From positions 1-60,464 of the IMG/VR virus record IMGVR_UViG_3300037014_000313: a DNA stretch of 60,464 nt; one strand, given 5' to 3'. Below the pieces are notes generated by a model. That model was not told the origin of the DNA. It did no database searches and saw nothing but the letters and a program-made list of their open reading frames with translations. Positions 1 to 60,464 of the stretch are shown in pieces. How positions within the stretch are numbered: position 1 is the stretch's first letter; every line of letters starts with the position of its first letter. The DNA is from a virus. The translations under genes were made by a program, and so were the position numbers.

Positions 1-251
1 CCCGGCGCTGGCCGCTTACAACGCGGCTGGTGAGGCGCACACGGCGGCGTGGGACAAGATGGAGGCCCTGTACAAGGCGTGGACCATCGCCAAGGCCGAG
101 GCGCAGACTAGTTCTAACGTGAAACATGTTTGCGGCGATCCAAGTTCGTCCTGCGATACGAGTTGCGAGGAAAACGCGGCCCGTGGCAGGGAAATCATGA
201 ACCGCCCGACAGCCGCCGACGCGCTCAAGGCGGTGGCTTGTCTGTGCCAAG
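1..251. repeat. Terminal direct repeat, left copy
   Basis: Bases 1-251 match 60214-60464 except at one site (G at 128, A at 60341). The reading frame of the gene at the right end continues exactly through the left copy. This shows that the ends join, giving a circle of about 60,213 bases. The length could reflect an assembly overlap rather than a packaged terminal repeat. Confidence 0.95.
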
Positions 252-367
252 AAATAAGAGCAAGGCGCGATGCGTGGAATATCCAGATCGGGTGCGTGGA
301 TTTGCTCGCAGGCCACCGCAACACCGACGCGGCCAGGGCGATCATTGGAGGCACCGATGGAGCCTGA
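1..367 (+). CDS. C-terminal part of a hypothetical protein that spans the genome joint
   Basis: This is the 3' part of the gene that begins at 59969. Joined across the redundancy it encodes about 203 residues. The visible part is Ala-rich, with a charged helical segment and scattered cysteines (motifs SSCDTSCEEN and ACLCQEIR). No known domain was recognised. The next gene begins inside its last codons (ATG at 357), so the two are probably translationally coupled. Confidence 0.75.
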   Translation, partial: PALAAYNAAGEAHTAAWDKMEALYKAWTIAKAEAQTSSNVKHVCGDPSSSCDTSCEENAARGREIMNRPTAADALKAVACLCQEIRARRDAWNIQIGCVDLLAGHRNTDAARAIIGGTDGA

Positions 368-647
368 AGAGACTATCCTATGGTTCAAGGCTGTTCTCAC
401 GGCAGGAAGGGAACTTCTGGAGGAGAGGCCCCTTGATTCAGACAACTACGACGTACACGCCACGTTTGAGTTGAATATGTTCTTTATCAATTGGGCAAGG
501 GAATTGAAGCCGTTACCGATTGATGACGAAAGCCATCTGCTCATTCGCACCTTCGAGGTAAGTCTGGAGTGGTTGCTTTTGGACGACGGATACAACACGA
601 AGACGATCACGGGGGAGTCCGAGATAAACTCAAAGGAGACGCCGTGA
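357..647 (+). CDS. Small hypothetical protein (96 aa)
   Basis: The start at 357 overlaps the end of the upstream gene by 11 bases and lies 5-10 bases after a GGAGG-like site. A longer in-frame start at 270 would lie deep inside the upstream gene and is less likely. The product is acidic and probably helical (MEPEETILWFKAVLTAGREL at the N-terminus), with no membrane segment or metal motif. No family was recognised. Confidence 0.7.
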   Translation: MEPEETILWFKAVLTAGRELLEERPLDSDNYDVHATFELNMFFINWARELKPLPIDDESHLLIRTFEVSLEWLLLDDGYNTKTITGESEINSKETP

Positions 648-684
648 AGAAGTCACCGAGGCGTAGTTTTGACGGAGGAGCGCG

Positions 685-873
685 ATGAGCACAGACGGTA
701 AAGGTTGCGACGTGGACGATCTGTTGCGTCAATACTACAACCTGAAGGATGAGATGGAACTACTGGAGGCGAAGCTCCAGATCGTTACGGAAGAGAGGGA
801 CTACTTCAGGATCGCGCTGAAAAAAGCCATGAAGTCATCGAAGAAAAAGTCTGACGCAGGAGGAAGCAAGTGA
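685..873 (+). CDS. Small coiled-coil protein (62 aa)
   Basis: ATG follows a GGAGGAGCG ribosome site. Residues 10-45 form a heptad-like amphipathic helix (LRQYYNLKDEMELLEAKLQ), followed by a very basic lysine tail. This suggests an oligomerising nucleic-acid- or protein-binding accessory protein. That is inference only, and no family was recognised. Its stop overlaps the GTG start of the next gene. Confidence 0.7.
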   Translation: MSTDGKGCDVDDLLRQYYNLKDEMELLEAKLQIVTEERDYFRIALKKAMKSSKKKSDAGGSK

Positions 874-1028
874 AAAGCACGAAGCGTAGAAAAGCGCAAG
901 AGTGTTGCATCTGCATTAGCAAGCGAGGGTTGCTTGGGCTATGTAAAAGTGGCGTGGGATACCCCCACCACAAGAGATGCTGCATGGCACCGTCAGAGTG
1001 GCGCGTGCTGAGTCGAGGTGCCAAGTGA
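870..1028 (+). CDS. Small Cys-rich basic protein (52 aa)
   Basis: The GTG start at 870 overlaps the previous stop and the gene ends by overlapping the next GTG. The product is strongly basic with two clusters of cysteines (ECCICISKRG and KRCCMAP), compatible with one small metal-binding site. It is the first of three short Cys-rich genes chained by four-base GTGA overlaps. Function unknown. Confidence 0.6.
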   Translation: MKSTKRRKAQECCICISKRGLLGLCKSGVGYPHHKRCCMAPSEWRVLSRGAK

Positions 1029-1210
1029 GCCGGAAGAAACGGTCGTGCGCGAATTGCGGACACCAACGTGCCGCGCACCAGTACGGCCAGTGCGTGTACA
1101 ATCACGGGAGATGCTTCTGCCCGTTCTACAAAGAGCGTCCATCGAGGGCGAAGCTAACCCCGAGGGAGTTTCTATTGCGGTATGCAGACCAAATACGGAG
1201 GGAAACGTGA
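1025..1210 (+). CDS. Zinc-ribbon-like small protein, copy 1 (61 aa)
   Basis: GTG start in a GTGA overlap with the upstream stop. The protein has CANCGHQ, then QCVYNHGRCFCPFY, a Cys4/His arrangement typical of a small zinc finger, and a basic C-terminal helix. It shares KRSCANCG and YKERPSRA-type segments with the next protein, so the two are tandem paralogues. Function unknown; DNA, RNA or protein binding is plausible. Confidence 0.65.
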   Translation: MSRKKRSCANCGHQRAAHQYGQCVYNHGRCFCPFYKERPSRAKLTPREFLLRYADQIRRET

Positions 1211-1383
1211 AACGGTCGTGCGCGAATTGTGGGCGTAGTCCGGCTAATCATGGACGGGACTATGGCGCGAATTGTCAGACCTACCGCGAGCGTCCGTCGA
1301 GGGCTGGATGCAGGGAGTGGGGCTGCCCTCTGTGCAAAGCCGTGGTCAATGGCGTGCTGGGTCCGAAACGTAAGAAGATTTGA
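1207..1383 (+). CDS. Zinc-ribbon-like small protein, copy 2 (58 aa)
   Basis: GTG start overlapping the previous stop. It begins VKRSCANCGRSPANHG and continues with YRERPSRAGC and GCPLCK, giving two CxxC knuckles. It is clearly related to the preceding protein in its N-terminal knuckle and its ERPSRA segment. It ends 9 bases before the methyltransferase gene. Function unknown. Confidence 0.65.
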   Translation: MKRSCANCGRSPANHGRDYGANCQTYRERPSRAGCREWGCPLCKAVVNGVLGPKRKKI

Positions 1384-1392
1384 TCTGCGAAA

Positions 1393-2985
1393 ATGAACTA
1401 CTACAACGACAACGATAAATCCTGTTGCGCTTGGTTGCGCGAACTCATCAAGGACGGGTTGATCCCAGAGGGAGATGTAGATGGCAGAAGCATCACGGAA
1501 GTACGAGCAGAAGACCTTCGATCCTACGATCAATGTCACTTCTTCGCCGGGATCGGCGGCTGGAGTCTCGCCCTCAAACTCGCGGGATGGGAAGACAAAG
1601 CTTGGACCGGCTCCTGCCCCTGCCAGCCCTTCAGCACCGCAGGCAAGGGCAAAGGCGAAGCCGATGAGCGTCACCTATGGCCCGCTTTTTTCAAGCTCAT
1701 CAAAGAGTGCCACCCTGGAACTGTCTTTGGTGAACAAGTTGCAGCAGCTATTGCGTATGGGTGGCTCGATGGAGTATTCGCAGACCTGGAAGGAGAAGAT
1801 TACTCCTGCGGGGCGGCAGTATTGGGCGCACACAGCGTCGGGGCACCGCACATCAGGCAGAGACTTTACTGGGTGGCACACTCCGAGAGTGGACGGCGGC
1901 AGGGAGAAATCGGAGACATTCCTGAAAAGGAACCCCAATCGTGGAGCGTACTGCACCAGCGGATTGGGTGCAGAAGCGAAGTTGGCAGGGTGGCCGACGC
2001 CGAACGCAAACAAGAACACGAAGAACAGCAAAGACCCAAAGTGCATGAAGGAGGGGGGAGTACAGACATCGCTGGCGGATGCGACGCATCTGGCCGGCTG
2101 GCCGACCGCTTCAAGTCGGGACTGGAAGGACACGCCGGGGATGGACACGAAGGGGACGAACCCAGACGGGACAGAGAGGATACGGCTGGACCAGCTTCCG
2201 CGAGTCGCGCACCAGGTTGGAACGGCCCCTGCGTCTGGTGGCCCTGCCGGGACGGGGTCAGGCGACGTATACCGGCTGAATCCGTTTTTCAGTTTACATT
2301 TGATGGGATTTCCGGTATCATGGGGGCTGGCTGGATTGAGGTCGTTTCTAAAATCAAAGAGGTGATTTATGGGAAGAAAGCCAACCCCGACACCGATAAA
2401 GCGCTGCGGGAGGTGTGGTGTTCTGTTGCAAAGACATCGCTACAATGGAACGCTGGAAGACAATTCGAGATTCAAGAGCCGGAAATATTGCTCCTTGCGC
2501 TGTGCCAACTCTCGCGGGATACGGAGCCAGAGCGCGTCGGCCCAAAGAAGGATTTCTCATTCCTGCGTGAAGCCACAATGCGAATCCTGTGGTTCAACGC
2601 ATCGCCTTCACGTTCATCATATCAACGGGAATTGGAGAGACCAGGGACCGGAGAACCTAAAAACCCTCTGCATTCGTTGTCATCTTGGATTGCACAACAG
2701 GATGGAAAGGAAGTGCGCTCATTGCTCCAACAAGTCCAGGAAGCACGGGATGTGTCAGAGGCATTTCCAGAGGTGGAAAAGACATGGCGATCCGTTTTTG
2801 GTGAGGAGGCGAAAGTCAGGGACGCCGCACGGTACAAGGCTGGTAAGGGTGCAATCGTAGCCACGAACTGTTTCCCGCTGGCCGTCAATGTTCCCGGCAG
2901 AGTGGGCCTCCTCCGGGGCGCGGGCAATGCAATCGTCCCGCCGCTCGCGGCGGAATTCGTGAAAGCGTTTATGGAGTCATCGTAA
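1393..2985 (+). CDS. dcm: DNA cytosine-5 methyltransferase with an internal insertion (530 aa)
   Basis: It transfers a methyl group from S-adenosylmethionine to cytosine in DNA. Visible motifs: FAGIGGWSLALKLAGW (motif I, residues 51-66), SCPCQPFSTAGKGKG (motif IV, Pro-Cys nucleophile, 74-88), GEQV (113-116) in the place of ENV, and APHIRQRLYWVA (motif VIII, 151-162). The C-terminal GAGNAIVPPLAAEFVKAF is motif X. Phage relatives run from a CRDG segment (here 286-289) almost directly into the FPLA..VPGRVG segment. Here about 190 residues intervene, and they coincide with an out-of-frame HNH gene. The frame nevertheless stays open. A second conserved frame overlaps residues about 30-320. Activity is plausible but the insertion may impair it. 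Confidence 0.85.
   Translation: MNYYNDNDKSCCAWLRELIKDGLIPEGDVDGRSITEVRAEDLRSYDQCHFFAGIGGWSLALKLAGWEDKAWTGSCPCQPFSTAGKGKGEADERHLWPAFFKLIKECHPGTVFGEQVAAAIAYGWLDGVFADLEGEDYSCGAAVLGAHSVGAPHIRQRLYWVAHSESGRRQGEIGDIPEKEPQSWSVLHQRIGCRSEVGRVADAERKQEHEEQQRPKVHEGGGSTDIAGGCDASGRLADRFKSGLEGHAGDGHEGDEPRRDREDTAGPASASRAPGWNGPCVWWPCRDGVRRRIPAESVFQFTFDGISGIMGAGWIEVVSKIKEVIYGKKANPDTDKALREVWCSVAKTSLQWNAGRQFEIQEPEILLLALCQLSRDTEPERVGPKKDFSFLREATMRILWFNASPSRSSYQRELERPGTGEPKNPLHSLSSWIAQQDGKEVRSLLQQVQEARDVSEAFPEVEKTWRSVFGEEAKVRDAARYKAGKGAIVATNCFPLAVNVPGRVGLLRGAGNAIVPPLAAEFVKAFMESS
1481..2365 (+). CDS. Overprinted WPTP-motif protein in a second frame of the methyltransferase gene (294 aa)
   Basis: It is read in a different frame from the methyltransferase, with its own AGAGGGAG site and ATG. 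The product has TWKEKITPAGRQYW, then repeated GW(P/H)TP motifs (GWHTPRV, GWPTPNAN, GWPTASSRDWK) and a C-terminal YRLNPFFSLHLMGFPVSW. From memory, phage genomes often contain proteins with this motif order near cytosine methyltransferases. In this gene the methyltransferase VADA-type motifs and the WPTP motifs come from the same bases. It may be a genuine overlapping gene or a conserved shadow frame; the clean start and the retained C-terminus favour a gene. Function unknown. Confidence 0.5.
   Translation: MAEASRKYEQKTFDPTINVTSSPGSAAGVSPSNSRDGKTKLGPAPAPASPSAPQARAKAKPMSVTYGPLFSSSSKSATLELSLVNKLQQLLRMGGSMEYSQTWKEKITPAGRQYWAHTASGHRTSGRDFTGWHTPRVDGGREKSETFLKRNPNRGAYCTSGLGAEAKLAGWPTPNANKNTKNSKDPKCMKEGGVQTSLADATHLAGWPTASSRDWKDTPGMDTKGTNPDGTERIRLDQLPRVAHQVGTAPASGGPAGTGSGDVYRLNPFFSLHLMGFPVSWGLAGLRSFLKSKR
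2369..2860 (+). CDS. HNH homing-type endonuclease (163 aa)
   Basis: An N-terminal zinc knuckle (CGRCGVLL, then YCSLRCAN) precedes the HNH core: CESCGSTHRLHVHHINGNW (residues 71-89), PENLKTLCIRCHLGLHN (94-110) with paired cysteines C71/C74 and C101/C104, and histidines at 83-84 and 105/109. A further CAHC and HGMCQRHFQRW segment follows. The gene lies wholly inside the cytosine methyltransferase ORF in another frame and has its own GAGGTG site. It looks like a mobile HNH gene. The insertion is barely larger than the HNH gene, too small for a full group I intron. Confidence 0.85.
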   Translation: MGRKPTPTPIKRCGRCGVLLQRHRYNGTLEDNSRFKSRKYCSLRCANSRGIRSQSASAQRRISHSCVKPQCESCGSTHRLHVHHINGNWRDQGPENLKTLCIRCHLGLHNRMERKCAHCSNKSRKHGMCQRHFQRWKRHGDPFLVRRRKSGTPHGTRLVRVQS

Positions 2986-3002
2986 GATAAAACGAGGACA
3001 CC

Positions 3003-3581
3003 GTGAGAGTCCTGGTGGCGTGCGAGTTCAGCGGGATCGTTCGGGAGGCGTTTCGCATAATTGGGCATGAAGCATACTCATGCGACTTGCTGGCTACGGA
3101 GATTCCGGGGCATCACTACCAAGAGGATGTTTTTAGGGTTATTGACAAAGGTTGGGACTTGATGATTGCCCACCCGCCCTGTACGCACTTGGCCGTAAGC
3201 GGGGCGAGGTACTTCAGCCAGAAGCTGGAGAAACAGCTTGAAGCGTTGGAGTTTGTGCGAATGCTTCTTGATGCGCCGATCCCGCGTATCTGCCTTGAGA
3301 ATCCCGTGTCCATCATCAGCACCAGGATTCGCAAGCCGGATCAAATCATCCAGCCGTGGATGTTCGGTCATCCAGAGTCAAAGGCAACGTGCTTGTGGCT
3401 CAAGAATCTACCGAAGCTGAAGCCGACGAACGTCATTGAGAAGCCTTCATGCGGGCATTGGGATAACCAGACGCCGAGCGGCCAGAACAAGCTTGGGCCG
3501 TCACCGGACAGGGCGAAGAACAGGTCCAAGACGTACCGGGGGATTGCGGACGCAATGGCTAAGCAGTATGGCTGTCTCTGA
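3003..3581 (+). CDS. Second phage-type cytosine DNA methylase-like protein (192 aa)
   Basis: GTG start. MRVLVACEFSGIVREAF at the N-terminus is a Rossmann SAM-binding segment, AHPPCTHLAVSG carries the Pro-Cys motif IV, and ICLENPVSIIS supplies an ENP motif VI. RIRKPDQIIQPWMFGHPES and ATCLWLKNLPKL follow, as in many short phage C5-methylase-like proteins. It lacks the target-recognition domain of full-size enzymes. It may modify phage DNA, but activity is not proven for many of this class. It lies 17 bases after dcm. Confidence 0.8.
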   Translation: MRVLVACEFSGIVREAFRIIGHEAYSCDLLATEIPGHHYQEDVFRVIDKGWDLMIAHPPCTHLAVSGARYFSQKLEKQLEALEFVRMLLDAPIPRICLENPVSIISTRIRKPDQIIQPWMFGHPESKATCLWLKNLPKLKPTNVIEKPSCGHWDNQTPSGQNKLGPSPDRAKNRSKTYRGIADAMAKQYGCL

Positions 3582-3608
3582 AAAATAAGTCGAAGAAAGG
3601 GGTCCGAA

Positions 3609-3908
3609 ATGGGATTCATTGACGACGACAGCATGGTTCGGGTGGATTTCTTCAAGTGTGGAGGCGATGGAAGACCGCACAAGTGGTACTGCACGGAGGG
3701 GGTTAAATGGACGGGCGAGTACGAAAAAGAGAAGCAGCTTATTTACGATGCCTTTAAGAAATCACTTCGGGATCACCTGAAGGGGCGGCTCACCGGGATG
3801 GTTGCAGTCTGCCTTGAGCCGTGCCATGAATACATGTTCCCGTTGATAGCTTATGTGGATGACTTGGAAAATAACTCGAAGACAACGCCTCCCGCATCGG
3901 CGCGGTGA
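3609..3908 (+). CDS. Hypothetical protein (99 aa)
   Basis: ATG follows a GAAAGGGG site. The product is soluble and mixed alpha/beta (VRVDFFKCGGDGRPHKWYCT and YEKEKQLIYDAFKKSLRDHL). It has a few cysteines but no paired CxxC motif. No family was recognised. It is in the same rightward unit as the methyltransferases. Confidence 0.65.
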   Translation: MGFIDDDSMVRVDFFKCGGDGRPHKWYCTEGVKWTGEYEKEKQLIYDAFKKSLRDHLKGRLTGMVAVCLEPCHEYMFPLIAYVDDLENNSKTTPPASAR

Positions 3909-3987
3909 CTCGGAGGCTGTCACGGAACACGCGACCGATGCGGAGGCGATAAACTGAATTGGGGTTCTGACTCGTAAGTGAGGATTT

Positions 3988-4107
3988 ATGCTTGACGCAT
4001 GGTGGAAAGCGCATGAATTGGAAACGTACTTTGGGTTGGTATGTTTCGGCGTATGCCTTGTGCTGATGGTCGTGTGGATCGCCGTGGGGTGGAATCGCAA
4101 GACTTGA
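3988..4107 (+). CDS. Small single-pass membrane protein (39 aa)
   Basis: ATG after a GAGGA site. An amphipathic N-terminal stretch (MLDAWWKAHELETYF) leads into one hydrophobic segment (residues 16-34, GLVCFGVCLVLMVVWIAVG) and a short basic tail, the usual N-out/C-in arrangement. Such mini-membrane proteins are common in phage early regions. A holin-like, superinfection or host-takeover role is possible but unsupported. Confidence 0.55.
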   Translation: MLDAWWKAHELETYFGLVCFGVCLVLMVVWIAVGWNRKT

Positions 4108-4286
4108 GATATGCTGACTTTCTCTAGCCTCGCTCTTGAGGTGGGGAACGAAAGCCTCCCAGCCGGGGCGACCAGAAACGGTAGAAAGCGGGGCGAACAA
4201 CCTGTATTGTTACCGAACCAGATAGCCCCGCGCCCCGACTCGGGGGCTTGGGCTGTGTGCCAAAACAATTTCTTAAAGGAGGAACC

Positions 4287-4457
4287 ATGAACGCGAGGAA
4301 GACCAGGATCATCCGGCGCATGACAAAGGCGAAGTACGGGAACGGCTTCTATAGGCACGCGAAGCGTGCTTACTCCAGGCAGCCACACAACAAGAAGGAT
4401 GCGGCTGCGGCGTTCCGGACCGCGGCCAGTGAGCTCTTTACGCGCAGGAGGAAATAA
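4287..4457 (+). CDS. Small very basic protein (56 aa)
   Basis: It has a strong AAAGGAGG site six bases before ATG 4287. An in-frame start at 4248 is less likely because it lies ahead of this site. The product is rich in Arg and Lys (MNARKTRIIRRMTKAK), consistent with nucleic-acid binding. Its stop overlaps the ATG of the next gene (TAATG). No family recognised. Confidence 0.65.
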   Translation: MNARKTRIIRRMTKAKYGNGFYRHAKRAYSRQPHNKKDAAAAFRTAASELFTRRRK

Positions 4458-4720
4458 TGCCGCTAACGAAACCGGAGGATCATCGGATGAAGATCAAGAA
4501 GAAAGGGTTCATCACAGCCGTTCACTTCTACCGCAGCCTCGAGCAAAGTGCGGCCACCAGGACCTTGACATTTACGCCGGAGAAGCCTATCCCATTCCAT
4601 CGTGGATCATTGGTATCGGTGAACCTCAACACCGGCCACGTCAAGATCAACGGCAGGACGGTGGTCAAAGCCAGGATCAAGAACGCCGGCAACGCCAGCA
4701 TCGACGTCGCATGGGAATGA
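4457..4720 (+). CDS. Hypothetical small beta-rich protein (87 aa)
   Basis: The start overlaps the upstream stop, so translation is probably coupled; an alternative ATG lies at 4487. Alternating hydrophobic residues (GSLVSVNLNTGHVKINGRTV) suggest a small beta-barrel or OB-like fold. No motif allows a function to be named. Confidence 0.6.
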   Translation: MPLTKPEDHRMKIKKKGFITAVHFYRSLEQSAATRTLTFTPEKPIPFHRGSLVSVNLNTGHVKINGRTVVKARIKNAGNASIDVAWE

Positions 4721-4723
4721 ACC

Positions 4724-4984
4724 ATGACGAAGAACACAGGACGCTGCCAGCACCACGATCCCGATCACCCGTTCTTTGATGTCGCCAATGAGAAGGACAG
4801 GCGCCAGGATCAACGGCTGTCGGAGGGGATGTGCCCAAACCGGTGCGGACCCATGAAGAAGACGTCAGTCACCTCGGCGGTGTGCGGGTGCTGCCGGCTG
4901 AAGTGGGTGAGCATGAGGGTTGCTGTGGTGTGGGGGGAGAAGAACAAAATGAATGAGGACGCGGGACCTACGTTTTCTTTGTGA
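4724..4984 (+). CDS. Small Cys/His-containing protein (86 aa)
   Basis: It starts 3 bases after the preceding stop. CQHHDPDH near the N-terminus, then MCPNRCGPMKK and VCGCCRLKW, make a plausible zinc-binding unit. One of many small CxxC proteins in this genome. Function unknown. Confidence 0.5.
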   Translation: MTKNTGRCQHHDPDHPFFDVANEKDRRQDQRLSEGMCPNRCGPMKKTSVTSAVCGCCRLKWVSMRVAVVWGEKNKMNEDAGPTFSL

Positions 4985-5009
4985 TCGATTTTTTGGAAGG
5001 GAGAATGCC

Positions 5010-5438
5010 GTGGATGCCAACAAGTTTCCGGTGCTGTCCAACGAGGAGCTGAAGTCGGGTTTGGAGCGGTTGCCGTGCTGGAAGGACGCGGTGCTGATGG
5101 CGATCCTGGTGCCGTACTACAATCTCGTCGAGTTCAATGCGCTGTCGCCGAAGGATGAGAACGGGGGCAAGACCATCGCGGGCGTGCTCCAGCTCATGGG
5201 CCTGATCGAGCAGGATCTGTCGCGGCGGTTCAAGATGAGCGTCCGCGGGAAGCAGTTCATGCGGTGGGCGATCGACTCCAGGATCATCACCCCCTACGAC
5301 GGCGCCGACTTCATCGTGAAGTACGGTGGCGAGTTCGGGCGCCGGATCATGTACGACTGCGTGTTCGTGCCGTCGTCGACGCCGGCCATCCCCGATGACG
5401 TCAAAGCCGAAGTGGCGGCAGAAGTCTCCAAGGCGTAG
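5010..5438 (+). CDS. Hypothetical protein (142 aa)
   Basis: The GTG start at 5010 is chosen because GGAAGGGAG sits seven bases upstream; an in-frame start at 4953 would overlap the upstream gene and lacks a site. The protein is helical in its first half (ELKSGLERLPCWKDAVLMAI) and has a Tyr/Phe-rich C-terminal half. No known domain. It ends directly at the palindromic element. Confidence 0.65.
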   Translation: MDANKFPVLSNEELKSGLERLPCWKDAVLMAILVPYYNLVEFNALSPKDENGGKTIAGVLQLMGLIEQDLSRRFKMSVRGKQFMRWAIDSRIITPYDGADFIVKYGGEFGRRIMYDCVFVPSSTPAIPDDVKAEVAAEVSKA

Positions 5439-5612
5439 GTTGCGCAGGATTGTAACGACTTTGCGCAGAACGATAACAGAATTCGTTGAGAGAAAGACAG
5501 TCGACTTCCGAAACAGGATGGAGTCGAATTTTTCGACTCCGACCGAGCCCATCCTGAATCGGAAAGTGCGGAGCGTTTTCTCAAGTAATTCTGTTACGAT
5601 CCTGCGCAAAGT
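5439..5612. repeat. Long imperfect palindromic intergenic element, copy A
   Basis: The segment holds a copy of TTGCGCAGGATTGTAACGAC (5441-5460). A longer arm at 5460-5494 is inverted at 5576-5610; 28 of 35 positions match. Inner arms (CGAAACAGGATGG at 5509-5521; CATCCTGAATCGG at 5550-5562) and a central AGTCGAATTTTTCGACT hairpin complete a cruciform-like structure. About 80 bases of the left half align with the element at 44.3-44.6 kb. Origin, MITE-like element or regulatory site are all possible. Confidence 0.8.
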
Positions 5613-5670
5613 CGATGCAAAGTCGATGCGCGGCTCGGTTCGGAGCCGTATGCTTGGAAAGGAGGGGTAT

Positions 5671-6102
5671 GTGAGCGAGCACGTCTTTTTCATCGCCGGA
5701 AGGATCACGAGCGACAACAAGGGGCGCAGGATGCGCTGGCAAGCCCGCTACTCGAAGGAAAAGAAGGCACGAGAGGTTTGGGCCATACAATTCCAAGCGA
5801 TCGTTCCTAGGGCCATCCTGGTCGATTCTCCGCACCGTCCAAGGGCGATTACCCTCAAGGTCTTCAGGAATCGATCCCTCGACTGGGACAACCTCGTGGC
5901 CGGCCTTAAGCCGTTCATCGACGTCCTCAAGTGCAAGTTCTTCAAGGGGAGGACCTCTGACCCCAACATGCTGACCTGGAGGGGGGTCATCTACGACGAC
6001 AGCCCCAAGTACGTGACCTGGAATGTCCCACAGCGTACAATCCACCCATCCGAGGGTCCGTGGAAGGAGGAAGGCGTGGAAGTGAAAGTGGAGGGTATAT
6101 GA
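5671..6102 (+). CDS. rusA: RusA-like Holliday junction resolvase (143 aa)
   Basis: GTG 5671 follows AAAGGAGG; the frame is open further upstream through the palindrome but no better start exists. The motif LDWDNLVAGLKPFIDVL (residues 70-86) followed by GVIYDDSPKYV (105-115) gives the acidic residues D71, D73 and D109/D110 expected of RusA nucleases. It would cleave four-way junctions during phage recombination or before packaging. Its length is normal for the family. The next gene's ATG overlaps its last codon. Confidence 0.85.
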   Translation: MSEHVFFIAGRITSDNKGRRMRWQARYSKEKKAREVWAIQFQAIVPRAILVDSPHRPRAITLKVFRNRSLDWDNLVAGLKPFIDVLKCKFFKGRTSDPNMLTWRGVIYDDSPKYVTWNVPQRTIHPSEGPWKEEGVEVKVEGI

Positions 6103-6914
6103 GAGTCAGACCCAAGTTTAACGCCCTGGGGGATGAACTCGCCATGACCGCTGTCATCCGCGAGCTCAAACGCCAGCGGCCACAGGAAATGATCAGGCCG
6201 GAGCTCCACCGCCGCGAGCTCGTGGAGAACAACCCCCACGTCAACATCGGCATCACCGATGAGGGTAGGTTCGAGCTCGAGGTGCACATGAACGAGGACA
6301 TCGGGAACATCGCCCAATCGTTTGCCAAGCAGCTGGGGATGGACCCCCTGGTGGATGACACGCCGGAGGTGTTCCTGACGCCGGAGGAGATCGCGCGCGC
6401 CGAGGAGAAGCTTCAGGGCATCCCCATGCCGGTCGTCGCCATCGACACCCGGGCGATGTGGGAGTCCAGGAAGTGGGCGCAGGGCAACTTCCAAAGGGTG
6501 ATAGATGAGCTCGAGACCATCTCCTTCGTCGAGATGGGATCCGAAGGTGGCAGCCCCAGCCTGCTCAACAACACCAGGGCCTGCTTCGTCAACAAGTGCT
6601 CGATCAGGGAATCGGCGGCGATCATGTCCGAATGCGACCTCTTCCTGGGGAATGACTCGGGGGGCTTCCACCTTGCCGCCGCGGTTGGCACCCCACAGGT
6701 GGTCCTCTTCGGACCCAAGAAGTGGTATGCCAGGGGGTACTGGAACACGACCCCGGTCTACTCCTTCGAGAAGTGCGCGCCCAACTGCGAGTCCCTGTGC
6801 GGCCGCCGGCGTGAGGGGCCGGAGGGGAAGACCGACAACTGGTGCCTGGGCAAGATCAAGACCATGGCCGTTGAGGATGCGATCTTCCTCGCGCTCAAGC
6901 GCTTCCCGAAGTGA
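6099..6914 (+). CDS. Glycosyltransferase family 9-like protein (271 aa)
   Basis: Start at ATG 6099, overlapping the resolvase stop. The C-terminal half contains CDLFLGNDSGGFHLAAAVGT and PQVVLFGPKKW, the nucleotide-sugar-binding signature of GT9 (heptosyltransferase-like) enzymes. The N-terminal Rossmann domain is short (MRVRPKFNALGDELAMTAVI). A C-terminal Cys cluster (KCAPNCESLCG) is unusual. It overlaps the convergent GT2 gene by 20 bases. The target could be virion protein, DNA or a host glycan. Confidence 0.8.
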   Translation: MRVRPKFNALGDELAMTAVIRELKRQRPQEMIRPELHRRELVENNPHVNIGITDEGRFELEVHMNEDIGNIAQSFAKQLGMDPLVDDTPEVFLTPEEIARAEEKLQGIPMPVVAIDTRAMWESRKWAQGNFQRVIDELETISFVEMGSEGGSPSLLNNTRACFVNKCSIRESAAIMSECDLFLGNDSGGFHLAAAVGTPQVVLFGPKKWYARGYWNTTPVYSFEKCAPNCESLCGRRREGPEGKTDNWCLGKIKTMAVEDAIFLALKRFPK

Positions 6915-7581
6915 GCCCCCCGGCTGACTTCAGCCAGAGGTCTTCTGTCCAGACCCAGGATGCCACGGACTGTTTGTAGCTCTCGGGCTCTGTGGCGATC
7001 CCCTGCATCAACACGACCTCCGGGCACCAGACGATTGATTTCCCGCCTTCTTCAGGGTAATGGACCGACGTGGAGGCGATGAAGTCGAAGTCACCGCAGT
7101 ACCGTCTTCCCCACTGTCCCAGGCGCCCGGGCACGTTCGGTGCGACGAAGTTCTGGTTGGCGACATTCCCCTCCCGAAGCTTCGGATCCCCATCACGCCA
7201 AATCGGAATCCCGCCGATGTAGATCACCCTGAACATGAATGGCCGGCCGGGATGCTGCATGATCTTGCTGCGGATCGTCGCCAGTGCCCACGGCGCCACC
7301 CTGTCGTCATCGTCGACACCCCAGATGTGGGTGCCCTTGGCCTTCGAGATCGCATACTCGCGCTGTGGGTACCCCCAACGCCGGATCGGTTCCATCTCGA
7401 AGTACCTGACGTTGTCACGCCCAAATGCCGCCACCGTCTCCCTGATGGCCGGCGACGGCGCATCCCCCACGAGAATCCATTCGTCGCGATCGCCAAGCTG
7501 GGGCAGCAGATCCTTCGCGAGCTGCAGCAGGGACGACCGGCCGAGGGTTGGCGTGAAGATCGAAATCGCGGGTTCAGGCAT
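6895..7581 (-). CDS. Glycosyltransferase family 2-like protein (228 aa)
   Basis: The start at 7581 gives the N-terminus MPEPAISIFTPTLGRSSLL, the standard GT-A nucleotide-binding strand. GTHIWGVDDDDRVAPWALA carries the metal-binding Asp cluster, and the C-terminal part has the tryptophans and acidic residues seen near acceptor sites. It is the last gene of the leftward virion unit and overlaps the next upstream gene by 8 bases. The convergent junction at 6.9 kb has no visible terminator. Confidence 0.8.
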   Translation of the reverse strand: MPEPAISIFTPTLGRSSLLQLAKDLLPQLGDRDEWILVGDAPSPAIRETVAAFGRDNVRYFEMEPIRRWGYPQREYAISKAKGTHIWGVDDDDRVAPWALATIRSKIMQHPGRPFMFRVIYIGGIPIWRDGDPKLREGNVANQNFVAPNVPGRLGQWGRRYCGDFDFIASTSVHYPEEGGKSIVWCPEVVLMQGIATEPESYKQSVASWVWTEDLWLKSAGGLTSGSA

Positions 7582-8245
7582 GGTGTCTCCTGTCCATGAT
7601 TCCACGAACCTCCCGTAGCTGCGCAAGCTTCGTGTCGTTTCCGATAATCCAATTCGCGTGGTGCATCGCGATGTCACCGGGAGGGTCGAGGTCCATACCA
7701 GGAGTCCATGGCGAGCCGTGCGTCCAGTAGCGAGAAGGCAAGATCCCCATCTTTGCCTCATGCTCGTCTGCCGTCACGACCCGCAGCGCACCCTGATCGT
7801 CCACGGCCGGGTCGTCTTTGTAGCGCAGATACAACCGCGCCCTGTCGAACAGGTGCCACGATGCGGGCACGGCGCGGATGACCATGAAGCCGGCGCAGAG
7901 CCATTCAAGGACGGGAGCGTGCCACGATCTGCGGTCGTGCTGGAAGAGGACGTCGTAATTTTGCATCAGGGTCCGGATGTCGTCCGCGATCGGATGGAAG
8001 AACTGGATATCGACGTCGCTCATCACAAAGATCGACCCCTCCTGCTGTTGCATAATCTGACTCAGGACAAGGTCGAGTTTTTTCTCCATGATCTTGTGCC
8101 AGGCACCCTGGGCGTAAACAGCAGGGCCTGCGCTGAACAGCCGGATCACGGGGCAGCAGTCGGCCGGCACGGACCGCAGCCAGTGGTTTAGCATCTCCTC
8201 GTACAACCCTGAGGCGAAGGTGACAAGGTTGAGCCTTGGATCCAT
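7574..8245 (-). CDS. Nucleotide-diphospho-sugar transferase-like protein (223 aa)
   Basis: ATG 8245 is taken; an upstream in-frame TTG exists at 8305. SIFVMSDVDIQFFHPIADDI contains a DxD sugar-nucleotide motif, and VLEWLCAGFMVIRA with DEHEAKMGILPSRYW is characteristic of the Nucleotid_trans (GT77-like) fold. It forms a pair with the adjoining GT2 gene. Acceptor unknown. Confidence 0.7.
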   Translation of the reverse strand: MDPRLNLVTFASGLYEEMLNHWLRSVPADCCPVIRLFSAGPAVYAQGAWHKIMEKKLDLVLSQIMQQQEGSIFVMSDVDIQFFHPIADDIRTLMQNYDVLFQHDRRSWHAPVLEWLCAGFMVIRAVPASWHLFDRARLYLRYKDDPAVDDQGALRVVTADEHEAKMGILPSRYWTHGSPWTPGMDLDPPGDIAMHHANWIIGNDTKLAQLREVRGIMDRRHHA

Positions 8246-8366
8246 GTCGTCTACCCCGAGGGGGATCGGGGCCCGCCCGGGCACAAAACGTGTCCGGGTA
8301 CACAACCGTGGAAGGACGGTCGTGGGAGCCTACGGACCCCGATCCTTTTCAAGGGCTCCTGCAGGA

Positions 8367-9083
8367 TCAGACCACCCCGGTGTCGTTCTTGTCGTAGATG
8401 CGGGAGTTGGCGTCAAGGAGACCCTTGTCGGCCATGACCTTCCTGATGATCTCCTTCAGGCCGTCACCGCTGGGAATCGCCGCGGAGAGTTCCTGCTTCA
8501 GGCCATCGGGAAGACCTGACTTCTGGATCTTGTCGATGGCGTAGCCCTGGATCTTGTCCAACCAGTCCCTCCCCTGATCCACCGCAACCTGAAGGCTTAC
8601 GAGCACGGCTTCGTTCTTGGCGGCGCCATTGCCGAGTCGGGGTGAGATCTTGCTGATGATGGGTCCTACGAACGGGATCGCCCCGAGGCTGCCGCTTCGA
8701 AGTGCAGCACCCAGCAGGGTGAGACCGGCTCCGATCGCAAACGCCATGCCTCCGAAGGTGGTAGCCTGTTTCTTGTGCTCGGCTTCAGACTTCTTTCGTT
8801 CCTCGTCCGATGTCTCGGGGCTGTAGGGCTGGAGACGTGCCGGATCCTTGGGCGGCCCCCAGTTTTCCTTCTGCTTGGCGCTGTTGAGCTCGATGTCCTT
8901 GGCGGCAGCCTTCGCCTTGTCGGGGACGGTGGCATCGGCCTGGATGCGCTTCGCCGCCTCCTCGTTCTGGTGCGCCAGCGCCCTGTCGCCATCCGTCACC
9001 GTGTTCTTCGACGTCGACGCGAAGCATCCCGTGAGAAAGGGAACCAACATGACAAACACCACGACCGCCATGAATCGCCTCAT
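8367..9083 (-). CDS. Phage lipoprotein with a central hydrophobic segment (238 aa)
   Basis: The start at 9083 has CAGGAGG upstream. MRRFMAVVVFVMLVPFLTGC is a textbook lipoprotein signal with lipobox LTGC. A charged helical region (residues about 25-95) is followed by GGMAFAIGAGLTLLGAAL, a possible membrane segment, and an amphipathic C-terminus. It sits beside a small tail-anchored protein in what may be the lysis cassette, so an outer-membrane spanin-like role is conceivable, but its size is unusual. Confidence 0.7.
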   Translation of the reverse strand: MRRFMAVVVFVMLVPFLTGCFASTSKNTVTDGDRALAHQNEEAAKRIQADATVPDKAKAAAKDIELNSAKQKENWGPPKDPARLQPYSPETSDEERKKSEAEHKKQATTFGGMAFAIGAGLTLLGAALRSGSLGAIPFVGPIISKISPRLGNGAAKNEAVLVSLQVAVDQGRDWLDKIQGYAIDKIQKSGLPDGLKQELSAAIPSGDGLKEIIRKVMADKGLLDANSRIYDKNDTGVV

Positions 9084-9147
9084 CTCATTCCTCCTGAAAA
9101 AGAAATCAACAGATCCCACATGAAAAACGCTTTTGACTGGACCACGT

Positions 9148-9408
9148 CTACTTCGGCACGCCCTTAAACCAATTCCAGGCGCCGATGAGGAAGGTGACGA
9201 TGACAGCGCCCCAGATGGCCATCCACCACTTCTGCGTCTCCTTGTGGTCGTCGAGGTGGCCACGAAGGGTTTCCTTGTGCGCGCCCATGCAGACATGGAT
9301 CTCGGTCACGGTCTTCATGTCCGAGACCATGTGATCCCTGATGTCGACAGAGAGGGAATCGATCTTCGAATGCAAGACCCCGATCGCCTCTCTCAGTTCT
9401 GCGTCCAT
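9148..9408 (-). CDS. XhlA/holin-like small membrane protein (86 aa)
   Basis: A predicted coiled-coil N-terminal part (MDAELREAIGVLHSKIDSLS) is followed by one C-terminal transmembrane segment (KWWMAIWGAVIVTFLIGAW) and a short basic tail. This is the architecture of XhlA-type proteins that accompany holins. With the adjacent lipoprotein it suggests a lysis or membrane-anchoring cassette. No endolysin is found next to it. Confidence 0.6.
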   Translation of the reverse strand: MDAELREAIGVLHSKIDSLSVDIRDHMVSDMKTVTEIHVCMGAHKETLRGHLDDHKETQKWWMAIWGAVIVTFLIGAWNWFKGVPK

Positions 9409-9417
9409 GGTGCGCTC

Positions 9418-9615
9418 CTATTCCTTTTCAAGACGACGATGGATGGCGTTCATGGCGGTTTCGACGGCAACCTTTTCCTCGGTCGTGAGGTCTTCGGAGG
9501 TTGTAATTGCGGAGAGTCTGTCTCCGTCTTTGTAGACACGGACAACCTTCTCGCACGCCCCCATGGCGGCCATGCACAACTCGGTGCAGTCGTAATCGTA
9601 CTTGTAGGTTGCCAT
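9418..9615 (-). CDS. Small hypothetical protein (65 aa)
   Basis: ATG 9615 follows GGAGACCTACTGAA, where the ribosome site and the upstream stop overlap. The sequence is mixed alpha/beta with three cysteines and an amphipathic C-terminal helix (TEEKVAVETAMNAIHRRLEK). No family recognised. It lies between the tail fibre and the membrane-protein pair. Confidence 0.6.
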   Translation of the reverse strand: MATYKYDYDCTELCMAAMGACEKVVRVYKDGDRLSAITTSEDLTTEEKVAVETAMNAIHRRLEKE

Positions 9616-9616
9616 T

Positions 9617-11221
9617 TCAGTAGGTCTCCACGACGCACACGGTATCGGAACATCCTGTTGACACAGCGGTTTGAAGCTTGAGCGAGACGTCGTCGTTGGC
9701 GGCGAAGCTTGCGCTCACGGCATCGATCGACGCCAGCGTGTTCAGTCCTGTCAGGCTCACCGTAAGGGTGGTGTCGACTCCGTTCTTTCTCACGGTCCAG
9801 GTGTCGGTCTTGCCGACTCCTGGGGGCGTCTGGCTGCGGGCGTGCAGTTTCTTGATAACGCATTTTCGCGGAACGTTAAGCTTGATCTCGGTCGCCGTGA
9901 CCGCGGCAGAACCGGGACGGTAGAATCTCGTGGCATTCGAAGGCGAGCCGCCGGGATCCGCCCAGACGATGGAGAACGAGATCTGTGTCGCCGTGAACCC
10001 ATAGCCATTTGCGTTGGAATGGATGAGATCGATCTGGCCCAGCTCCATGTTCCCCAGGGTCCTGGACACGTCAGCGAGATCTCCATCGGCAACGCCCGTG
10101 ACGGCCCCGAGGAGGCAGCCGGCGAAGTTGGTCTCTATGGCGATGGCATCGATTCCGCCGTGGACGACCCAGTTGCAGTCCCTGACGAAGAAGTTGGAAG
10201 CGGAGACGTTCTGGAGCAGGGCCCGCTTGACTCCGCTTCCTGTTGAATTCACGGTGACTGAACTGGCGTGGATGGCATTGACTTCGCGTGCGGGCATGCC
10301 CGTGCATTGGACGAGGATCCCGGTGACGTTCGAAGCGCCGGGCCCGGCGCCGGAGTTGTCGATTTCGAGATCGACGTGATCCACCTCTGCGGTCAGATTT
10401 GTGGTGCCGCCGAACTTGATCCCCGTCAGCGTGTAATGCCCGGCAGAGGTGAGTTCGAGCTCGAAGTCCTGGATGTACGAGTTCTCACCCATCGTGACAA
10501 GGGTTGTGTCGGCCGTGACGTTCAGGAGCTTGATCCGACAGACGGCTTCGGAGACTCCACGAAGTGAAATACCTGTTGGAATCACAAGCCCGCCCACTGG
10601 AGGCGTATAGATTCCAGGCATCACCAGAACCGCATCCCCGGAGATCGAAGCCGCAAGCGCGGCCTGGATGGTTTGGAATGGGCGTGTCGTGTCTTCTCGG
10701 GCGCCCGTGGCGTCGTTGCCGTAGGTTCCGTCGACGATCGTCAGGTTGCCGCGAAGAAAGGCGGTGGGGCCCAGGTATTCGGATGGCGTGAACCACTTCG
10801 TGGTGCCGTCGTTGTCGATCCAGACCGAACGATACTGCGACACCAGGTCCTTGTAGGCGGCGCCGTTGATGGTGTCGGTGGCATTCTGGATCCTGACGTA
10901 ATTGGCCGAGGCGTCCATCTTCATGATGGCGTACTGCCGCCCCGGCTCGTCGACGGCCTTCGGGATCGTGATCGTGACGTTCCCAGCCGTGGCGTCCACG
11001 GGGATGAAGAAGTCGTTGACGGTGGCGATGTAGTCGGCGGTCTGCGGCCTGACTTTCGAGATCGACAGCAGCGCCTCCACGAGGGCCACGCCTTCGAGCG
11101 CCATCTGATGCCAGCCCTGGGGCTTGGGATAGAGGAACTTGTTGCCGGCAACGAGGCCTGAAGTGGGGGTCTCCTGCTCCAGGCGATCGATCAGGGCGTC
11201 AACGTGTCTCTGGTCCACCAT
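9617..11221 (-). CDS. Tail fibre/spike with a beta-helix domain (534 aa)
   Basis: The N-terminal region (residues 1-150) looks like a virion-attachment part. YGNDATGAREDTTRPFQTIQ and AALAASISGDAVLVMPGIY are typical of phage fibres with a right-handed beta-helix, and repeated Val/Ile/Asn rungs follow to about residue 420. The C-terminal 100 residues form a beta-sandwich-like tip (TWTVRKNGVDTTLTVSLTG). Probably a receptor-binding fibre. Its start overlaps the upstream stop by one base. Confidence 0.75.
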   Translation of the reverse strand: MVDQRHVDALIDRLEQETPTSGLVAGNKFLYPKPQGWHQMALEGVALVEALLSISKVRPQTADYIATVNDFFIPVDATAGNVTITIPKAVDEPGRQYAIMKMDASANYVRIQNATDTINGAAYKDLVSQYRSVWIDNDGTTKWFTPSEYLGPTAFLRGNLTIVDGTYGNDATGAREDTTRPFQTIQAALAASISGDAVLVMPGIYTPPVGGLVIPTGISLRGVSEAVCRIKLLNVTADTTLVTMGENSYIQDFELELTSAGHYTLTGIKFGGTTNLTAEVDHVDLEIDNSGAGPGASNVTGILVQCTGMPAREVNAIHASSVTVNSTGSGVKRALLQNVSASNFFVRDCNWVVHGGIDAIAIETNFAGCLLGAVTGVADGDLADVSRTLGNMELGQIDLIHSNANGYGFTATQISFSIVWADPGGSPSNATRFYRPGSAAVTATEIKLNVPRKCVIKKLHARSQTPPGVGKTDTWTVRKNGVDTTLTVSLTGLNTLASIDAVSASFAANDDVSLKLQTAVSTGCSDTVCVVETY

Positions 11222-11796
11222 CAGATGTTACCTCTTGCGGTCTTGTACGCAAGCTCGATGTCGGAGATCTCCAGCCATTGGCCGGTGGCGTTCGTGTTGG
11301 ATTCGAGCTCGAGGGTGGCGAAGTCGCCTGGGTAGTAGGTGTGGGATGGCGTCAACAGCTTGAGCTCGTAATCGGGAGTCGCGATGGTGGGAAAGATGCT
11401 GATGCCGTTGATGGCGGGATCGGTGACGCTGCCGTGGTACAGGGTCGCGAGGAAGCTGACGGGGGTCGCCGCCGAGCGCCTGACTTTGAAGATGAGAGCG
11501 TCCGCGGGAAAGCGGCCGAAGTCGTCGGGGAGGATGAACGTCTTCCGGATCTTCGACTGCTTCGCGCCGCCGTTCACGGCGGTGACGCGCGTCGTCAGCC
11601 GATGCGGGACCGCGTCGAAGACGGTGTCCATGACGTGACCGCTCACGGCCTGGTAGAAGTGCCACTGCGTCTGCTCGAGGGGGATGTAGTGACGGAGGTT
11701 CTTGATGCCGTCGTGGCCGAACTGCACGTCGGTCAGGAGGTAGACGAACTCCCCCGCCTGGATCTCCTCGTGCCTGATCGGACGCAGGGCTTTCAT
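11221..11796 (-). CDS. Probable tail-tip/fibre-associated virion protein (191 aa)
   Basis: Position between tail-tip proteins and the fibre, together with a beta-rich sequence (YELKLLTPSHTYYPGDFATL), points to a virion protein. No catalytic motif. It is coupled to both neighbours by short overlaps (4 bases upstream, 1 base downstream). Exact role unknown. Confidence 0.6.
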   Translation of the reverse strand: MKALRPIRHEEIQAGEFVYLLTDVQFGHDGIKNLRHYIPLEQTQWHFYQAVSGHVMDTVFDAVPHRLTTRVTAVNGGAKQSKIRKTFILPDDFGRFPADALIFKVRRSAATPVSFLATLYHGSVTDPAINGISIFPTIATPDYELKLLTPSHTYYPGDFATLELESNTNATGQWLEISDIELAYKTARGNI

Positions 11797-12296
11797 TCCG
11801 GCTTAAAGGCAAATGCGTGGCGAAGGGACCAGATTTCGACGCCCTTCGCCATCGGAGTAAAAATGGACGAATTCTTCCTCACCACATAAAGGGTATAGGC
11901 TCGGCCGGAGGAATCGTCAAGATGTCTGAAGGTGGTGACCAGCCTCTTGAAGATCTTGTTGTCGATGTTCGTGGAGTCGAACAGGAAGGCCCTGCCGATG
12001 AACTCCTGCGGCGGGCCGTCATTTTCGAACTCGGCGATGAGGATCTGGAGCTCGAGGAACTCGCCGGGAGGAATGATTTCGGAAACCTTGATCCAGTGCT
12101 CGATCCTGACGGAGCCGTAGCCCACGGGCTTCGAGAACGTCCCCGTCCCCATCGTGTCCTTGCCTTCGACGTAATCGAAGACGTTGACCCTCTGCGTGCC
12201 GCCGGGGGACTGAGGCGGCGCCCAGCCCCACTGGACCTGTTGGGTCGCAGGGCTTGACAGCGTGCATTCTTCGATGGCGATTTCAGGGCTGTTCAT
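11793..12296 (-). CDS. Probable tail-tip virion protein (167 aa)
   Basis: ATG 12296 lies after a CCGGAG site and overlaps the preceding stop (ATGA). The protein is beta-rich (RIEHWIKVSEIIPPGEFLEL) and ends LRHAFAFKPE. It resembles the following protein in size and composition, suggesting a related fold. No family name can be given. Confidence 0.6.
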   Translation of the reverse strand: MNSPEIAIEECTLSSPATQQVQWGWAPPQSPGGTQRVNVFDYVEGKDTMGTGTFSKPVGYGSVRIEHWIKVSEIIPPGEFLELQILIAEFENDGPPQEFIGRAFLFDSTNIDNKIFKRLVTTFRHLDDSSGRAYTLYVVRKNSSIFTPMAKGVEIWSLRHAFAFKPE

Positions 12297-13984
12297 GGAC
12301 GCTCCGGATTGGGAACCCAGACCCATTTGTTGTTGATGGAGTCCCAAATGTGAGTCCCGAATTCCCGCAGTTGTCCGGGAGTATGAGGTGGCGGCGGCGG
12401 CATGGGAGGACGATTCGTGTTCGAAGGCGGCTTCGTCCCGTCATACTTTCCAGGGGCCGGCGCCGGAGCTCCAGATGCGCCGCCTCCGGATCCGGAATAG
12501 CTGCCGGGATTGTGGTGCCAGCTAAACGACGTGATGTCGCTCCCCCCTCCTCCAGGGCCAGTAGACATGATCATCGGACGCCATTCGCCGCACTCGTGGC
12601 CGATCCGGGTCTCGTGATCCTTGAGGTTGGTGTCGAAGATCATCTCCCCGCAAATCGGCGTCGACGTCGCCGCGGCTTCCTTCTGCTTGGCACTTTCCGT
12701 GGCGACGGCGGGAAGGCTGCCACCAAGGACGACTGTCGGAGGGAATCCTGCGGTCGGAGTCCTTCCTCCGACGTTCGGGCATTGGACGGGCTCGGTGAAG
12801 TAGATGCGGCCGCTCATGCGCTTGCCGATGGGCACGCACTTCGAATCCCCTGACTTCTGGAAGTGGGCGTCGTGGCGAAGGTACGGGATCCCCACGGGCT
12901 GGTTAAAGCGATTGCGCCACCGCGGAAGCCCGGCGTCCTCGCATTCCCTGGCGTCGATGCCGATGATGTCGTTGATCTGGCCGAGGAAGTCTAGATAGCC
13001 TTCGTAAAGCCACCCGCCCTGGAAGTAGGATTCCGTGGAGGGCTTGTCTTTGCCCTGCATTCCACCTTCGATGGAGAGATAGCCGGGGATGTAGAAATGG
13101 GCGGAATAACCTTCGGAATCTGGTCCGTCTTGATGCTCGTTTTCCTGCTTCAGATATCGCTTGAGTGGCCGATCGTCAGCGGTGATGTTCAGGCACGTCT
13201 TCCAGATGCCGTCCGCGTAGGTCTCGAGATCGCCATCAATCGCGCCGTAGCCGGGGCTGCGTTCGATCCCATCGCTGAGCGCGACACCGAATTCGTCGAC
13301 GTCTTCAACGGCCAGCGACGAGTTGATGGTCTGTCCGTCTGATTGCGGCGTTCCAGCGAATGCGCCATCACCAGTGAACCGCATCCGCTTCAGCGGCACA
13401 CTTTGCGTGGACTGTGGAACCATGAGGTCGTTGATCCTGGAGAAGTACCGGCGCGGGAAATCGAAGCCCTTGTCGTCATCGGCAAGTGGCCGGCGCGAGA
13501 TGACGAGGCTGGAGCGATTGAGCCCGTCCATCGACGATGGTTGCCACGATGGATATCCTTTGTGCGGCTCATAGAAGTCCGACACAATGGACATCTCGAA
13601 TCCAACGGTGTCGGAAGGGACGTCCCATGACAGCGCGGCGTCCGATTCCGGTTCTTCAGCCCGATCCGACGCAACGGTGTCGACTCCGCGCGTCAGCCAT
13701 CTCGCTTCGAATGCCTGCTTGCCGGGCTCGGCGAAGTGCCGGTAGTTGACCTGGTCGATGACGAATCCACCGAACTTGGGCCTGAAGTTCCATTCCTTCT
13801 CGCGCATCCACGACCGTTCGCCGGTCTTGCTGACGTAGCCGATGTCGACGAACCGCGAGATGTTCCAGCCGTCGGACTGCACGAGTTCTGGGCCGGCGAA
13901 CGGATCCGATGACGTCTCCCTGATGGGATGAAGCGCGGCATCGAGTTCGTTGTCGGGATAACGGGTGCCCTTGGAGGACGGCAT
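12293..13984 (-). CDS. Large tail-tip/baseplate-like protein (563 aa)
   Basis: A virion protein in the tail-tip cluster. The body is mixed beta, and the C-terminal 110 residues are a Gly/Pro/Ser-rich linker (GSYSGSGGGASGAPAPAPGK and a PPMPPPPPH run) ending in an aromatic tip (WDSINNKWVWVPNPERP). Such flexible tails often connect tips to fibres. It overlaps its neighbours by 1-3 bases. No enzyme motif. Confidence 0.65.
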   Translation of the reverse strand: MPSSKGTRYPDNELDAALHPIRETSSDPFAGPELVQSDGWNISRFVDIGYVSKTGERSWMREKEWNFRPKFGGFVIDQVNYRHFAEPGKQAFEARWLTRGVDTVASDRAEEPESDAALSWDVPSDTVGFEMSIVSDFYEPHKGYPSWQPSSMDGLNRSSLVISRRPLADDDKGFDFPRRYFSRINDLMVPQSTQSVPLKRMRFTGDGAFAGTPQSDGQTINSSLAVEDVDEFGVALSDGIERSPGYGAIDGDLETYADGIWKTCLNITADDRPLKRYLKQENEHQDGPDSEGYSAHFYIPGYLSIEGGMQGKDKPSTESYFQGGWLYEGYLDFLGQINDIIGIDARECEDAGLPRWRNRFNQPVGIPYLRHDAHFQKSGDSKCVPIGKRMSGRIYFTEPVQCPNVGGRTPTAGFPPTVVLGGSLPAVATESAKQKEAAATSTPICGEMIFDTNLKDHETRIGHECGEWRPMIMSTGPGGGGSDITSFSWHHNPGSYSGSGGGASGAPAPAPGKYDGTKPPSNTNRPPMPPPPPHTPGQLREFGTHIWDSINNKWVWVPNPERP

Positions 13985-16407
13985 TACTGCGCCCCTCCTT
14001 CCCGCGGAAACGGCTTCATGTGCGCGGACTGAGTCGCGACAGCCGGAGGCCGGCCTTCGATCCCGTGCATGAAGCGATTCACGCTTGAGATGGTCGTGGC
14101 TTCAGGAGGATCCTGGAGCGAGAGCTTGAACACAACCTCCGGACGGGTCCCGCACACCGTCAGCGGCCAGAATCCGATGAAGTTGAACTGGCCCCCGGCA
14201 ATCGGCTTCTCGGCCTTGCTGAGATACTGCTGGGCCTGCATCTCCGAAAGCGTGTCCAGGGCCTTCTTGTTCGTGGCGCCGTTTATGGCGATGAACTGGG
14301 TCAAGCCCTTGACCTTGATGGGGAAGGCCGGGGCCTCGGGGAATGAACCGGCGCGATAGCGGTAGTAGTCGTCGCTGCGGCCGTAGCTGCGATACCACGA
14401 CCAGATGCCGATGATCCTGGGCTCGATGACGGTGCATTCCGTGAGGTTGAGGACTTCGCGATCGCCTTCGCCGCCATCGGGCAACGCCACCTTTTCGACC
14501 CTGACGGGTGCGATGTCTTCGGCAAGCTTCGCGAACGTCTTGGGATCGTAAGACAGCGGGATGGAATCGACGTTGATGAAAACGCGCTTCCCCTTGAAGA
14601 ACTCAAGCATCAATTTCCTGATTTCGTAGGTCGAGTCCGTGAAGATCTTCGACTCCTTGTCGCCACCCCTGTAGATGACGCCGTCTATCACTTCTTGGAT
14701 TTTTGTTGAAAGCGCCAGGGCGTCTTCCTTGTAGTTCTCGATCGCGCGCAGCAGCCAGTCCAGATCGTGTCCGTCCCCGAGGGCCTTGAACGCATACGTG
14801 GGCGAGTACACGAGAGTCCCCATCACCTCCTTGAACGTGACCACCCCTTTCTTGGCATCGACCATTGCGAGATCGGTCTCGTCGATGTACATGAGGCTCC
14901 TGTTTCCGAACAGTGCCTTTCTCCCCGGCCTCCGCTCCTGCGTGGGCGTCCATGCGTCCGAAAAGAACGCGGCGCCGCGCGGGAGCGACATGTTGCCGAA
15001 GTTCAGGGCGTGGCTTGCCCCTTCAGCCCTTTCCAGTTGCATGGGCAGGAACTTTCTGAACGCGCCATTGACCATGTAGCTCTTGAAGAGGTGGGCGTGG
15101 AGGCTGCTGATGATCTGCTTCCGGATCTCATCGCTGATGGTTTTCGGGACGACTTCCTCGAACGCGGAGGATTCGTCCTTGTCCCAGTTGGCGATGACGG
15201 CTCTACGGGCGCGCACATTGTCGATGCCGTGGGCGTCCATGAACGTATTCGCTGGGATCCACTGTCCCTGCCGACCGAGAAGCCCATTCTTCTTCTCGAT
15301 GTAGCCGACATCCTTCACAACATTGATCCAATTCGGGCACTGGACTTCTTCGACGACGCGCTCGCCGATGATCTCCACGGACAACGGCTCGAGGTCGAGC
15401 GTGATCGACTTCTCGGCGACGTATCCTTCCTGCCTGTATTCTTCCGGGATCGCGTCTTCGCTGCCGCTGAACTGGGATCTCCCGGCCGGCTTCTGGCTCT
15501 GGACCCTGTCGTAAAGCGAGAACAGGGAGCCATCATACGTGGGACAAAGGACGAGATCATACCTCTGGAAAAGATCGTCAATGGCCTTCTTTGCCAGCAA
15601 CCCGCCACCGTACTTCAGGTTGTACGGCACTTTGCCGTCGATGTTCTTGGAGATGATCTCGAGCTTCGGCGGGCCCGGGAGTTGCTGAAAGAACTTGTCG
15701 ACCAAAGCCCTCAGGGACCATGGCAAGCTTTTCTTCTTGGGGCCGATGTTCTTCATGATCGATTCCGGATCAAGAAGAGGACGCCATGGATCTCCCCCCG
15801 TCAGTGCTTCATCCATGTCCTTCGTGTTTGTCAATTTGAGAGTTTGTGGATCCCAGACCAAAAGGTCGCCCCAGGCTGATTCCTCCAGGGCGTTGACGGT
15901 GCGGTTGTAGTCCCCGAAGACGTAGCCGCCCATCCCCCAGATGATGCGTTCGTCGGCGAGCTCGATCTTCACGATCGCCACGCTGGAGTCGACCGCGCTG
16001 ACGTCTTCGATGACGGCTTCGGTCCAGAAGATATTCTTCAGCGTCACCCACGACGTTTCGGCGATCTGGTTTGTGCTTTCAAGTAGAAATCTGAGATCGC
16101 CGAATGGCCCACGGAGCTTCGTCGATGGCGGCGGATTTTCGACACTGGGCCTTTCCTCGGCTACGGTCTCTCCTTTGGAATACTTCAGCGTGGGCTCCCA
16201 GGACTTCTGAATCTCTGCCTTGGTGTTGTCCTTTTCCCTCGCGCGGAGATAGAAGGCCTTCATCATTTGGAGCTTGGCCGATTTCGGGAGAGACCCGCCA
16301 AGATCTGACAGGAGGACTCGACACCATCCGCGCCCGGGCTCCATTCCAGCCCGATGCGAGAACTCGCCATCCAGGATCGGGACGTCTTGATATGTCCCGC
16401 GAATCAT
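13984..16407 (-). CDS. Tail-tip hub-like large protein (807 aa)
   Basis: The start at 16407 gives an ATGA overlap with the upstream stop; a longer start at 16446 is possible. It begins MIRGTYQDVPILDGEFSHRA and is the largest protein of the tail-tip group, which fits a baseplate hub or tail-associated protein. No lysozyme or peptidase motif was found. It is followed by three further tip proteins. Confidence 0.65.
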   Translation of the reverse strand: MIRGTYQDVPILDGEFSHRAGMEPGRGWCRVLLSDLGGSLPKSAKLQMMKAFYLRAREKDNTKAEIQKSWEPTLKYSKGETVAEERPSVENPPPSTKLRGPFGDLRFLLESTNQIAETSWVTLKNIFWTEAVIEDVSAVDSSVAIVKIELADERIIWGMGGYVFGDYNRTVNALEESAWGDLLVWDPQTLKLTNTKDMDEALTGGDPWRPLLDPESIMKNIGPKKKSLPWSLRALVDKFFQQLPGPPKLEIISKNIDGKVPYNLKYGGGLLAKKAIDDLFQRYDLVLCPTYDGSLFSLYDRVQSQKPAGRSQFSGSEDAIPEEYRQEGYVAEKSITLDLEPLSVEIIGERVVEEVQCPNWINVVKDVGYIEKKNGLLGRQGQWIPANTFMDAHGIDNVRARRAVIANWDKDESSAFEEVVPKTISDEIRKQIISSLHAHLFKSYMVNGAFRKFLPMQLERAEGASHALNFGNMSLPRGAAFFSDAWTPTQERRPGRKALFGNRSLMYIDETDLAMVDAKKGVVTFKEVMGTLVYSPTYAFKALGDGHDLDWLLRAIENYKEDALALSTKIQEVIDGVIYRGGDKESKIFTDSTYEIRKLMLEFFKGKRVFINVDSIPLSYDPKTFAKLAEDIAPVRVEKVALPDGGEGDREVLNLTECTVIEPRIIGIWSWYRSYGRSDDYYRYRAGSFPEAPAFPIKVKGLTQFIAINGATNKKALDTLSEMQAQQYLSKAEKPIAGGQFNFIGFWPLTVCGTRPEVVFKLSLQDPPEATTISSVNRFMHGIEGRPPAVATQSAHMKPFPREGGAQ

Positions 16408-17540
16408 TCCGGGCCGCCTTCTTTCCTCGCGAAGGGCCTGATCCATTCGCCGCGGTCGGGGCCGGACTCGCCGAACTCGCAGGAGACGTTGTAGTCCATG
16501 CCCCAGATTTGGGGGACGCTGTCATCTGCAGGTTCAGAAGGTTCAGATTTCGGGAGCCCGAGTTCGCCATCAACCCCAAATCCAAAGCTGAACCCGCCTC
16601 CCTTGGACGTGGGCGTCTTCCTCTTCCACTTGGCGACGTAGACGGCGCCGAGCTTGATGTCGGTGACGACATCGGTGACGTTGTTGGTCGCCTGGCTGAT
16701 GATGCCGTTGACGATGTCGCTCGGCCCGGGCATGGCGCTGACGTCGTAGGTTTCGACGTGTCCGTCGGCGTCAATCCTTGTCGTCCCAAGTCCTCCACGA
16801 ATGAGAACTGGAGCTCCCCCCGTGCGATAGAATCTGCTGCTTCTTTCCCCGGGGGCCCTGGTGACACGCTCTCTCCAGAGCCGCATCTTCAACTCGATGG
16901 GTTCACCGTTGCTGGAAATGTCCGGGGTCTCGTATTCCCACACCCCCGTCACGATCCCGTCGTATTCCACCTTCTTGATGGACTCGCGGGTGAACCCTTC
17001 CCAGGTCGGCCTCTGCGCGACGACGAAATCATACGGGGCCACAAGGTCTCCGTTTTGCCCCGTCGCAGATGCTTCCCGGCGCAGCGTGTACTTGACTTTT
17101 CCCGTCACGAAATCGGTGTCGATGAACTGCTCGTCACTCCTGGTGACGTCGACGATCCCGGGGATCCGCACCGCCCGTTCCTCTTCGACGTCAAACGTGA
17201 AGTTGATGTGGTTGACGAACCCTCCACCCTCTTCCTTCGAGACGAGGTTGAGGATGTGGCCTCTGGTGAACTTGTAAAGGACGGCGCCGGCCGGGGAGAT
17301 CCTGAACGTGACCGTTGCCGGCCTTCCGGAATGCGCGATGTTTCTCAGCAGATTCCATTTCGTCCACAAGACGGCGGGGTCGTTTTCGCTGAACCATCCC
17401 TCGACGGGAAGGCTGTCGACGACGTTGACCTCGTGCCCGCTGCGCTTCCACGCAAACTGCATCCGAGGGAAGAACTTCGGCGTAATGTCGAAGAGGATGT
17501 CCCCCAACGCGCTCTGGATGTACATCTCGTAGTTTGACAT
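16404..17540 (-). CDS. Distal-tail-like protein (378 aa)
   Basis: This is the first gene downstream of the tape measure, the usual place of a distal tail protein. It is beta-rich (TVTFRISPAGAVLYKFTRGH) and has a Gly-rich stretch near residue 335. Function is inferred from position, since no specific motif is visible. Confidence 0.6.
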   Translation of the reverse strand: MSNYEMYIQSALGDILFDITPKFFPRMQFAWKRSGHEVNVVDSLPVEGWFSENDPAVLWTKWNLLRNIAHSGRPATVTFRISPAGAVLYKFTRGHILNLVSKEEGGGFVNHINFTFDVEEERAVRIPGIVDVTRSDEQFIDTDFVTGKVKYTLRREASATGQNGDLVAPYDFVVAQRPTWEGFTRESIKKVEYDGIVTGVWEYETPDISSNGEPIELKMRLWRERVTRAPGERSSRFYRTGGAPVLIRGGLGTTRIDADGHVETYDVSAMPGPSDIVNGIISQATNNVTDVVTDIKLGAVYVAKWKRKTPTSKGGGFSFGFGVDGELGLPKSEPSEPADDSVPQIWGMDYNVSCEFGESGPDRGEWIRPFARKEGGPE

Positions 17541-17543
17541 TCT

Positions 17544-19550
17544 TCACGCAATCCCAGGGGCCGATGCCCCTTGAATCAGGATGTTCCGAACCACAGTGTC
17601 AGCCGCTCTCCGAGTTTCGGTGTAAAGCTGTTGAAGCGGTTCCTGCATGGCAGAAGTAGTCGCGGCACCGATTTCTTTCGTCGACAAGTAGGCGGCGCCA
17701 CCTATCGCGCCAATAACGGGAAGCGCGCCCTGGAGAAGTTTCATGCCACCGCTGACGGCGGCGCCACCGGGGACAAGCAACGACAGCAATGGCAACAGGC
17801 CGGCTGCCAGTTTCCCGATCTGCAACCCGGCGAATACTCCGACCAGCTTGGTGGCGTTCTCTGCGACCAAGAGCAGGCCCTGCGCAAGCATCGTCATCAT
17901 GGGGATCAACTTTGCGATCGAGTCCACGATCTTGTTGAAAAACTGGGCGCCTTCGTCTCCCTTCATCCTATCCATGAGCCCGCTGAGCGAGCTCTTGAGG
18001 ATGTCGACGAGCCGCGCCGCGGCGCCGCTTTCAACGAACACCTTCCCCAGCTCGGAGACGAAGTCGGTGACGACCTTGTTGATCTGGAGAACGGAGGCAG
18101 CAAGCCCCCAGTTCACGTTGGAGAAAGTCTTTGTTTTCGTGTTGATGGCGTCAAGCACAAACGAGAGGAACGCCTGGACTTTCTGGCTTCTGTCGAGCTC
18201 GTTCGTGGCTTCTCCGATGGAGTCGGCATAAGCCGCGAACGCATCCTTTGACTGCAGGATGATCCCGAGTTCGTCGAGAAGCCTGCGCTCACCTTTCGTG
18301 ATACCGAAGACCAGGCGCTGGAACGCCTCGGCGGTGTCGCGGCCCATGACGATACCAAGTTTCGTCGCGCCATCGACGAGTTGAAGCATCTGGCCATCTG
18401 TGACCTTCAGCCCGGAGGTGAGGGCTGCGTTCGACATCCGCATCAGCTCGAACTTGGAGATGGTCCCAAGCGATGCGGCTTCCAGTTGTGGAAGCAGCGA
18501 CGACGACATGGTGCCCATCGCAGAGGACGACGTTTCGAACTGCTGTCCCGTCACGATCATCTTCGCGCCAAATTCACCCAGCCTCTTCGTGGCCTCGAAC
18601 AGGCTGTATGAAAGCCCGGCGAAGACAAATCCGAAGTAGGACACGCGGCCGATGACGTGCTCGACGGTTGAGCCGATATTCCTCAAGCTCGAAGCCGCAA
18701 CTGCGATGGACTTGCTCCACGTGGAAGTCGAAGCCGTGACTTCCGCCATCCTCGCCCTGAGGGATCCGATCCTGGCCTCGGTTGCGGAGATGGCGTTTTG
18801 GAGATTCGCCTGCACTGCAAGCCCTGCCGCCCCGCTTCCGATCGGCTGCCGCGCCAGGCCCTGGAACACGCGAAGCCGCTGCTCCAGCGTGGCCAGCAGA
18901 TTTTCTTGGGCTGAGAGCCCGGTCATTGATTTTCCCGCAGCTCCTGTCGCGGAAACGCCAAGTTGCACCCCGGGGGATGGCATCATCAACGCCGCGGGAG
19001 TTCTGAGCTGCCTCAGTTTCGCAGCGTTCGCCGCAAGTTGCCCGACTGGAGTCTGTGCGGCCATCGCCATTCTGGCGAATCTTTCACCCTCAAGATTTGT
19101 GTCTTTCAGGTCGATGGCCATCGCGCCGACCGTGAGGCCAAGCTGCGCCAGGTTGTTCCTGAGCGGATTGGCCACCTCGGCAAGCCGCGCGGCATTGCGA
19201 GACATCTGGAAAAGCGGAGTGTTCGCGGCCTGAGCGTTTTTCGCAAGCTGCGACATCTGCCATTGAAGACCCATCTCTCTTCCAAATAGCTGCGTGGTTT
19301 TATGCAGCCCAAGAAGAGACTTGTTCATCTTGGCGGTTTCAAGCATCTGGCTTGCCAACGCCAACACGTCGGATCTTGTTTCGCTGGTTATTCCAGATGT
19401 GAGCCCATAGGCGCCAAGCGGCATCCTTGTGGACATCTTCGTCGCTATGGTGCCAAGGCCTTGGATCTTTGTATGGAGTACATCGATGGAGGCGCTGAGC
19501 TGCGCCATGCCCTGTTCGCTGAACCGGATGATGATCTGGTCAACAGCCAT
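17544..19550 (-). CDS. Tape measure protein (668 aa)
   Basis: A long helical, Ala/Leu/Met-rich protein directly after the frameshifted chaperone pair. Residues about 275-345 include hydrophobic helices (VSYFGFVFAGLSYSLFEATK). Near the C-terminus (about residues 560-630) is a membrane-compatible stretch (LPLLSLLVPGGAAVSGGMKL). At about 0.15 nm per residue it would set a tail of roughly 100 nm. It begins right after the chaperone stop. Confidence 0.85.
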   Translation of the reverse strand: MAVDQIIIRFSEQGMAQLSASIDVLHTKIQGLGTIATKMSTRMPLGAYGLTSGITSETRSDVLALASQMLETAKMNKSLLGLHKTTQLFGREMGLQWQMSQLAKNAQAANTPLFQMSRNAARLAEVANPLRNNLAQLGLTVGAMAIDLKDTNLEGERFARMAMAAQTPVGQLAANAAKLRQLRTPAALMMPSPGVQLGVSATGAAGKSMTGLSAQENLLATLEQRLRVFQGLARQPIGSGAAGLAVQANLQNAISATEARIGSLRARMAEVTASTSTWSKSIAVAASSLRNIGSTVEHVIGRVSYFGFVFAGLSYSLFEATKRLGEFGAKMIVTGQQFETSSSAMGTMSSSLLPQLEAASLGTISKFELMRMSNAALTSGLKVTDGQMLQLVDGATKLGIVMGRDTAEAFQRLVFGITKGERRLLDELGIILQSKDAFAAYADSIGEATNELDRSQKVQAFLSFVLDAINTKTKTFSNVNWGLAASVLQINKVVTDFVSELGKVFVESGAAARLVDILKSSLSGLMDRMKGDEGAQFFNKIVDSIAKLIPMMTMLAQGLLLVAENATKLVGVFAGLQIGKLAAGLLPLLSLLVPGGAAVSGGMKLLQGALPVIGAIGGAAYLSTKEIGAATTSAMQEPLQQLYTETRRAADTVVRNILIQGASAPGIA

Positions 19551-20263
19551 CTATCGTCTCTCCCTGGCCGCGCGCTGCGCCTCTTCCATCTGGCGCTGCT
19601 CCACGTGGGACCGAATCGTCTTCACGGCCACACAGGTCCATGAATCCGAAAGGATTATATCATCGTTTTCGGGGATTCCCAATCTGAAGAGAAGGATGGC
19701 CTTGGTGATGCGTTCGTCCCCGAGGGCGTCCATCTCTCGGACCTTGGGACACCTCGAGCAAATCGGATGATCCCCTGGAGGCCTTTGCCGGCCAACATTC
19801 CCGTCCTGTCCGATGGCGTGCGTCTTGCATGTTTCGCAGGGCGTCCACAGGAACGGACTCTTGCTGGCCTCGAACGCCCTCAGGATTTTTTTGTCTCTTC
19901 CTGATTCGGGAACGCTTTCGCCAGGAATTCGCTGAAACAGTTCACGATCGCGGCGGCGTCGGTCTTCAGCAGTTCCTCGATCGCATCGGGCTTGGGATCC
20001 TCGGCGAACCTTGACAGGCTTCTGGTGATCTCCGAAATCTGGATGTCCAGTTTCGCGACCCTGTCCACAGCGCCAAGGTACTCGTCGGCGTTCCGCTGCA
20101 GCACCGGCATGGCCTCGAGCCCCTCGATGGCGCGCATGAGCGCCTCGCGGTAGGTGACCCTGGCCTTGATCCTTGAAGACCACTCGATGGCCTCCTCGAT
20201 CGACATCGTCCTGAACTTGAAGACGACGTCTCCTGACCTGAGTTTGACGGGAACTTCGATCAT
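19551..20263 (-). CDS. Tail assembly chaperone, frameshifted long form (about 237 aa)
   Basis: A -1 slip on an A7 heptamer would join the short chaperone to a second frame that ends just before the tape measure, the arrangement of lambda G/GT and many siphoviruses. The extension has two zinc-knuckle-like pairs (PCETCKTHA and ICSRCPKV) followed by a helical C-terminus (QRQMEEAQRAARERR). The long form would escort the tape measure during tail assembly. The second frame has no independent start with a good ribosome site. Confidence 0.8.
19880..20263 (-). CDS. Tail assembly chaperone, short form (127 aa)
   Basis: It begins MIEVPVKLRSGDVVFKFRTM and is helical. The frame ends TKKS immediately after the slippery A7. 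Size, position between tail-tube genes and tape measure, and the overlapping second frame match siphovirus tail chaperones. Not part of the mature virion. Confidence 0.8.
   Translation of the reverse strand: MIEVPVKLRSGDVVFKFRTMSIEEAIEWSSRIKARVTYREALMRAIEGLEAMPVLQRNADEYLGAVDRVAKLDIQISEITRSLSRFAEDPKPDAIEELLKTDAAAIVNCFSEFLAKAFPNQEETKKS
19886..19892 (-). other. Programmed -1 ribosomal frameshift site
   Basis: On the minus strand the sequence reads ACA AAA AAA TCC TGA in the short-form frame. A -1 slip on A AAA AAA re-reads it as AAA AAA ATC CTG and enters the extension frame two codons before the stop. It is a perfect X XXY YYZ heptamer. Confidence 0.85.
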
Positions 20264-20295
20264 GGCTGCCTCCCTTCCAAAAGGCGTTTCCGATC

Positions 20296-21777
20296 TTAAC
20301 TGACGTCGAGGATGTGTTCGGCTCCTTCCTCGATTAATGCGTCCGGGAGCTTGGCCGGCGCCGCGGCCTGGGGGAATGGGATCCCCCAGACATCGGCCAT
20401 CAGGCTCTGGATTTTTCCGGCCCTGTCGCTGGTGATGTCGACGTAGATCTCGTCATCTGCGTAGAACGGATTGAGGTTGACGATGATGTCGAGATCGTCG
20501 CTGGCGTAGGTGATGTCGCAGGATCCGGAGAGCCCGCTGGTGTTTTGCTCCACCATCGTTACGGTGCCGTTGCCGGTGCGCTCGCCGCGCGCGACCAGAA
20601 GCGTCTTCGCGGAATCCGAGTACCAGTTGACACGGCGATTGCCGCCGGTGAATACGCCGGCGACGAGCTCCTCGTAGAGCTTGCCCACGTCTGTGTTGGA
20701 CAGGGACTCGCCGGTGACGACGTAGTTCGTGACCTGGGCGCCGACGTCGTTGGTGTCGGTGATCGTCCTCACGATCTTCAGCCTGGCGCCGATGAGGTTG
20801 CTCTCCCACTCGTTCTTGATGATCAACGACAACCCGCCGCGGATGGTCCTGCCGTCGATGGCCGTAAGCGCGACGTCGAACGTCTCCTCAAGCGTGGTGT
20901 CGGCGCCGGCGGTGCAGGAGATGAGGATCCGGCCGCTGGGCGCGTTCTGCCTGAGCGCGACGACGGACAGAACGCCGATGCCGACGTTCTCGGGATCGTA
21001 GTCGGGGGATCCGTTCGTGATCGTGTTCTGGTCAATGGTCTGAGCTCCGGCGCCGCTGCCTTCATCGCCCATGGCATCCACGAGCTCCTGCAGGAGGCCG
21101 GTTCTTGTGGTGACGGCGGCTCCGTTCTCGTCGACGGAGTCGGAAGCGGAATAGATCGAAGTCGTCGGGCTCTGCATGAACTCCTTGATCCGCGTCCTGA
21201 TGAAGTTCGTCTCGATGTCCGACTTCATTGTCGTTGCCTGTGAAGCCAGCGCGGACGCGATCGAATTCAGGCGATCGGTGAATTTCCTGGAGGCATAGGT
21301 CCCGCCAAGGCCGGAATCGAATGCGCGCGACCCCTTCAGGCCTTCGTCGATGTCGAGGGCAAGGATGATGTTGCCGTCGCTGGCCGAAATCGGATTCTTG
21401 AGCTTGACCGTCCCAGTCAGCCCCGAATTCGCGAATTCCGCAAGGGTCACGACTGCGCCGTCAACGGCGGATCCACTGGCGACCTTCAGCGTCTTGGCCG
21501 AGTCCATGAAGACTTCGACAAGAGCCGACCCGGGGGCGGGGTTTTCGTCCGTCAGCGTGATCCAAAGCCGGCCATCCTCCGAAGTGTTCACCCCGCGCTG
21601 GGCGCCGGAGAACGTCCACAGGCTCAGGAATCCGGAGAGGTCGAGCATCTCGAAGGTGCGGGTGCGGCCTTCGATGAACCGACGCCTGAAGTCGCGGAGC
21701 TGGCGCCACGGCCGGAGGTACTGGATGAACTCCCTGAAGAGGTTCGTCCACTGGGCCTGGCTCTTGTTCAGATCCAT
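20296..21777 (-). CDS. Probable tail virion protein (493 aa)
   Basis: It lies between the tail tube and the chaperones. The first 55 residues are helical and basic, and much of the rest contains repeated beta modules with matching phrases (MDSAKTLKVASG near residue 91; SDSAKTLLVARG near 395), suggesting duplicated domains. It could be a second tube-associated or tail-decoration protein. No family recognised. Confidence 0.6.
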   Translation of the reverse strand: MDLNKSQAQWTNLFREFIQYLRPWRQLRDFRRRFIEGRTRTFEMLDLSGFLSLWTFSGAQRGVNTSEDGRLWITLTDENPAPGSALVEVFMDSAKTLKVASGSAVDGAVVTLAEFANSGLTGTVKLKNPISASDGNIILALDIDEGLKGSRAFDSGLGGTYASRKFTDRLNSIASALASQATTMKSDIETNFIRTRIKEFMQSPTTSIYSASDSVDENGAAVTTRTGLLQELVDAMGDEGSGAGAQTIDQNTITNGSPDYDPENVGIGVLSVVALRQNAPSGRILISCTAGADTTLEETFDVALTAIDGRTIRGGLSLIIKNEWESNLIGARLKIVRTITDTNDVGAQVTNYVVTGESLSNTDVGKLYEELVAGVFTGGNRRVNWYSDSAKTLLVARGERTGNGTVTMVEQNTSGLSGSCDITYASDDLDIIVNLNPFYADDEIYVDITSDRAGKIQSLMADVWGIPFPQAAAPAKLPDALIEEGAEHILDVS

Positions 21778-21779
21778 TT

Positions 21780-23072
21780 CTAGAGCTCCACAGTGACGGC
21801 CAGAGGAGTCGTCACGCCATCGTAGAGGACGTCGAAATCGAGCTCCACCTTCTCGATCAGCTCCGCGGAGAAGCCGGGCTCCTTGAGGCGGGGCCGAACC
21901 TTGACCGGCATCTCCAGCCGGAACGTCTTCGAAGTGCCGATGACAAGTGCGTAGTCGGCGCGCATCTTGATCATGCCGCCGGCCACGTCAGTGTTCGCCC
22001 GGGCGTCGTCCACGAGGCCCAGGGTCTCCAGACACGCCTCTCCGCTCAGGGATCCGCCGAGTGAGACGAATCCGCGCTTGATCAGCTTTTGAGGAGTCGG
22101 GGAGTTGGCGATGTACTGGTGGACGTTGTTGGTGATGTGGAAGGAGAAGTTGTCGACCACGGGCGTGACCGCGGCCGAAGGGTTCTTCGTCAGCGTCAGC
22201 TCCGAATGCGAGTACGACACGAGGTCGAGCTCGGGCTCGGGGATGACCAGGTTCGTTCCCGTGACCTTGGCGAGGCGCTTGCCCATGATCGAGGCCGTGA
22301 CGGACATCTCCGCGTTCTCGGCGCTCTCGATCTTGAGGTCACTGACGACGCAGTCGGAGAGGACGTAGATGTCGGCGCCGTCCTCGTAGAACATCCTGAA
22401 GAACCGGGTGAACTGGTTCTCGAAGAAGAACTCGATCTTTTGTGGAAAGGCGAATGCAACGCCTGCGGCGGCACCGACTCCGAGCGTGATGGACCCGGTG
22501 AGACCGCTGCCACCGGCAGCGACGAGCGGAGTCGGCGTGGCAGCCGCGGCAACGACGGCGCTGGCCACGAGATCCGTCAGAAGCGCATCACGATAGAAGT
22601 TGACCGTGAGCGGGAATCCACCGCCGACGATGTCGATGTACACCGTGGTGGCGGCAGCCGGGAACGTCGACGGCCCGCGCGTGTTGTGATGCGGCCGGAT
22701 GCCGGTGAACGACAGCGCGGTGATGTTCGGCGCCTGGGCGCCGGAAAGCGTCATGTTCGCCATCGAGCAGACGGGGCTTCCCGACATCACGCTCTCGAGG
22801 AAGGGGAGAAGCTGGAACCGCGACCCCCACATCTTCATTTCCCTCTTGAACGCCTGGCTGATGATCCTGTCGCCGTCGAAGCGTTCGAAGATGGAGCCGT
22901 GCGTGCCGTTGGGGCGCAAGTACGTCGGGTCAGGATCACGGCTCAGCGACTGCGCGACGATGAACTGCTTGGGCGTGTAGGGAGGGGCAAGCGCCACGCC
23001 TTCTGCGCTCTGCCAGTCGATCCCGACTGACGCCGCAGAAATGACTCGAGGATTCGTAACAGTTCCAGGCAT
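21780..23072 (-). CDS. Major tail tube protein (430 aa)
   Basis: A large tube-type protein. The N-terminus MPGTVTNPRVISAASVGIDW and later IESAENAEMSVTASIMGKRL and FSFHITNNVHQYI segments match the style of phage tail tubes that carry internal insertions. A Gly/Ala-rich Ig-like insertion lies around residues 165-205. It is placed directly downstream of the tail terminator. Longer than the usual 150-300 residues. Confidence 0.7.
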   Translation of the reverse strand: MPGTVTNPRVISAASVGIDWQSAEGVALAPPYTPKQFIVAQSLSRDPDPTYLRPNGTHGSIFERFDGDRIISQAFKREMKMWGSRFQLLPFLESVMSGSPVCSMANMTLSGAQAPNITALSFTGIRPHHNTRGPSTFPAAATTVYIDIVGGGFPLTVNFYRDALLTDLVASAVVAAAATPTPLVAAGGSGLTGSITLGVGAAAGVAFAFPQKIEFFFENQFTRFFRMFYEDGADIYVLSDCVVSDLKIESAENAEMSVTASIMGKRLAKVTGTNLVIPEPELDLVSYSHSELTLTKNPSAAVTPVVDNFSFHITNNVHQYIANSPTPQKLIKRGFVSLGGSLSGEACLETLGLVDDARANTDVAGGMIKMRADYALVIGTSKTFRLEMPVKVRPRLKEPGFSAELIEKVELDFDVLYDGVTTPLAVTVEL

Positions 23073-23090
23073 GTCAAGCCCTCCTTTGTT

Positions 23091-23534
23091 TTATTCTATC
23101 CTGACAACTTCAAACGTCAACGCCTTTTCGACAAGATGGATGTTTCCTTCAACGAGCGACGTCGGAGCATCCTCGCTTTGGAGGAAAACGCTGGTGTATT
23201 TTCCGCCGTGTCTCCACATGTCCAGGACGTTCCGAACGTCCTTTGCCATATCCTCGATGCCCTTTTGGGACGCAGCGCCCATGATGACGCCTTCCTTGTC
23301 GAAGACACGCTGGACGACGTGGACGCCTACGGTGAATGGCATCCGTCTCTTGTAGCTGGACAGATGACTGATGCCCGCTGTCCCGCCATCGGTCAGGTAG
23401 ATGTACGGCGTCTTCTCCTGCAAGGGGATGACTTCTCTCGACGTCGCGATGACGATGCCACCGCCGGCTTTGATGTACTCAAGCCTGGGATCCGACAACA
23501 GGTAATTCGTGAAATCAGCAAGGACTTCCTTCAT
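23091..23534 (-). CDS. Tail terminator-like protein (147 aa)
   Basis: Length, position between connector genes and tail tube, and the pattern of an N-terminal helix (EVLADFTNYLLSDPRLEYIK), central strands (TPYIYLTDGG, FTVGVHVVQRV) and a C-terminal strand fit tail terminator proteins. Its start overlaps the upstream stop by four bases. Confidence 0.65.
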   Translation of the reverse strand: MKEVLADFTNYLLSDPRLEYIKAGGGIVIATSREVIPLQEKTPYIYLTDGGTAGISHLSSYKRRMPFTVGVHVVQRVFDKEGVIMGAASQKGIEDMAKDVRNVLDMWRHGGKYTSVFLQSEDAPTSLVEGNIHLVEKALTFEVVRIE

Positions 23535-24331
23535 CTTTGCCTCATACCAGCGAGGAGATCAAACTTGACCATGATGATGATCGCCGTCTTGACCTCCTCT
23601 GGCATTTGCCTGAACCACGTTCTTTTCGGGATATTGCAGGTGATAGGATACCTCTTTTCGGCCCAATTCCAAAGAACATAAAATGAACGGGCATTGTATA
23701 GCCTCTTGTTGTACTCTTTATCCGACATCCTCTTCCTGCCGGTGCCGGCACTGGTCGTGATCATGTCGCCGTCGAAATTCCGAATGTACCGAAGTTTTCT
23801 GATCTTGGCAACGCGCGCCTCGTCTGGCTTCTTCACACGCTCGATGAGGCGTTGTTTTTCTTGCGGACCAAAACGAAAGGTATGCGTGTAATCGCCTTTC
23901 GTCGTCTGGAGATGCTTGTCGGCGTAAGGGACAGAGGTCCCGATTACAATGGCATTACGGCGATAGCCGATTCTGAAGTCAGGGTCTGTGGACTGCGTAG
24001 CAGACTTGAACAGCCTTTTCGTGTCAAACAGCCTTTTTGTCCTGGCAGGAAGCCTGCGAATCATCCCCAAAGTGGCGCCTGGGGAAAATCGCGTGAGGCC
24101 AGATCCCACATACGGCAACTGCCTAGTGAAGAGAATTTCAGGAACAGTAATCCTTGGCCATTTACCTCTCATGCCCAGCGTGTAGTTGGCCCTGTTCCAT
24201 CTCGCGACAGCGGAGGCGATTGAGCTGATCGCGGTTTTGCTGAGATTTCTTGCGGAGTTTCTTACCTTGTCTTCAAGTTGCGCAAGAGTTCTCGCGTATG
24301 CCTTGTAGCCTTCGACTCGAATCCTGATCAC
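23531..24331 (-). CDS. HK97 gp10-like head-tail joining protein (266 aa)
   Basis: GTG 24331 overlaps the upstream stop (GTGTGA) and gives VIRIRVEGYKAYARTLAQLE, the form seen at the start of gp10-type proteins; longer readings would overlap the upstream gene heavily. The body is very basic with aromatic patches. It is longer than typical gp10 proteins (about 110-170 residues), so part of it is family-unassigned. Confidence 0.6.
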   Translation of the reverse strand: MIRIRVEGYKAYARTLAQLEDKVRNSARNLSKTAISSIASAVARWNRANYTLGMRGKWPRITVPEILFTRQLPYVGSGLTRFSPGATLGMIRRLPARTKRLFDTKRLFKSATQSTDPDFRIGYRRNAIVIGTSVPYADKHLQTTKGDYTHTFRFGPQEKQRLIERVKKPDEARVAKIRKLRYIRNFDGDMITTSAGTGRKRMSDKEYNKRLYNARSFYVLWNWAEKRYPITCNIPKRTWFRQMPEEVKTAIIIMVKFDLLAGMRQR

Positions 24332-24804
24332 ACAACATCCAAAGATCCCTGCTCCTCCGAGTTGATGACGTTCCCGGAGTGGTCGTACTTCGACCTCGTG
24401 AAGATCTTTTCCTGGTCTTCGGTGGAGGAGCGCGGAAGACCCGTGGAGGATGGCAGCGGAAGCAGGAGCTCTCCTGCGGAGATCTTCTCCAAGACGTTGT
24501 GGAAGTATTCGCACTGGCTCTTGTAGTCTTCGGGAATGACGCCGCGGCGCGCCGCGAGTCCGCAGACGGCAAGCCAGAGCGTGGCTGCTTTGATGATGCC
24601 GGCGCCGGCCGGGATGGGAAGCGCCACCGGGACGGTGTATCCGGCGGCTGAAAGCGCGGCGTTGACTTCGCCCTCGGCGTTGTCGAGATGAAGCGAGGAG
24701 ACGGCGTCGTTGACCTGACCGATCTCGGAGTCGTCGGTCAGTTGAACCATGATCGCTTTCGAGATCAGGTTCTCGAGGTCCGTGACGGTGGCGTAGACAG
24801 GCAT
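24328..24804 (-). CDS. Mu gp36-like head-tail connector (158 aa)
   Basis: The N-terminus MPVYATVTDLENLISKAIMV and an acidic helix-turn pattern (DNAEGEVNAALSAAGYTVP) match the DUF1320/gp36 connector style. It is the first gene after the major capsid gene. It would help join tail to portal. A strong hairpin separates it from the capsid gene. Confidence 0.7.
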   Translation of the reverse strand: MPVYATVTDLENLISKAIMVQLTDDSEIGQVNDAVSSLHLDNAEGEVNAALSAAGYTVPVALPIPAGAGIIKAATLWLAVCGLAARRGVIPEDYKSQCEYFHNVLEKISAGELLLPLPSSTGLPRSSTEDQEKIFTRSKYDHSGNVINSEEQGSLDVV

Positions 24805-24825
24805 CCTTCCATTCTCCCGTCAGGG

Positions 24826-24898
24826 CCGCGGAGGGGAGCCGCCCTCGTGTCGAAGGAGGAGTCGATCGCTCATCGAGCGACGACTCCCCTCCCCGCGG
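24826..24898 (-). terminator. Nested hairpin just downstream of the capsid gene
   Basis: The outer arms CCGCGGAGGGGAG (24826-24838) and CTCCCCTCCCCGCGG (24884-24898) enclose an inner stem, GTCG-A-TCGCTC (24861-24871) with GAGCGACGAC (24875-24884). There is no U-tract, so it may be a partial terminator, an mRNA 3'-end stabiliser or a processing site. It would give the capsid gene higher expression than the connector genes. Confidence 0.55.
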
Positions 24899-24916
24899 TC
24901 GGACTGACTGTCTTGC

Positions 24917-25849
24917 TTACGAGATCACGGTCCGGGCGATGTAGCCGGCCCCTTGCGAGACCAGCTTCGGCACGTCCTTGTACGACGTGCGGATGACGTC
25001 GCCCTTGCGCTCCTCGTCGCGCCACCGATCCGTGAGCATGGCCTGGCTCTGGATGTGGTAGCCCCAGGAGAGCTGCTTCAGCCCGGGCCGCGGCGCGACG
25101 TAGCCGAAGAAGATCTGTTTGCCCCAGATGTAGGACAGCACATCGGACTGCCCCTCGAGCGCCGTGTTCTCGATGCCGCCGGCGACGATGATCTTGGGGA
25201 TGTCCCACAGGGTCGCCAGGAGATCGGGCGTGATGACGCCGATCTGGGTGTACTTGATCCGCTCCAGGACCTTGGGGTGCTCGCGGGCCTTCTCGTACAC
25301 CATGCGCGGCAGCACCATGACGTTCGGGGACTTCCCGGTCATGGAGTTGATCTTCGCGCGCGCTGAGGCCACGTCGACGCTGGGATCGCTGGTCGCGGAG
25401 GTGTAGTTGTCCCACCGCTCGGCCACGGCGATGTTGACGTCGGCGCCGGCGCCGTAGGTGCCGGAGGCGAGGAGCACGGCCGCGAGACGCTTCTCGCGCC
25501 GGATCATCAGCTTCTCGGCGATGATCGAAGCGCTGTCGGCCATGACGTCGATCGGGGAATCCTGGTTCGCCTTCTCGTCGTCCTCGACGAGCTCTGCGAG
25601 GGCGTGACGCTCGGTCTTGTAGCCCTCGTGCGTGACGTTCCAGTTGATCTCTTTGGCACTCGTCTTCGGCGCCCAGCGCGTCTCTTCGACGCGGAGGTTG
25701 GACTTGTCGTAGACGTAGAAGATGTCGGAGTCCTTCTTGACCGGGACCACGGGCCAGATCTGGGGCGCGACCAGCGCCTTGTCGTTGGACAGCGCCAACG
25801 AAATGTTCGTCAGGACTACGTCCTGATGGATGTTTTTCACCAGAGGCAT
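24917..25849 (-). CDS. Major capsid protein (310 aa)
   Basis: Placed after protease/scaffold and decoration genes, with the compact size and alpha/beta composition of HK97-fold coat proteins. Key segments are VTHEGYKTERHALAELVEDD (the long helix region), RREKRLAAVLLASGTYG and GKSPNVMVLPRMVYEKAREH. It has no Lys/Arg-rich delta domain of its own; scaffolding is supplied by the protease/scaffold protein. It would form the capsid shell. Confidence 0.8.
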   Translation of the reverse strand: MPLVKNIHQDVVLTNISLALSNDKALVAPQIWPVVPVKKDSDIFYVYDKSNLRVEETRWAPKTSAKEINWNVTHEGYKTERHALAELVEDDEKANQDSPIDVMADSASIIAEKLMIRREKRLAAVLLASGTYGAGADVNIAVAERWDNYTSATSDPSVDVASARAKINSMTGKSPNVMVLPRMVYEKAREHPKVLERIKYTQIGVITPDLLATLWDIPKIIVAGGIENTALEGQSDVLSYIWGKQIFFGYVAPRPGLKQLSWGYHIQSQAMLTDRWRDEERKGDVIRTSYKDVPKLVSQGAGYIARTVIS

Positions 25850-25886
25850 CTTTTGCCCCCCTTACTTTCGGGTTTTCGTTCCAACA

Positions 25887-25907
25887 GGATCGGAACCGCT
25901 CCGATCC
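25887..25907 (-). terminator. Hairpin between decoration and capsid genes
   Basis: A perfect 8-base-pair stem (GGATCGGA/TCCGATCC) with a 5-base loop lies just beyond the decoration-gene stop and upstream of the capsid gene ribosome site. It could attenuate transcription or set differential expression. Confidence 0.45.
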
Positions 25908-25919
25908 ATGCCGCCAGAT

Positions 25920-26324
25920 CTACGTCGTGATCGGGCTCTGAAGGATCATGGCCTCGATGACGTCGCCATCGGCCGTCGCGACCTCGAGGGCGATGGCCCA
26001 GTTGACGTCGGCGCCAGCGCCACCCTGGACGAACTTGCCATCCGCGGCGCCCAGCTTCAGGAAGCTGTTGATCGTGCAGCCGCCGATGCCGATCCGGACC
26101 TTCGACGTCCCGATCCGGGTGACCGTGGCCAGCTCATCGGCCGCGGGAAGGTTCTTGAGGATGCCGATCATCTTGTCCGTGGCACCCGCGCACTCCACGA
26201 TCTGCCGCGCCACGGTGTGGAGCTTCACGGCCCGATACCGCTTGGAGGTCGTGGAGGCAGCGTCGCTCGACAGGTCCGCGCCGGCGACGAAGGTCAGGTC
26301 TTGAATGACGTTTTCCTGGGACAT
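25920..26324 (-). CDS. Capsid decoration-type protein (134 aa)
   Basis: A small beta-rich, Ala/Thr-rich protein between protease and coat genes, the typical place for a decoration or head-stabilising protein (lambda gpD or DUF2190-like). Segments: YRAVKLHTVARQIVECAGAT and VQGGAGADVNWAIALEVATA. It has no enzyme motif and no membrane segment. Confidence 0.7.
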   Translation of the reverse strand: MSQENVIQDLTFVAGADLSSDAASTTSKRYRAVKLHTVARQIVECAGATDKMIGILKNLPAADELATVTRIGTSKVRIGIGGCTINSFLKLGAADGKFVQGGAGADVNWAIALEVATADGDVIEAMILQSPITT

Positions 26325-26385
26325 CTTCGGTCCCTCCTTTTTTCAGTTCCAACCGAACACACACGCCGAAAGAACAGTCGGCCGG

Positions 26386-27585
26386 TTACTCCACCAGGGC
26401 CGGGTTCGCCTTCGCGACCTCGCGGACGGCTTCCACGTAGGTCATGGAACGCCCCTTCTTCAGCTCATCGGCCAGGTGGACCTGGGTGGCCTTGTCCAAC
26501 ATCTTGGACTTGGACTCGCCTTCCGCCTTCATGTTGGCGATGAGATCGGGGTTCTGCGTGGCGATCTCTTCCAGCTTCACGATCTGGGGGAGGCCGCGCA
26601 TGAACTCCTTCATCCAGCCCAGGGGCGACAGCTCCTTGGCTTCCTTGGCCTCGGAGAACTTCATCGGCTTGGAGTCCGTCAGGGTCTCCAAGAACCGCGA
26701 AATGCCCATCTCCTGCCAACGGGGCAGGAAGCGACCTTCACGCTTCAGCTCCTCGCAGAACGAGGAGATCGACGCGCGATGTTTCTCGACGCTTTCCTTG
26801 GCCAGCTCCGCGGTGAGCTCCTGGTTGCGCTTCTCGAGCTCGGCCACGCGGCCGACCAGACCGGCATGATCTTCCGCCATCTTCGTCCCTCCTTCGTCCG
26901 AAAAAACCGTGATCACATTGTCGTTCTCGCTCATGGCGGCGACATCCGCCAGGGTTTTCACTTCCGGGACGTCGGCGCCCAGGAGCGCCACGCGGCGCAG
27001 GGCCAGGCCGAACGCCTTTCCGCCGTCCATGAAGTTCTGGTACAGCTCCGCGGAGATGCGCTTGTAGCGCCCCGCCTTCACGGCCGTGATCGCGGCCTCG
27101 GGGACGTCGTCGAACTTGGCGACGAGGACGGCGCCGTCACCCTTCTTCTTGACCTCGACGTGCTTGAGCCAGCCCAGGGCGGGCAGCCCCGAGTTCTGGA
27201 GGATGGTCTGCTTCTCGTCGTGGCCGAGGACCATGGGCGGCTTCAGCTTCTCGCCGAAACGCTTGAAGTTGTCGGCGATCGTGTTGAGGTCGGCCTCGGT
27301 GAAGGTCCTGTCGCGATGGGTGCCGGTGGCAAAGATCTCGACGTTGTCGAGCTCGGCGCACTTCACGAAAGGTTTCTTGTCCTCGATGGGCTTCTTGTCT
27401 TCGGCGAGTTTCTTGTCCTTGGCATCCAGGGCGGCCTTTGCGGCCTTGGCGGCTTCCTCTTCCTCCCGCTTTTTCTTCTGCTCGGGAGTCTCGTCCTTGC
27501 CCGGCTCCTTCATCTCGGTCTCTTCGTCGGGCATGATGTCAACCTTGGTGTCCTTCTCCTTGTCGTCTTCCTCTTTCTTGGTCAT
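26386..27585 (-). CDS. Prohead protease with scaffold region, Mu I-like (399 aa)
   Basis: Residues about 1-75 are an extremely charged Lys/Glu tail. The central domain (about 80-220) has HRDRTFTEADLNTIADNFKR, PPMVLGHDEKQTILQNSGLP and GRYKRISAELYQNF, the signature of Mu I-type maturation proteases (S78-like). The C-terminal half is a coiled-coil (GLVGRVAELEKRNQELTAEL) that fits a scaffold. The fused order is usual in Mu-like heads. Confidence 0.85.
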   Translation of the reverse strand: MTKKEEDDKEKDTKVDIMPDEETEMKEPGKDETPEQKKKREEEEAAKAAKAALDAKDKKLAEDKKPIEDKKPFVKCAELDNVEIFATGTHRDRTFTEADLNTIADNFKRFGEKLKPPMVLGHDEKQTILQNSGLPALGWLKHVEVKKKGDGAVLVAKFDDVPEAAITAVKAGRYKRISAELYQNFMDGGKAFGLALRRVALLGADVPEVKTLADVAAMSENDNVITVFSDEGGTKMAEDHAGLVGRVAELEKRNQELTAELAKESVEKHRASISSFCEELKREGRFLPRWQEMGISRFLETLTDSKPMKFSEAKEAKELSPLGWMKEFMRGLPQIVKLEEIATQNPDLIANMKAEGESKSKMLDKATQVHLADELKKGRSMTYVEAVREVAKANPALVE

Positions 27586-27635
27586 TCCAAGGTCTCCATA
27601 AACAGGACTTGTCGGACAAAGAACCTACTTCCAAA

Positions 27636-27664
27636 GGAATACCCCGTAAACCAATCAATGTCAA
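27636..27664 (-). promoter_or_regulatory. Candidate promoter ahead of the capsid genes
   Basis: On the minus strand, TTGACA (27659-27664) is 17 bases from TATTCC (27636-27641), in the AT-rich spacer before the protease gene. The -35 box is perfect and the -10 is weak. It could give a capsid transcript additional to read-through. Confidence 0.4.
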
Positions 27665-27682
27665 TGGAAAACTGAAAATTCT

Positions 27683-27814
27683 CTATCCGTACTGGATCAG
27701 CGTCAGGGCACCACTCCTTACGACGAGAGCATAGTCGAGGATGGGGCGCCCGCATTTCCTGCACGCGAGGAGGCCATCGATGAGCTCGATGGGCTCACGA
27801 TGCTCCTTGCACAT
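27683..27814 (-). CDS. Small zinc-ribbon protein (43 aa)
   Basis: ATG 27814 overlaps the upstream methyltransferase stop by one base (TGATG), so it is probably coupled. MCKEHREP and ACRKCGRPILDYAL give CxxH and CxxC half-sites. It resembles small zinc fingers found between portal and protease genes in Mu-like phages, where the Com regulator is also of this size, but the match to Com is not strong. Confidence 0.55.
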   Translation of the reverse strand: MCKEHREPIELIDGLLACRKCGRPILDYALVVRSGALTLIQYG

Positions 27815-29259
27815 CAGGCGAACTTCACTTCCAAGATCAAGACCTGGGGGTCTTTGGATCTCTGGATCCTTCGCGGCTCCTGGAACGGCTTCCATTCTTC
27901 CACCTTGTAGCAGTAGAGCTTTTTGTTGGTGTCGTCGAAGTTGACCGAGACCTGGTGCTCTGACTTTCTGCGCTCGAACTCGATCGGGGTGATCGTCTCA
28001 GGCTGCGACAAGACAATCTCCCCGAGAGCCATGGCGCCTTCAATGAGAAGCATGGTTCTCCCGGAGATGTCCATCTGCGACGTCTTCACGATCGCCTTCT
28101 TCTTGCCGTCGGCAATCATCTTCCCGTAGGGGGCTTTTAGGACGAGCCCGTTGATGACGTCGGGCTGCCCGTCTTCGTCCGAATACCACATCAGCAATTC
28201 AGAGAATTTGTTCTTGGGGTCGATCGGGAAGTTCGCGGCTAGGATCTCCGTCCTCTTCTTCCCACTCGTGCGGTGCTCGAATGATCCTGACTGGATCGGC
28301 GTCCTGACAAACTTGATCTCGAGCTTGCTCAGGCGCTCCCTGTTGCCGGGCGTGTCGTCATACGACACCATGACTTTGCCCTTGGTGCTCGAAGCCATCT
28401 GCGCGAACTTCTTGTGATCGAATCCCGTTTCTTCCAGGATGAGGGAGGGGTCGAGATCGCGCTCATACGGGGGGTCCATGTAAAAGAACGTGGACGGCGA
28501 ATCGTACTTCTTGATGACGTCCACGAAGTCCATATTCTCAACGATCACGTTGCGAAGACGCTCCACGTACTGGGGAAGCTTTCTCTCGAGCCAGCTCTTG
28601 CAGTTTTCGATCGTCTTGTCCGGCTTGAATCCGAATCGAAGCCCGGTGTTTCCCCGCGAGAACCTCTTCAGGTAGAAAAACCGGTAGAACCGCTTGGCCG
28701 GCGACAGCCTGGCGGGGTCGAGCGCCTTGACCTTCATGAAGTATTCTTTGTTGTTGTCCCATGGCATAGACAGGATTTCTTTCGCGTCTTTCCCGGTTGC
28801 GGTCTTAAGGAATGCGTACCCAGCCGCGATGTCAGGGTTCTTGTCGTTAAGCACCTCGCGCTTCGATGGCGTGGGCCTGTAGAAAAAGACTGCGGCGCCG
28901 CCGGCAAAAACCTCGACGTAGGTTTCGTGAACGGGGATCAGGGGAACAATGACGGGCGCAAGCCATCTCTTGCCGCCAGGAGAACCCCATGCGCCGGACC
29001 TCACACCACCTTCTGCGAAGATATCCGCCTCGAGGCCCAGTTCGTCCTCCATGTACTCGGACAGCATGGACATCTTTTTCATCCTGTCCATGAACTCGGC
29101 GTAGGTTTCCAAGCCTGGGACCCCCATCTCCTTCTTCATGCCGAGGACGCACTGCTCGAATTTGGCGTCACCCCAGCCGTGCTTCTTCTGCATGGCGCGG
29201 CACACGGCCCAGGGATTGACGCCAGATTCCTTGATCTTTTCCTTCTCTGAGTCGGTCAC
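27814..29259 (-). CDS. Dam-type adenine methyltransferase with extra N- and C-terminal domains (481 aa)
   Basis: Residues 13-46 (GVNPWAVCRAMQKKHGWGDA and a further Cys) resemble N-termini of phage head-cluster proteins. The D12-class N6-adenine methyltransferase core follows: WGSPGGKRWLAPVIVPLIP (motif X), EVFAGGAAVFFYRP (motif I, about 116-129) and FFYMDPPYE (motif IV DPPY, 262-265). After about residue 370 is an extra domain (GLVLKAPYGKMIADGKKKAI) that looks ASCH-like. Its place inside the head operon is unusual. Confidence 0.8.
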   Translation of the reverse strand: MTDSEKEKIKESGVNPWAVCRAMQKKHGWGDAKFEQCVLGMKKEMGVPGLETYAEFMDRMKKMSMLSEYMEDELGLEADIFAEGGVRSGAWGSPGGKRWLAPVIVPLIPVHETYVEVFAGGAAVFFYRPTPSKREVLNDKNPDIAAGYAFLKTATGKDAKEILSMPWDNNKEYFMKVKALDPARLSPAKRFYRFFYLKRFSRGNTGLRFGFKPDKTIENCKSWLERKLPQYVERLRNVIVENMDFVDVIKKYDSPSTFFYMDPPYERDLDPSLILEETGFDHKKFAQMASSTKGKVMVSYDDTPGNRERLSKLEIKFVRTPIQSGSFEHRTSGKKRTEILAANFPIDPKNKFSELLMWYSDEDGQPDVINGLVLKAPYGKMIADGKKKAIVKTSQMDISGRTMLLIEGAMALGEIVLSQPETITPIEFERRKSEHQVSVNFDDTNKKLYCYKVEEWKPFQEPRRIQRSKDPQVLILEVKFA

Positions 29260-31028
29260 TTCACCACCTCCTTACAAGCAGTCACCTTCAGGAACAGCCT
29301 CAATGCCTCGGAGTGGCTCATCCACTTTCCGTGCTTGACCCTGTACTGTCGCTCGAGTCCTGCAAGGTCGAAGCCAACGGGCTCGGCCTCGCTGAATCTT
29401 TTCATGCCATGTTTGCTGTCGTGCATCCTGAACAGCCAGGCGTACATCTCCTTCAGCTTTCCGATCTTCTGCGGCTCATCTGGAAGCATGGACTTCCGCA
29501 TCTCCGAGAAGTTCTCGGGGACATCCTCGTCCTCGTCTTTGTCGTCATCTCCAGGAACAGCGTCTTCCTCGATGGCGGGCGCGGCATCCTGTGGCGGCTG
29601 CTGTTCCGGCTGTGGCTGCAGATTGTTGGGGTCGACGCTGGCATTGGGATCCGCGGCAGCATTGGGATCCGCGGCAGCATTGGGATCGCCACCGGGAATG
29701 CCGAGCTCCGGCTCATCGGGGCCGACCTCGAGCGTGGCCGATGATTCGGACGGAGTGGGGCGCCCGTACTTCCTGTAGAAGTATGCGGGGTCAAGCTTGA
29801 GGTTGAGATCCTTGACCAAGCTCTTGTCGAGATCGAGCTCGACGATGAGGTCTTCGGCCCGTGACGTCTCGAACTTGAACTTCGGGTACTCCTCGACGTT
29901 GTAGTTGAGATCGACGATGCGCCTGATGTACTGGCGGTTCATGACGTCTTCGATGACGCCGGCCAGGTACTCGACGAACATCTTCGACACCTTGAAGTGG
30001 ACTTCGCCCTGGGCCCGGGCTCCGGTGCGCTTGCCTTCCTCGGCCCAGAGGAAGCTGCCCATGATGCCGATTAGGATCTCCTTGTTGAGATCGGCGATCG
30101 CGCGTTCGTACTCCGTGGTCCTGCCCTCCTGGGCGACCTTGAGGATCTCGATCTTCAAGTCCTCGGGAATGGTGATGACGGTTTCGTTCTGGATGGACTC
30201 CAGAACCTCCTCGAGCTTCTGCCGGCGCTGCTCCGTCGTGCCAGTGGGGAAGGTGCCGACGATGGGCGGCATCCCCCACTTCTCCATGAAGATGGCCCTG
30301 AACTTCCACGCCCAGTCCTTGATGAAGAAGGCGCGGTAGGCGGAGCGGAGATCGGACTGGCCGTAGGGATTGCCATAGAGCGGCTGGAACGCGCTGATGA
30401 TGAACTTGTCTGGATTGAACTCCGTCTGCCCCATGGAATTCTCTTGGATGCCTTCGCCGGCGATCTCGTAGCCGCCGATGCGCTGGACGATGGAGACAAT
30501 GTTGCCGTAGTCGTCGATCCTGAACGTGAAGACGTAGGGGTCCTTCGACTTCACGGACTTGACGCCGAGCTTGCCATCGAAGGCGCCTGAGTCGACGACG
30601 CGGAAGTTCATCTCGCCGATGGAGTACCCGACATCGACGCAGTTCATGATCCCCCAGAGCATGGTGTAGACCGACGTCTCCATGTTCTCGAGGTTGTACT
30701 CGACGAACTTGGCGATGTTCTGATCTTCCTCGGAATCCGATGCCGGCAGGATCTGGATGGGAAGCCGGGCCACGGAGAACTTCTTCAGGTTGATCGCGGC
30801 CTTGACGTATGGATCGCGAATCATGTCCTGGTAGATCTTGACGCCCTGCCCCTTGGAGAGAACGAGATCGTCGGGGTTGTAGTCACTAAGGCCGCCGAGC
30901 ATGGCCAGAGCCGATCGCGTCCACTCCTTCATCAGCATCTGCGCGGACTGCATGCGCGTCGTGCCGGAGTTCGATGGATCTGCGTACTCGGTGTGTTTTA
31001 TCCTGCCGGGTTTCTTCTTCTTCACCAC
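29256..31028 (-). CDS. Portal protein, DUF935/Mu gp29-like (590 aa)
   Basis: The core (residues about 30-420) has IYQDMIRDPYVKAAINLKKF, DVGYSIGEMNFRVV and FFIKDWAWKFRAIFMEKWGM plus ITIPEDLKIEILK, the Mu gp29-type portal pattern. A Pro/Asn/Ala repeat linker (DPNAAADPNAAADPNASVDP, about 455-475) and an acidic stretch lead to a separate C-terminal domain of about 90 residues (KLKEMYAWLFRMHDSKHGMK). The start is GTG after TGGAGG. It would form the DNA entry ring. Confidence 0.85.
   Translation of the reverse strand: MVKKKKPGRIKHTEYADPSNSGTTRMQSAQMLMKEWTRSALAMLGGLSDYNPDDLVLSKGQGVKIYQDMIRDPYVKAAINLKKFSVARLPIQILPASDSEEDQNIAKFVEYNLENMETSVYTMLWGIMNCVDVGYSIGEMNFRVVDSGAFDGKLGVKSVKSKDPYVFTFRIDDYGNIVSIVQRIGGYEIAGEGIQENSMGQTEFNPDKFIISAFQPLYGNPYGQSDLRSAYRAFFIKDWAWKFRAIFMEKWGMPPIVGTFPTGTTEQRRQKLEEVLESIQNETVITIPEDLKIEILKVAQEGRTTEYERAIADLNKEILIGIMGSFLWAEEGKRTGARAQGEVHFKVSKMFVEYLAGVIEDVMNRQYIRRIVDLNYNVEEYPKFKFETSRAEDLIVELDLDKSLVKDLNLKLDPAYFYRKYGRPTPSESSATLEVGPDEPELGIPGGDPNAAADPNAAADPNASVDPNNLQPQPEQQPPQDAAPAIEEDAVPGDDDKDEDEDVPENFSEMRKSMLPDEPQKIGKLKEMYAWLFRMHDSKHGMKRFSEAEPVGFDLAGLERQYRVKHGKWMSHSEALRLFLKVTACKEVVK
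29641..29688. repeat. 18-base tandem repeat in the portal linker
   Basis: The unit GCATTGGGATCCGCGGCA occurs twice exactly (29641-29658, 29659-29676), followed by a 12-base part copy. It encodes DPNAAA repeats in the portal linker, so copy number would change linker length without breaking the frame. Confidence 0.9.
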
Positions 31029-32548
31029 TTTGATCCTCCAAATCCGACGCGCCGGCGCGATCCCGAGCCGACGGCATCACCTGTTTCCCTGGCCCTTGGA
31101 TTGTCGGTGGCGACTACGCCCGGGGTGAACACGCGCGCCCCCGTGGACCTGAACTGCCCGGGATCGAACGGCCGACCCATCTTCTCGATACCACGAAGGG
31201 CTGCTTGCGTCAAGGCGTCAACCATGTCGTCATGGGATCCCTTGGGAAAGCCGAGGAGCTCGTTGATGACTTTCTCGCACGTCCCATCCTGGAACGTGAT
31301 GAATCCACGTTCGTAGAACACGGCCGTCTGCTTGACCCGCTGCTCCTTCCCGACTGATGGAACGACCTTCCTGATGGGGAGCGTCATGATCCTTTCGTCG
31401 CGGCCCATGATGACCTGGAATCCCGTGGACTCGATGAGGATTTCGTCCGGTGTCCAGGTCGCGAAGTCCGAGATCAAAAGCTCGATCATCTCGTTGTACG
31501 TCATCCCGCGCCAGCGATCGACGCGAAGAACACGCATCGTGTTTTCGTTGGTGTTGACGTCCATGAGCGCGCGCGCGGTCCAGTCGCCTTCGCCTCCGCT
31601 GGCGGCGAAGTCCCACGACGACAGCCGAAGCTGCCCGCGCGGGGGAGGGGTGACAAACTTCCGAATCCACGCCTCCTGGACGATGCGCTCCCTGTCGGGA
31701 TGCAGGATGTTCCGCATCGAGCGGTCGAATTCGATCGACCCCATTTCGGCCTGACGCGACAGCAGCGCCGACGTCGACCACTTCTCGGGCCAGTGCGAAA
31801 CCGGGGGATCTCCCGTCACGGAAAGGCCGATCCAGTTCCACTCCTTGTTCTTCATGAGTTCGTGCGTGAGATCGTCCTCATGGTGGAGCGTGGCGAGGTA
31901 GGCCGCCCGGCCCTGCGGACCCAGGAGCGGGATCCACACGTTCTGAAACGTCTCCTTCACCTGTTTGCGCTGGGTGGGGTACTTGATCGCGTTCATGAAG
32001 TCGACGACGTCGTCGAAGAGGATCTCGTCAGCGCGGCCGCCGGTGCCGGAGGTCAGGATCCCACAGGCCTCGACGGATGAATCCTTGGAGAAGACGTTGC
32101 GCTTGATCGTCAACGACTTCTTCCCCCAGTCGTCGATCCACGGCGACTTCACCAGATTCGGAAACACGATCTTCAGGTACTTGTTCCTGGAGATGAGATC
32201 GCGAATCAGCATCACGCGGTCGACGGCGAGTTCGTCGCTGGCGCACAGGAGCTTGATGAGCATGTCGGGATGGTTGCCTAGGCGGTGGAGAAGACGGGCC
32301 ACGGCCTGGGAGGTCTTCCCGAGCTCCTTCTGCGCGAGGATGCCGGCGCGCTTGTGCGTGTCCATGTGCGCTTGCATCTTCTTGTGGCATTCCGCCTGTT
32401 TGAAGCGGAACACGAACTCGATGAAGACGTTGATGTCCTGGCGGGCGACTACGGCGATCTTCTTGTAGAGGGCGTGCGCGGCGACGGCAAGCTGCTTCTT
32501 CTTCTTGATCTTGGCGTCTTCTTCGGTCCAGCCGGTGGGGTCGGCCAT
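31022..32548 (-). CDS. terL: Terminase large subunit (508 aa)
   Basis: ATPase: AQKELGKTS (residues 72-80) is the Walker A motif and DEILFDDVVD (174-183) the Walker B. Nuclease: LRLSSWDFAASGGEGDW (D313 region), DEILIESTGFQ and KGSHDDMVDALTQAAL supply the acidic RNase H-like triad. It would cut and package DNA into the prohead through the portal. Its C-terminal 60 residues are a Gly/Arg-rich tail. It overlaps the portal start by 7 bases. Confidence 0.9.
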   Translation of the reverse strand: MADPTGWTEEDAKIKKKKQLAVAAHALYKKIAVVARQDINVFIEFVFRFKQAECHKKMQAHMDTHKRAGILAQKELGKTSQAVARLLHRLGNHPDMLIKLLCASDELAVDRVMLIRDLISRNKYLKIVFPNLVKSPWIDDWGKKSLTIKRNVFSKDSSVEACGILTSGTGGRADEILFDDVVDFMNAIKYPTQRKQVKETFQNVWIPLLGPQGRAAYLATLHHEDDLTHELMKNKEWNWIGLSVTGDPPVSHWPEKWSTSALLSRQAEMGSIEFDRSMRNILHPDRERIVQEAWIRKFVTPPPRGQLRLSSWDFAASGGEGDWTARALMDVNTNENTMRVLRVDRWRGMTYNEMIELLISDFATWTPDEILIESTGFQVIMGRDERIMTLPIRKVVPSVGKEQRVKQTAVFYERGFITFQDGTCEKVINELLGFPKGSHDDMVDALTQAALRGIEKMGRPFDPGQFRSTGARVFTPGVVATDNPRARETGDAVGSGSRRRVGFGGSKW

Positions 32549-32585
32549 GCGCCACGCTCCTTCTACGAAGACCGGCAGAACCGGC

Positions 32586-33011
32586 CTATATCGTGAGTCC
32601 GGGCTTTGTCAACGCGAATCCAAAGACGATCCTGTAAACGGGCTCGGTGGTTCCGCTCGGGGTGAAGACGAACTCGGAGTAGCCGTAGTCGACGGCGAAG
32701 TTGACGGATGCCTTCGCGACCTCGAAGCGCATCTTGCCGTTCACGGCGTCGGTGATGACGCCGGCGACATCCCACTTCTTGGCGGCGTCGGCGTCATCGA
32801 CGTCGGCTTTCGCAATCCAGCGGCCGGCCCATCCGGTGATGTTGATCGGGAGATAGGTCGGCGGGATCGTGGGCTGAAGCTTCTCGAGCGTGACGTCGAT
32901 GACAAGGCGCTCGTTGGAGACGAACCTGTTGCCGAACGCGCTAAGGCCGGCTGATGGACGATTGCGTTCGTCGAATCGAATCGCGAAGTCAAGATTTGAG
33001 GGGATGGGCAT
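32586..33011 (-). CDS. Probable virion protein (141 aa)
   Basis: A beta-rich protein (LVIDVTLEKLQPTIPPTYLP and YGYSEFVFTPSGTTEPVYRI) in the fibre cluster upstream of the terminase. Probably a fibre-associated or tip protein. No family recognised. Confidence 0.6.
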   Translation of the reverse strand: MPIPSNLDFAIRFDERNRPSAGLSAFGNRFVSNERLVIDVTLEKLQPTIPPTYLPINITGWAGRWIAKADVDDADAAKKWDVAGVITDAVNGKMRFEVAKASVNFAVDYGYSEFVFTPSGTTEPVYRIVFGFALTKPGLTI

Positions 33012-33287
33012 CTATAGCCACTCCCTGCGCTTGATCCCGCTTTCGAAGATGCGGGCCTTGAGTCCGCTCACGAACGGGCGCTTCCGGATCGCCGTCGTGG
33101 GATAGATCTCCACTTCGATTCCCATGAGGACGGGAGAGGGACGCGGAGCCGGATAGACATCCACTTCTACGCCTTGAAGGGACGGAGTCACGGCGAAGGT
33201 TTCGATCCCGATCCCTCTCAGGATCGGAGTCGATGGATACGTCTCGATCCCGATTCCCTTGAGCGTTGGAGTATTTGCGGCCGGCAT
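33012..33287 (-). CDS. Small protein with four 14-16-residue repeats (91 aa)
   Basis: Residues 6-63 are four tandem units of the form TPxLxGIxIExYP (TPTLKGIGIETYPS, TPILRGIGIETFAV, TPSLQGVEVDVYPA, SPVLMGIEVEIYPT), followed by a basic end (KRPFVSGLKARIFESGIKRR). Each unit is a likely beta-hairpin. It lies between virion genes, so a short fibre rod or linker is possible. No known family. Confidence 0.6.
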   Translation of the reverse strand: MPAANTPTLKGIGIETYPSTPILRGIGIETFAVTPSLQGVEVDVYPAPRPSPVLMGIEVEIYPTTAIRKRPFVSGLKARIFESGIKRREWL

Positions 33288-33288
33288 C

Positions 33289-34551
33289 TTAGGCGTCGTT
33301 TCTCAAGGTGACACGGATCTTCATCTTCTGCACGGGATAGAGATTGAGATCGTCGAACAGGTTGACGTCCTGGTAGCCGAGATATCCTGAGCCATCGGGA
33401 TCGACGTTGACCTCGTACTCCCACGTCTCCGGAAGGGTGTCGCTCTTGTCCTTGTCGAGAATGCCCGCAGGGCCACCTCCGGCGCCACCACCCAGGTTGG
33501 CGTAGTCGTGGATGGCCAGGAGCTTCCGAATCCTCTGCGGCGTCACCAAATCGAGCTCGAACTCGACCGAGCCTTCCGTGTAGCCGGTGGCCAGGACCCA
33601 GTCGCCGTTGACATCCTGCTCGACGCTGGATGCGGGGCTGACGACACCAGCGTCCCAGATGGCGCCGTTGTAGTTTTCGCTGCAGCCTTCCCCGAATTTC
33701 GAGTAGGCCCCGAGGATCTGGCCCGAGATGGAGGCCGGAGTCGTCTTCTTCGTCATGTAGACGCGCCTGGCCTGATCCAGGAACTGAGGATCCGCGGAAA
33801 CTGAATCCAAGTCCATTCCAGGAACCGCGGCCTGCCACGCCGAGAGCGACGTCTTGTCCACTGCGGACTTGGCGCACTTGCCGGCACCGAAGTCGATGTC
33901 GTTCGTCCCGGAGGCGGAGTATCCGTAGGAATAGAGATGGTAGGTGTTGTCGTGGAAGATGCAACGCCTGACGAGGTGTGTTGAGTTGGCGCCTCCACCC
34001 CTCATCCCATAGAGATTGTCAGAGAACGTGCAGTTGTAGGCGTAGGCGGTTTCTCCATACGTCCCGCCACCATTGTAGGCGCCAGCCTGGGTGAGGTGGT
34101 GGAACAGACAATTGGTAACGACGATGTAGATGTACCCGTTCGTGTTCGAGAAAATCCCGTATGGCATGTCCTCGAAGATGCAGTTGTTGAATATGCCTCT
34201 CTGGGAGCTTGAATTTCCGGCAGAGGGCATCAGGAATCCTGCGTTCGTGTAATTCCTGAAACGGAATCCGTTGAACGTCAGGATTCCGGCAGAATTTCCG
34301 GTGGTGCCGGCCGTGATCGCGTTCGCGAGCGTGCTGTTGCCGTCCATGATCGCGAAGCCGACCGCGGTGAACGTCAGTGACTTGCTCTCGATCGGGACGT
34401 TCACGGCCTCGTTGAACACGCCCGTGCAGAAGAGAACGTCGGTGCCAGCTGCCGAGGACACCAGTGCCGCGAGGGTCTTCTTGGCGTTGGCCCAGGACAA
34501 GCCATCGTTGGCGTCGTTCCCGTTCCTGGCATCCACGTAACGATTGGTCAT
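33289..34551 (-). CDS. Beta-helix tail spike-like protein, copy 1 (420 aa)
   Basis: The N-terminus NRYVDARNGNDANDGLSWAN is the pectate-lyase-like/parallel beta-helix opener found in many phage spikes. Residues about 60-210 contain Asn/Gly/Cys-rich rungs (ILTFNGFRFRNYTNAGFLM). The C-terminal 100 residues form a discoidin-like domain that ends VQKMKIRVTLRN. It is a paralogue of the next upstream gene; no hydrolase catalytic triad was assigned. Confidence 0.75.
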   Translation of the reverse strand: MTNRYVDARNGNDANDGLSWANAKKTLAALVSSAAGTDVLFCTGVFNEAVNVPIESKSLTFTAVGFAIMDGNSTLANAITAGTTGNSAGILTFNGFRFRNYTNAGFLMPSAGNSSSQRGIFNNCIFEDMPYGIFSNTNGYIYIVVTNCLFHHLTQAGAYNGGGTYGETAYAYNCTFSDNLYGMRGGGANSTHLVRRCIFHDNTYHLYSYGYSASGTNDIDFGAGKCAKSAVDKTSLSAWQAAVPGMDLDSVSADPQFLDQARRVYMTKKTTPASISGQILGAYSKFGEGCSENYNGAIWDAGVVSPASSVEQDVNGDWVLATGYTEGSVEFELDLVTPQRIRKLLAIHDYANLGGGAGGGPAGILDKDKSDTLPETWEYEVNVDPDGSGYLGYQDVNLFDDLNLYPVQKMKIRVTLRNDA

Positions 34552-34563
34552 CGAATCCTCGCT

Positions 34564-35844
34564 TTACATGTCACGCCGGAGAGTCGCCTCGACCTTGATG
34601 GCCCAGATGCCAGTGAGGTTGAGATCCTCGTTGATGTTCTTCGCCGTGAACGCGCCGAACGCGATCCCATCCACGGACGTCGCGATTCTGTACTCCCACG
34701 TCTCGTATCCGAGAGGGATCGTCTTGTCGTAGTCCAGGACGGACGTGGGCCCGCCTCCGGTCCCAACCATAAGGCCGCCGAAGGTATGCGACAGATTCAG
34801 CTTCCGGATGTTGAAGAGACCGCCGAAGTCGATCTTGAACGTGATGGCTCCGACGTCGTATCCATCGGCGAGAACCCAGTCCCCGTTCGAGTTCTGGATG
34901 ACGCTTCCCACGGGACTCACGGAATCCGGGGTGTCCCAGACGGTGGCGTTGAAGTTGTCGCTGCAGCCGTCAGCCAATAGGAGGTTGTATGCCCCGAGAA
35001 TCCTGGCGTCGATCACCGCCGGAGACGTATTCTTCAGACGATGAAGATTCTTGGCCTCGTCCAAGAACAACGGATCCACCGAGATTGAATTCTGGTCATA
35101 TATGGCGATTGCCGCTTTCCACGCAGACAGGCTTGTGTACGCGCCCCCAAAGTAGAGCGTGTTCGACCCCGTGAAATCGTAGCAGTTGAAATCGAACGGC
35201 CCGGCCCAGTACCCGGCAGTGACTGCATAGATCATATAGCCGGGGATGTTGTGGAAGATGGACCTTAAGACTGCTACGGAGGTGCCAGTGGCGGGCCAAT
35301 GCCTGATTCCGTTGCCGCAATTCACAAACGTGCACTGACTGACGCGGTAAGTGATCTGGCATCCTGATCCTTCCACGTAGACTGCCCAAAGACGGCACCC
35401 CCTCATGATCGTATTTGTCAGCGTAAGGGGTACAATGGGACCGCTACTGGCTGGCATGTACATTCCATAAGGAATACCCTCGACAATACAGTTTTCGAGG
35501 GTAACACCACCGCCATTTCCAACGAGGTAGAAGCCGATGGAATAGAAATTTCTAAACGTAAAGCCTACGAACTTCAGCGTTCCCGCTCCTACGCCTGTCA
35601 GCGTAACACCAGTGGGCAAATCGAGCTGGCCATCCAATATGGCAAAGCCTACAGCCTGGAAGGTTATTGATCCTTTTGTGTTCCACGGATAGAAAACAGC
35701 TTCATGGAAGACGCCAACGCAATAGATGGTATCTCCCGTAGAGGCGGCAGTAACAGAGGAGCCCAGCGTCTTCTTGGCGGTCGCCCAACTCAACCCATCG
35801 TTTGAGTCGTTACCGTTTCTGGCGTCGGCGTAGCGATTTGCCAT
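34564..35844 (-). CDS. Beta-helix tail spike-like protein, copy 2 (426 aa)
   Basis: It starts NRYADARNGNDSNDGLSWAT, nearly the same as the adjacent spike, and shares the C-terminal IWAIKVEATLRRD-type end. The middle rungs differ strongly, as expected if the outer surface adapts to different receptors. The DNA is slightly more AT-rich in its middle part, consistent with a swapped module. Confidence 0.75.
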   Translation of the reverse strand: MANRYADARNGNDSNDGLSWATAKKTLGSSVTAASTGDTIYCVGVFHEAVFYPWNTKGSITFQAVGFAILDGQLDLPTGVTLTGVGAGTLKFVGFTFRNFYSIGFYLVGNGGGVTLENCIVEGIPYGMYMPASSGPIVPLTLTNTIMRGCRLWAVYVEGSGCQITYRVSQCTFVNCGNGIRHWPATGTSVAVLRSIFHNIPGYMIYAVTAGYWAGPFDFNCYDFTGSNTLYFGGAYTSLSAWKAAIAIYDQNSISVDPLFLDEAKNLHRLKNTSPAVIDARILGAYNLLLADGCSDNFNATVWDTPDSVSPVGSVIQNSNGDWVLADGYDVGAITFKIDFGGLFNIRKLNLSHTFGGLMVGTGGGPTSVLDYDKTIPLGYETWEYRIATSVDGIAFGAFTAKNINEDLNLTGIWAIKVEATLRRDM

Positions 35845-35857
35845 TTTTCATCCCACG

Positions 35858-36310
35858 TTAGACAATACTCTCCTCGATCCCAGCCACTGCTCCCCATGCC
35901 GGATCCGACGGAGGGTGGACATACATCCAATCCATTCGGTAGGTCTTCCCGACCTGAACGGTCGCGCTCGAATAATCCTGACGGATGATCCGCTTGGTAC
36001 CCGGTGCGGCGTGAGGCTCCGTGATGTCCTCGAAGGTCTCCACGCACTGCACGTCCGGCGCAGCCACGATGTCGTTCCGGACATTCTGCTGCGAAAGGAC
36101 CGCCCCGCTTCCCGTGGGAATCACGGCATGATGCGGGTTGAGGAGAACAACGCTGACGCCCGCATTCACCGTTCCGATTTCGAGGGCGGGGCCTTCCATC
36201 TGGGACTTCTGAATGAAATCCCCGGCTTGCGCTCCGGAGGTGTCATCAGACAGGACCGTCGTCGTCCCGTCCCACGTCCACGTCCCAACCAAGGGCTTGA
36301 AAAGACTCAT
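35858..36310 (-). CDS. Probable fibre-cluster virion protein (150 aa)
   Basis: A beta-rich protein starting MSLFKPLVGTWTWDGTTTVL, with an aromatic C-terminus (YRMDWMYVHPPSDPAWGAV). It is carried between the fibre genes. No domain recognised. Confidence 0.6.
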   Translation of the reverse strand: MSLFKPLVGTWTWDGTTTVLSDDTSGAQAGDFIQKSQMEGPALEIGTVNAGVSVVLLNPHHAVIPTGSGAVLSQQNVRNDIVAAPDVQCVETFEDITEPHAAPGTKRIIRQDYSSATVQVGKTYRMDWMYVHPPSDPAWGAVAGIEESIV

Positions 36311-36325
36311 GGCGTCTCCTGTTCG

Positions 36326-36790
36326 TCAGCTCTTCATCGCGGCTTCCACGAGTCCGATCATGGCCGTGTTCGCGCTGAAGGGGGTTCCCACATCCGACAT
36401 CCCCCGAATCCTGAGGTAGATGACGGTGCCGGCGGTGAACGTCCCCGTCAACGCGGAGTCGAGCACGTTCAGGACCGACTTCGCCACGTTTTGGACCGCC
36501 GCGGGAAGCCCGGCCACCTGTTCGACGCCGGCGGAATCGAGGATGCCCATGAGCTGCACCCAGGACGCGGCACCGATGGTCTTGTACGTGATCTTGAACG
36601 CCGTCGTCTGGAAGTCGGAGAATCCCGCCGGGAGCTCGATGGGGACGACCATGTCGATGTGATGCTGGGGGACGGCGGTCGCGCGCGGAGTGATCTTGTT
36701 CCACACCACCTTGTCGGCGGCGTCCCATTCGCGGACGACGTCGCAGTTGTTGTTGCCGCCGTCGGCGTAGAACTCAACGGGAAGAGGCAT
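36326..36790 (-). CDS. Probable virion protein (154 aa)
   Basis: A beta-sandwich-like protein (PVEFYADGGNNNCDVVREWD and FTAGTVIYLRIRGMSDVGTP) in the fibre cluster, close in size to its neighbour. It might cap or connect a fibre. No family recognised. Confidence 0.6.
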   Translation of the reverse strand: MPLPVEFYADGGNNNCDVVREWDAADKVVWNKITPRATAVPQHHIDMVVPIELPAGFSDFQTTAFKITYKTIGAASWVQLMGILDSAGVEQVAGLPAAVQNVAKSVLNVLDSALTGTFTAGTVIYLRIRGMSDVGTPFSANTAMIGLVEAAMKS

Positions 36791-36802
36791 GGATGTCTCC
36801 TT

Positions 36803-37651
36803 CTACCCTGCGAAAGTCGAAAACGTCGCCTGCACCGCGCTCTGCCAGGTGCCGTCGTCGCGAAGAAACAGGCCCGTGGGTGACGCCGAGTAGACGTCGG
36901 CGGCGACGTGGGAATGCGCGACCGGCGTGCGGGCATCGCTGAGCCTGGCGTCGTCGCCTTCGCAGACATCGCCGGCGCCGGCACCGAAGCTGGCTACGGC
37001 GATGGCGGTCAGGCCAAGCGTGGTGCGCTGCGCGGCGGCATCGAGATCGTCCAGAAGGTCGCGGCCGGCGGCGGTGCAGTCGATCTCCTCGATGATGCCC
37101 GCCAGGAGTGAGACCCGGCCGAGGATCTTGTCCGTCGCGGTGACGTTCTGGATCTTGTCGTAGGTGACGCCGTCGGCGGGGATCTCGATGACGTGGGTCA
37201 AGGCGTTGACCACGATCGTGGAGCCGTCGACCTTGGCGTCGAGGTAGCCGCTGGCGGGATCGGTGGCGTCGCTCTTGACCTTGTCGTCCACGATGGTGAT
37301 GGTCACCCAGGTGCTGTCGTCGCGCAGGAACTGGCCCGAAGGAACCGGGGCAGCGGGAACGCCGCCCCTCTTCGTCGTGGTGTGGGCCGCAAGACGATCG
37401 CCATCGAGCGTGCCGGCGGTGACGTGGCCGGCGTTGATCTCGCTCCAGCTGCCGTCGCCGCGGACATACTTCGTCCCTGTCGCGGTTCCGGTGGCGAGCT
37501 GCGCGAGGATGGCCTTGCCGGCTCCGTCAAGCTTGAGGACGCCGTTGGCCGCGCCCTTCTCCACCTGTTGGATGGGATCCAGCGGCTCCTTGTTGCCGAA
37601 CAGAAGCTGGAGATAACTCTCCAGGGAAGGGTCCGCGCGAAGATCGGTCAT
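36803..37651 (-). CDS. Tail fibre protein (282 aa)
   Basis: Contains the phage fibre phrases TKYVRGDGSWSEINAGHVTA and DVCEGDDARLSDARTPVAHS, both common in collar or tail-fibre shafts of many phages, and an Ala/Thr-rich N-terminal part. It is the promoter-proximal fibre of the leftward operon. It would form a trimeric shaft with a C-terminal tip. Confidence 0.75.
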   Translation of the reverse strand: MTDLRADPSLESYLQLLFGNKEPLDPIQQVEKGAANGVLKLDGAGKAILAQLATGTATGTKYVRGDGSWSEINAGHVTAGTLDGDRLAAHTTTKRGGVPAAPVPSGQFLRDDSTWVTITIVDDKVKSDATDPASGYLDAKVDGSTIVVNALTHVIEIPADGVTYDKIQNVTATDKILGRVSLLAGIIEEIDCTAAGRDLLDDLDAAAQRTTLGLTAIAVASFGAGAGDVCEGDDARLSDARTPVAHSHVAADVYSASPTGLFLRDDGTWQSAVQATFSTFAG

Positions 37652-37692
37652 TGGCGTGCCCTCCTACGGTCCCTTGATGCGGCTCCGATGAA

Positions 37693-37721
37693 TAAGTAAC
37701 CCGAAATGGGGCGAAAGTCAA
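37693..37721 (-). promoter_or_regulatory. Weak promoter candidate ahead of the fibre gene
   Basis: On the minus strand, TTGACT (37716-37721) is 17 bases from TACTTA (37693-37698) in the 84-base gap. The -35 box is good and the -10 poor. Confidence 0.25.
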
Positions 37722-37735
37722 ACGGATTCCGCAAA

Positions 37736-39142
37736 TCAGCGCTCGTGTAGGAAGGGGCCGTCGACAGGAATGGCGCCGGGAAACTCCGAAAGGTCGGTTT
37801 CTGGATTGGGAACCCAGCGCTTGAACGTCCAGATTTTCGTGGCGTTTCCGAAGAACATCGCCCACCACGAGAAGGTGGAGTTCGACAGCAGCACGCGGTC
37901 GAACCGCCGGAGCATGTCCCAGGACGCCTTCGGCCCCGGGGCGGTGACGATGGGATCGTAGCCCTTGAAGGAGTCGAGGATCCCGGAGTCGATCGCGTCG
38001 GCCACGATGTGAAGCCGGCCGAATTTCTGCGTCTTGAGGATGTCGAGATACCAGGATGGGTGGATGATCCACCGCAAGCCGTTGTAGTCGCTGTCGACGC
38101 GGAGGTTGACGAGAATGTCGCGATGGTTGATCTCGTCTGCGGGCACGGGCTCGGGGATGAAGAATTTTTCAATCCTGTCCCGGCGGTCCCAGTACCACCG
38201 GCTCTGCTGGAAGAATCCCCAGAAGAGGACGCGCTCCTCCCTCGGGGGGGGGAACTTCGGCTGCCCCGGGGCCCAGTTCCTCGCCACCCATTCGCGCGCG
38301 ACCTCGAATCTGCGGCCTCCGCGCCATGGCTCGACCTTGACGATGCCTTCGCCGTCGAAGTAATTCTCCATCGACAGGTCGCGGTCCTCGGCGAAGATCC
38401 GCGCCATCGCGTACTCGAACATGCAGTTGCCGAACCGACCCTCGTACTTAACACCGACGTTGGGCTCGCCCTGAAGTGGGGCGCCGTACTCGGCGTGCCA
38501 GTGGCAGTCGCCACGGACGCCGGCGTCGGCGTACATCCTCGCCACGATCATGCTGTTCCGACGCAGGGAATCATCCACGCCCGTGGCGTAATGCGCGGAG
38601 CAGATGCTGCGGTCGTGAGGGATGTGCCGGAACCGGCGGTTTGAAATCGTGCGCGGACGCAGCAGCTTGCGCTTCGACAGGTACCAGCACATCTCGTCGT
38701 CCTCGTAGCCGTAGCCGTCGAATCCTGAGTAGCCGCGGGGGAGGATCTTCGAAGCCGGCGCGACGAGGATGCCGCCATAGCCTTCGATCCATTCCGATGC
38801 CGTGAAGAATTCGTCCTCGTTCAGCAACGGCGTGATCCAGGACATGAACTCGCCGGGATCGTTGAGAATGACGTCGGCGTCGAGGATGAGGATCCATTTC
38901 CCACGGGCTGCGAGAAGGCCCATGTCCAGCGCGTGCGATTTGTTGAAGACCGGCATCGCGCCGGTGCGGATGCAGACGGCGTCGGGAATGTTCTCGCGGC
39001 ACCACGAGTAGGTGCCATCTGGACAGTCGGCATCCACGATGACGTGCTCGAGGCCGGGGATGCCCTGAAGACGCAGGGCCGTGCGCTTCAGGAATTCGAG
39101 ACGGCCCTTGCACGCCGTGATGACGGACAGGATCGGCGTCAC
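37736..39142 (-). CDS. Two-domain glycosyltransferase: GT2-like plus fucosyltransferase-like (468 aa)
   Basis: Residues 1-200 begin TPILSVITACKGRLEFLKRT and include GKWILILDADVILNDPGEF (DxD) and SGFDGYGYEDDEMCWYL, a GT-A transferase. From about residue 235, YEGRFGNCMFEYAMARIFAE and LLSNSTFSWWAMFFGNATKI match the GT11 alpha-1,2-fucosyltransferase signature, though the usual HxRRGDY motif is altered to NLRVDSDY. It overlaps the upstream stop by four bases. It could build a disaccharide on a fibre or host glycan. Confidence 0.75.
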   Translation of the reverse strand: MTPILSVITACKGRLEFLKRTALRLQGIPGLEHVIVDADCPDGTYSWCRENIPDAVCIRTGAMPVFNKSHALDMGLLAARGKWILILDADVILNDPGEFMSWITPLLNEDEFFTASEWIEGYGGILVAPASKILPRGYSGFDGYGYEDDEMCWYLSKRKLLRPRTISNRRFRHIPHDRSICSAHYATGVDDSLRRNSMIVARMYADAGVRGDCHWHAEYGAPLQGEPNVGVKYEGRFGNCMFEYAMARIFAEDRDLSMENYFDGEGIVKVEPWRGGRRFEVAREWVARNWAPGQPKFPPPREERVLFWGFFQQSRWYWDRRDRIEKFFIPEPVPADEINHRDILVNLRVDSDYNGLRWIIHPSWYLDILKTQKFGRLHIVADAIDSGILDSFKGYDPIVTAPGPKASWDMLRRFDRVLLSNSTFSWWAMFFGNATKIWTFKRWVPNPETDLSEFPGAIPVDGPFLHER

Positions 39143-40284
39143 GGCATCGGATCCTTCGGCGGCGGAATCGGCGCCACGGGGAAGACGAACGGCGCCTTCA
39201 GCGAATTCTGCGTCGGCTGGGAGTCCTCATTGTGCACGGGGAACTCGGGGTCCGGAGGCGTCAGGTCGGGGTGCTCCCCGGGTTGGAACTCGACACGGCG
39301 CCCTTCCTTCTGGGGCATCCTGTCGCTCACCAGGCTCGCCATCTCCGCAAGCCCCATCATCTTCGCGCGCTCGATGTCCTCCTCCATCTCCTCGAGGTCG
39401 TCGGGAGTCGTGATGGAGCTGCCGCCGTCGCCCTTGTTCAGGCCGCTGATGATCGCGTGCAGCCGGTGCGCGATGATCTTCGAGTCCAGGGCCTTGATCT
39501 GCACGCGCGCGATCGCACTCAAAGCACGGGCCTTGCCGATCGGGATCCAGTTCTTGTAGACGGCAAAGTTGACACGGCTCAGGAAGTCCATCACGTCCTG
39601 CGCGTTCTTGAAGAAAAAATTCTCCTTCGACAGGTCCTGGAACTGGCTGACCTCCTCGTCCATGATCTTGCGCGCCTTGTTCTCCTCGCGCTTGTCCACC
39701 CAAAACTGGACGTGCTCGCGACAGAATGGCGCCGTCCCGCTCCACCTCTCCTTGATGCACACCTCCCGCTTCTCCACGGGATCAATGTGCTTGCACTTCC
39801 CCCACCCCAAATCAGGACGCTGGTACGCGAGGACGTCGTCGCCGCCGGCGTTCTTCATCACCGCGCCAGCCACCAGGGTGGCTTCGGCAGTCTGTCCTCC
39901 ACTCCCGACATCCCTCACCTTCGGCGGACGGCCGCGCTTCTTCTTGATCTCGCCTTCCTTCGAAGGCTCAACGCCAGCACGCTCCTGGTTCATCGCAACC
40001 TCCATCTCCCTCACGGCGGCGTCAAGCGAACGATGCGGAATCGGACTCGCCTCCGAAGGAATCCTGTCCTTGTCGATCTTGCCGCCGGCGTACATGTTCA
40101 TGCGCATACGGCCACGCACCTTGCCGGCGGTCTCAAGCTCCCCTGTCCCCGCCACCAGGCCGTCTTTGCGCGTCGTGCCGTGAATCTGCGGCGGACTGCA
40201 TGTGAAACAATACATCCGCCCACGCGATGCGCATCGGAACTCGTTCCCACAGGCGGGACAGTTGCGGCGCAGGGGACGGCTCAT
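39139..40284 (-). CDS. Zinc-finger and AT-hook protein (381 aa)
   Basis: ATG 40284 after GGAGAG. The N-terminus has CPACGNEFRC and YCFTC (residues about 9-30), a zinc finger. KKKRGRPPK (about 114-122) is an AT-hook. The C-terminal half is helical (GKARALSAIARVQIKALDSK) with an acidic end. DNA binding is likely. A terminase small subunit or late regulator is possible from its position as second gene of the late operon, but unproven. Confidence 0.6.
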   Translation of the reverse strand: MSRPLRRNCPACGNEFRCASRGRMYCFTCSPPQIHGTTRKDGLVAGTGELETAGKVRGRMRMNMYAGGKIDKDRIPSEASPIPHRSLDAAVREMEVAMNQERAGVEPSKEGEIKKKRGRPPKVRDVGSGGQTAEATLVAGAVMKNAGGDDVLAYQRPDLGWGKCKHIDPVEKREVCIKERWSGTAPFCREHVQFWVDKREENKARKIMDEEVSQFQDLSKENFFFKNAQDVMDFLSRVNFAVYKNWIPIGKARALSAIARVQIKALDSKIIAHRLHAIISGLNKGDGGSSITTPDDLEEMEEDIERAKMMGLAEMASLVSDRMPQKEGRRVEFQPGEHPDLTPPDPEFPVHNEDSQPTQNSLKAPFVFPVAPIPPPKDPMP

Positions 40285-40339
40285 GTCAGACTCTCCACGG
40301 ATTCCGATCCCCGACACGGGAGATCAGATGCCCACGGCA

Positions 40340-40711
40340 TCACTTCTTCGCGGCCTTGGGCGCGGGAAATGGCAGAGTCGGCTTCGGGTCGGCCTCGGAC
40401 TCGATGTACTTCACCTGGCCGGCGTCGCTGACCTCGTAGGCCCGGCGGATGTCAATGCCACAGCTGCGGGCGAAACGCAAAAGCTCAAGCTCGTGCTTCT
40501 TCGCGTCCTCGATCGCGGCTTCCGCCGCTGCCTCGGTTTGCTGCGCACGGTAGAAAAATGCACGCTTCTTCCACATCAGCGATTCCAGACGCAGACGCTG
40601 CAGCTCGTCCAGCTTCGGAGGCGCGGTGGGCTCGGGCTCGAGGGTGTCGGGCTTCGGGGGCACGGTGACGTCGGGCTTCGAAGTTTCGGTGTCGGCGACT
40701 TCGTCGGACAT
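40340..40711 (-). CDS. First gene of the leftward operon: Pro-rich coiled-coil protein (123 aa)
   Basis: ATG 40711 follows AAGGAGAT. The first 45 residues are Pro/Glu-rich and unstructured, then a helical segment (LQRLRLESLMWKKRAFFYRA) and a C-terminal basic Pro/Ala tail. It is the promoter-proximal gene of the virion unit. Role unknown. Confidence 0.6.
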   Translation of the reverse strand: MSDEVADTETSKPDVTVPPKPDTLEPEPTAPPKLDELQRLRLESLMWKKRAFFYRAQQTEAAAEAAIEDAKKHELELLRFARSCGIDIRRAYEVSDAGQVKYIESEADPKPTLPFPAPKAAKK

Positions 40712-40754
40712 GAGGATCTCCTTCCAAAGATTCCTGCGATGGGCTCCTGGTCGA

Positions 40755-40783
40755 AGTGTAGGTCGCTTGATGGCTGATGTCAA
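40755..40783 (-). promoter_or_regulatory. Leftward promoter for the virion operon
   Basis: On the minus strand, TTGACA (40778-40783), a 17-base spacer and TACACT (40755-40760) make a good sigma70-type promoter about 45 bases upstream of the first leftward gene. It is the best promoter in the divergent region. Confidence 0.65.
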
Positions 40784-40806
40784 GCGCTGATGCTGAGATT
40801 TTCGAC

Positions 40807-40823
40807 GTGACAGAATAGGTCAC
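40807..40823. promoter_or_regulatory. Candidate operator: inverted repeat GTGAC-N7-GTCAC
   Basis: The 17-base inverted repeat GTGACAGAATAGGTCAC lies 24 bases upstream of the leftward -35 box. Arm spacing suits a dimeric helix-turn-helix activator. It could time late transcription. Confidence 0.4.
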
Positions 40824-41259
40824 ATAGAAGAAGGGGTTTCAAAGTGGCGGCTAGGCCCTTGGAGAATTCACCAGAAAAAGCCCGCGAGAAGGGTTTTTGG
40901 GGAGTGGACCGTGGAGTCAAAATTTTCCCAGACCCTTCCTGAAGGGCATTATTCTTTGTGATCCTGTGATGAAACTGCGCAGAGAGACTTTGATTTTCCG
41001 GGGGACGGGATTTGATTTTTCTGGGCGGGGAATGAGTTTGAACTACCCCCCCCTGGCAGACCCCCTATCTGCGGGAATATGGGGAGAATTCAGCTGCGGG
41101 CAATGGGTAAATCGGAATTTGACGTATACAAAGCGTGGATATGGCAGTTCTTTAGAAAGGAGCTCGAAAAGAATGGCGTACTAAACGACACAGAAAAATA
41201 GGTGTATATGGATCAGATACTTCGAAATGCGAGGTATCCGCGACAACGGAGAATCCTGT

Positions 41260-41400
41260 AGCCCGGGACATACGGTGTGGATTGATGTCCGCCGCGCTCC
41301 CAAAGAGGCTCGGGACCAGATGCTCGCTAGTTCAGGAAGCCTGGGTCAGTAGGCTGGGACAAGGTTCTCTCCGGACGCGGCGGACGGGGAATTAAAGTAC
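41260..41400 (+). ncRNA. Candidate structured RNA in the divergent region
   Basis: GTCCGCCGCG (41287-41296) pairs perfectly with CGCGGCGGAC (41376-41385); after one bulged C, TCC and GGA add three more pairs. An inner AGCCT/AGGCT hairpin lies at 41338-41355. ATGTCC (41285-41290) can instead pair with GGACAT (41266-41271), so two mutually exclusive folds exist. The strand is assumed from the rightward unit. No known RNA family recognised. Confidence 0.35.
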
Positions 41401-41498
41401 TCCGTCTAGAGGATGACGTCGATCATCTGAGCAAAGGTGATGACGGGCATAGTACGGACTGAACCGTGGTCCGACTGAACCTTGGGAAGTGTTCTTCC

Positions 41499-41525
41499 TT
41501 GAAAAGTGGCGCGTCGAATCATAAT
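41499..41525 (+). promoter_or_regulatory. Weak early promoter candidate
   Basis: TTGAAA (41499-41504) and CATAAT (41520-41525) are separated by 15 bases, shorter than ideal. It lies 40 bases before the first early gene and directly after a small hairpin. Confidence 0.35.
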
Positions 41526-41564
41526 AGAGGATTCGATGAAACGTCACATTCAAGGAAACAAAAC

Positions 41565-42023
41565 ATGACCGAAACCAAAACCGCTCAACCCACGGCGCGT
41601 TACACGGCTGACGAACTCAAGAAGCTGGCCAACAGCACACCATTCGAGAAATGGGCGGATGTCTTCAACAAGACAGAGGCGGCCATGCTTCGCGGGATCA
41701 TGAAGGCAACGGGATTCCTGCCGACCGCCGAGTACTCCCCCAAGCCGATGGATGGGCTGATCCTGAAGCTGAAGGTCGATGCGTCCGATGACGCCAAGAA
41801 GCTGCTCGCCGCCATCGAAACGGTGGTGCAGCTCGGCACGTCCCATGTCAAGGAAGGGTTCGTGTTCGATCTCCGCTTCGACAACAAGAGGAAGGGATAC
41901 TGCAAGGTAACGGCGCAGCAGCGCAAGGTCATTCAGTCGGACGGCGAGCTGAAGACGGTCCTGGTGATCGGCTTCAACGAGTGGAAGGGTCTGCCCACGC
42001 TGGACCTGAACAAGTCCTTCTGA
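41565..42023 (+). CDS. First early protein, hypothetical (152 aa)
   Basis: ATG 41565 follows AAGGAAAC; an in-frame start at 41466 would include leader sequence and is less likely. N-terminal MTETKTAQPTARYTADELKK, then a soluble mixed alpha/beta body. No motif recognised. It is promoter-proximal, a place often used for host-takeover genes. Confidence 0.65.
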   Translation: MTETKTAQPTARYTADELKKLANSTPFEKWADVFNKTEAAMLRGIMKATGFLPTAEYSPKPMDGLILKLKVDASDDAKKLLAAIETVVQLGTSHVKEGFVFDLRFDNKRKGYCKVTAQQRKVIQSDGELKTVLVIGFNEWKGLPTLDLNKSF

Positions 42024-42107
42024 GGATCCAGGTCCCAATCCTGTCGGATACGTAGATGCGACCACTTTTCAATGAAGAACATTTCCTCTTTTTTAAGGAG
42101 CTGGCGC

Positions 42108-42386
42108 ATGGGCGTTTCCATGAAGGCCAAGTTCCTGTACCTGGACAGCGTTCTGGCATTCCGTGAGCATCAGGCTGACGTGATGTCCAATCTGGACGCT
42201 GAAGCGGTCAGGAATGCGGCGGCGGTGCTTCTGAAGGCGAGTCGGGACATCTCCCTCAAGATGGGGGAGGACATCAGCATCGTGGTGACGGCGACGGGGG
42301 GGCATAAGCACGTTGACTTCCGCAATGCCACAGTGGGGGTCCACAACCATCTTGGGGGCGTGATTCATTCCGAGACCATCCGTTAG
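42108..42386 (+). CDS. Small early protein (92 aa)
   Basis: ATG 42108 follows TTAAGGAG with good spacing. It is helical in the middle (SNLDAEAVRNAAAVLLKASR) with a His-rich C-terminus (GHKHVDFRNATVGVHNHL). Function unknown. Confidence 0.65.
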   Translation: MGVSMKAKFLYLDSVLAFREHQADVMSNLDAEAVRNAAAVLLKASRDISLKMGEDISIVVTATGGHKHVDFRNATVGVHNHLGGVIHSETIR

Positions 42387-42396
42387 GCAGTCACCC

Positions 42397-42414
42397 GGCC
42401 CACGGTCGTGGGCC
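42397..42414 (+). promoter_or_regulatory. Intergenic hairpin leader 1
   Basis: GGCCCAC/GTGGGCC with a 4-base loop, 11 bases after a stop codon and followed by GGATGATTCC and GAAAGGAG. It belongs to a family of hairpins before early genes. Confidence 0.6.
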
Positions 42415-42451
42415 TGGATGATTCCCTCCGGACTTTGAAAGGAGATGCGTC

Positions 42452-42589
42452 ATGTACAACCTCTGGATCGTTCTTCCATGCGGATGCATCCGCAACGTGT
42501 GGACAAAGGGCCGTCTTCTCGGCGATCTGTGCGTCAGTCTTCCGCATTCATTTTCCGCCACTGGTTTAGTCGCGACCCATTACCATTAA
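42452..42589 (+). CDS. Small MYNLWI protein, copy 1 (45 aa)
   Basis: ATG after GAAAGGAGATG. The first 20 residues, MYNLWIVLPCGCIRNVWTKG, are closely matched by the next gene, so the two are tandem paralogues with a shared CGC motif. The C-terminal half differs. Function unknown. Confidence 0.6.
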   Translation: MYNLWIVLPCGCIRNVWTKGRLLGDLCVSLPHSFSATGLVATHYH

Positions 42590-42613
42590 CAACCATTCCT
42601 TCAGGCAATCCCC

Positions 42614-42649
42614 CGGCCCACGTCCTGGCGATCACATCTTCGTGGGCCG
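42614..42649 (+). promoter_or_regulatory. Intergenic hairpin leader 2
   Basis: CGGCCCACG/CGTGGGCCG stem of nine pairs with an 18-base loop, followed by TGATGACTGCTTTTAAGGAG and the start of the next gene. It is very similar to leader 1. Confidence 0.65.
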
Positions 42650-42676
42650 TGATGACTGCTTTTAAGGAGATGGGAG

Positions 42677-42793
42677 ATGTACAACCTCTGGATCAGGCTG
42701 TCCTGTGGGTGCTCCAAGAACCTGTGGACCAGGGAGTATCAGATCTGCCGCATGTGTATGCCGTTTCCGATCATGCGCTATCCAATCTGGTGA
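42677..42793 (+). CDS. Small MYNLWI protein, copy 2 (38 aa)
   Basis: MYNLWIRLSCGCSKNLWTRE repeats the start of the preceding protein; it ends with a Met/Pro/Tyr segment with two cysteines (QICRMCMPFP). ATG follows TTTTAAGGAGATGGG. Too short for functional assignment. Confidence 0.6.
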   Translation: MYNLWIRLSCGCSKNLWTREYQICRMCMPFPIMRYPIW

Positions 42794-42875
42794 AGAATTT
42801 CCAATCGGGCGGCGAGCACCGAATGTTTCATCACCGGCCGCCGCCCCATTGGTGATTCTTTTAAGGAGATGGATC

Positions 42876-43259
42876 ATGTCCTGGACAGAGTTTCACGACA
42901 TGTCGAGCGGTGGCGGCTCGAAGGAGCCGTGGCGCCACATCGCCATCGAGGCCGTGGAGTCCGAGGCACGGCTGGTGTTCTGGCACAAGTTCGGACACAA
43001 CCCCGACCGTGTGACCTGCACCTGCTGTGGCCCCGACTACTCCGTGATGGAGTCCAATACTCTGGAGGACGTCACGGCGTATGAGCGCAAGTGCGAGTGG
43101 GACAACGACGCACAGGAGTGGGTGGAGAATCAGGACTCCATGCGGCTTGAGGAGTTCCTCTCGAAAGCCAAGGACTGGCTGGTCATCCGTGCGGTAGATA
43201 TCAAGCCCGAGGAGAGGGAAGGGGAAGTGCCCGTCCAAGGCTACGTCTGGCACGAGTAG
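42876..43259 (+). CDS. Hypothetical early protein (127 aa)
   Basis: ATG after TTTTAAGGAGATGG. Contains VTCTCCGPDYSVMESNTLED, giving a CxCC cluster, and an acidic C-terminal half. Soluble; no family recognised. Confidence 0.65.
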   Translation: MSWTEFHDMSSGGGSKEPWRHIAIEAVESEARLVFWHKFGHNPDRVTCTCCGPDYSVMESNTLEDVTAYERKCEWDNDAQEWVENQDSMRLEEFLSKAKDWLVIRAVDIKPEEREGEVPVQGYVWHE

Positions 43260-43281
43260 AAACTTTTTAAGGAGATGGATC

Positions 43282-43434
43282 ATGGCATGGCAAGTGAAGC
43301 GTGTGGTGTGTCCGGGGTGCAAGGGCATCAACTTCCTGAACATCAGGGACCCCAAGAATCCCGGCGTCATCGGGTCCAGGTTCTGTGCCGACTGCAAGCA
43401 CCAGTGGTCGGTGAAGCTGGTTCCGGCGAAGTGA
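43282..43434 (+). CDS. Small zinc-ribbon protein (50 aa)
   Basis: Start MAWQVKRVVCPGCKGINF, then FCADCKHQWSVKL: two CxxC knuckles about 20 residues apart, the classical zinc-ribbon. Strong TTTTAAGGAGATGG site upstream. May bind nucleic acid or RNA polymerase; role unknown. Confidence 0.65.
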   Translation: MAWQVKRVVCPGCKGINFLNIRDPKNPGVIGSRFCADCKHQWSVKLVPAK

Positions 43435-43444
43435 AAGCAATCTG

Positions 43445-43470
43445 CCATGTCCACACAGGCGTGGGCATGG
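43445..43470 (+). promoter_or_regulatory. Intergenic hairpin leader 3
   Basis: CCATGTCCAC/GTGGGCATGG gives ten pairs including one G-U, with a 6-base loop. It is followed by ATGACTGCTTTTA, as in leader 2, then AAAGGAGG. Confidence 0.65.
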
Positions 43471-43500
43471 ATGACTGCTTTTATGAAAGGAGGCTGACTC

Positions 43501-43656
43501 ATGGGAACGTGGTGGATCATCGTACTGCGGCCATTCAATCCTCCTCATCTTGAGGGGCCGTGGTCTACTCCGGCCAAGGCGCGTGAGGCCAAGGCGACTG
43601 CGAAGAAGATCATCAAGGGCGCCAGCTTCATCATCGTGAGGTCCATTCCGGGATGA
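43501..43656 (+). CDS. Small hypothetical protein (51 aa)
   Basis: ATG 43501 follows AAAGGAGGCTGACTC. MGTWWIIVLRPFNPPHLEGP at the N-terminus and a basic helical middle (KAREAKATAKKIIKGAS). Function unknown. Confidence 0.6.
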   Translation: MGTWWIIVLRPFNPPHLEGPWSTPAKAREAKATAKKIIKGASFIIVRSIPG

Positions 43657-43740
43657 CTTCCTTGAGTAGAAACATTCCGGCTGCGGGCGTTCCGCGGCCG
43701 CATTCGTTTCCGTTTCATTTCCACACAGGAGGGCTGACCC

Positions 43741-43971
43741 ATGGCAGGCACACGGGAGGACACCGTCATCAAGGCATTCCCGCCGATCGGGAAGTATCGC
43801 ATCCGGCTGTTGCAGGATGCGAAAGGGAACGAGGCGCTGGACATCCGCGAGTACATCGAGGCCGACAGCTTCGAAGGGTTCACGCGCCGCGGCATCCGGC
43901 TGGACCTGGAGCAGTCGGCGTTCCTGGCCGCCATCCTGAAGGATGTCTGCGCGACCGAGGTGCGGCGATGA
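43741..43971 (+). CDS. PC4/p15-like transcriptional coactivator domain protein (76 aa)
   Basis: ALDIREYIEADSFEGFTRRG (32-51) followed by IRLDLEQSAFLAAILKDV resembles the PC4 fold's DIREYY...GKKGISLxxEQ pattern. Such proteins bind single-stranded DNA and modulate transcription. Placed in the early operon; it overlaps the next gene by four bases (ATGA). Confidence 0.7.
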   Translation: MAGTREDTVIKAFPPIGKYRIRLLQDAKGNEALDIREYIEADSFEGFTRRGIRLDLEQSAFLAAILKDVCATEVRR

Positions 43972-44174
43972 CGGCGGCGGTTCAGGCGCCGGCACAGACA
44001 CGAGGCTATGCAAAGGTGGAGTGGGATGCTGAGGACGTGATGGGCCTCAATCCTGGGATGACGGCTGCCGAGGCGGGGGCATTCATGGCATCCATCGAAG
44101 GCGACCTCATCGACGTCATGATCGAGGCCGGATGGGACCGCATCCACGCCGGGTTGGAGAAGCTCAAGGCCTGA
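43968..44174 (+). CDS. Small hypothetical protein (68 aa)
   Basis: Starts inside the previous stop. Acidic and helical in the second half (MASIEGDLIDVMIEAGWDRI). Could be a partner of the PC4-like protein by its coupling, but nothing else supports this. Confidence 0.6.
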   Translation: MTAAVQAPAQTRGYAKVEWDAEDVMGLNPGMTAAEAGAFMASIEGDLIDVMIEAGWDRIHAGLEKLKA

Positions 44175-44186
44175 GTGGATCCTGCC

Positions 44187-44210
44187 GCCTGACTCCGCTT
44201 GGAGTCAGGC
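44187..44210 (+). terminator. Perfect hairpin after the PC4-like operon
   Basis: GCCTGACTCC/GGAGTCAGGC, ten pairs with GCTT loop, starting 12 bases after a stop codon. No U-tract. Probably ends or processes the transcript ahead of the palindromic element. Confidence 0.5.
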
Positions 44211-44291
44211 CCAGGACACACCCTGCCGATGCGTTTGCAAAAAGGATCTTAGAACTCCGGCGTCATCGGCATCAGCCGAAAACGTGCAGCG

Positions 44292-44562
44292 ACTTTGCGC
44301 TAGAATCCTACACCGCTTGGCCAGCCCAGCGTCAAGTTTGCGCAGAGTCGTAACGCGGTTGCGCAATCTCATCACAGAATTACTTGAGAAAATGGCAGTC
44401 AACTTGCGAAATGGGATGAGAATTTTTTCGGCTCCGGTTTCGACCAGACTTTTTTCTGGAGCCAAGTATGAGTTCGTCTTGCTCCGGCATTCTCTCAAGT
44501 AATCTTGTTACGGCTCCGCGCAAAGCCGCTGCAATCTCTGCACAACCCTGCGCAAAGTATCC
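44292..44562. repeat. Long palindromic intergenic element, copy B
   Basis: Contains TTTGCGC boxes at about 44294, 44338 (TTTGCGCAGAGTCGTAACG) and 44359, a left arm with ACAGAATTACTTGAGAAAA, a T-rich centre, and inverted arms (TCTCAAGTAATCTTGTTACG at 44492-44511; TGCGCAAAG near 44549). The left half aligns over about 80 bases with copy A at 5.46 kb, including GGCAGTCAACTTGCGAAATG. The gap from 44211 to 44684 otherwise shows no gene. Confidence 0.75.
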
Positions 44563-44684
44563 GCATTGTTCAAACGCTGTAAAACTTTTGTGTACGTTTC
44601 GGGGATGAGGGGGTCGTCGGCTCCATGCAAGTTCAAACAGAGTTCAGTTTCGGTTTTAACCACCTATCTTTTAAGGAGATGCGA

Positions 44685-45212
44685 ATGCCCAAGTGCAAGT
44701 GCGGGATCGAACCCGCGCCATTCAGGAAGTACATTGGCGACCTCAAGTTCGAGGACCAGTGCGCTTTCTGCTACGCCAGGGTCTGCGCCACGGATGAGCT
44801 GACTCGTCAGGACGAAGTCAGAAGAAGCACGGTCGATGCCATCGCCGTGATGGAGGAGGCCATCGCGCGGATGCGTGTGGCCAACGTCATTCCCGATCAG
44901 GTCTTGATGGCGACGTGGGACGTCAACATCATCATGAGGGATCACACCAAGGCGCTGAAGTTGACGGGGATCCTGGGTGGTCTCCTGCTGGAGCAGAACT
45001 CGTGGGACAGGCGCCAGCAGTCCGACTGCTCCCCGGACATGACCTACAGAGGCAGGGCCGCCGGAACGGACGCCACCGACATCAAGATCATGGGCGTGCC
45101 GCCGCCGGACACCTGCAGGGTGGAGGTGGAGGAGGTGGAGATCCCAGCGCACAAGCAGAAGAAGTTCAAGGTCGTGTGCGGTGACACCAAGAAGGAGGCG
45201 GCCCATGCGTGA
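44685..45212 (+). CDS. Hypothetical Cys-containing early protein (175 aa)
   Basis: ATG 44685 (another at 44679) after TTAAGGAG. The N-terminus MPKCKCGIEPAPFRK and QCAFCYARVCATDELT resemble a zinc-binding unit; a long helix follows (RRSTVDAIAVMEEAIARMRV). Its C-terminus overlaps the next start by eight bases. Function unknown. Confidence 0.65.
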   Translation: MPKCKCGIEPAPFRKYIGDLKFEDQCAFCYARVCATDELTRQDEVRRSTVDAIAVMEEAIARMRVANVIPDQVLMATWDVNIIMRDHTKALKLTGILGGLLLEQNSWDRRQQSDCSPDMTYRGRAAGTDATDIKIMGVPPPDTCRVEVEEVEIPAHKQKKFKVVCGDTKKEAAHA

Positions 45213-45540
45213 CTACCTGACCATCGGCTGCAGCCCCGCGGATGAGCCCTGTGTCCAAGTGGGCGAGGACAACTACACGTCCCGCGCCCGCGCGGAATGC
45301 CGCCGCTTCGCTGAGCTCATCCAGAAGAAGTTCGGTCCGCCGCCCGGCATGGCCGCGATCATCATCAAGAGCTTCCCGCACGACTTCGGGTCGTACCTGG
45401 AGGTGTGCATCAGCTACGACGACGACGACATCGAGGGCGTGGAGTACGCCTACGCCGTGGAAGCGCACGCGCCCCAGACGTGGGCGGATGAAACGCCCTT
45501 CGACTGGCGCGCGGCCAAGAAGGAGACCGCCGATGCGTGA
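45205..45540 (+). CDS. Hypothetical protein (111 aa)
   Basis: Begins MRDYLTIGCSPADEPCVQVG and contains an acidic YDDDDIEGVEYAYAVE stretch. GAAGGAGGCGG precedes the ATG inside the previous gene. It overlaps its neighbours by eight bases on both sides. Confidence 0.6.
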   Translation: MRDYLTIGCSPADEPCVQVGEDNYTSRARAECRRFAELIQKKFGPPPGMAAIIIKSFPHDFGSYLEVCISYDDDDIEGVEYAYAVEAHAPQTWADETPFDWRAAKKETADA

Positions 45541-45730
45541 CCACCACGAGGTCCTGGATCAGACGCAGATGTACGTGGACGGGCTGGGCTTCGAGTACAC
45601 CGCCCGCATCCGCATCGACATGCAGCGCCTGAAGCGGCGGCTGTTCAGCCGCGCGCTGTCGAACCGGACCCACAAGGCACGCCAGCTCCGCGGCATCATC
45701 GAGGTGGGCATCAAGCCCAAAGACGCATGA
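45533..45730 (+). CDS. Small basic protein (65 aa)
   Basis: MRDHHEVLDQTQMYVDGLGF then an Arg-rich helix (MQRLKRRLFSRALSNRTHKA). It could bind nucleic acid. It overlaps the next start by four bases. Confidence 0.55.
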   Translation: MRDHHEVLDQTQMYVDGLGFEYTARIRIDMQRLKRRLFSRALSNRTHKARQLRGIIEVGIKPKDA

Positions 45731-45897
45731 GGCAGAAGCCGCACGAGCCGTGGCCGCGCCTTGAGCGAGACCTCGACGACAGCACGCTCGTGGAACGCAC
45801 GCGCGCCGAGATCGACTTCCTGCTGACCCAGCGCCGATACGTGGAGGCCGAGGTGCTGGACGTCCTCCTCGACAACTGGCTGGCGGCTTGCATCTGA
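45727..45897 (+). CDS. Small helical protein (56 aa)
   Basis: MRQKPHEPWPRLERDLDDST, then a Leu-rich helix ending LLDNWLAACI. Starts in the previous stop (ATGA). Function unknown. Confidence 0.55.
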   Translation: MRQKPHEPWPRLERDLDDSTLVERTRAEIDFLLTQRRYVEAEVLDVLLDNWLAACI

Positions 45898-45935
45898 CAT
45901 GACCTCTCTCTCCGGATGGCGCTGTGCCCTCTGGA

Positions 45936-45963
45936 CCCGGCCCCTGCAGGCGTGGGGGCCGGG
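45936..45963 (+). promoter_or_regulatory. Intergenic GC-rich hairpin
   Basis: CCCGGCCCC/GGGGCCGGG, nine pairs with a 10-base loop, lies between a stop and the AAAGGAGATGG site of the next gene. Confidence 0.55.
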
Positions 45964-45993
45964 ACTATAGGACATCACGAAAGGAGATGGCAA

Positions 45994-46206
45994 ATGCTTG
46001 AGAAAACGGGATACGTGGCAGTCAGGAATCTGCCGGACGAAGGCAGGAACAGGGAGTGGCTGGACATGACGACGTTCTCCCAAATCATCTCGATCACCAG
46101 AGTCAAGGCCGATTCAGCCGACTTCGCCTGTGACCCGCTATGGGTCGATGACAATCGCGTCATCAGGATTGCCCGTGTGAAGATCGTGGAGGTGCCCGCG
46201 CCATGA
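45994..46206 (+). CDS. Small hypothetical protein (70 aa)
   Basis: ATG after AAAGGAGATGGCAA. Short beta-rich protein starting MLEKTGYVAVRNLPDEGRNR. Its stop overlaps the metallopeptidase start. Confidence 0.6.
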   Translation: MLEKTGYVAVRNLPDEGRNREWLDMTTFSQIISITRVKADSADFACDPLWVDDNRVIRIARVKIVEVPAP

Positions 46207-46706
46207 CCGACTACGACAAGATCGTGCGGGACATCCGCGGCTTCCTGCCGCAGGATCCGCCGCACTCAGGACGGTTCGACATCATGGAGCTGCCGCGCCG
46301 TGAGTTCTACCCGCGCGCGGCGATGTACGGCGCCGAGTTTTCACGCGCCTACTACCATCCCACGTATCGGGAGGCGGCATTCCAGAAGCCGGTGGAGCCC
46401 GAAACGGTGGTCCACGAGCTCACGCACGCGGTGATGGACGTGGACTGGGCGATCTACAGGCCGGAGTGGTTCTGCGAAGGCTTCGCGGAGATGATGGTCC
46501 ACGTCCTCTGTCGCGGCCGCTTCCCGCGTCACGTCCGCAAGCCACCGGCTGTCGTGGGAGCGCCGCGCGCGCTGCTCTACGGCATGGACTTCGAGACGAA
46601 CTACCACGCGCTGGCCGGCCACGTGGCCTGGCTGGCTTGGAATGAGGGCATGCGCCCTCTTCTACAAAGGTTCTCGGCTGCGAAAGGAGGTCTCGGTGGG
46701 AGATGA
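46203..46706 (+). CDS. Putative zinc metallopeptidase (167 aa)
   Basis: VVHELTHAVMDVD gives HExxH (H71, E72, H75) and EWFCEGFAEMM supplies a third ligand (E92), an arrangement like gluzincins such as the M1 family but in a much smaller protein. It would cut peptide bonds with zinc. Coupled to its neighbours by four-base and 11-base overlaps. Substrate unknown: host-protein inactivation, virion maturation or anti-defence are possible. Confidence 0.65.
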   Translation: MTDYDKIVRDIRGFLPQDPPHSGRFDIMELPRREFYPRAAMYGAEFSRAYYHPTYREAAFQKPVEPETVVHELTHAVMDVDWAIYRPEWFCEGFAEMMVHVLCRGRFPRHVRKPPAVVGAPRALLYGMDFETNYHALAGHVAWLAWNEGMRPLLQRFSAAKGGLGGR

Positions 46707-46956
46707 AAACTGTGCGGTGATCCTCGGCCGTCTGCGTGAAGGCCCGATGTGTCCTGATGGTCGAGGCTTCGTGTCGTTCCACATCTGCCACAGCAACGGC
46801 ATGATCATCGAGATCAGGTGTGGAGGCAGGCTGGGAGAGGTCTGCATGGACCACCTGAAGCCGAACGATCCCATCCTCGTGTGCGGCGAGCTTCTGAAGG
46901 ATGAGGAATCCGGCCAGATCTTCGTCGAGGCCAGGACAGTCCAGTTCATGAGCTAG
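46696..46956 (+). CDS. Single-stranded DNA-binding protein-like (86 aa)
   Basis: GTG after AAAGGAGG. ILGRLREGPMC, FVSFHICHSNGMIIEIRCGG, MDHLKPNDPILVCGEL and FVEARTVQFMS match the strand order of bacterial SSB OB-folds (start GRL...DP, middle A..C, end V.A..VQFL). It is short and lacks the acidic tail. Consistent with phage replication. Confidence 0.7.
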   Translation: MGDENCAVILGRLREGPMCPDGRGFVSFHICHSNGMIIEIRCGGRLGEVCMDHLKPNDPILVCGELLKDEESGQIFVEARTVQFMS

Positions 46957-46967
46957 GAGGCCATGAC

Positions 46968-47276
46968 ATGATGATCGTCTTCGTCATCGTCCTCGGCATC
47001 GTCATCGCGATCTGGGTGTCGGCGTCAGCACGTCATCCCAAGAGCGAGGCCGAGATCCGCACCATCAACCGTGCGGCAGAGGCCGAACTCAAGGTCGTGA
47101 ACGGAATCGAACGCTGCCTCCGCATCCGCGTCATCGCCGGGATGCTGCAGGGCCAGAAGTGCAAGGGCTGCGCCACGATCGTCAAGCGCGATGAACTCGA
47201 TGAAGCCGGGGAGGATTCACGCGGCCGGCCGATTCTGCTGTGCAAGAAGTGCCGCAACCTCATCGGCCTGGAATAA
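46968..47276 (+). CDS. Membrane-anchored zinc-ribbon protein (102 aa)
   Basis: Residues 2-21 (MIVFVIVLGIVIAIWVSASA) are one transmembrane helix; residues 60-100 carry KCKGCATIV and LCKKCRNLI, a zinc-ribbon resembling DksA/TraR C-terminal fingers. It ends NLIGLE. It may attach to the inner membrane and bind host protein or RNA polymerase. Unproven. Confidence 0.6.
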   Translation: MMIVFVIVLGIVIAIWVSASARHPKSEAEIRTINRAAEAELKVVNGIERCLRIRVIAGMLQGQKCKGCATIVKRDELDEAGEDSRGRPILLCKKCRNLIGLE

Positions 47277-47293
47277 TTCGCATCTCCTGACTC

Positions 47294-47342
47294 GAGTGCT
47301 TGTGCAAGCACCCGAACCAGCGCCGTTCTGCGGACGGCGCTG
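47294..47342 (+). terminator. Twin hairpins after the membrane zinc-ribbon gene
   Basis: GTGCTT/AAGCAC (47296-47311) and CAGCGCCGT/ACGGCGCTG (47318-47342, nine pairs) follow each other, then TGTTGGGTTCTTT and AAGGAGG before the next ATG. Could be a terminator followed by re-initiation or a processed leader. Confidence 0.5.
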
Positions 47343-47374
47343 TGTTGGGTTCTTTCATGTAAGGAGGGCAAGTC

Positions 47375-47659
47375 ATGAGGCGACTGATCGTGACCGCGAA
47401 CGCCTGCGAGATCCCATCGGTGGGAGCCAGGGCCAGGATCGTCTTCGAGTGCTCGCCGCTGTCGATGGGCAACGAGCGCCACCGCTTCGACCATGGCATC
47501 GACCCCGTGGATGGCGTCATCGTCTACATCAACGGCACCATTGAGAAGTCGGACCTGTCCATCCGCGGCGACCTCGAAAGCATGGAGAAGCTGGGGCTGG
47601 AGATCAGGCGCGCCTGCCGCAGCCTTCGAGTGGAGGAATCCAGAAGGGAGGCGGTGTGA
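47375..47659 (+). CDS. Hypothetical protein (94 aa)
   Basis: MRRLIVTANACEIPSVGARA start, then a beta-rich and acidic body. ATG after AAGGAGGGCAAGTC. Stop overlaps the next GTG start. Confidence 0.6.
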   Translation: MRRLIVTANACEIPSVGARARIVFECSPLSMGNERHRFDHGIDPVDGVIVYINGTIEKSDLSIRGDLESMEKLGLEIRRACRSLRVEESRREAV

Positions 47660-47922
47660 CAGAATGTGACACAAGAGCGGTGTACTATGCCGTCTTCGAC
47701 GTGGAAGGGATATCGGTGGTTCGAGGCATCCGTTCACACACACCGCAGAAGGCATCGACGATCGCGCAGTCACACGCGGAGTCGGCATCGCTTCTGACCG
47801 GGAGGGAGTGGCAGTTCAAGAAGCTGCGCATCAGCTTTCCTGACTCGCTGGTCTACGATTCCGACAGCGTCACCGCCATGTCAATGTTCTCGAAGAGGTT
47901 CCAGATCCCGCGTGAGCGATGA
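47656..47922 (+). CDS. Hypothetical protein (88 aa)
   Basis: GTG start in a GTGTGA overlap. YYAVFDVEGISVVRGIRSHT and REWQFKKLRISFPDSLVYDS suggest a compact alpha/beta protein. Unknown function. Confidence 0.6.
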   Translation: MTECDTRAVYYAVFDVEGISVVRGIRSHTPQKASTIAQSHAESASLLTGREWQFKKLRISFPDSLVYDSDSVTAMSMFSKRFQIPRER

Positions 47923-47930
47923 CTCACGCG
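47909..47930 (+). promoter_or_regulatory. Hairpin over the stop codon
   Basis: CGCGTGAG/CTCACGCG, eight pairs with a 6-base loop. The loop contains the TGA stop of the upstream gene. It could affect coupling or mRNA stability. Confidence 0.5.
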
Positions 47931-47977
47931 GAGTCCGGAGCCCCGTGAAAGGTTCCGAGAAAGAAAGGAGGTTGACG

Positions 47978-49012
47978 ATGAACGTCAACTCGACGGCAGC
48001 CCGGGCATTCGCCCGCATGAATGCGGATGAAGCCCAGACCTTCAAGGACATGCCTTCCTTGTGGAAGGAGTTGTCCGACCTGAAGAACAGGCAGCGTGAT
48101 CAGCGCGGAACGCTGGAGGCGTTCAGGCCCAGCGTGGAGGTCGCGCAGGACAAGACGTGGTCGCTCAAGGCCATGGAGCCGGGGACGGATGCGAACGCCC
48201 TCGCCTTCAGGGAACGCGCCTTCGACCAGTTCTGCCAGACCATCGACTTCCCGTCGCGCACGCTCACGGCGTGTCCCGGGGAACTGGCGAGCCAGAGCGT
48301 CGCCTACTTCTCGTTCGCATCCGGTGGCAAGGGCAGCTTCGTGCGGATGGAGGACAACCAGATCCGGGCGTGGCTCTCGGACAAGTACGAAGCCGTGAAC
48401 CACGGCGAGATCGTGAGCCGTCTCATGGAGTCGGGGGTGCGGTGGAACGTCAACTTCGCCGGCCTCACGCCCAAGCGGATGTTCATCCTCGGCGTCGATC
48501 CCGACACGAAGTGGGACGGGCCCGATGGGTCGAAGCTCAGCCACTGCACGCTCGTGGGCAACAGCGAGACCGGGGAGGGAACCTTCTTCGCCCAGGACCT
48601 GTGGTTCGACCACATCTGCGCCAACAGGAACATCTGGGGTTGGCAGCTCCGAGGTGGAAGGTTCGACCGCATCCACAAGGGCAACGTCAGGGACGGCCTG
48701 AAGGAGATGTTCCAGTGGATCACGGCCGGCCGCACCAAGGCCGAGGAGGAGGCGAAGACCGCCTTCATCGCCGCTGCGAAGGACTTCGTGCCGGAGACCG
48801 ATGAGAAGATCATCGAGTGGGTCCGGAACTTCGGCATCGGCGCCTGGGACGCCAAGGGCGCGGTGAAGTCCGCGCACGACCGCTGGCCGGGGAAGCGACT
48901 CAGCCGCTTCAACATCGTCAGCGGCCTCACCGCGATCGCGCAGAAGAAGGACATGGATGCGCGGTACGACCTGGAGATGGCGGCCGGAGCACTCGTGATG
49001 GCGAAGAAGTAG
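47978..49012 (+). CDS. DUF932-like phage/plasmid protein (344 aa)
   Basis: ATG 47978 after AAAGGAGGTTGACG. Key segments are FCQTIDFPSRTLTACPGELA, AWLSDKYEAVNHGEIVSRLM and LWFDHICANRNIWGWQLRGG, which fit DUF932-type proteins common on plasmids and phages. No enzymatic motif. Its biochemical role is not established in general. Confidence 0.65.
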   Translation: MNVNSTAARAFARMNADEAQTFKDMPSLWKELSDLKNRQRDQRGTLEAFRPSVEVAQDKTWSLKAMEPGTDANALAFRERAFDQFCQTIDFPSRTLTACPGELASQSVAYFSFASGGKGSFVRMEDNQIRAWLSDKYEAVNHGEIVSRLMESGVRWNVNFAGLTPKRMFILGVDPDTKWDGPDGSKLSHCTLVGNSETGEGTFFAQDLWFDHICANRNIWGWQLRGGRFDRIHKGNVRDGLKEMFQWITAGRTKAEEEAKTAFIAAAKDFVPETDEKIIEWVRNFGIGAWDAKGAVKSAHDRWPGKRLSRFNIVSGLTAIAQKKDMDARYDLEMAAGALVMAKK

Positions 49013-49031
49013 AGCGATCGAGGCCCGCTCA

Positions 49032-49062
49032 TGGCGGCACCTTCGACTGGAGGGTGCCGCCA
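49032..49062 (+). promoter_or_regulatory. Intergenic hairpin
   Basis: TGGCGGCACC/GGTGCCGCCA, ten pairs with an 11-base loop, between the DUF932-like gene and the CALC protein. Followed by GGGAGTCTCG and AAAGGAG. Confidence 0.6.
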
Positions 49063-49098
49063 CAGGGAGTCTCGATTGAAAACGAAAGGAGAAGCGAC

Positions 49099-49542
49099 AT
49101 GAAGCCAGAGTTCAGTGTGGAGCAACACCCGGTCGGGATGAGAACATTCATGAAGCTCAGGGCTTCGTTTCCACGACACCCGCTCAGCACTGCCGAAGCC
49201 CTGGAGTGGTCCATCGAGAAGTGGAGGTTCATCGAGGAGAACATCGACACCAACGTCGGCTTCTCCGATGGCGGCGATAGCACGTGCGCGCTCTGCCATC
49301 GGTTCCTCAGCACAAACTGCATCGGCTGTCCGGTGTCCCAGTTGTCCGGGCAAACGTCCTGCCTTAACACGCCATACGAAGATTTCGTGGCGTACAAGCG
49401 CAAGCTGCTGAAGAGAGGAGGACGGAAGCGTGCGATGGCCGAGCGCAAGTTCCTGGAGGGGCTGCGAGACATCGCCAAAGGCCTTGACGATGGCAGCATC
49501 AAGCCGAGTGAAGGCGCAGAAGAAGAAAAGGAGGACTGCTGA
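49099..49542 (+). CDS. CALC-GCPV zinc-binding protein, copy 1 (147 aa)
   Basis: ATG after AAAGGAGAAGCGAC. Middle: STAEALEWSIEKWRFIEENI then TCALCHRFLSTNCIGCPVSQ and SCLNTPYEDFVAY, a likely multi-Cys zinc site. The C-terminal part is helical and acidic. Paralogue of the next gene. Phages from many hosts carry similar CALC...GCPV proteins with no assigned function. Confidence 0.7.
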   Translation: MKPEFSVEQHPVGMRTFMKLRASFPRHPLSTAEALEWSIEKWRFIEENIDTNVGFSDGGDSTCALCHRFLSTNCIGCPVSQLSGQTSCLNTPYEDFVAYKRKLLKRGGRKRAMAERKFLEGLRDIAKGLDDGSIKPSEGAEEEKEDC

Positions 49543-50015
49543 TGCCAAGGTTCGAGCATTCAATGGACACGGCCGGGGACACGAAGTTGTACATCCGCAG
49601 GGAGGAGCGGCCGCCAATCGAGCTGCTTGGGGAAAACATACCCGTCATGGAGCCGTGGCCGACAACGGCTGTGGCAGCGCTGGAGTGGTCGATCCAGAAG
49701 TGGGAGTACATCGTCAAGATCCTCGAGGCCGGCGGCATCGGAAAGTCCTTCTTTGACCGCGGCTACCAGACGTGTGCGCTCTGCCAACTCTACGGCGAAA
49801 ACCATGGCAAGTCAGATGAGTGCTACGGCTGCCCAGTGGCGCATGAGGTCAACTGCACGGGATGTGGCTGCACTCCATGGATCCTATTCAGCAGCATTCC
49901 ATCGGCTGAAAACGCCAAGGCAGAACTGGATTTCCTGAAGGGGCTGCGGCAGCTCGCCAAGGATCTGGACGATGGGACGGTCAAGCCGACGCACATCGAA
50001 ATCGAAGAGGATTGA
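49542..50015 (+). CDS. CALC-GCPV zinc-binding protein, copy 2 (157 aa)
   Basis: TTAVAALEWSIQKWEYIVKI, TCALCQLYGENH, CYGCPVAHEVNCTGCG match the preceding protein's layout but with an extra CTGCG segment. Starts at the previous stop. Both end with a similar helix (LDFLKGLRQLAKDLDDGTVK). Tandem duplicates. Confidence 0.7.
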   Translation: MPRFEHSMDTAGDTKLYIRREERPPIELLGENIPVMEPWPTTAVAALEWSIQKWEYIVKILEAGGIGKSFFDRGYQTCALCQLYGENHGKSDECYGCPVAHEVNCTGCGCTPWILFSSIPSAENAKAELDFLKGLRQLAKDLDDGTVKPTHIEIEED

Positions 50016-50028
50016 AAGCCGCATGCAC

Positions 50029-50088
50029 CGCGGCTCCTACGGACGGGTTCAGGATCGTGAAGAATCCTTTGCCGTTCCTGGAGCCGCG
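50029..50088 (+). promoter_or_regulatory. Long imperfect hairpin before the next gene
   Basis: CGCGGCTCC/GGAGCCGCG (50029-50037/50080-50088) encloses ACGG/CCGT and AGGAT/ATCCT stems. A 60-base rod-like hairpin followed by TTGAAAGGAG. Confidence 0.55.
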
Positions 50089-50115
50089 TCCATGTTGCTT
50101 TTGAAAGGAGAAGAC

Positions 50116-50502
50116 ATGATCGAGGCCAAGGCGTTCAAGGTGTTCGACGACGGCACCGTGATCCCCATCGTCGCATTCAAGGCGAGGCCCATCAGCGGTG
50201 GACCTGGCATGACCATGGAGAAGGAACAGAAAATCATGGCTCGTGCGGGCTACTATGGCAGCGCCGTGGAACAGGTTGTCGTGGTCGATCTCATCAACCA
50301 CGAGACCCAAAGCGACCCGTTCGGATGGAAGAAGTCCCATGGAAGGACGATGCACCTGGCGCACATGGCGTTGTCTGGACGTGAACATCCGGACTTCAAG
50401 TTCGTTGCCAAGAACTTCGCCTTCGATGAGTTGGAATCCGGAGCCGTCATCGACGTGGAGTACATCCTGGGAGAAACCAACGAGATCAAGAAATTCGAAT
50501 AG
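50116..50502 (+). CDS. Hypothetical protein (128 aa)
   Basis: ATG 50116 after AAAGGAGAAGAC. MIEAKAFKVFDDGTVIPIVA start; body beta-rich with GYYGSAVEQVVVVDLINHET and HMALSGREHPDFKFVAKNF. No domain recognised. Confidence 0.65.
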   Translation: MIEAKAFKVFDDGTVIPIVAFKARPISGGPGMTMEKEQKIMARAGYYGSAVEQVVVVDLINHETQSDPFGWKKSHGRTMHLAHMALSGREHPDFKFVAKNFAFDELESGAVIDVEYILGETNEIKKFE

Positions 50503-50513
50503 GAGGGAACCGC

Positions 50514-51011
50514 ATGGGCTACACGACGGAGTTCTCGGGTCAGATCGATGTCGTCCCTCCGCTGGACAAGGACGAGATCGCGTTCCTGAAGAAGTTCAAC
50601 CAGTCCAGGAGGATGGACAGGGAGAAGGGGCCGTACTTCGTGGACGGCACGGACAGTTACGGACAGGGTCGTGACGCCGACATCCGCAACTACAACGAGC
50701 CGCCTGAAGGCCAGCCGGGGCTGTGGTGCCAGTGGGTTCCCACGGAGTGCGGATGCGCCATCGAGTGGGACGGGGGCGAGAAGTTCTACGATTCCGCGGA
50801 GTGGATGAAGTACATCGTGGAACACTTCCTCAAGCCGGGTGCGCTGGCGATTGGCAAGGTGCCGGCGATCAAGGGCGGGCACGTCCTGAACGGCGAGATC
50901 ATGGCGCAAGGAGAGGACAGCGATGACCGCTGGAAGCTCATCGTCAAGGACAACGTCGTCATGACAGCGAGACGGTCAGAAGAGGTGTTCGAAGAACCAC
51001 AACCCGTTTAA
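50514..51011 (+). CDS. Conserved phage protein of the GLWCQW type (165 aa)
   Basis: GYTTEFSGQIDVVPPLDKDE, EGQPGLWCQWVPTECGCAIE and WDGGEKFYDSAEWMKYIVEH are phrases found again and again in a conserved phage protein of unknown function. The RBS AGGAGGG precedes the ATG. Confidence 0.75.
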   Translation: MGYTTEFSGQIDVVPPLDKDEIAFLKKFNQSRRMDREKGPYFVDGTDSYGQGRDADIRNYNEPPEGQPGLWCQWVPTECGCAIEWDGGEKFYDSAEWMKYIVEHFLKPGALAIGKVPAIKGGHVLNGEIMAQGEDSDDRWKLIVKDNVVMTARRSEEVFEEPQPV

Positions 51012-51020
51012 GGAGGAGCC

Positions 51021-51236
51021 ATGTCAGTCCTTGGAAGGCGTGGAGTCAAGCCCGACATGGAGTTCGTCTGCTGCGACTGCGACGAGAAGTTCACCGGCCA
51101 ACAGGTCATCGGCAACAGCGTCACGCTCCATATCGTGAAGGTCAACAAGGAGGAGCCGCTGAAATCCCAGTTCCGATGCGAGTGCTGCCAGGACGACCAC
51201 CACGAGAAACATTGCACCTGTGAGTGCGACGACTGA
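51021..51236 (+). CDS. Cys-rich zinc-binding protein (71 aa)
   Basis: FVCCDCDEKFTGQQ and FRCECCQDDHHEKHCTCECD give eight cysteines and several histidines. ATG after AAGGAGGAGCC. Could be a small DNA- or protein-binding zinc protein. Confidence 0.65.
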   Translation: MSVLGRRGVKPDMEFVCCDCDEKFTGQQVIGNSVTLHIVKVNKEEPLKSQFRCECCQDDHHEKHCTCECDD

Positions 51237-51246
51237 AAGGAGGCGC

Positions 51247-51606
51247 ATGATGAAGTTCCCGGTCAAGTCCGTTGGTGGGAACCTTCGAGGGGTGATTTCC
51301 GTCCACAAGATCGTGGAGAAGTACGGAGACTGCAAGGGAGATTACCTGACGAACACGATCGACCTGCTGGTCGACATCCACCACTACTGCGATGCACAGG
51401 GATGGAGCCTGGACGAACTCATTCGGCGAGTGCATGATCACTACGTGGAGGAGATCGGATCCAAGTGCGTGAGATGCAGCATCACATTCGATCCCACGGA
51501 TGAGGGATGCGAGGGAGATCCGGACATCTGCGTGGAGTGCCGAAAGAGCGCGGTCAAGGTGGCGCGCCTCATGAGAGATTTGGCAAAACTGAAAGGAGGA
51601 AAGTAG
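51247..51606 (+). CDS. Zinc-ribbon protein (119 aa)
   Basis: ATG 51247 (also 51250) after AAAGGAGGCGC. N-terminal MMKFPVKSVGGNLRGVISVH, a helical middle (NTIDLLVDIHHYCDAQGWSL), then KCVRCSITFD and DICVECRKSAVK zinc knuckles. Function unknown. Confidence 0.6.
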   Translation: MMKFPVKSVGGNLRGVISVHKIVEKYGDCKGDYLTNTIDLLVDIHHYCDAQGWSLDELIRRVHDHYVEEIGSKCVRCSITFDPTDEGCEGDPDICVECRKSAVKVARLMRDLAKLKGGK

Positions 51607-51607
51607 G

Positions 51608-51913
51608 ATGGCGGAAGCGAAGGAGAACCTGAACGTGCTGGAGAACATCCGCTGCCCTGCGCGTGAGAGCCTGGAGCCGTTCGTGATCCGCGCCAGCGTG
51701 AGATGCGAGGTCACGGATGATGGCATCCAGGACGTGGAGGACTTCGAGTGGGATGAGAAGTCGTACATCTGCTGCATCGAGTGTGGGCGCGAAGGCAAGA
51801 TCAAGGACTTCATGATCAAGGAGAACGGAGATGGCAAAGGCCAAGAAGAAACGAAACCTGAATCCAACGGGGCTGGTGAATCTGTTCAAGGACAAGAGAA
51901 AGATCGCTCTTGA
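51608..51913 (+). CDS. Hypothetical protein with one CxxC (101 aa)
   Basis: ATG follows AAAGGAGGAAAGTAGG. SYICCIECGREGKIKDFMIK suggests a zinc site; the last 25 residues are Gly/Glu-rich and overlap the next gene in another frame, so the true end may be less conserved. Confidence 0.55.
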   Translation: MAEAKENLNVLENIRCPARESLEPFVIRASVRCEVTDDGIQDVEDFEWDEKSYICCIECGREGKIKDFMIKENGDGKGQEETKPESNGAGESVQGQEKDRS

Positions 51914-52025
51914 CACGGCCGCGAATAGGGCCGGAGATCCGATCCGCCACGCCTATTGGTGTGGACAGTTCGTGGGGTTGCAACGGGCGATCGACATCGT
52001 GAAGCGAGAGACGGGGGTGATCTGA
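51831..52025 (+). CDS. Small basic protein ahead of the helicase (64 aa)
   Basis: ATG has AAGGAGAACGG upstream. MAKAKKKRNLNPTGLVNLFK, then a helical part. It overlaps the preceding gene by 83 bases in another frame and ends at the helicase ATG, suggesting coupling. Confidence 0.5.
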   Translation: MAKAKKKRNLNPTGLVNLFKDKRKIALDTAANRAGDPIRHAYWCGQFVGLQRAIDIVKRETGVI

Positions 52026-53437
52026 TGGAGATCGGCAGGCCTGCGCTCATGGAGCATCAGCGACAGGGCGTGGCGTTCCAAGCCGAGCAGCCGGCCGCGT
52101 ACCTGTGCTGTGACCGCGGGACCGGGAAGACGGCGATGGCGCTGGCGAACATGTCCGCGCTCGTGGAGAGGGGCCTGGTCAAGCGCATCCTCTACGTGGC
52201 GCCGCTGTCAACGCTCGACAACATCGTCAGGGAGGCGTACCGGTTCACTGACAACGTGAGGGCGCGCGCCGTCTTCGGCTCCAGGGTTGACAGGGAGCGG
52301 ATGCTGAAGAACCCCGGCGTCTACAACTGCGACGTCATCAACTTCGACGCCCTGCGCATCCTGCCGGAGGCGCTCACGGCCGTGGGCTACGACGCCATGG
52401 TGATCGACGAAGCCAGCCGCATCAAGGAGCGGCGCACCCAGGTGGCCCAGATCGCCATCCTCCTGGGCCGTCGCGCCAGGTATCGAAGGTGCCTGTCGGG
52501 GATGCCGTTCACCGAGGGCGTGGAGGACTTGTGGAGCCAGTTCTACTTCCTCGACGCCACGATCCTGGGCAACAACTTCTTCGGCTTCAGGAACAAGTTC
52601 TGCGTGATGGCGGAACGACGCAACTTCAAGACCGGCAAGAAGTTCCACACCATCGTGGGATACCACAACCTTGACGAGCTCGAGCGCAGGGTCAGCGGCG
52701 TCACGTTCAGGGTCAGGAAGGAGGACTGCCTGGACTTGCCGCCGAAGACGTACCAGGTGCTGAAGATCAAGATGCTGGAGGAGCAGGAGAAGGCGTACAG
52801 GCGCGTGATGAAGACCGAGTTCTCCGACATCGGCGACCACGAGATCACGCACGCGATGGCGCTGACCAAGATCGCCAAGCTCAGACAGGTCGCCGCAGGA
52901 TTCCTGTACGACGACGACCACGAGCCCGTGCTCGTGCCCACGGCGAAGTATGGCGAGCTTCGGGATCTCTTCACCGACACCCTGTACGGATCCAAGAAGA
53001 TGGTGGTCTTCACCGCGTTCAAGGCCGAGCCCGACATGGTGGAGGCCTGTGCCGGTGAATGCCAGAAGCCGATCAAAGTGTTCAGGCTTCCTGAGAACCC
53101 CGCGATCCGACAGAGCTGCGTCGACGCATGGAAGGCTTGGAAGCAGTCGCCGGCCATCCTCGTCGCCAACGTCCGAAGCGGAGGCACCGGCCTGAACCTC
53201 GAAGCCGCCGACACCGCCGTCTTCGTGTCGAACGACTGGAGGATGGAGGACCGGGTCCAGGCCGAGGACCGCATCCATCGCATGGGCAGCGAGATCCATT
53301 CCAAGATCACCATCGTCGACATCGTGACCGAGGACAGCGTCGAGGAGGACATCCTTCAGGCGCTGAAGGAGAAGAAGGATCTTGTGGACGTGTTCCTCTC
53401 GCGGATGAGGGGAGTGAAGAAAGGAGACGTGATGTGA
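52025..53437 (+). CDS. SNF2-like DEAD/DEAH-type helicase (470 aa)
   Basis: ATG 52025 overlaps the previous stop. CDRGTGKTAMA (residues 29-39) is Walker A and VIDEAS (126-131) the DEAx box. The second RecA lobe carries VRSGGTGLNLEAADTAVFVS and RVQAEDRIHRMGS (motif VI). Typical of phage SNF2 helicases that remodel forks or displaced strands. It may act with the primase-MCM protein. Confidence 0.85.
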   Translation: MEIGRPALMEHQRQGVAFQAEQPAAYLCCDRGTGKTAMALANMSALVERGLVKRILYVAPLSTLDNIVREAYRFTDNVRARAVFGSRVDRERMLKNPGVYNCDVINFDALRILPEALTAVGYDAMVIDEASRIKERRTQVAQIAILLGRRARYRRCLSGMPFTEGVEDLWSQFYFLDATILGNNFFGFRNKFCVMAERRNFKTGKKFHTIVGYHNLDELERRVSGVTFRVRKEDCLDLPPKTYQVLKIKMLEEQEKAYRRVMKTEFSDIGDHEITHAMALTKIAKLRQVAAGFLYDDDHEPVLVPTAKYGELRDLFTDTLYGSKKMVVFTAFKAEPDMVEACAGECQKPIKVFRLPENPAIRQSCVDAWKAWKQSPAILVANVRSGGTGLNLEAADTAVFVSNDWRMEDRVQAEDRIHRMGSEIHSKITIVDIVTEDSVEEDILQALKEKKDLVDVFLSRMRGVKKGDVM

Positions 53438-53664
53438 TCGAGTTCAAGGCCGGCAACTTCAAGCATCTCTTCAACGAAGAATTGATCCAGCACGTTGCGA
53501 TGAATCATTCGACCGGGGACATAACCATCTGTTGTGGACGAAATGAAGACTGGGTCTTTTCGAAAGATTGCATCGACACCGACGCGCTCTGGCGCACGCT
53601 CCAGATCGCGATGTCGAATCGAAAGAATGTTTACCGGGTTGATCCCGGAGAAAGGAAAGCATGA
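53434..53664 (+). CDS. Small hypothetical protein (76 aa)
   Basis: GTG 53434 in a GTGA overlap with the helicase. VIEFKAGNFKHLFNEELIQH and TICCGRNEDWVFSKDCIDTD; one alpha/beta unit with three cysteines. Unknown role. Confidence 0.6.
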   Translation: MIEFKAGNFKHLFNEELIQHVAMNHSTGDITICCGRNEDWVFSKDCIDTDALWRTLQIAMSNRKNVYRVDPGERKA

Positions 53665-54209
53665 CGGAGGGAATCGGAGCGACGACCCCGAAGGGACCGG
53701 AGAGCTTCATCAACGAGATGAAGTCTACGCTGGAACGCGAGGCAGACAGCATCAAGACTGCGACGGGGCGGGACATCACCAAGGCCGAGAATACTCCGGA
53801 GGATGCCCCGAGCCTGACCCTGGAAAGCATCCTCAAGATGCGGGCCACGCTCGTGACGGCGATGGAAGTCAAGGAGCAGGAAGCGGACGCGCTGAAGAAG
53901 GAGCTGGCCACGATCGACGAAGCCGTGTGCGCCCGCTTCGAAGCCGAGGGCATGACGTCGGCGAAGATCCCGGGGCTGGGAAGCTTCATCATGCAGCGGC
54001 GCACGTTCGCGTCGATCCTGCCCGACAGGAAGGTCGAAGCCATCGGACTCTTCGAGACCCATTACCCCGATCTCGTGCAGAAGACCGTGAACGCGCAGAC
54101 GCTGGGAGCGTTCTGGCGTGAGGCCAAGAAGACGGGGACGGAGATCCCGGCCGAGATCGTGGCCTGTGTCAAGGAGTCTGAGACCAAGTTCATCCAGTGG
54201 AGGAGGTAG
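53661..54209 (+). CDS. Conserved phage early protein with coiled-coil (182 aa)
   Basis: ATG after GAGAAAGGAAAGC. Helical centre (ILKMRATLVTAMEVKEQEAD) and a C-terminal module ending VNAQTLGAFWREAKKTGTEI, a phrase shared by many phage replication-region proteins. Could interact with DNA or primase. Function unproven. Confidence 0.65.
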   Translation: MTEGIGATTPKGPESFINEMKSTLEREADSIKTATGRDITKAENTPEDAPSLTLESILKMRATLVTAMEVKEQEADALKKELATIDEAVCARFEAEGMTSAKIPGLGSFIMQRRTFASILPDRKVEAIGLFETHYPDLVQKTVNAQTLGAFWREAKKTGTEIPAEIVACVKESETKFIQWRR

Positions 54210-54212
54210 CCC

Positions 54213-54461
54213 ATGATCGTGATGGGAACGCTGACGGCAGCATTCGGCATCAAGTGTCCTGGATGCGGGACCGAGTACGAGACGCCGCAGGGCATCAATC
54301 CCACGACCGGCAATTTCGAGCGCATGATCCTTGTTGAAGACCATCGCGGGGGATGCTACAACTGTCCGTGCGGGATGTCATTCGCGATTTCGAAGGCTGA
54401 CTGCCGCCGGCACAACCATCACTTCTTTCCGGACGCCAAGGAATACATGGAGGAGGCATGA
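54213..54461 (+). CDS. Zinc-ribbon protein (82 aa)
   Basis: FGIKCPGCGTEYETPQGINP and CYNCPCGMSFAISKADCR: CxxC/CxxCxC sites. Start right after the previous gene. Role unknown. Confidence 0.6.
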   Translation: MIVMGTLTAAFGIKCPGCGTEYETPQGINPTTGNFERMILVEDHRGGCYNCPCGMSFAISKADCRRHNHHFFPDAKEYMEEA

Positions 54462-54682
54462 ACAATCAGGAGGTTTCGATCGCCACGGCCGTCAGGGGAT
54501 CCATGCGCGTGAGGTCGGTCTTCAGCAGCTTCAAGATGTCGGACAGCATGAGCTGCCCTCACGTCGCCGCCGCTCTCGATGAGATCGGAAGGATGGACCC
54601 CTGGACCAGCGCCGACATCACGAGAACCTTCGACCGACACGGGCTTGGAGTCGGACCGGATGGGATCGCAAGGAGGACGTGA
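54458..54682 (+). CDS. Small protein (74 aa)
   Basis: MNNQEVSIATAVRGSMRVRS, then CPHVAAALDEIGRMDPWTSA. It overlaps the preceding stop by four bases (ATGA). Unknown. Confidence 0.55.
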   Translation: MNNQEVSIATAVRGSMRVRSVFSSFKMSDSMSCPHVAAALDEIGRMDPWTSADITRTFDRHGLGVGPDGIARRT

Positions 54683-54683
54683 C

Positions 54684-54890
54684 GTGGGCGACGACTACTG
54701 GAAGAAGTACGCCAAGGAGCAGCGACTCCTGGACATCAAGAAGCCAAGGAAGGGTGGATGGGTCACAACGTCCCCGAGCGAGTACGACATCAACCGCGGC
54801 AACAGGGCGTGGCGCGGCAAGGGATCGGTGGGCTCGCGGCCGGGGATGCTGGCCCGATCAACTCCGGGTGAGATGAACGCCGCGGAGTAA
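54684..54890 (+). CDS. Small basic protein (68 aa)
   Basis: GTG 54684 after AGGAGGACGTGAC. VGDDYWKKYAKEQRLLDIKK, then a Gly/Ser/Arg-rich tail (NRAWRGKGSVGSRPGM). Followed by a hairpin. Unknown. Confidence 0.55.
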   Translation: MGDDYWKKYAKEQRLLDIKKPRKGGWVTTSPSEYDINRGNRAWRGKGSVGSRPGMLARSTPGEMNAAE

Positions 54891-54895
54891 AGAAA

Positions 54896-54927
54896 AAGTA
54901 AAACCGGGTTCTAAGCGGGTTTTACTT
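54896..54927 (+). terminator. Probable terminator hairpin before the primase operon
   Basis: AAGTAAAACC/GGTTTTACTT, ten pairs with a 12-base loop and an A-rich left flank. The T-rich part lies in the stem. It ends the preceding early unit or works as an operator, since it overlaps the following -35 box. Confidence 0.5.
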
Positions 54928-54954
54928 GCTTCCGCCTTTCCGCCGCGTTATACT
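54926..54954 (+). promoter_or_regulatory. Candidate promoter of the primase operon
   Basis: TTGCTT (54926-54931), a 17-base spacer and TATACT (54949-54954). The -10 is strong. The transcript would have a 5' leader of about 145 bases before ATG 55105. Confidence 0.55.
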
Positions 54955-55104
54955 TGTCCCGGCGATCGAGAAGCAGCCCGCTCTTTCAAATCTAACAAGA
55001 CCATGCGATTCATTCTCCCCTATCTCTGCGCCCCCTTGCCGGGGAAGGACAAGAGGACGCAGCTTAGGTAAGAGTCGATCGTTTCTATTTTCAAGGAGGA
55101 GCGC

Positions 55105-55902
55105 ATGACAGACCCCGCGTCGGAGAAGAAGGGACTGACCTTCTTCCAACAGATCGGAGGCGAGCTCTCCATCACGCCTGAGCAGCAGGCGGCTGTGGAA
55201 GAGATGCGGAAGGAGGGGCTGAAGGAGTCACTGGGCCTTCCGCTCGTCTACCCCAAGATCAAGCTGCTGCACCAGGACACGGCCGCATTCCAGTTCGTCG
55301 AGGAGGACGTGCTCGTCAAGTCCTTCAAGGCCATCATCATCGCCGTCGAGCCGTCACGGGTGTGGTGGCGGTCGAAGCTGGGGAGCGGAGAAGACGGGAG
55401 CGGTGGCATGCCCCAGTGCTTCAGCCGCAACCTCATCATGCCCGATGCCCAGGCCGAGGACAGACAGGCGCCGCGCTGTGCCGAGTGCTCCCAGAACGCG
55501 TGGGGCAGCGACATCAAGCAGGATGGAAGCCCCGGCCGCGGGAAGTCCTGCAAGGAGATCCGGCGCGTCTTCGTGCTGCCGGAGAACCACATGTCTCCGC
55601 ACTGGCTCGCGATTCCGCCGTCCTCTCTCAGGGCGCTGTCGAGCTTCATCATCTCCGTCGTGGACAAGGGCTTCAAGAAGCCCCAGGAGGTGGTGTGCAG
55701 CTTCTCCGCGAAGACGCAGGAGAACAAGGACGGCGTGAGCTTCTCCGAGCTCAGCCTGGCCTTGGGTGAGAGGGTTCCCGAGACCGTCTTGGCGATGATC
55801 GCCATGATGAAGAAGAACATCGAGAAGGTCTTGGAGACCGCGGCGCCGGTGTCGCAGGACGACTACTCCGGCAAGGAAGCCGTCCCCGGCGAGAACACCT
55901 AG
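55105..55902 (+). CDS. Conserved phage protein with zinc site, upstream of the primase (265 aa)
   Basis: ATG after CAAGGAGGAGCGC. The N-terminal VYPKIKLLHQDTAAFQF, the central QAPRCAECSQNAWGSDIKQD and GRGKSCKEIRRVFVL (three or four cysteines) match a conserved phage protein often found near replication genes. The C-terminus is helical. Exact function unknown; replication accessory is likely. Confidence 0.65.
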   Translation: MTDPASEKKGLTFFQQIGGELSITPEQQAAVEEMRKEGLKESLGLPLVYPKIKLLHQDTAAFQFVEEDVLVKSFKAIIIAVEPSRVWWRSKLGSGEDGSGGMPQCFSRNLIMPDAQAEDRQAPRCAECSQNAWGSDIKQDGSPGRGKSCKEIRRVFVLPENHMSPHWLAIPPSSLRALSSFIISVVDKGFKKPQEVVCSFSAKTQENKDGVSFSELSLALGERVPETVLAMIAMMKKNIEKVLETAAPVSQDDYSGKEAVPGENT

Positions 55903-55912
55903 CCCTGTTCAC

Positions 55913-55970
55913 GGAGCCCTCCTCCCCACCGATGCGGGCCTCGATCGCCTCGTCGCAAGGGGAGGGCTCC
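55913..55970 (+). promoter_or_regulatory. Hairpin between the zinc-site protein and primase
   Basis: GGAGCCCTCC/GGAGGGCTCC, ten pairs with a 38-base loop; T-poor downstream (TCTTCCGGTG). May attenuate or process before the primase gene. Confidence 0.5.
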
Positions 55971-56070
55971 TCTTCCGGTGTCCATCCGTCCGCGCGCGTT
56001 TGATGTGGACCATGACGGATGGATGCCTGAAAAGGAGTCGCAAGGTCGCGTGAACAGGAAGGAGAAATCC

Positions 56071-56142
56071 ATGGCATCCAATCACAGGGACGGTCCATCC
56101 GCTGGGCCGAGAAGGGAGGTCGATGCAAGGGTTCAGGTCTGA
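56071..56142 (+). CDS. Possible 23-residue leader peptide
   Basis: ATG 56071 has a very strong GGAAGGAGAAATCC site and encodes MASNHRDGPSAGPRREVDAR plus three residues. Its stop lies 17 bases inside the primase start. It might regulate primase translation, or simply be chance. Confidence 0.3.
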   Translation: MASNHRDGPSAGPRREVDARVQV

Positions 56143-59100
56143 GTACGTCTACGTCGACGTACATTCATCGGCGCAGAAGCAATGGCGCCGGGTCAAGATC
56201 GACCAGGTCGATGAGAAGCTGCTGAAGCCATCCAAGAACTTCAAGTGCTTCAAGTCGGTGCAGCGCTACAACAAGGCGCACGCCGAGCCCGGGGAGCACG
56301 TGTGGATGCCGCTGTTCTTCGATCTCGACAACGAGAAGGATCCCGGCATCACCATCGACGACGTCAAGAAGCTGTACGGATACATGACCGAGGTCCTGCA
56401 GATTCATCACCACTTCGTGAGGATGTACTTCAGCGGCAAGAAGGGATTCCACGTCGTCATCGAGCCGGAATGCTTCGACATCAGGCCGCACCACGAGATC
56501 CATCTCAAGATCAGGAAGGCGGCGCTCAACATCTCCGAGCATCTCGACCTGAAGACATTCGACTCCAAGGTCTACAGCGTCAGGCGGGTGCTCAGGATCC
56601 ACAACAGCATCCACGAGGGCACCAAGCTGTTCAAGATCGAAGTCAGCCTCGGCGATCTCGCCAAGGGCATCGACTTCATCAAGGAGAAGGCGAAGCGGCC
56701 ACAGGAGGACGTCACGCCGGAGGAACCCAGCGAGGAGGTCTCAATCTCCCAGGAAGCAAAGGAGTTCTGGGACGGCATCAGGCTTGAGGTCGAGGAAGCG
56801 GAGGAGCTGTCCAACCTCAAGCCGGACCACATGATCCATGACTTCGGCGAGCTGCCGGTGTGCATCAAGCACATGCTGTCGCTGCCGGCTCTGCCGACAT
56901 CCCACTCCGGCAACCGCACCATCCTGTCGCTGGCCGCCTACATGAAGGACATCGGCTGGACGGAGCAGAAGACCGTGGAGACGCTCGTGCCGTGGCTGGT
57001 CAAGCTTCCGAACATCGGCAACGCCGGCAACCCGAAGGCCATCGAGGCCGGCGCCAGGGCCACCATCGCCTTCGTCTACAGGAAGTCCACGGACGACAAG
57101 GGCGATCGCTACCACTTCGCGTGCAAGTACATCCTCGCGCTGTCAACGCCTGATCACAAGATCCCGTGCCAGAACGTCCAGTGCCCGGCCGTGAAGGGCA
57201 AGATGCAGGAGACGAAGGAGACCATCGATCTCAGCCTCGATGGATTCTCGAAGTCCATCTACCTTGGCGAGAAGGTGAGGGTGCCGACGCTCATCAGCGG
57301 AAAGGCCGGCACGCCCTACGTCGTTCCCAAGCGTGTCCGCTTCACCTGTCCTCCGGATGAGGATGGCGAGTTCTGCAAGAACTGCCCCATCGCGCAGTTC
57401 AACGGCGAGGCCAGCTTCGAGTTCGACGTCAAGGACCCCGAGATCCTGGAGATCGTGAACACATCCAACAAGTTCCAGTGGGAAGCCATCAGGAGGAAGT
57501 TCAGGTTCCCACCAGCGTGCAGCCGGTGCAAGACCAGGGTCGAGGAGTACATGAACATCGAGGAGGTGCGGATGTCGCCGGCGGCTGTTGACGTCAGCGA
57601 CTTCCAGAAATCGGAGTTCGTCAACCGCAAGGGATTCTTCATCGGCTATCCCCTGCAGTCGAACAAGCGCTTCATGGTGACAGGGTTTCCGGTGAAGGAT
57701 CCGAAAACGCAGACGTCGGCGTTCCTGTTCCAGGAGCACGAGAAGCTCGAGACCGAGATCGAGACCTTCACGATGACGCCTGAGATCAAGGCCGAGCTCG
57801 AAGTCTTCTGCGCCAAGGAAGGAGATGTCGAGGGCAAGTTCGAGGATATCCACAACGACCTTTCCACGAACGTCTACCGCATCTGGAATCGACGCGACCT
57901 CGCATGGGCCGCGGACCTCGTCGTCCATTCCGTGAGAGGATTCAAGTTCAGATCGGAGCCGTTCGTCAAGGGATGGATCGAGCTCCTGGTTGTGGGTGAC
58001 TCCGGACAGGGGAAGACCGCTTGCGTGCGCCGGCTCGTGCAGGGCCACTACAAGGTCGGAGAGTACGTCAGCGGCGGCGCCAGCAAGCGCACAGGCCTCC
58101 TCTACTCCTACCAGGAGAACGGGAAGACGTGGATGCTGATCTGGGGTGCCATGCCCCTGAACGATCTCGGACTCCTCGTCGTCGATGAATTCGGCGACAT
58201 GGCCGAGGAAGAATTCGCGCTCATGACGGACGTGCGATCGAGCGGGATCGTGAAGGCCGTAGGAGTCGTCACCGCCGAGACCTTCGCCAGGGTGCGCTTG
58301 ATCGCGCTGTCGAATGCGAAGAAGGGCAAGCACCTGGCCGAGTACGATCTCCCGGTCGTCGCCATCAAGGAGCTCGTGCCGGCAGCGGAGGATATCAGGA
58401 GATTCGACTTCGCCCTCTGCGTGGCGTCAGGAGAAGTCCCCGTCGAGACCATCAACAGGGCCGACTTCGAACACGTCCACCACGTCTACACGTCCAGCCT
58501 CTGCCGCAACCTCATCAGGTGGGCGTGGTCGCGCAAGGAGACAGAGGTTGAGTTCACCGACGGCGCGTCGAAGTTCATCCTCCACGAAGCCACCAGGATG
58601 GCCAAGGACTTCTACGCCGGCGACATCCCGCTCGTGGAGCCCGCGGACCAGAGGTTCAAGCTCGCACGACTGGCGGCTGCAGCCGCCGCACGCGTCTTCT
58701 CCACCGATGAGAAGGGCGACAAGATCGTCGTCAAGGAAGAACACGTTGGCTTCATCATGGGACTGCTGTACGAGATCTACAACAACCACAACTTCAAGTA
58801 CGGTGAGTGGTCGCGGACGCAGAGGAAGACGGAGTCGTCTGGAGTCGAAGACCTCAGAGGCTGCCTCGACCGCATCATGGACCTTCCGCAATGGAAACGC
58901 ATCTTCGGTCTCCTGACTCTTCCCGGCCAGATTGACGGCCGCGAAGTCGAAGGCGTCATGAGCGGCGACAGATCCAAGTCCTCCCAGGTGCTGGCCCTGC
59001 TACGAATCGTCGGCCTCGTCGAAAAGAAGTGGGGCAAGTACGCAAAGACGTCGAAGTGCAATCAGCTCGTGAGCTGGGCATTCTTGAATGGACATGTGAA

Positions 59101-59194
59101 GAAGGAAGACATCGAGCGCGAGATGATGGGGCCCGGTGGCGCACTTTCGAATCCCACCGGGCAGAAGACCTTTGAGGAAGGAGGCGATCGATGA
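56123..59194 (+). CDS. Archaeo-eukaryotic primase fused to MCM-like AAA+ helicase (1023 aa)
   Basis: N-terminus: FFDLDNEKD (D67, D69), MYFSGKKGFHVVI (H110) and FDSKVYSVRRVLRIHNSIHE (D147, R154-R158), the DxD, sxH and third motif of PriS-type primases. Centre: zinc knuckles (CPP...CKNC near 409 and CSRC near 467). C-terminal AAA+ region: GDSGQGKT (625-632), LLVVDEFGDM (DE 688-689), and EDIRRFDFAL (R759-R760), matching the MCM arginine finger IRRFD/SRFD. It would prime and unwind phage DNA. No other replicative helicase, primase or polymerase is recognised. Confidence 0.8.
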   Translation: MQGFRSEYVYVDVHSSAQKQWRRVKIDQVDEKLLKPSKNFKCFKSVQRYNKAHAEPGEHVWMPLFFDLDNEKDPGITIDDVKKLYGYMTEVLQIHHHFVRMYFSGKKGFHVVIEPECFDIRPHHEIHLKIRKAALNISEHLDLKTFDSKVYSVRRVLRIHNSIHEGTKLFKIEVSLGDLAKGIDFIKEKAKRPQEDVTPEEPSEEVSISQEAKEFWDGIRLEVEEAEELSNLKPDHMIHDFGELPVCIKHMLSLPALPTSHSGNRTILSLAAYMKDIGWTEQKTVETLVPWLVKLPNIGNAGNPKAIEAGARATIAFVYRKSTDDKGDRYHFACKYILALSTPDHKIPCQNVQCPAVKGKMQETKETIDLSLDGFSKSIYLGEKVRVPTLISGKAGTPYVVPKRVRFTCPPDEDGEFCKNCPIAQFNGEASFEFDVKDPEILEIVNTSNKFQWEAIRRKFRFPPACSRCKTRVEEYMNIEEVRMSPAAVDVSDFQKSEFVNRKGFFIGYPLQSNKRFMVTGFPVKDPKTQTSAFLFQEHEKLETEIETFTMTPEIKAELEVFCAKEGDVEGKFEDIHNDLSTNVYRIWNRRDLAWAADLVVHSVRGFKFRSEPFVKGWIELLVVGDSGQGKTACVRRLVQGHYKVGEYVSGGASKRTGLLYSYQENGKTWMLIWGAMPLNDLGLLVVDEFGDMAEEEFALMTDVRSSGIVKAVGVVTAETFARVRLIALSNAKKGKHLAEYDLPVVAIKELVPAAEDIRRFDFALCVASGEVPVETINRADFEHVHHVYTSSLCRNLIRWAWSRKETEVEFTDGASKFILHEATRMAKDFYAGDIPLVEPADQRFKLARLAAAAAARVFSTDEKGDKIVVKEEHVGFIMGLLYEIYNNHNFKYGEWSRTQRKTESSGVEDLRGCLDRIMDLPQWKRIFGLLTLPGQIDGREVEGVMSGDRSKSSQVLALLRIVGLVEKKWGKYAKTSKCNQLVSWAFLNGHVKKEDIEREMMGPGGALSNPTGQKTFEEGGDR

Positions 59195-59589
59195 CTGAGA
59201 ATCTGCGCTGGGGATTAAACGGCAAGGTGTTGGCTGTCATCCAGTCAGATGGCTCGTGGATGGCAAACGATGACATCACCCTTAAGGAGGCAAAGCTGAT
59301 TCTTCGGGATGTCGCGCTGACGGCCGCGCGCTTACTCAAGGATCGCGATGCCGCCATCGCCAAGGCAGAGATCCTGGACGAGCTCTGCCACAAGAAGGAA
59401 TCCGTCAACAAGGGCATGAACAGGGCCGTCTACATGCTCGTGAAGAAGGCCGGCGGATCAGTCGTCATCACGCCCGAAGAGATCATCTCCATGAACATGG
59501 ACGACTGGCTTTACGAGACCTCGAACTCCATCGAGGGCATGAAGCTGTGGACTCACAAGAAGGCCGAGAAGGAAGGAGCCAGCTCATGA
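59191..59589 (+). CDS. Hypothetical protein (132 aa)
   Basis: Starts inside the primase stop. WGLNGKVLAVIQSDGSWMAN, then a helical middle (DVALTAARLLKDRDAAIAKA) and an acidic end. Possibly a replication accessory by position only. Confidence 0.6.
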   Translation: MTENLRWGLNGKVLAVIQSDGSWMANDDITLKEAKLILRDVALTAARLLKDRDAAIAKAEILDELCHKKESVNKGMNRAVYMLVKKAGGSVVITPEEIISMNMDDWLYETSNSIEGMKLWTHKKAEKEGASS

Positions 59590-59747
59590 TGCTGTCCCTG
59601 CTCTGGGCCGCGGTGTGCGTCGGCGCCATCGTCGGAACGCTGACGAGTTCGATGCGGCCTGTCGTCGCTGCAACAATATGCACCTGGACTGCATGGGCCG
59701 TGGCCGGCGTGTCTTACTGGATCTATCTCAGGTACGGAAAGAAATAA
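59586..59747 (+). CDS. Small two-helix membrane protein (53 aa)
   Basis: MMLSLLWAAVCVGAIVGTLT and VVAATICTWTAWAVAGVSYW are two hydrophobic segments with a short loop and a basic tail. The topology suits a small holin, but it lies in the early/replication unit and no endolysin is near. Confidence 0.5.
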   Translation: MMLSLLWAAVCVGAIVGTLTSSMRPVVAATICTWTAWAVAGVSYWIYLRYGKK

Positions 59748-59756
59748 GGAGGAAGG

Positions 59757-59969
59757 ATGAAGAAGCGTTGTGGATGTCACGCCCAGGGCGGGAAGTGCAA
59801 GCGCGAGATGGCGGTGTCGTTCGCTGTGAGGGTCGAGAAGGGCTTTGTCTACTTTGCCTTCTGCGAGGGCCATCTCTGGCTCGTGGCAAAGTTGATGAAG
59901 AAGTTGCAGGGCAAGGTCAAGCTGCCGATGCTGCCTCCGGAACAGACTACCAATAAGGAGAAAGTGTGA
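59757..59969 (+). CDS. Small Cys-containing protein (70 aa)
   Basis: MKKRCGCHAQGGKCKREMAV then FCEGHLWLVAKLMKKLQGKV; a possible zinc site with a basic helix. The stop overlaps the next ATG by one base (TGATG). Confidence 0.55.
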   Translation: MKKRCGCHAQGGKCKREMAVSFAVRVEKGFVYFAFCEGHLWLVAKLMKKLQGKVKLPMLPPEQTTNKEKV

Positions 59970-60464
59970 TGCCGACGAAGGAAGACTACGAGTACGTCAA
60001 GGAACTAAAGGAGCAGATTGAGAGCATGAATTCGTGTCACCAAGGCACAGTCGCGGAACTCGTTGGAATGACCTACGACCGCGACCGCCTCCGCGCCCCG
60101 AACGAGGAGATGCTGGGGATCGTGGAAGCCGTTGGCGAGATGTTGAGGACGAGCAAAGCCATGGGGAAACTGTGGAACGCCGTGGACTGGAACACTGATC
60201 TGGGGGACAAAGACCCGGCGCTGGCCGCTTACAACGCGGCTGGTGAGGCGCACACGGCGGCGTGGGACAAGATGGAGGCCCTGTACAAGGCGTGGACCAT
60301 CGCCAAGGCCGAGGCGCAGACTAGTTCTAACGTGAAACATATTTGCGGCGATCCAAGTTCGTCCTGCGATACGAGTTGCGAGGAAAACGCGGCCCGTGGC
60401 AGGGAAATCATGAACCGCCCGACAGCCGCCGACGCGCTCAAGGCGGTGGCTTGTCTGTGCCAAG
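59969..60464 (+). CDS. N-terminal part of the joint-spanning hypothetical protein
   Basis: Starts MPTKEDYEYVKELKEQIESM, a helical opening; joined across the redundancy it ends at base 367 for about 203 residues. The single difference between the two copies changes Ile to Val in NVKHICGD/NVKHVCGD. Confidence 0.75.
   Translation, partial: MPTKEDYEYVKELKEQIESMNSCHQGTVAELVGMTYDRDRLRAPNEEMLGIVEAVGEMLRTSKAMGKLWNAVDWNTDLGDKDPALAAYNAAGEAHTAAWDKMEALYKAWTIAKAEAQTSSNVKHICGDPSSSCDTSCEENAARGREIMNRPTAADALKAVACLCQ
60214..60464. repeat. Terminal direct repeat, right copy
   Basis: Matches bases 1-251 with one mismatch (A at 60341, G at 128). See the left copy. Confidence 0.95.

Follow-up and report, generated by a model that had tools for sequence, protein, structure and literature searches.

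In phage lambda, Rz and Rz1 represent a case of a phage gene which is nested in the +1 frame inside another gene, the products of both acting together. The small chain of the methyltransferase M.EcoHK31I is also encoded inside the gene of the large chain, in another frame. The large chain of this enzyme (YGGCCR) comprises motifs I to VIII and X, and its small chain contains motif IX (PMC3404938). M.AquI is a C5-methyltransferase that is split into two chains, alpha and beta, in the variable region (PMC3404938). For a mycobacteriophage methylase, a hidden out-of-frame HNH gene, the ShiLan domain, was described in 2025 (PMC11855218).

The locus analyzed here lies in a virus record of IMG/VR, the 60,464 bases of which constitute the window; all of its features given below reside on the plus strand. 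Its predicted large chain, encoded by a frame termed D, has like that of M.EcoHK31I motifs I to VIII and X but no motif IX, which is found in the putative small chain, termed W. As in M.EcoHK31I, the frame of the small chain is nested within that of the large one, here in the +1 phase, and is conserved. The likeness is by description and not by sequence. Unlike M.EcoHK31I, D/W is phage-borne, apparently orphan and part of a much larger family; moreover, an HNH gene is inserted in it and its shared end is split. In M.AquI the small chain holds both motifs IX and X, whereas in D/W motif X belongs to the large and motif IX to the overprinted chain. Rz/Rz1 differs from D/W in that its proteins are unrelated and no endonuclease gene is inserted. 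By analogy, D/W resembles the M.EcoHK31I-type split C5-methyltransferases and may be placed with them. For the locus as a whole we regard it as quite probable that it encodes a two-frame methyltransferase of the M.EcoHK31I kind, in which an HNH insertion has been tolerated by virtue of a second copy of the shared end.

Frame D (1393-2985, 530 aa) encodes a C5-cytosine DNA methyltransferase, the predicted large (alpha) subunit. Profile searches yielded matches to PF00145 (E 1.1e-16), restricted to 66-169 of 324, and to phrog_363 (E 3.5e-68). The catalytic part (1393-1902), which was delimited by sequence and alignment A6 and has a high-confidence fold, includes motif I HFFAGIGGW (1537-1563), motif IV with PCQ (1606-1635), motif VI GEQVA (1729-1743) and motif VIII GAPHIRQRLYWVA (1840-1878). 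Motif X reads RGAGNAIVPP, of which GNAIVP is nearly invariant in alignment A6. In the AlphaFold2 prediction residues 1-160 reached pLDDT values of 81-97, while residues 177-276, opposite W, had values of about 30-36 over most of their length and were predicted to be disordered. According to this model, frame D is without a folded TRD. It stays open across W and the HNH gene, both of which lie in a different phase.

Frame W (1481-2365, 294 aa) is located in the +1 phase of D and is the predicted TRD/motif IX (beta) subunit. Position 1481 is the likely start, the ATG being preceded at a distance of 6 nt by the Shine-Dalgarno-like sequence AGAGGGAG (1467-1474). Residues 8-281 match phrog_1008 (E 7.9e-22), which is likewise labelled 'DNA methyltransferase'. 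W contains the repeats GWHTP (1871-1885), GWPTP (1988-2002) and GWPTAS (2096-2113), where D reads WVAHS, RVADAE and RLADRF, respectively. Its C-terminus is YRLNPFFSLHLMGFPVSW-GLAGLRSFLKSKR-stop, with the invariant motif L-N-P...W-L-M-G-x-P-x-x-W. The motifs and their positions had been predicted correctly, except that W runs 13 residues beyond the ...VSW at which it was thought to end. Used as a tblastn query, W matched 220 viral stretches, 107 phage records and 22 loci in genomes, and in nearly all of these loci D and W are both open at the identical +1 offset. Some deposits annotate both frames, for instance those of Escherichia phage K1G ('C-specific methylase' and a nested 'Mte8-like protein') and of Xanthomonas phage PhiXhv-28.

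A high G+C content together with a conserved methyltransferase containing repeated VADA segments might by mere chance keep stops out of the +1 phase and give it repeats, in which case W would be a spurious ORF. The motifs of W indeed fall exactly on conserved motifs of D, both frames are called 'DNA methyltransferase' in databases, and the loci mostly have 55-70% GC. Since the first set of loci had been chosen by W, the stop test was redone on 77 non-redundant loci ascertained by D alone, and the expected numbers were obtained by synonymous codon shuffles within each gene, which preserve the protein and the codon usage. Only 12 stops were observed in the W phase, where 254 were expected, while the third phase of the same loci disclosed 795 stops against 747 expected. 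A synonymous-constraint profile, computed likewise on D-ascertained loci only, revealed that the synonymous sites of D are constrained mainly across W, namely at codons 106-315 (1708-2337). The excess codon identity at conserved D residues amounts to 0.15-0.51 there and to 0.01-0.06 at codons 1-90, and the rise from about codon 106 is significant against codons 1-105 (Mann-Whitney p 2e-12). W similarity was also above permuted controls (z 2.0-10.6, loci found by D alone), but so was third-phase similarity in most pairs (z 1-11); part of the W signal thus reflects shared nucleotides, a problem of which the stop depletion is free. As this control is not flat, the case for W is based on the stop depletion, the constraint profile, the in-frame homologues and the partition of the two copies of the shared end, the first of which retains motif IX of W while its D reading decays. 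As judged from sequence, W is a second conserved protein and not a chance ORF. The original prediction of a second conserved, overprinted frame therefore withstood the examination of both stops and constraint, and a spurious origin of W, to which we assign hardly any probability, was rejected on account of the synonymous permutation and the in-frame homologues. An apparent decoupling of D and W in loci L052, L069 and L102 turned out to be a shift by one base; it displaces the two frames jointly and is probably a sequencing error or a recent decay.

The identity of W is indicated by Dcm genes of mycobacteriophages (L214, 6344-7513; L215, 3438-4898; L216, 3438-4526), in which the W sequence lies in the frame of D. 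These one-frame proteins (JoeyJr gp71, Hamulus gp68 and ShiLan gp70) possess the same D-type core and, in frame with it, LPTP repeats and the motif IX RLAPAFSEWMMGWPAGW, with no overprinting. They match phrog_363 and phrog_1008 within one frame; in JoeyJr gp71, phrog_1008 extends over residues 177-361 (E 6e-65) and PF00145 across 1-347. A profile of W matched the mycobacteriophage Dcm proteins with E values of 2e-11 to 2e-8, while compact D proteins remained at noise level, and the W sequence LNPxxSxWLMGxPxxW aligns with their in-frame motif IX. Both in location and in residue pattern this segment corresponds to motif IX of C5-methyltransferases. Because the mycobacteriophage proteins carry the W sequence in frame, we take W for the TRD/motif IX half of the enzyme. 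Consequently, the notion of two overprinted genes was right with respect to the overprinting, but W is not an unrelated gene; it would be part of the same methyltransferase. ShiLan gp70 retains a W-like stretch in the +1 phase further upstream (SSWKMWPDIGLWGSIPFSETWPPSGMTRSG), which suggests a frame junction inside the gene.

Most likely, D and W form a single phage methyltransferase as its alpha and its beta subunit, respectively. D would supply the cofactor-binding and catalytic core (motifs I-VIII) as well as motif X, W would contribute target recognition (WPTP repeats) and motif IX (LNPxxSxWLMGxPxxW), and both chains would assemble into one enzyme modifying phage DNA. The monomer model of W has a mean pLDDT of only 63, which would suit a domain whose folding depends on its partner. 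Compared with PDB structures, this model gave no significant match, such as one to a solved M.HhaI-like small domain (Foldseek and VIA-align hits were weak, with E >= 0.12 and Z <= 3.4), and the W profile found 0 matches among PDB sequences.

W would have a ribosome site of its own and be initiated within D, about 30 codons after the D start. Instead of using a start of its own, W might be produced by programmed frameshifting off D, by which motifs I-VIII become fused to the TRD and motif IX. The existence of one-frame fused versions in mycobacteriophages would agree with this, and so would the little constraint on the N-terminal ~75 residues of W, the constrained part of which begins near nt 1708. 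Nevertheless, W starts cluster at D codons 26-40, a start codon is present within codons 20-45 in most loci, and a Shine-Dalgarno-like site precedes the W start in 35 of 64 cases against a background of 16%. We therefore consider frameshifting unlikely and an internal start the better explanation.

The prediction of a nested HNH gene was borne out. An ORF of 163 codons (2369-2860) lies wholly inside D in the phase of W and begins three bases after the W stop. Its product matches PF01844 (E 8e-4, just under the cut-off) and phrog_1271 (E 5.5e-10). The Shine-Dalgarno sequence AAGAGGTG (2357-2364) of the HNH gene overlaps the W stop TGA (2363-2365). Including the window, eight loci of the first superfamily harbor related HNH genes at the same site (L010, L013, L021, L080, L082, L112 and L170 being the others; L013 is the same as L014 and L016, and L112 is Komagataeibacter phage phiKX1). 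The HNH proteins in alignment A5 vary too much for the collection to be scanned with it, and single HNH queries matched few loci. When the HNH codons of the eight loci were synonymously shuffled, 44.6 stops were expected in the D phase and 0 were observed, while the remaining phase contained 32 stops against 35 expected. The HNH amino acid sequence is strongly conserved beyond the level dictated by D (z 10-31 versus D permutation), whereas the D-phase sequence across the HNH gene is weakly conserved (z -1 to 6.5). These data indicate selection for an open D frame and for an intact HNH gene. On the D tree the 8 HNH rows need 8 changes, at least 5 of which are forced by well-supported branches; this scattered distribution would fit homing. 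Translation of W and of the HNH gene, assembly of alpha and beta, methylation and homing are steps that we infer.

The ShiLan domain shares with this insertion the out-of-frame position of the HNH gene within a phage methylase whose frame is stop-free, the scattered distribution, the lack of an intron or intein, and a 5' end of the insert that resembles the 3' flank. Its host differs, however, since ShiLan gp65 has a DPPY motif and is by sequence a methylase of the N6/N4 type, and its HNH gene lies in +2. We rejected gp65 as a further D/W gene, as its +1 stops are at the chance level (23 versus 26.2 expected).

Group I introns commonly carry HNH genes, and the insertion at a conserved motif is intron-like. 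The HNH gene could therefore reside on a self-splicing intron, or the insert could be an intein, so that the mature methyltransferase would be without HNH and the partition of the frames only apparent. However, positions 1000-3600 gave no Rfam match up to E 1. An excised intron needs no open frame, yet D lacks stops throughout the insert in the eight loci and also in an AT-rich Staphylococcus phage (0 versus 11.1 expected). An intein would need the phase of D, but the conserved phase is that of the HNH gene, and neither element was found in the published ShiLan case (PMC11855218). An intron or intein is thus very improbable and was dismissed in view of the missing Rfam match and the open D frame; we favor a nested, separately translated HNH gene.

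In compact genes, one segment encodes both motif IX of W and FPLAHGVPARVG, the lead-in of D to motif X. The window contains this shared end twice. Copy 1 (2276-2323) is read in W as motif IX LNPFFSLHLMGFPVSW, which is kept, and in D as the decayed AESVFQFTFDGISGIM, the D sequence at 2287-2325 being FQFTFDGISGIMG. Copy 2 (2872-2943) is read in D as FPLAVNVPGRVGLL (2872-2913) followed by motif X, both kept, while its W phase reads SRWPSMFPAEW, lies outside any ORF and is decayed. Position-specific scores based on profiles from 101 compact genes (median 50.6 for D and 62.8 for W) were 26.0 for W and -7.9 for D in copy 1, and 6.6 for D and -1.7 for W in copy 2. Across the HNH loci, copy 1 scored 12.8 to 53.0 for W and -14.0 to 14.7 for D, and copy 2 scored -35.1 to 30.1 for D and -59.5 to 11.8 for W. 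The pattern of copy 1 was seen in all eight HNH loci, and motif X was kept in copy 2 every time. In L010, L013, L021 and L112 the FPLA-type stretch of copy 2 is barely recognisable and motif X alone is clear, so the status as a second copy would rest there on homology to the other loci. That each frame keeps its C-terminus from a different copy, as had been proposed, is thus in accordance with the scores. The idea of a step in separating the two frames applies locally, to the last ~20 codons; elsewhere ~880 nt are still overlapping.

The copies differ in their degree of divergence. In the window 12 of 39 bases are identical, and in L170 30 of 51. The W phase of copy 2 still reads LLLMGYPPEWANCAPT and REWLMGFPLGWTACVAS in L170 and L262, though severed from W, and these insertions look recent. 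In L080 a stop precedes the W-phase end of copy 2, and this end is gone in L082, L010 and others.

We propose that a mobile HNH gene inserted at the DNA encoding motif IX of W and the lead-in to motif X of D. Such an insertion would normally destroy the ends of both D and W, but it would be tolerated if the shared end is either supplied or duplicated by the insert. The upstream copy 1 would complete W and its stop, which the HNH ribosome site overlaps, and the downstream copy 2 would complete D, which crosses the HNH gene in another phase and meets no stop there. Once freed from dual coding, the D reading of copy 1 and the W reading of copy 2 would decay.

As to the source of the extra end, whose presence had been predicted, it might have arisen locally when the target site was duplicated in tandem during insertion, and would then not be carried on the HNH element. 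The two copies derive from one kind of segment, and both are still readable in recent cases such as L170. On the other hand, in the eight HNH loci the W tail of copy 1 tracks HNH relatedness (Mantel p 0.0095; for HNH against host the value was 0.30) rather than the relatedness of the host genes (rho -0.31), and a VSWGLxG tail is common to the window, L010 and L082. Because the tail follows the HNH gene and not the host gene, the mobile element probably brought the replacement W end. A plain tandem duplication is therefore at odds with the co-variation of the copy 1 tail and the HNH element, and we hold it to be possible but doubtful. We lean slightly towards a class of mobile HNH genes that is specialised for dual-coded methyltransferases, each bringing a stop-terminated replacement for the W 3' end together with an HNH gene that leaves the opposite phase, used by the host frame, free of stops; the insertion would separate the shared ends, and the series L262, L170, L080, window and L082 would record the decay of the freed frames.

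HNH insertions accompanied by a second copy of the shared end were detected in at least 11 loci, belonging to two methyltransferase superfamilies and two HNH types. A W frame (LNPTWVEWLMGFPxGW) is likewise present in a second, larger and distinct Dcm superfamily of the LFSGIGGFSLGLERAGF type. In 69 of its loci the W phase exhibited 35 stops against 226 expected, and the third phase 545, where 555 were expected. Three loci of this superfamily have an HNH gene at the same site together with a repeated end; the HNH type is unchanged in L212 and L262 and differs in L222. In locus L052 (1290-3140), an HNH gene of another type is found in a D/W gene close to motif VIII, again with a repeated flank; there the upstream copy keeps the D reading (SYSTFAVVLPASFVGAPHIRSRIYF) and the downstream copy the W reading (MSPEYNHQWKEIITPGKRVIPTLRASGRRTSG); further on, D and W share the one-base shift. 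By its sequence, L052 is an independent repeat of the copy-partition pattern. The Staphylococcus phage mentioned above, CUB-EPI_14 (L208, 842-2647, 35% GC), possesses a one-frame Dcm with a related HNH gene nested in +1 (2001-2480). It is without a W frame (29 W-phase stops versus 28.6 expected), and in this single control case no repeated end is visible at the HNH insert. The nested HNH gene is unannotated in the deposited record. Short inserts of about 10-40 codons without an HNH gene were found at the same D site in L089 (2868-4085) and L201 (1492-2517); such inserts are possibly remnants of lost insertions.

Since hidden HNH genes in phage methylases have already been published (PMC11855218), the nested HNH gene is of a known kind. 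What is new is the duplicate of the shared 3' end that accompanies the HNH insertions. Copy 1 preserves W (motif IX and the stop) and copy 2 preserves D (motif X), while the unused frames decay. Our literature search, which did not extend to most subscription papers or to REBASE, found no published description of the phage D/W overlap. Unlike the ShiLan domain, the repeated flank of D/W has an explanation, as it completes a second overlapping gene, and within the D/W family this would account for a hidden-HNH insert that repeats its 3' flank. In D/W, the same DNA specifies the presumed catalytic and target-recognition halves of a single enzyme. Overlaps between genes are generally considered difficult to resolve. 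As the same segment can be seen under both constraints, under that of W only and under that of D only, the cost of dual coding becomes directly measurable, and insertions that repeat the shared end constitute paired natural experiments on it.

The gene pair occurs in hundreds of viral contigs and phage records, in which it is usually annotated as one gene, as the wrong gene or as two redundant 'DNA methyltransferases'. In Komagataeibacter phage phiKX1 (L112, 1474-3120) D is unannotated, and fragments of W and HNH are listed as hypothetical proteins. Directly downstream of D, the window contains an ORF of 192 aa (3003-3581) that matches phrog_757 'DNA methyltransferase' (E 2.6e-69) and no Pfam family; a PPC motif is present (AHPPCTHLAVSGARYF). 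Just upstream of D, two adjacent short Cys-rich segments (977-1210 and 1209-1383) are mutually similar. Their sequences, KKRSCANCGH...CPFYKERPSRAK and VKRSCANCGR...CQTYRERPSRAG, look as if a short segment had been duplicated in tandem.

Follow-up and report, generated by a model that had tools for sequence, protein, structure and literature searches.

Paired palindromic iteron arrays as candidate replication origins of phages encoding a primase-MCM fusion protein

The window, i.e., the whole stretch of phage DNA analysed here (60.5 kb), carries two diverged copies of a palindromic element, A and B, which are best read as a pair of cis-acting iteron elements and most likely serve as replication origins. 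Each copy consists of helically phased short repeats arranged symmetrically around a centre, the two copies are related in sequence, and pairs of the same architecture recur in other phages encoding a fused primase and MCM helicase. How MCM helicases of bacterial viruses find their start sites is seemingly undescribed in the literature searched, which likewise yielded no description of origins of primase-MCM phages or of paired palindromes; as few subscription journals were covered, this absence is no proof of novelty. The same simple rule finds a candidate site pair in 23 genomes, including those of cultivable Bacillus and Weizmannia phages, which makes the proposal testable and lets annotators mark such non-coding elements. 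The system could also provide a compact one-protein model of symmetric MCM loading.

Structure of the elements and their repeat units

Both elements are located in non-coding gaps between plus-strand genes and flank the late operon (minus strand, ~6.9-40.7 kb), consistent with the arrangement described in an earlier note on this DNA. The features referred to below are as follows.

5438-5632: element A, whole array
5438..5492, minus strand: A left arm, five 11-bp units outward, CTCTCAACGAA TTCTGTTATCG TTCTGCGCAAA GTCGTTACAAT CCTGCGCAACC
5493..5577, no strand: A centre, inner arms and stem GGAGTCGAAAAATTCGACTCC
5578..5632, plus strand: A right arm, five 11-bp units, TTCTCAAGTAA TTCTGTTACGA TCCTGCGCAAA GTCGATGCAAA GTCGATGCGCG
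5671..6102, plus strand: gene adjoining A downstream, weak match to RusA-like Holliday junction resolvases (phrog_34, E 0.002)
40952-40984, plus strand: half-array C, three units, TTCTTTGTGAT CCTGTGATGAA ACTGCGCAGAG, between the late and early operons
44336-44557: element B, whole array
44336..44390, minus strand: B left arm, five 11-bp units outward, with an outlying TTGCGC box at 44295
44391..44491, no strand: B centre, its left part aligning with the A centre (CAGTCRACTTSCGAAAYRGGATG), the remainder different
44492..44557, plus strand: B right arm, six 11-bp units, CTCTCAAGTAA TCTTGTTACGG CTCCGCGCAAA GCCGCTGCAAT CTCTGCACAAC CCTGCGCAAAG
44685..45212, plus strand: gene adjoining B downstream, without known family
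56123..59194, plus strand: fused archaeo-eukaryotic primase/MCM helicase, 1023 aa, the proposed initiator

The likeness of A and B, claimed earlier from the sequence, was well above chance, with a local alignment score of 72, whereas 1000 shuffles averaged 18 and did not exceed 36, and A also aligned with the reverse complement of B (score 49; shuffle maximum 39). A whole-genome scan revealed B as the best match to A anywhere in the genome and no third matching place. For palindromicity, A was by far the top-ranked 240-bp window of the genome, and B ranked 5th of 1506 windows under lenient scoring; under strict scoring the value of B was reached by 61 of 1000 shuffles, B being less symmetric than A, and each B arm matches the A arms. 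The GC content of A and B was 48-49% compared with 60% for the genome, an AT-richness that is not strong.

The inverted arms, inner arms and central hairpin reported for A were all confirmed: the inverted arms (5450-5494/5576-5620) span 45 nt with 80% complementarity, the inner arms (5506-5526/5544-5564) are 81% complementary, and the central stem is GGAGTCGAAAAATTCGACTCC. The extent originally given (5439-5612) captured a real palindrome, but the arrays are larger and reach from 5438 to 5632. In B, the arms (44359-44394/44488-44523) span 36 nt with 72% complementarity, and a second pair lies at 44337-44362/44531-44556. Single-strand folding gave z-scores of about -8 for A, as RNA or DNA, and about -3.6 for B. 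Such strong predicted hairpins would suit a structured RNA, attenuator or terminator in the early-operon transcript, but DNA palindromes fold strongly by default, no Rfam match was obtained, and arm identity over 37 positions was 29 within A and 26 within B compared with 26-30 between A and B, indicating no concerted change of pairing partners; an RNA role is thus very unlikely. As arms of one element are no closer to each other than to those of the other element, they behave as separate protein sites rather than hairpin partners.

The arms are ladders of about five degenerate 11-bp units (consensus approximately YTCTSNRCAAA) running outward from a hairpin-prone centre, e.g., TTCTCAAGTAA TTCTGTTACGA TCCTGCGCAAA GTCGATGCAAA. 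Both elements showed an autocorrelation peak at a lag of 11 (p 0.007 for A, p 0.023 for B), as expected of short phased direct repeats, and the identity among 11-bp units was significant at p 0.003 for a period chosen post hoc. Four copies of the core half-site TTTGCGCAGnnnCGTAACAGAATTACTTGAGAAAA are present, none of them with an indel. Half-array C represents a fifth, weaker half-array related to the A and B arms: its position weight matrix score was 19.6, a value reached in 1 of 200 simulated genomes, and the next-best site outside the elements scored below 9. The location of C at the early/late junction suggests that the same reader protein also acts on early transcription.

Recurrence of element pairs in genomes encoding primase-MCM

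Searches of phage and plasmid collections with A and B found no DNA relative of the elements; two short Listeria phage matches (E 0.1) in this DNA search and the sole match of an IMG/VR pattern scan, within a coding region, were taken as chance. IMG/VR searches with the A-adjacent gene, the terminase and the capsid protein also returned no relatives, and relatives were reached via the primase-MCM protein. Under the fixed rule applied, a genome qualified if it contained a palindrome scoring 39 bits or more whose partner match reached 40 bits or more at a distance above 5 kb. With these thresholds, chosen once the first pairs were known, a dispersed palindrome pair was detected in 23 of 32 primase-MCM genomes, compared with 0 of 11 controls (seven capsid-similar phages plus 80alpha, A118, TP901-1 and lambda, all without primase-MCM) and none of the 96 simulated genomes. 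Genomes of the same clade are not independent; the association between pair and primase-MCM would have a Fisher p of 3e-5 if they were. The remaining nine of the 32, including Microbacterium and Arthrobacter phages, failed the rule, and no pair was found at chromosomal primase-MCM loci with 10-kb flanks. A stricter rule demanding strong palindromicity of both copies misses the window itself and G002. In total, 19 genomes from four clades were retained as clean pairs, while the rule-passing G008, G011 and G025 may represent other repeat families. Single large palindromes with no second copy were seen in the controls RDJL1 (HM151342; 32276-32418, 73 bits) and Tedan (MT764845; 38168-38469, 72 bits), and may be control elements of their phages.

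The first relative checked, G002, had its own pair of ~180-bp palindromes with a sequence unlike A and B, and pairs were also present in vB_BboS-125, BSTP5, Youna2 and most tested IMG/VR records. Arm arrays of 8-11-bp repeats were identified in the window (11 bp), the G007 clade (8-9 bp) and BSTP5/Youna2, with arm repeats such as CTTAACATT in G007, AACCTAAC in G017 and TTGTAAGA in G022, and the elements of the BboS clade are AT-rich hairpins without clear iterons. The repeat sequence varies between clades and the two copies inside one phage are alike, as would be expected of sites that track the protein reading them. Between one and three genes of the window recur in each other clean-pair genome, and only primase-MCM is common to all 19, by construction, the genomes having been selected for that protein; the SNF2 helicase and portal genes shared with some relatives were found in controls too. 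The recurrence of pairs in clades otherwise sharing almost nothing suggests that the pair is tied to the replication module, not to general descent.

These results bear on the four roles proposed in the earlier note. An origin or regulator-binding array fits the phased inverted short repeats, the related half-site in front of the early genes and the recurrence of this paired architecture among phages that have little in common except the replication protein. A MITE-like mobile element or a recombination or packaging site would account for the inverted-repeat shape and the two diverged copies, but exactly two copies exist, target-site duplications were sought in the flanks and none was seen, the phage and plasmid collections contain no copies, neither copy lies beside the terminase genes or record ends, and the paired architecture is conserved in other phages with unrelated sequences. 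Both of these proposals were therefore unsupported, and this explanation is extremely improbable.

Among the 19 clean pairs, the distance between the copies is 0.36-0.50 of genome length; one copy usually precedes the helicase gene by 8-15 kb (2-20 kb overall) and the second lies 8-19 kb downstream of it. The elements are mostly non-coding, and their GC content is on average about 19 points below that of their own genome. Elements of the relatives have 14-36% GC. Of the longer primase-MCM loci in which a palindrome could be detected, almost every one has it ~7.5-9.8 kb upstream of the match. Several further repeats were observed in these records, namely GGGGGG/CCCCCC tracts beside AT-rich hairpins in BboS125 (9584-9784 and 40115-40323), G010 and G018, a 298-bp inverted repeat (104 bits) at L071:15039-15336, ~5 kb downstream of where the primase-MCM match begins on a contig of 175 kb belonging to a much larger phage, and tandem repeats of ~138 bp at L025:5511-6451 (G003 record).

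Transcription control was also considered, in which the arrays would be operators of a phage repressor or activator over two operons, with promoters in the centre or outer arms. In line with this, C heads the early operon, A and B are just upstream of plus-strand genes, sigma-A-like promoters occur within the element centres of the Bacillus/Weizmannia phages BSTP5 and Youna2, and a TTGAGT-N17-TATAAT sequence overlaps one arm in G002. However, the copy orientation relative to genes varies, being inverted in BboS125 and direct in G010, two phages in which almost every gene lies on one strand, which speaks against a plain promoter role, and promoters in the left arms would fire antisense. Moreover, homologues of the replication protein occur in the relatives, but none were found there for the genes flanking A and B or for the gene preceding primase-MCM. 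No consensus promoter was found inside A or B, including by an eye check of hexamers, and the results of scans for sigma-70 promoters and terminators in the surroundings of A and B barely exceeded chance. Transcription-control hubs are considered clearly less likely than origins. Origins too often contain promoters, so the two readings overlap, and the promoters in the BSTP5 and Youna2 centres make a combined control region possible.

The primase-MCM protein and the proposed mode of initiation

The primase-MCM protein, encoded in the early region, combines a primase match at the N-terminus with an MCM P-loop domain, and matches archaeal and eukaryotic MCM chains; MCM is otherwise the replicative helicase of archaea and eukaryotes. 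At its C-terminus (approximately residues 897-992), a helix-helix-helix-strand-strand winged helix was predicted with moderate confidence. Structural neighbours of this predicted domain include TubR (iteron-binding and among the best), ArsR and MarR proteins, with VIA-align Z values of ~9-10 that only moderately exceed the usual background, and a Foldseek search with the C-terminal model returned no match below E 0.001. A likeness of fold to TubR, ArsR and MarR is not proof of function. Phage primase-MCM fusions have already been described (PMC5862659), and AEP-MCM fusion proteins in phages and prophages were reported by McGeoch and Bell (2005), as cited in PMC5862659; the proposed initiator is a member of this known group of replication proteins.

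The predicted proximity of the C-terminus to TubR, together with the arrays of helically phased short iterons and a vB_BboS-125 gene annotated as a plasmid segregation protein, could also point to partition sites resembling centromeres (tubC/parC type), with a winged-helix or ribbon-helix-helix protein as the adaptor reading them. In this respect, the 10-12-bp iterons and winged-helix fold of tubC/parC systems are similar, but the arrays here are inverted, and no TubZ/ParM-like partner NTPase was recognised among the subset of window genes scanned. Centromeres of known type tend to occur singly, beside their own adaptor gene, and two distant, nearly opposite copies would be unusual. Partition sites are an unlikely explanation.

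For the preferred reading as replication origins, we infer that the arrays would be bound either by the primase-MCM protein, through the winged helix predicted at its C-terminus, or by a small accessory initiator, and that the symmetry of the element would set two helicase assemblies face to face. The centre would then melt and two forks depart, and the use of both distant copies on a circularised genome may result in copying as two arcs. Through C, located where the early genes begin, the same protein would regulate early transcription. GC and TA skews analysed for one or two origins gave no clear signal; the test for two origins had a combined z of 1.96 as one of six tests, with -0.8 for the window. 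More tentatively, the pairs might represent a widespread and so far undescribed origin type, in which primase-MCM phages fire bidirectionally at two near-opposite palindromic iteron arrays, each loading a symmetric MCM pair in archaeal/eukaryal style.

Comparison with known origins and other features of the window

In archaeal oriC, inverted ORB elements flank an AT-rich unwinding region, and the helicase is MCM. The present elements similarly combine inverted recognition elements around a presumably meltable centre with an MCM-family helicase, whereas their repeats are 8-11 bp and not of ORB length, no Orc1/Cdc6 was recognised, and the host of the window phage is presumably bacterial. Herpesvirus oriL/oriS are origins in the form of large palindromes, present in more than one copy, in which both arms carry initiator sites and the centre is AT-rich; the palindromic shape and multiple copies are alike, but the proteins and sequences are unrelated, making this an analogy only. 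Iteron origins (lambda ori, SaPI, SCCmec Cch2 and RK2/R6K type) likewise contain arrays of short helically phased repeats and have the cognate initiator in the same replicon, as is proposed here for primase-MCM, and AT-rich DNA is shared with most relatives of the window. In SCCmec/SaPI, the initiator is the helicase itself, with a C-terminal DNA-binding domain, which in the SCCmec helicase Cch2 binds iterons of the putative origin (PMC7581432). Different from these, each element here has two facing inverted arrays, the distance between the two elements is 0.36-0.50 of the genome, the proposed reader is a primase-MCM fusion, and the iterons of the window are degenerate.

Several other features of the window were detected. 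A direct end repeat of 251 bp (1-251 and 60214-60464, 99.6-100% identical) reflects either a circular assembly or true terminal redundancy. The early region (plus strand) includes a gene for a C5-cytosine methylase (1393-2985), and at 42091-43290 consecutive small early genes are preceded by five similar leaders (TTTTAAGGAGATGG..ATG). The minus-strand late genes encode terminase, portal, protease and capsid, with a D12 adenine methylase (27814-29259) encoded between portal and protease. Two adjacent late genes have starts (34472-34551 and 35765-35844) that are 79% identical, and one of them has a weak beta-helix match, the pair probably being paralogous surface proteins.

Follow-up and report, generated by a model that had tools for sequence, protein, structure and literature searches.

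A divergent BcMCM-type primase-MCM protein in a tailed-phage genome without a recognisable DNA polymerase, and a second primase type among its MCM relatives

Introduction

The best-known primase-MCM fusion so far comes from a single Bacillus prophage. Reviews outline that an AEP-MCM fusion has been known from a Bacillus phage genome since 2005 and was characterised as BcMCM (PMC4538821, PMC5862659, PMC3973330); the primary studies cited in PMC4538821 are McGeoch and Bell 2005, Samuels 2009 and Sanchez-Berrondo 2012. As summarised there, an integrated prophage of B. cereus encodes BcMCM, which has reported activities as helicase, primase and DNA polymerase and prefers dNTPs (PMC4538821). Bacteriophage MCM helicases and their links to AEPs have been reviewed (PMC5862659), and the presence of a PriS-PriL fusion in phBC6A51 has been noted (PMC3973330).

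Other systems share parts of this architecture. PolpTN2 of the Thermococcus plasmid pTN2 combines PriS and PriL-like parts, with four Fe-S cysteines, in one chain but, unlike the protein described here, has no MCM module (PMC3973330). The PrimPols of S-2L (PMC8065100) and NrS-1 (PMC8718748) join an AEP to a helicase-like domain in phages that, like the one analysed here, have no other detected or conventional polymerase. Their helicase parts are not MCM: that of S-2L is viral hexameric helicase/VirE-like (PMC8065100), and that of NrS-1 is a ring-forming domain called unique (PMC8718748).

We analysed a 60,464-nt stretch of DNA (IMG/VR record IMGVR_UViG_3300037014_000313; hereafter the window) from a virus of bacteria, in which an initial annotation had recognised a primase-MCM fusion.

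Results and Discussion

A two-part primase and an MCM helicase in one chain

The gene, whose coding score is by far the highest among the called genes of the window, and its protein are organised as follows.

56123-59194, + strand: primase-MCM helicase ORF (ATG start, 1023 aa)
56123-56692, + strand: PriS-like AEP catalytic domain, aa 1-190 (FFDLD, SGKKGFH, D147/R155/R158; PriS profile and structure matches)
56735-57187, + strand: PriL-like helical domain, aa about 205-355 (four invariant cysteines; PriL and PF04104 profile matches)
57275-57757, + strand: beta-rich MCM-type N-domain, aa 385-545 (C409, C421, C424, C466; alignment and model)
57827-58702, + strand: MCM AAA+ motor, aa 569-860 (Pfam, PDB matches, alignment, model and profile), with Walker A at 625, Walker B at 684, sensor-1 N731, arginine finger R760 and sensor-2 region R844/R849
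58799-59092, + strand: C-terminal helical/winged-helix-like region, aa 893-990 (predicted secondary structure: helices followed by a pair of strands)

PHROG 18685 spans aa 5-991 (E 1.7e-144). Read from the N-terminus, the chain has a PriS-like AEP domain followed by a PriL-like domain with four cysteines; after these come an MCM-type N-domain, the MCM AAA+ motor and an end that resembles a winged helix. The fusion of primase and MCM in one ORF is borne out by Pfam MCM, PriS/PriL profiles and structural matches. All five motifs quoted in the initial annotation were located, starting at aa 65 (FFDLDNE), 104 (SGKKGFH), 625 (GDSGQGKT), 684 (LLVVDEFGDM) and 756 (EDIRRFDFAL), and they do not reflect chance similarity. 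The third AEP motif, described there as Arg/His, is also present, although it is composed of D147 together with R155/R158, which are invariant in 15 homologues.

At the primase end, D67, D69, S104, G105, H110, D147, R155, R158 and K171 are invariant across the 15 homologues. A profile of these homologues matched Sulfolobus (Sso) PriS over the catalytic part (E 2.9e-5) and, over the part that follows the PriS-like region, eukaryotic PriL from E 0.007. The weight of the assignment comes from the homologues: Pfam DNA_primase_S is present in 14 of the 15, while the window protein's own AEP match (E 0.0027) lies under the gathering score; similarly, DNA_primase_lrg (PF04104) is found in 13 of the 15 and is weak in the window protein itself. 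The top structural matches of the N-terminal model were PriS chains, the best being PriS of 1zt2, with modest scores (E 1e-4, TM about 0.4). Four cysteines of the PriL-like region (C247, C334, C349 and C354) are invariant in the 15 homologues and are probable PriL-type 4Fe-4S ligands, which would imply a bound cluster.

The MCM assignment of the C-terminal half draws on several lines of evidence. Pfam MCM scored 45.3 bits over aa 613-740 (E 7.5e-12), where the cut-off is 23.3, and 57 of 58 phmmer matches in the PDB were MCM proteins, the exception being the last and weakest (E 0.64). A 59-row alignment shows conservation of the Walker A and B motifs, of sensor-1 N731 and of the arginine finger R760; its profile matched archaeal MCM proteins (E about 1e-15 to 1e-16). 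From this alignment we obtained an AlphaFold model (mean pLDDT 86), which in a structure search gave MCM in all 50 listed PDB matches (best E 8.4e-23). The initial annotation had proposed looking for the helix-2 insert and the presensor-1 hairpin; the model predicts hairpins for both, at 661-666/669-674 and 709-712/718-721, respectively, aligned to the corresponding positions of Sso MCM. SF3 helicases are frequent AEP partners in plasmids, for example in pRN1 ORF904 (PMC3973330), which makes an SF3 or other non-MCM AAA+ module the natural competing assignment. Against it stand the structural matches listed, MCM without exception, the Pfam MCM score, with no match to SF3 models, and the two hairpins; we regard this assignment as next to impossible and rejected it.

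A divergent member of a known family

By tblastn, the window protein matched 71 phage records, and dozens of phage records label relatives of its MCM part 'DNA primase/helicase'. Full-length AEP-MCM relatives with a helicase upstream are encoded by the isolated tailed phage vB_BboS-125 of Bacillus (gp46, MH884509) and by Bacillus velezensis plasmid p3 (NZ_CP079100). Both are 31% identical to the window protein and differ from the window in having PolA directly downstream. More broadly, the AEP-MCM proteins of the Bacillota elements examined are about 30-31% identical to it, and PolA was present in every large record searched. BcMCM of the B. cereus provirus phBC6A51, compared by its published description, likewise joins an AEP, with PriS and PriL-like parts, to an MCM helicase. 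No near-identical phage was found by megablast of window bases 1-24000. We therefore assign the protein to the phage primase-MCM family of BcMCM type, in which it is divergent, with ~31% full-length identity to the others.

Since the architecture is known from BcMCM and from full-length phage and plasmid relatives, it is not new. The initial annotation, which had considered such a fusion noteworthy in a tailed phage, was right about identity and overstated novelty; it overlooked the PriL-like domain as well as the exchange of primase among relatives.

Two members of the family carry intein-like insertions. In the primase-MCM of a Candidatus Fermentibacteria MAG (L102, 4644-8828), the insertion lies in the MCM Walker A, after GDSGTGK, and ends VVTHN-S. 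In a 175 kb contig (L050, about 3900-5416), it lies immediately ahead of the AEP motif SGSKGFH.

Two primase types on one phage MCM

The nearest MCM modules, from IMG/VR (38-41% identity), have a different N-terminus from that of the window protein, and the MCM proteins of Microbacterium phage Krampus and Bacillus phage BSP7 also begin differently. The 'DNA primase/helicase' proteins of Krampusvirus, BSP7, Youna2 and IMG/VR share the same MCM module (28-41% identity), but their N-terminus is a CHC2 zinc finger plus TOPRIM, of DnaG type, and their genomes contain PolA or DnaE. With local profiles, the relatives examined fall into an AEP or a CHC2/TOPRIM class with zero overlap, three 5'-truncated proteins excepted. 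Pfam CHC2 and/or Toprim scored over the cut-off in nine of ten examples, with L069 below it. No TOPRIM signal was detected in the window protein by Pfam or local profiles, and its N-terminus is not of the CHC2-TOPRIM type.

A tree of the MCM part requires two changes of primase type, in a count that leaves out L084, which is truncated at its 5' end. A single change was not rejected (p-AU 0.489 and 0.221). The window forms a long end branch (about 1.2) in this tree; the protein with the highest identity to the window's MCM (43% over aligned columns) has a TOPRIM primase, yet that of the window protein is AEP. Because the nearest MCMs carry CHC2-TOPRIM, we infer that primase type was exchanged at least once, in either direction, on one phage MCM. 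Within this family the primase is an exchangeable module, its place being taken in close MCM relatives by a CHC2-TOPRIM primase of DnaG type. We found no direct report of CHC2/TOPRIM-MCM fusions in the open-access literature.

These data place primase-MCM fusions in one phage MCM family that is common in metagenomes and in which the primase end has been exchanged for a non-homologous one. Such an exchange offers a natural test of what the MCM requires from its primase. Together with the absent polymerase described below, it is the less ordinary feature of the system, and both merit follow-up.

An apparently complete genome without a recognisable polymerase

The tailed-phage setting described initially is supported by genes for terminase, portal, head protease, major head protein and tape measure protein, from which we infer a long tail; no tail sheath was recognised among the window genes. 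The replication side is encoded on the + strand and the structural block on the - strand. Listed next are two genes upstream of the primase-MCM gene and the repeats that the ends of the window share.

52025-53437, + strand: SNF2/SF2 helicase of the same module (Pfam, PHROG; relatives likewise have an upstream helicase)
55105-55902, + strand: 265-aa protein upstream of the primase-MCM gene, function not assigned (PHROG 23155/27714)
1-251, no strand: terminal direct repeat, left copy, 250/251 identical to 60214-60464
60214-60464, no strand: terminal direct repeat, right copy, 250/251 identical to 1-251

Relatives have an unannotated protein at the position of the 265-aa neighbour; as four aligned sequences share only 22-24% identity, we do not claim an SSB identity for it.

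The repeat copies differ by a single mismatch, at position 128. A 203-aa ORF with a good coding score crosses the junction when the window ends are closed, and the closed size of 60.2 kb falls within the about 53-65 kb of relatives. On these three grounds the genome is probably complete.

Six-frame scans of the entire window found no match to PolA, DnaE or PolB, and Pfam/PHROG scans of its called genes gave no DNA polymerase, DnaB-type helicase or TOPRIM primase, in agreement with the initial annotation, which had recognised none of them. Within the family, 36 of 39 genomes or contigs encode PolA (24) or DnaE (12 others). The three with neither, all of AEP type, are the window, the 100 kb contig of L082 and the 175 kb contig of L050. 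PolB matches are also lacking in all three; the two contigs lack terminal repeats and may be fragments.

A phage polymerase could have been missed, either by being too divergent or because a polA segment was lost through false closure at the 251-nt repeat. PolA occurs in 24 of the 39 family records, in several of them near the primase-MCM gene, which in the window is separated from the contig end by just 1.3 kb, and the one-base difference between repeat copies would also fit a false closure. Nevertheless, the closed size matches relatives, the well-scoring ORF runs through the junction, the six-frame scans gave no polymerase candidate, and most of the large unassigned ORFs belong to the block of structural and tail genes on the minus strand. 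We therefore consider a missed polymerase improbable, if worth keeping in mind.

Proposed role in genome replication

Given the domain composition, the conserved catalytic residues, the synteny with an upstream helicase and the absence of a recognisable polymerase, we consider it highly likely that the protein is a BcMCM-type replication protein that combines MCM unwinding with in-line priming and leaves bulk synthesis most likely to a host polymerase. The MCM motor would assemble into a hexameric ring on phage DNA and use ATP hydrolysis for unwinding, the in-line PriS/PriL-like primase would prime the single strand so exposed while the fork advances, and a recruited host polymerase would carry out bulk DNA synthesis. 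Host polymerase is the most likely agent because PolA, DnaE and PolB are all missing from an apparently complete genome; its recruitment is the simplest reading of that absence alone. Calling the protein the core replication engine of the phage, as was done initially, is a reasonable reading of synteny.

A role in repair or restart by repriming, rather than in genome replication, is very unlikely. Although PMC4538821 mentions a suggested role of BcMCM in restart, the window protein is the sole recognised helicase-primase in a small phage genome, and the homologous genes of relatives are located in replication modules close to polymerase genes.

The AEP might instead be a true primase-polymerase that copies the whole genome, uniting helicase, primase and polymerase in one polypeptide. 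Many phages borrow a host polymerase, which counts against this reading, as does the lack of an identified proofreading partner. AEP-type relatives retain a nearby PolA, and an AEP therefore does not remove the need for a polymerase. In its favour, the genome is terminally redundant and has no other polymerase, and the L082 and L050 contigs, likewise of AEP type, are without PolA/DnaE, although both, with no terminal repeats, may be incomplete. The polymerase activity and dNTP preference described for BcMCM in PMC4538821 agree with it, and cyanophage S-2L (PMC8065100) and phage NrS-1 (PMC8718748), whose PrimPols are thought to copy the genome, are precedents. Weighing both sides, we regard whole-genome copying by the AEP as rather unlikely. 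Slightly more speculative still is the combined proposal that AEP and DnaG-type primases are interchangeable on one phage MCM and that, in a polymerase-less AEP branch, the 1023-aa chain serves as helicase, primase and polymerase. A member without a phage polymerase lends itself well to the question whether an MCM replisome can run on a bacterial host polymerase or on its AEP alone.

Other features of the window

An element of ~210 nt with internal dyad symmetry occurs in two noncoding gaps, at 5435-5645 and 44330-44565. It contains the motif CAAGTAATTCTGTTACG...TGCGCAA in both orientations; CAAGTAATTCTGT matches four times against 0.31 expected. The copies flank the structural block and are candidate replication origins or operators.

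Three DNA methyltransferase genes belong to different PHROG families (1393-2985, 3003-3581 and 27814-29259), the third lying within the head gene block. Glycosyltransferase-like genes at 6099-6914 (family 9) and 37736-39142 (family 2) possibly serve DNA or virion glycosylation. Finally, a 26-nt segment that includes a ribosome-binding site and start codon (TTTTAAGGAGATGG..ATG) is present five times in 42091-43290, before small genes, which suggests gene duplication or a shared leader.
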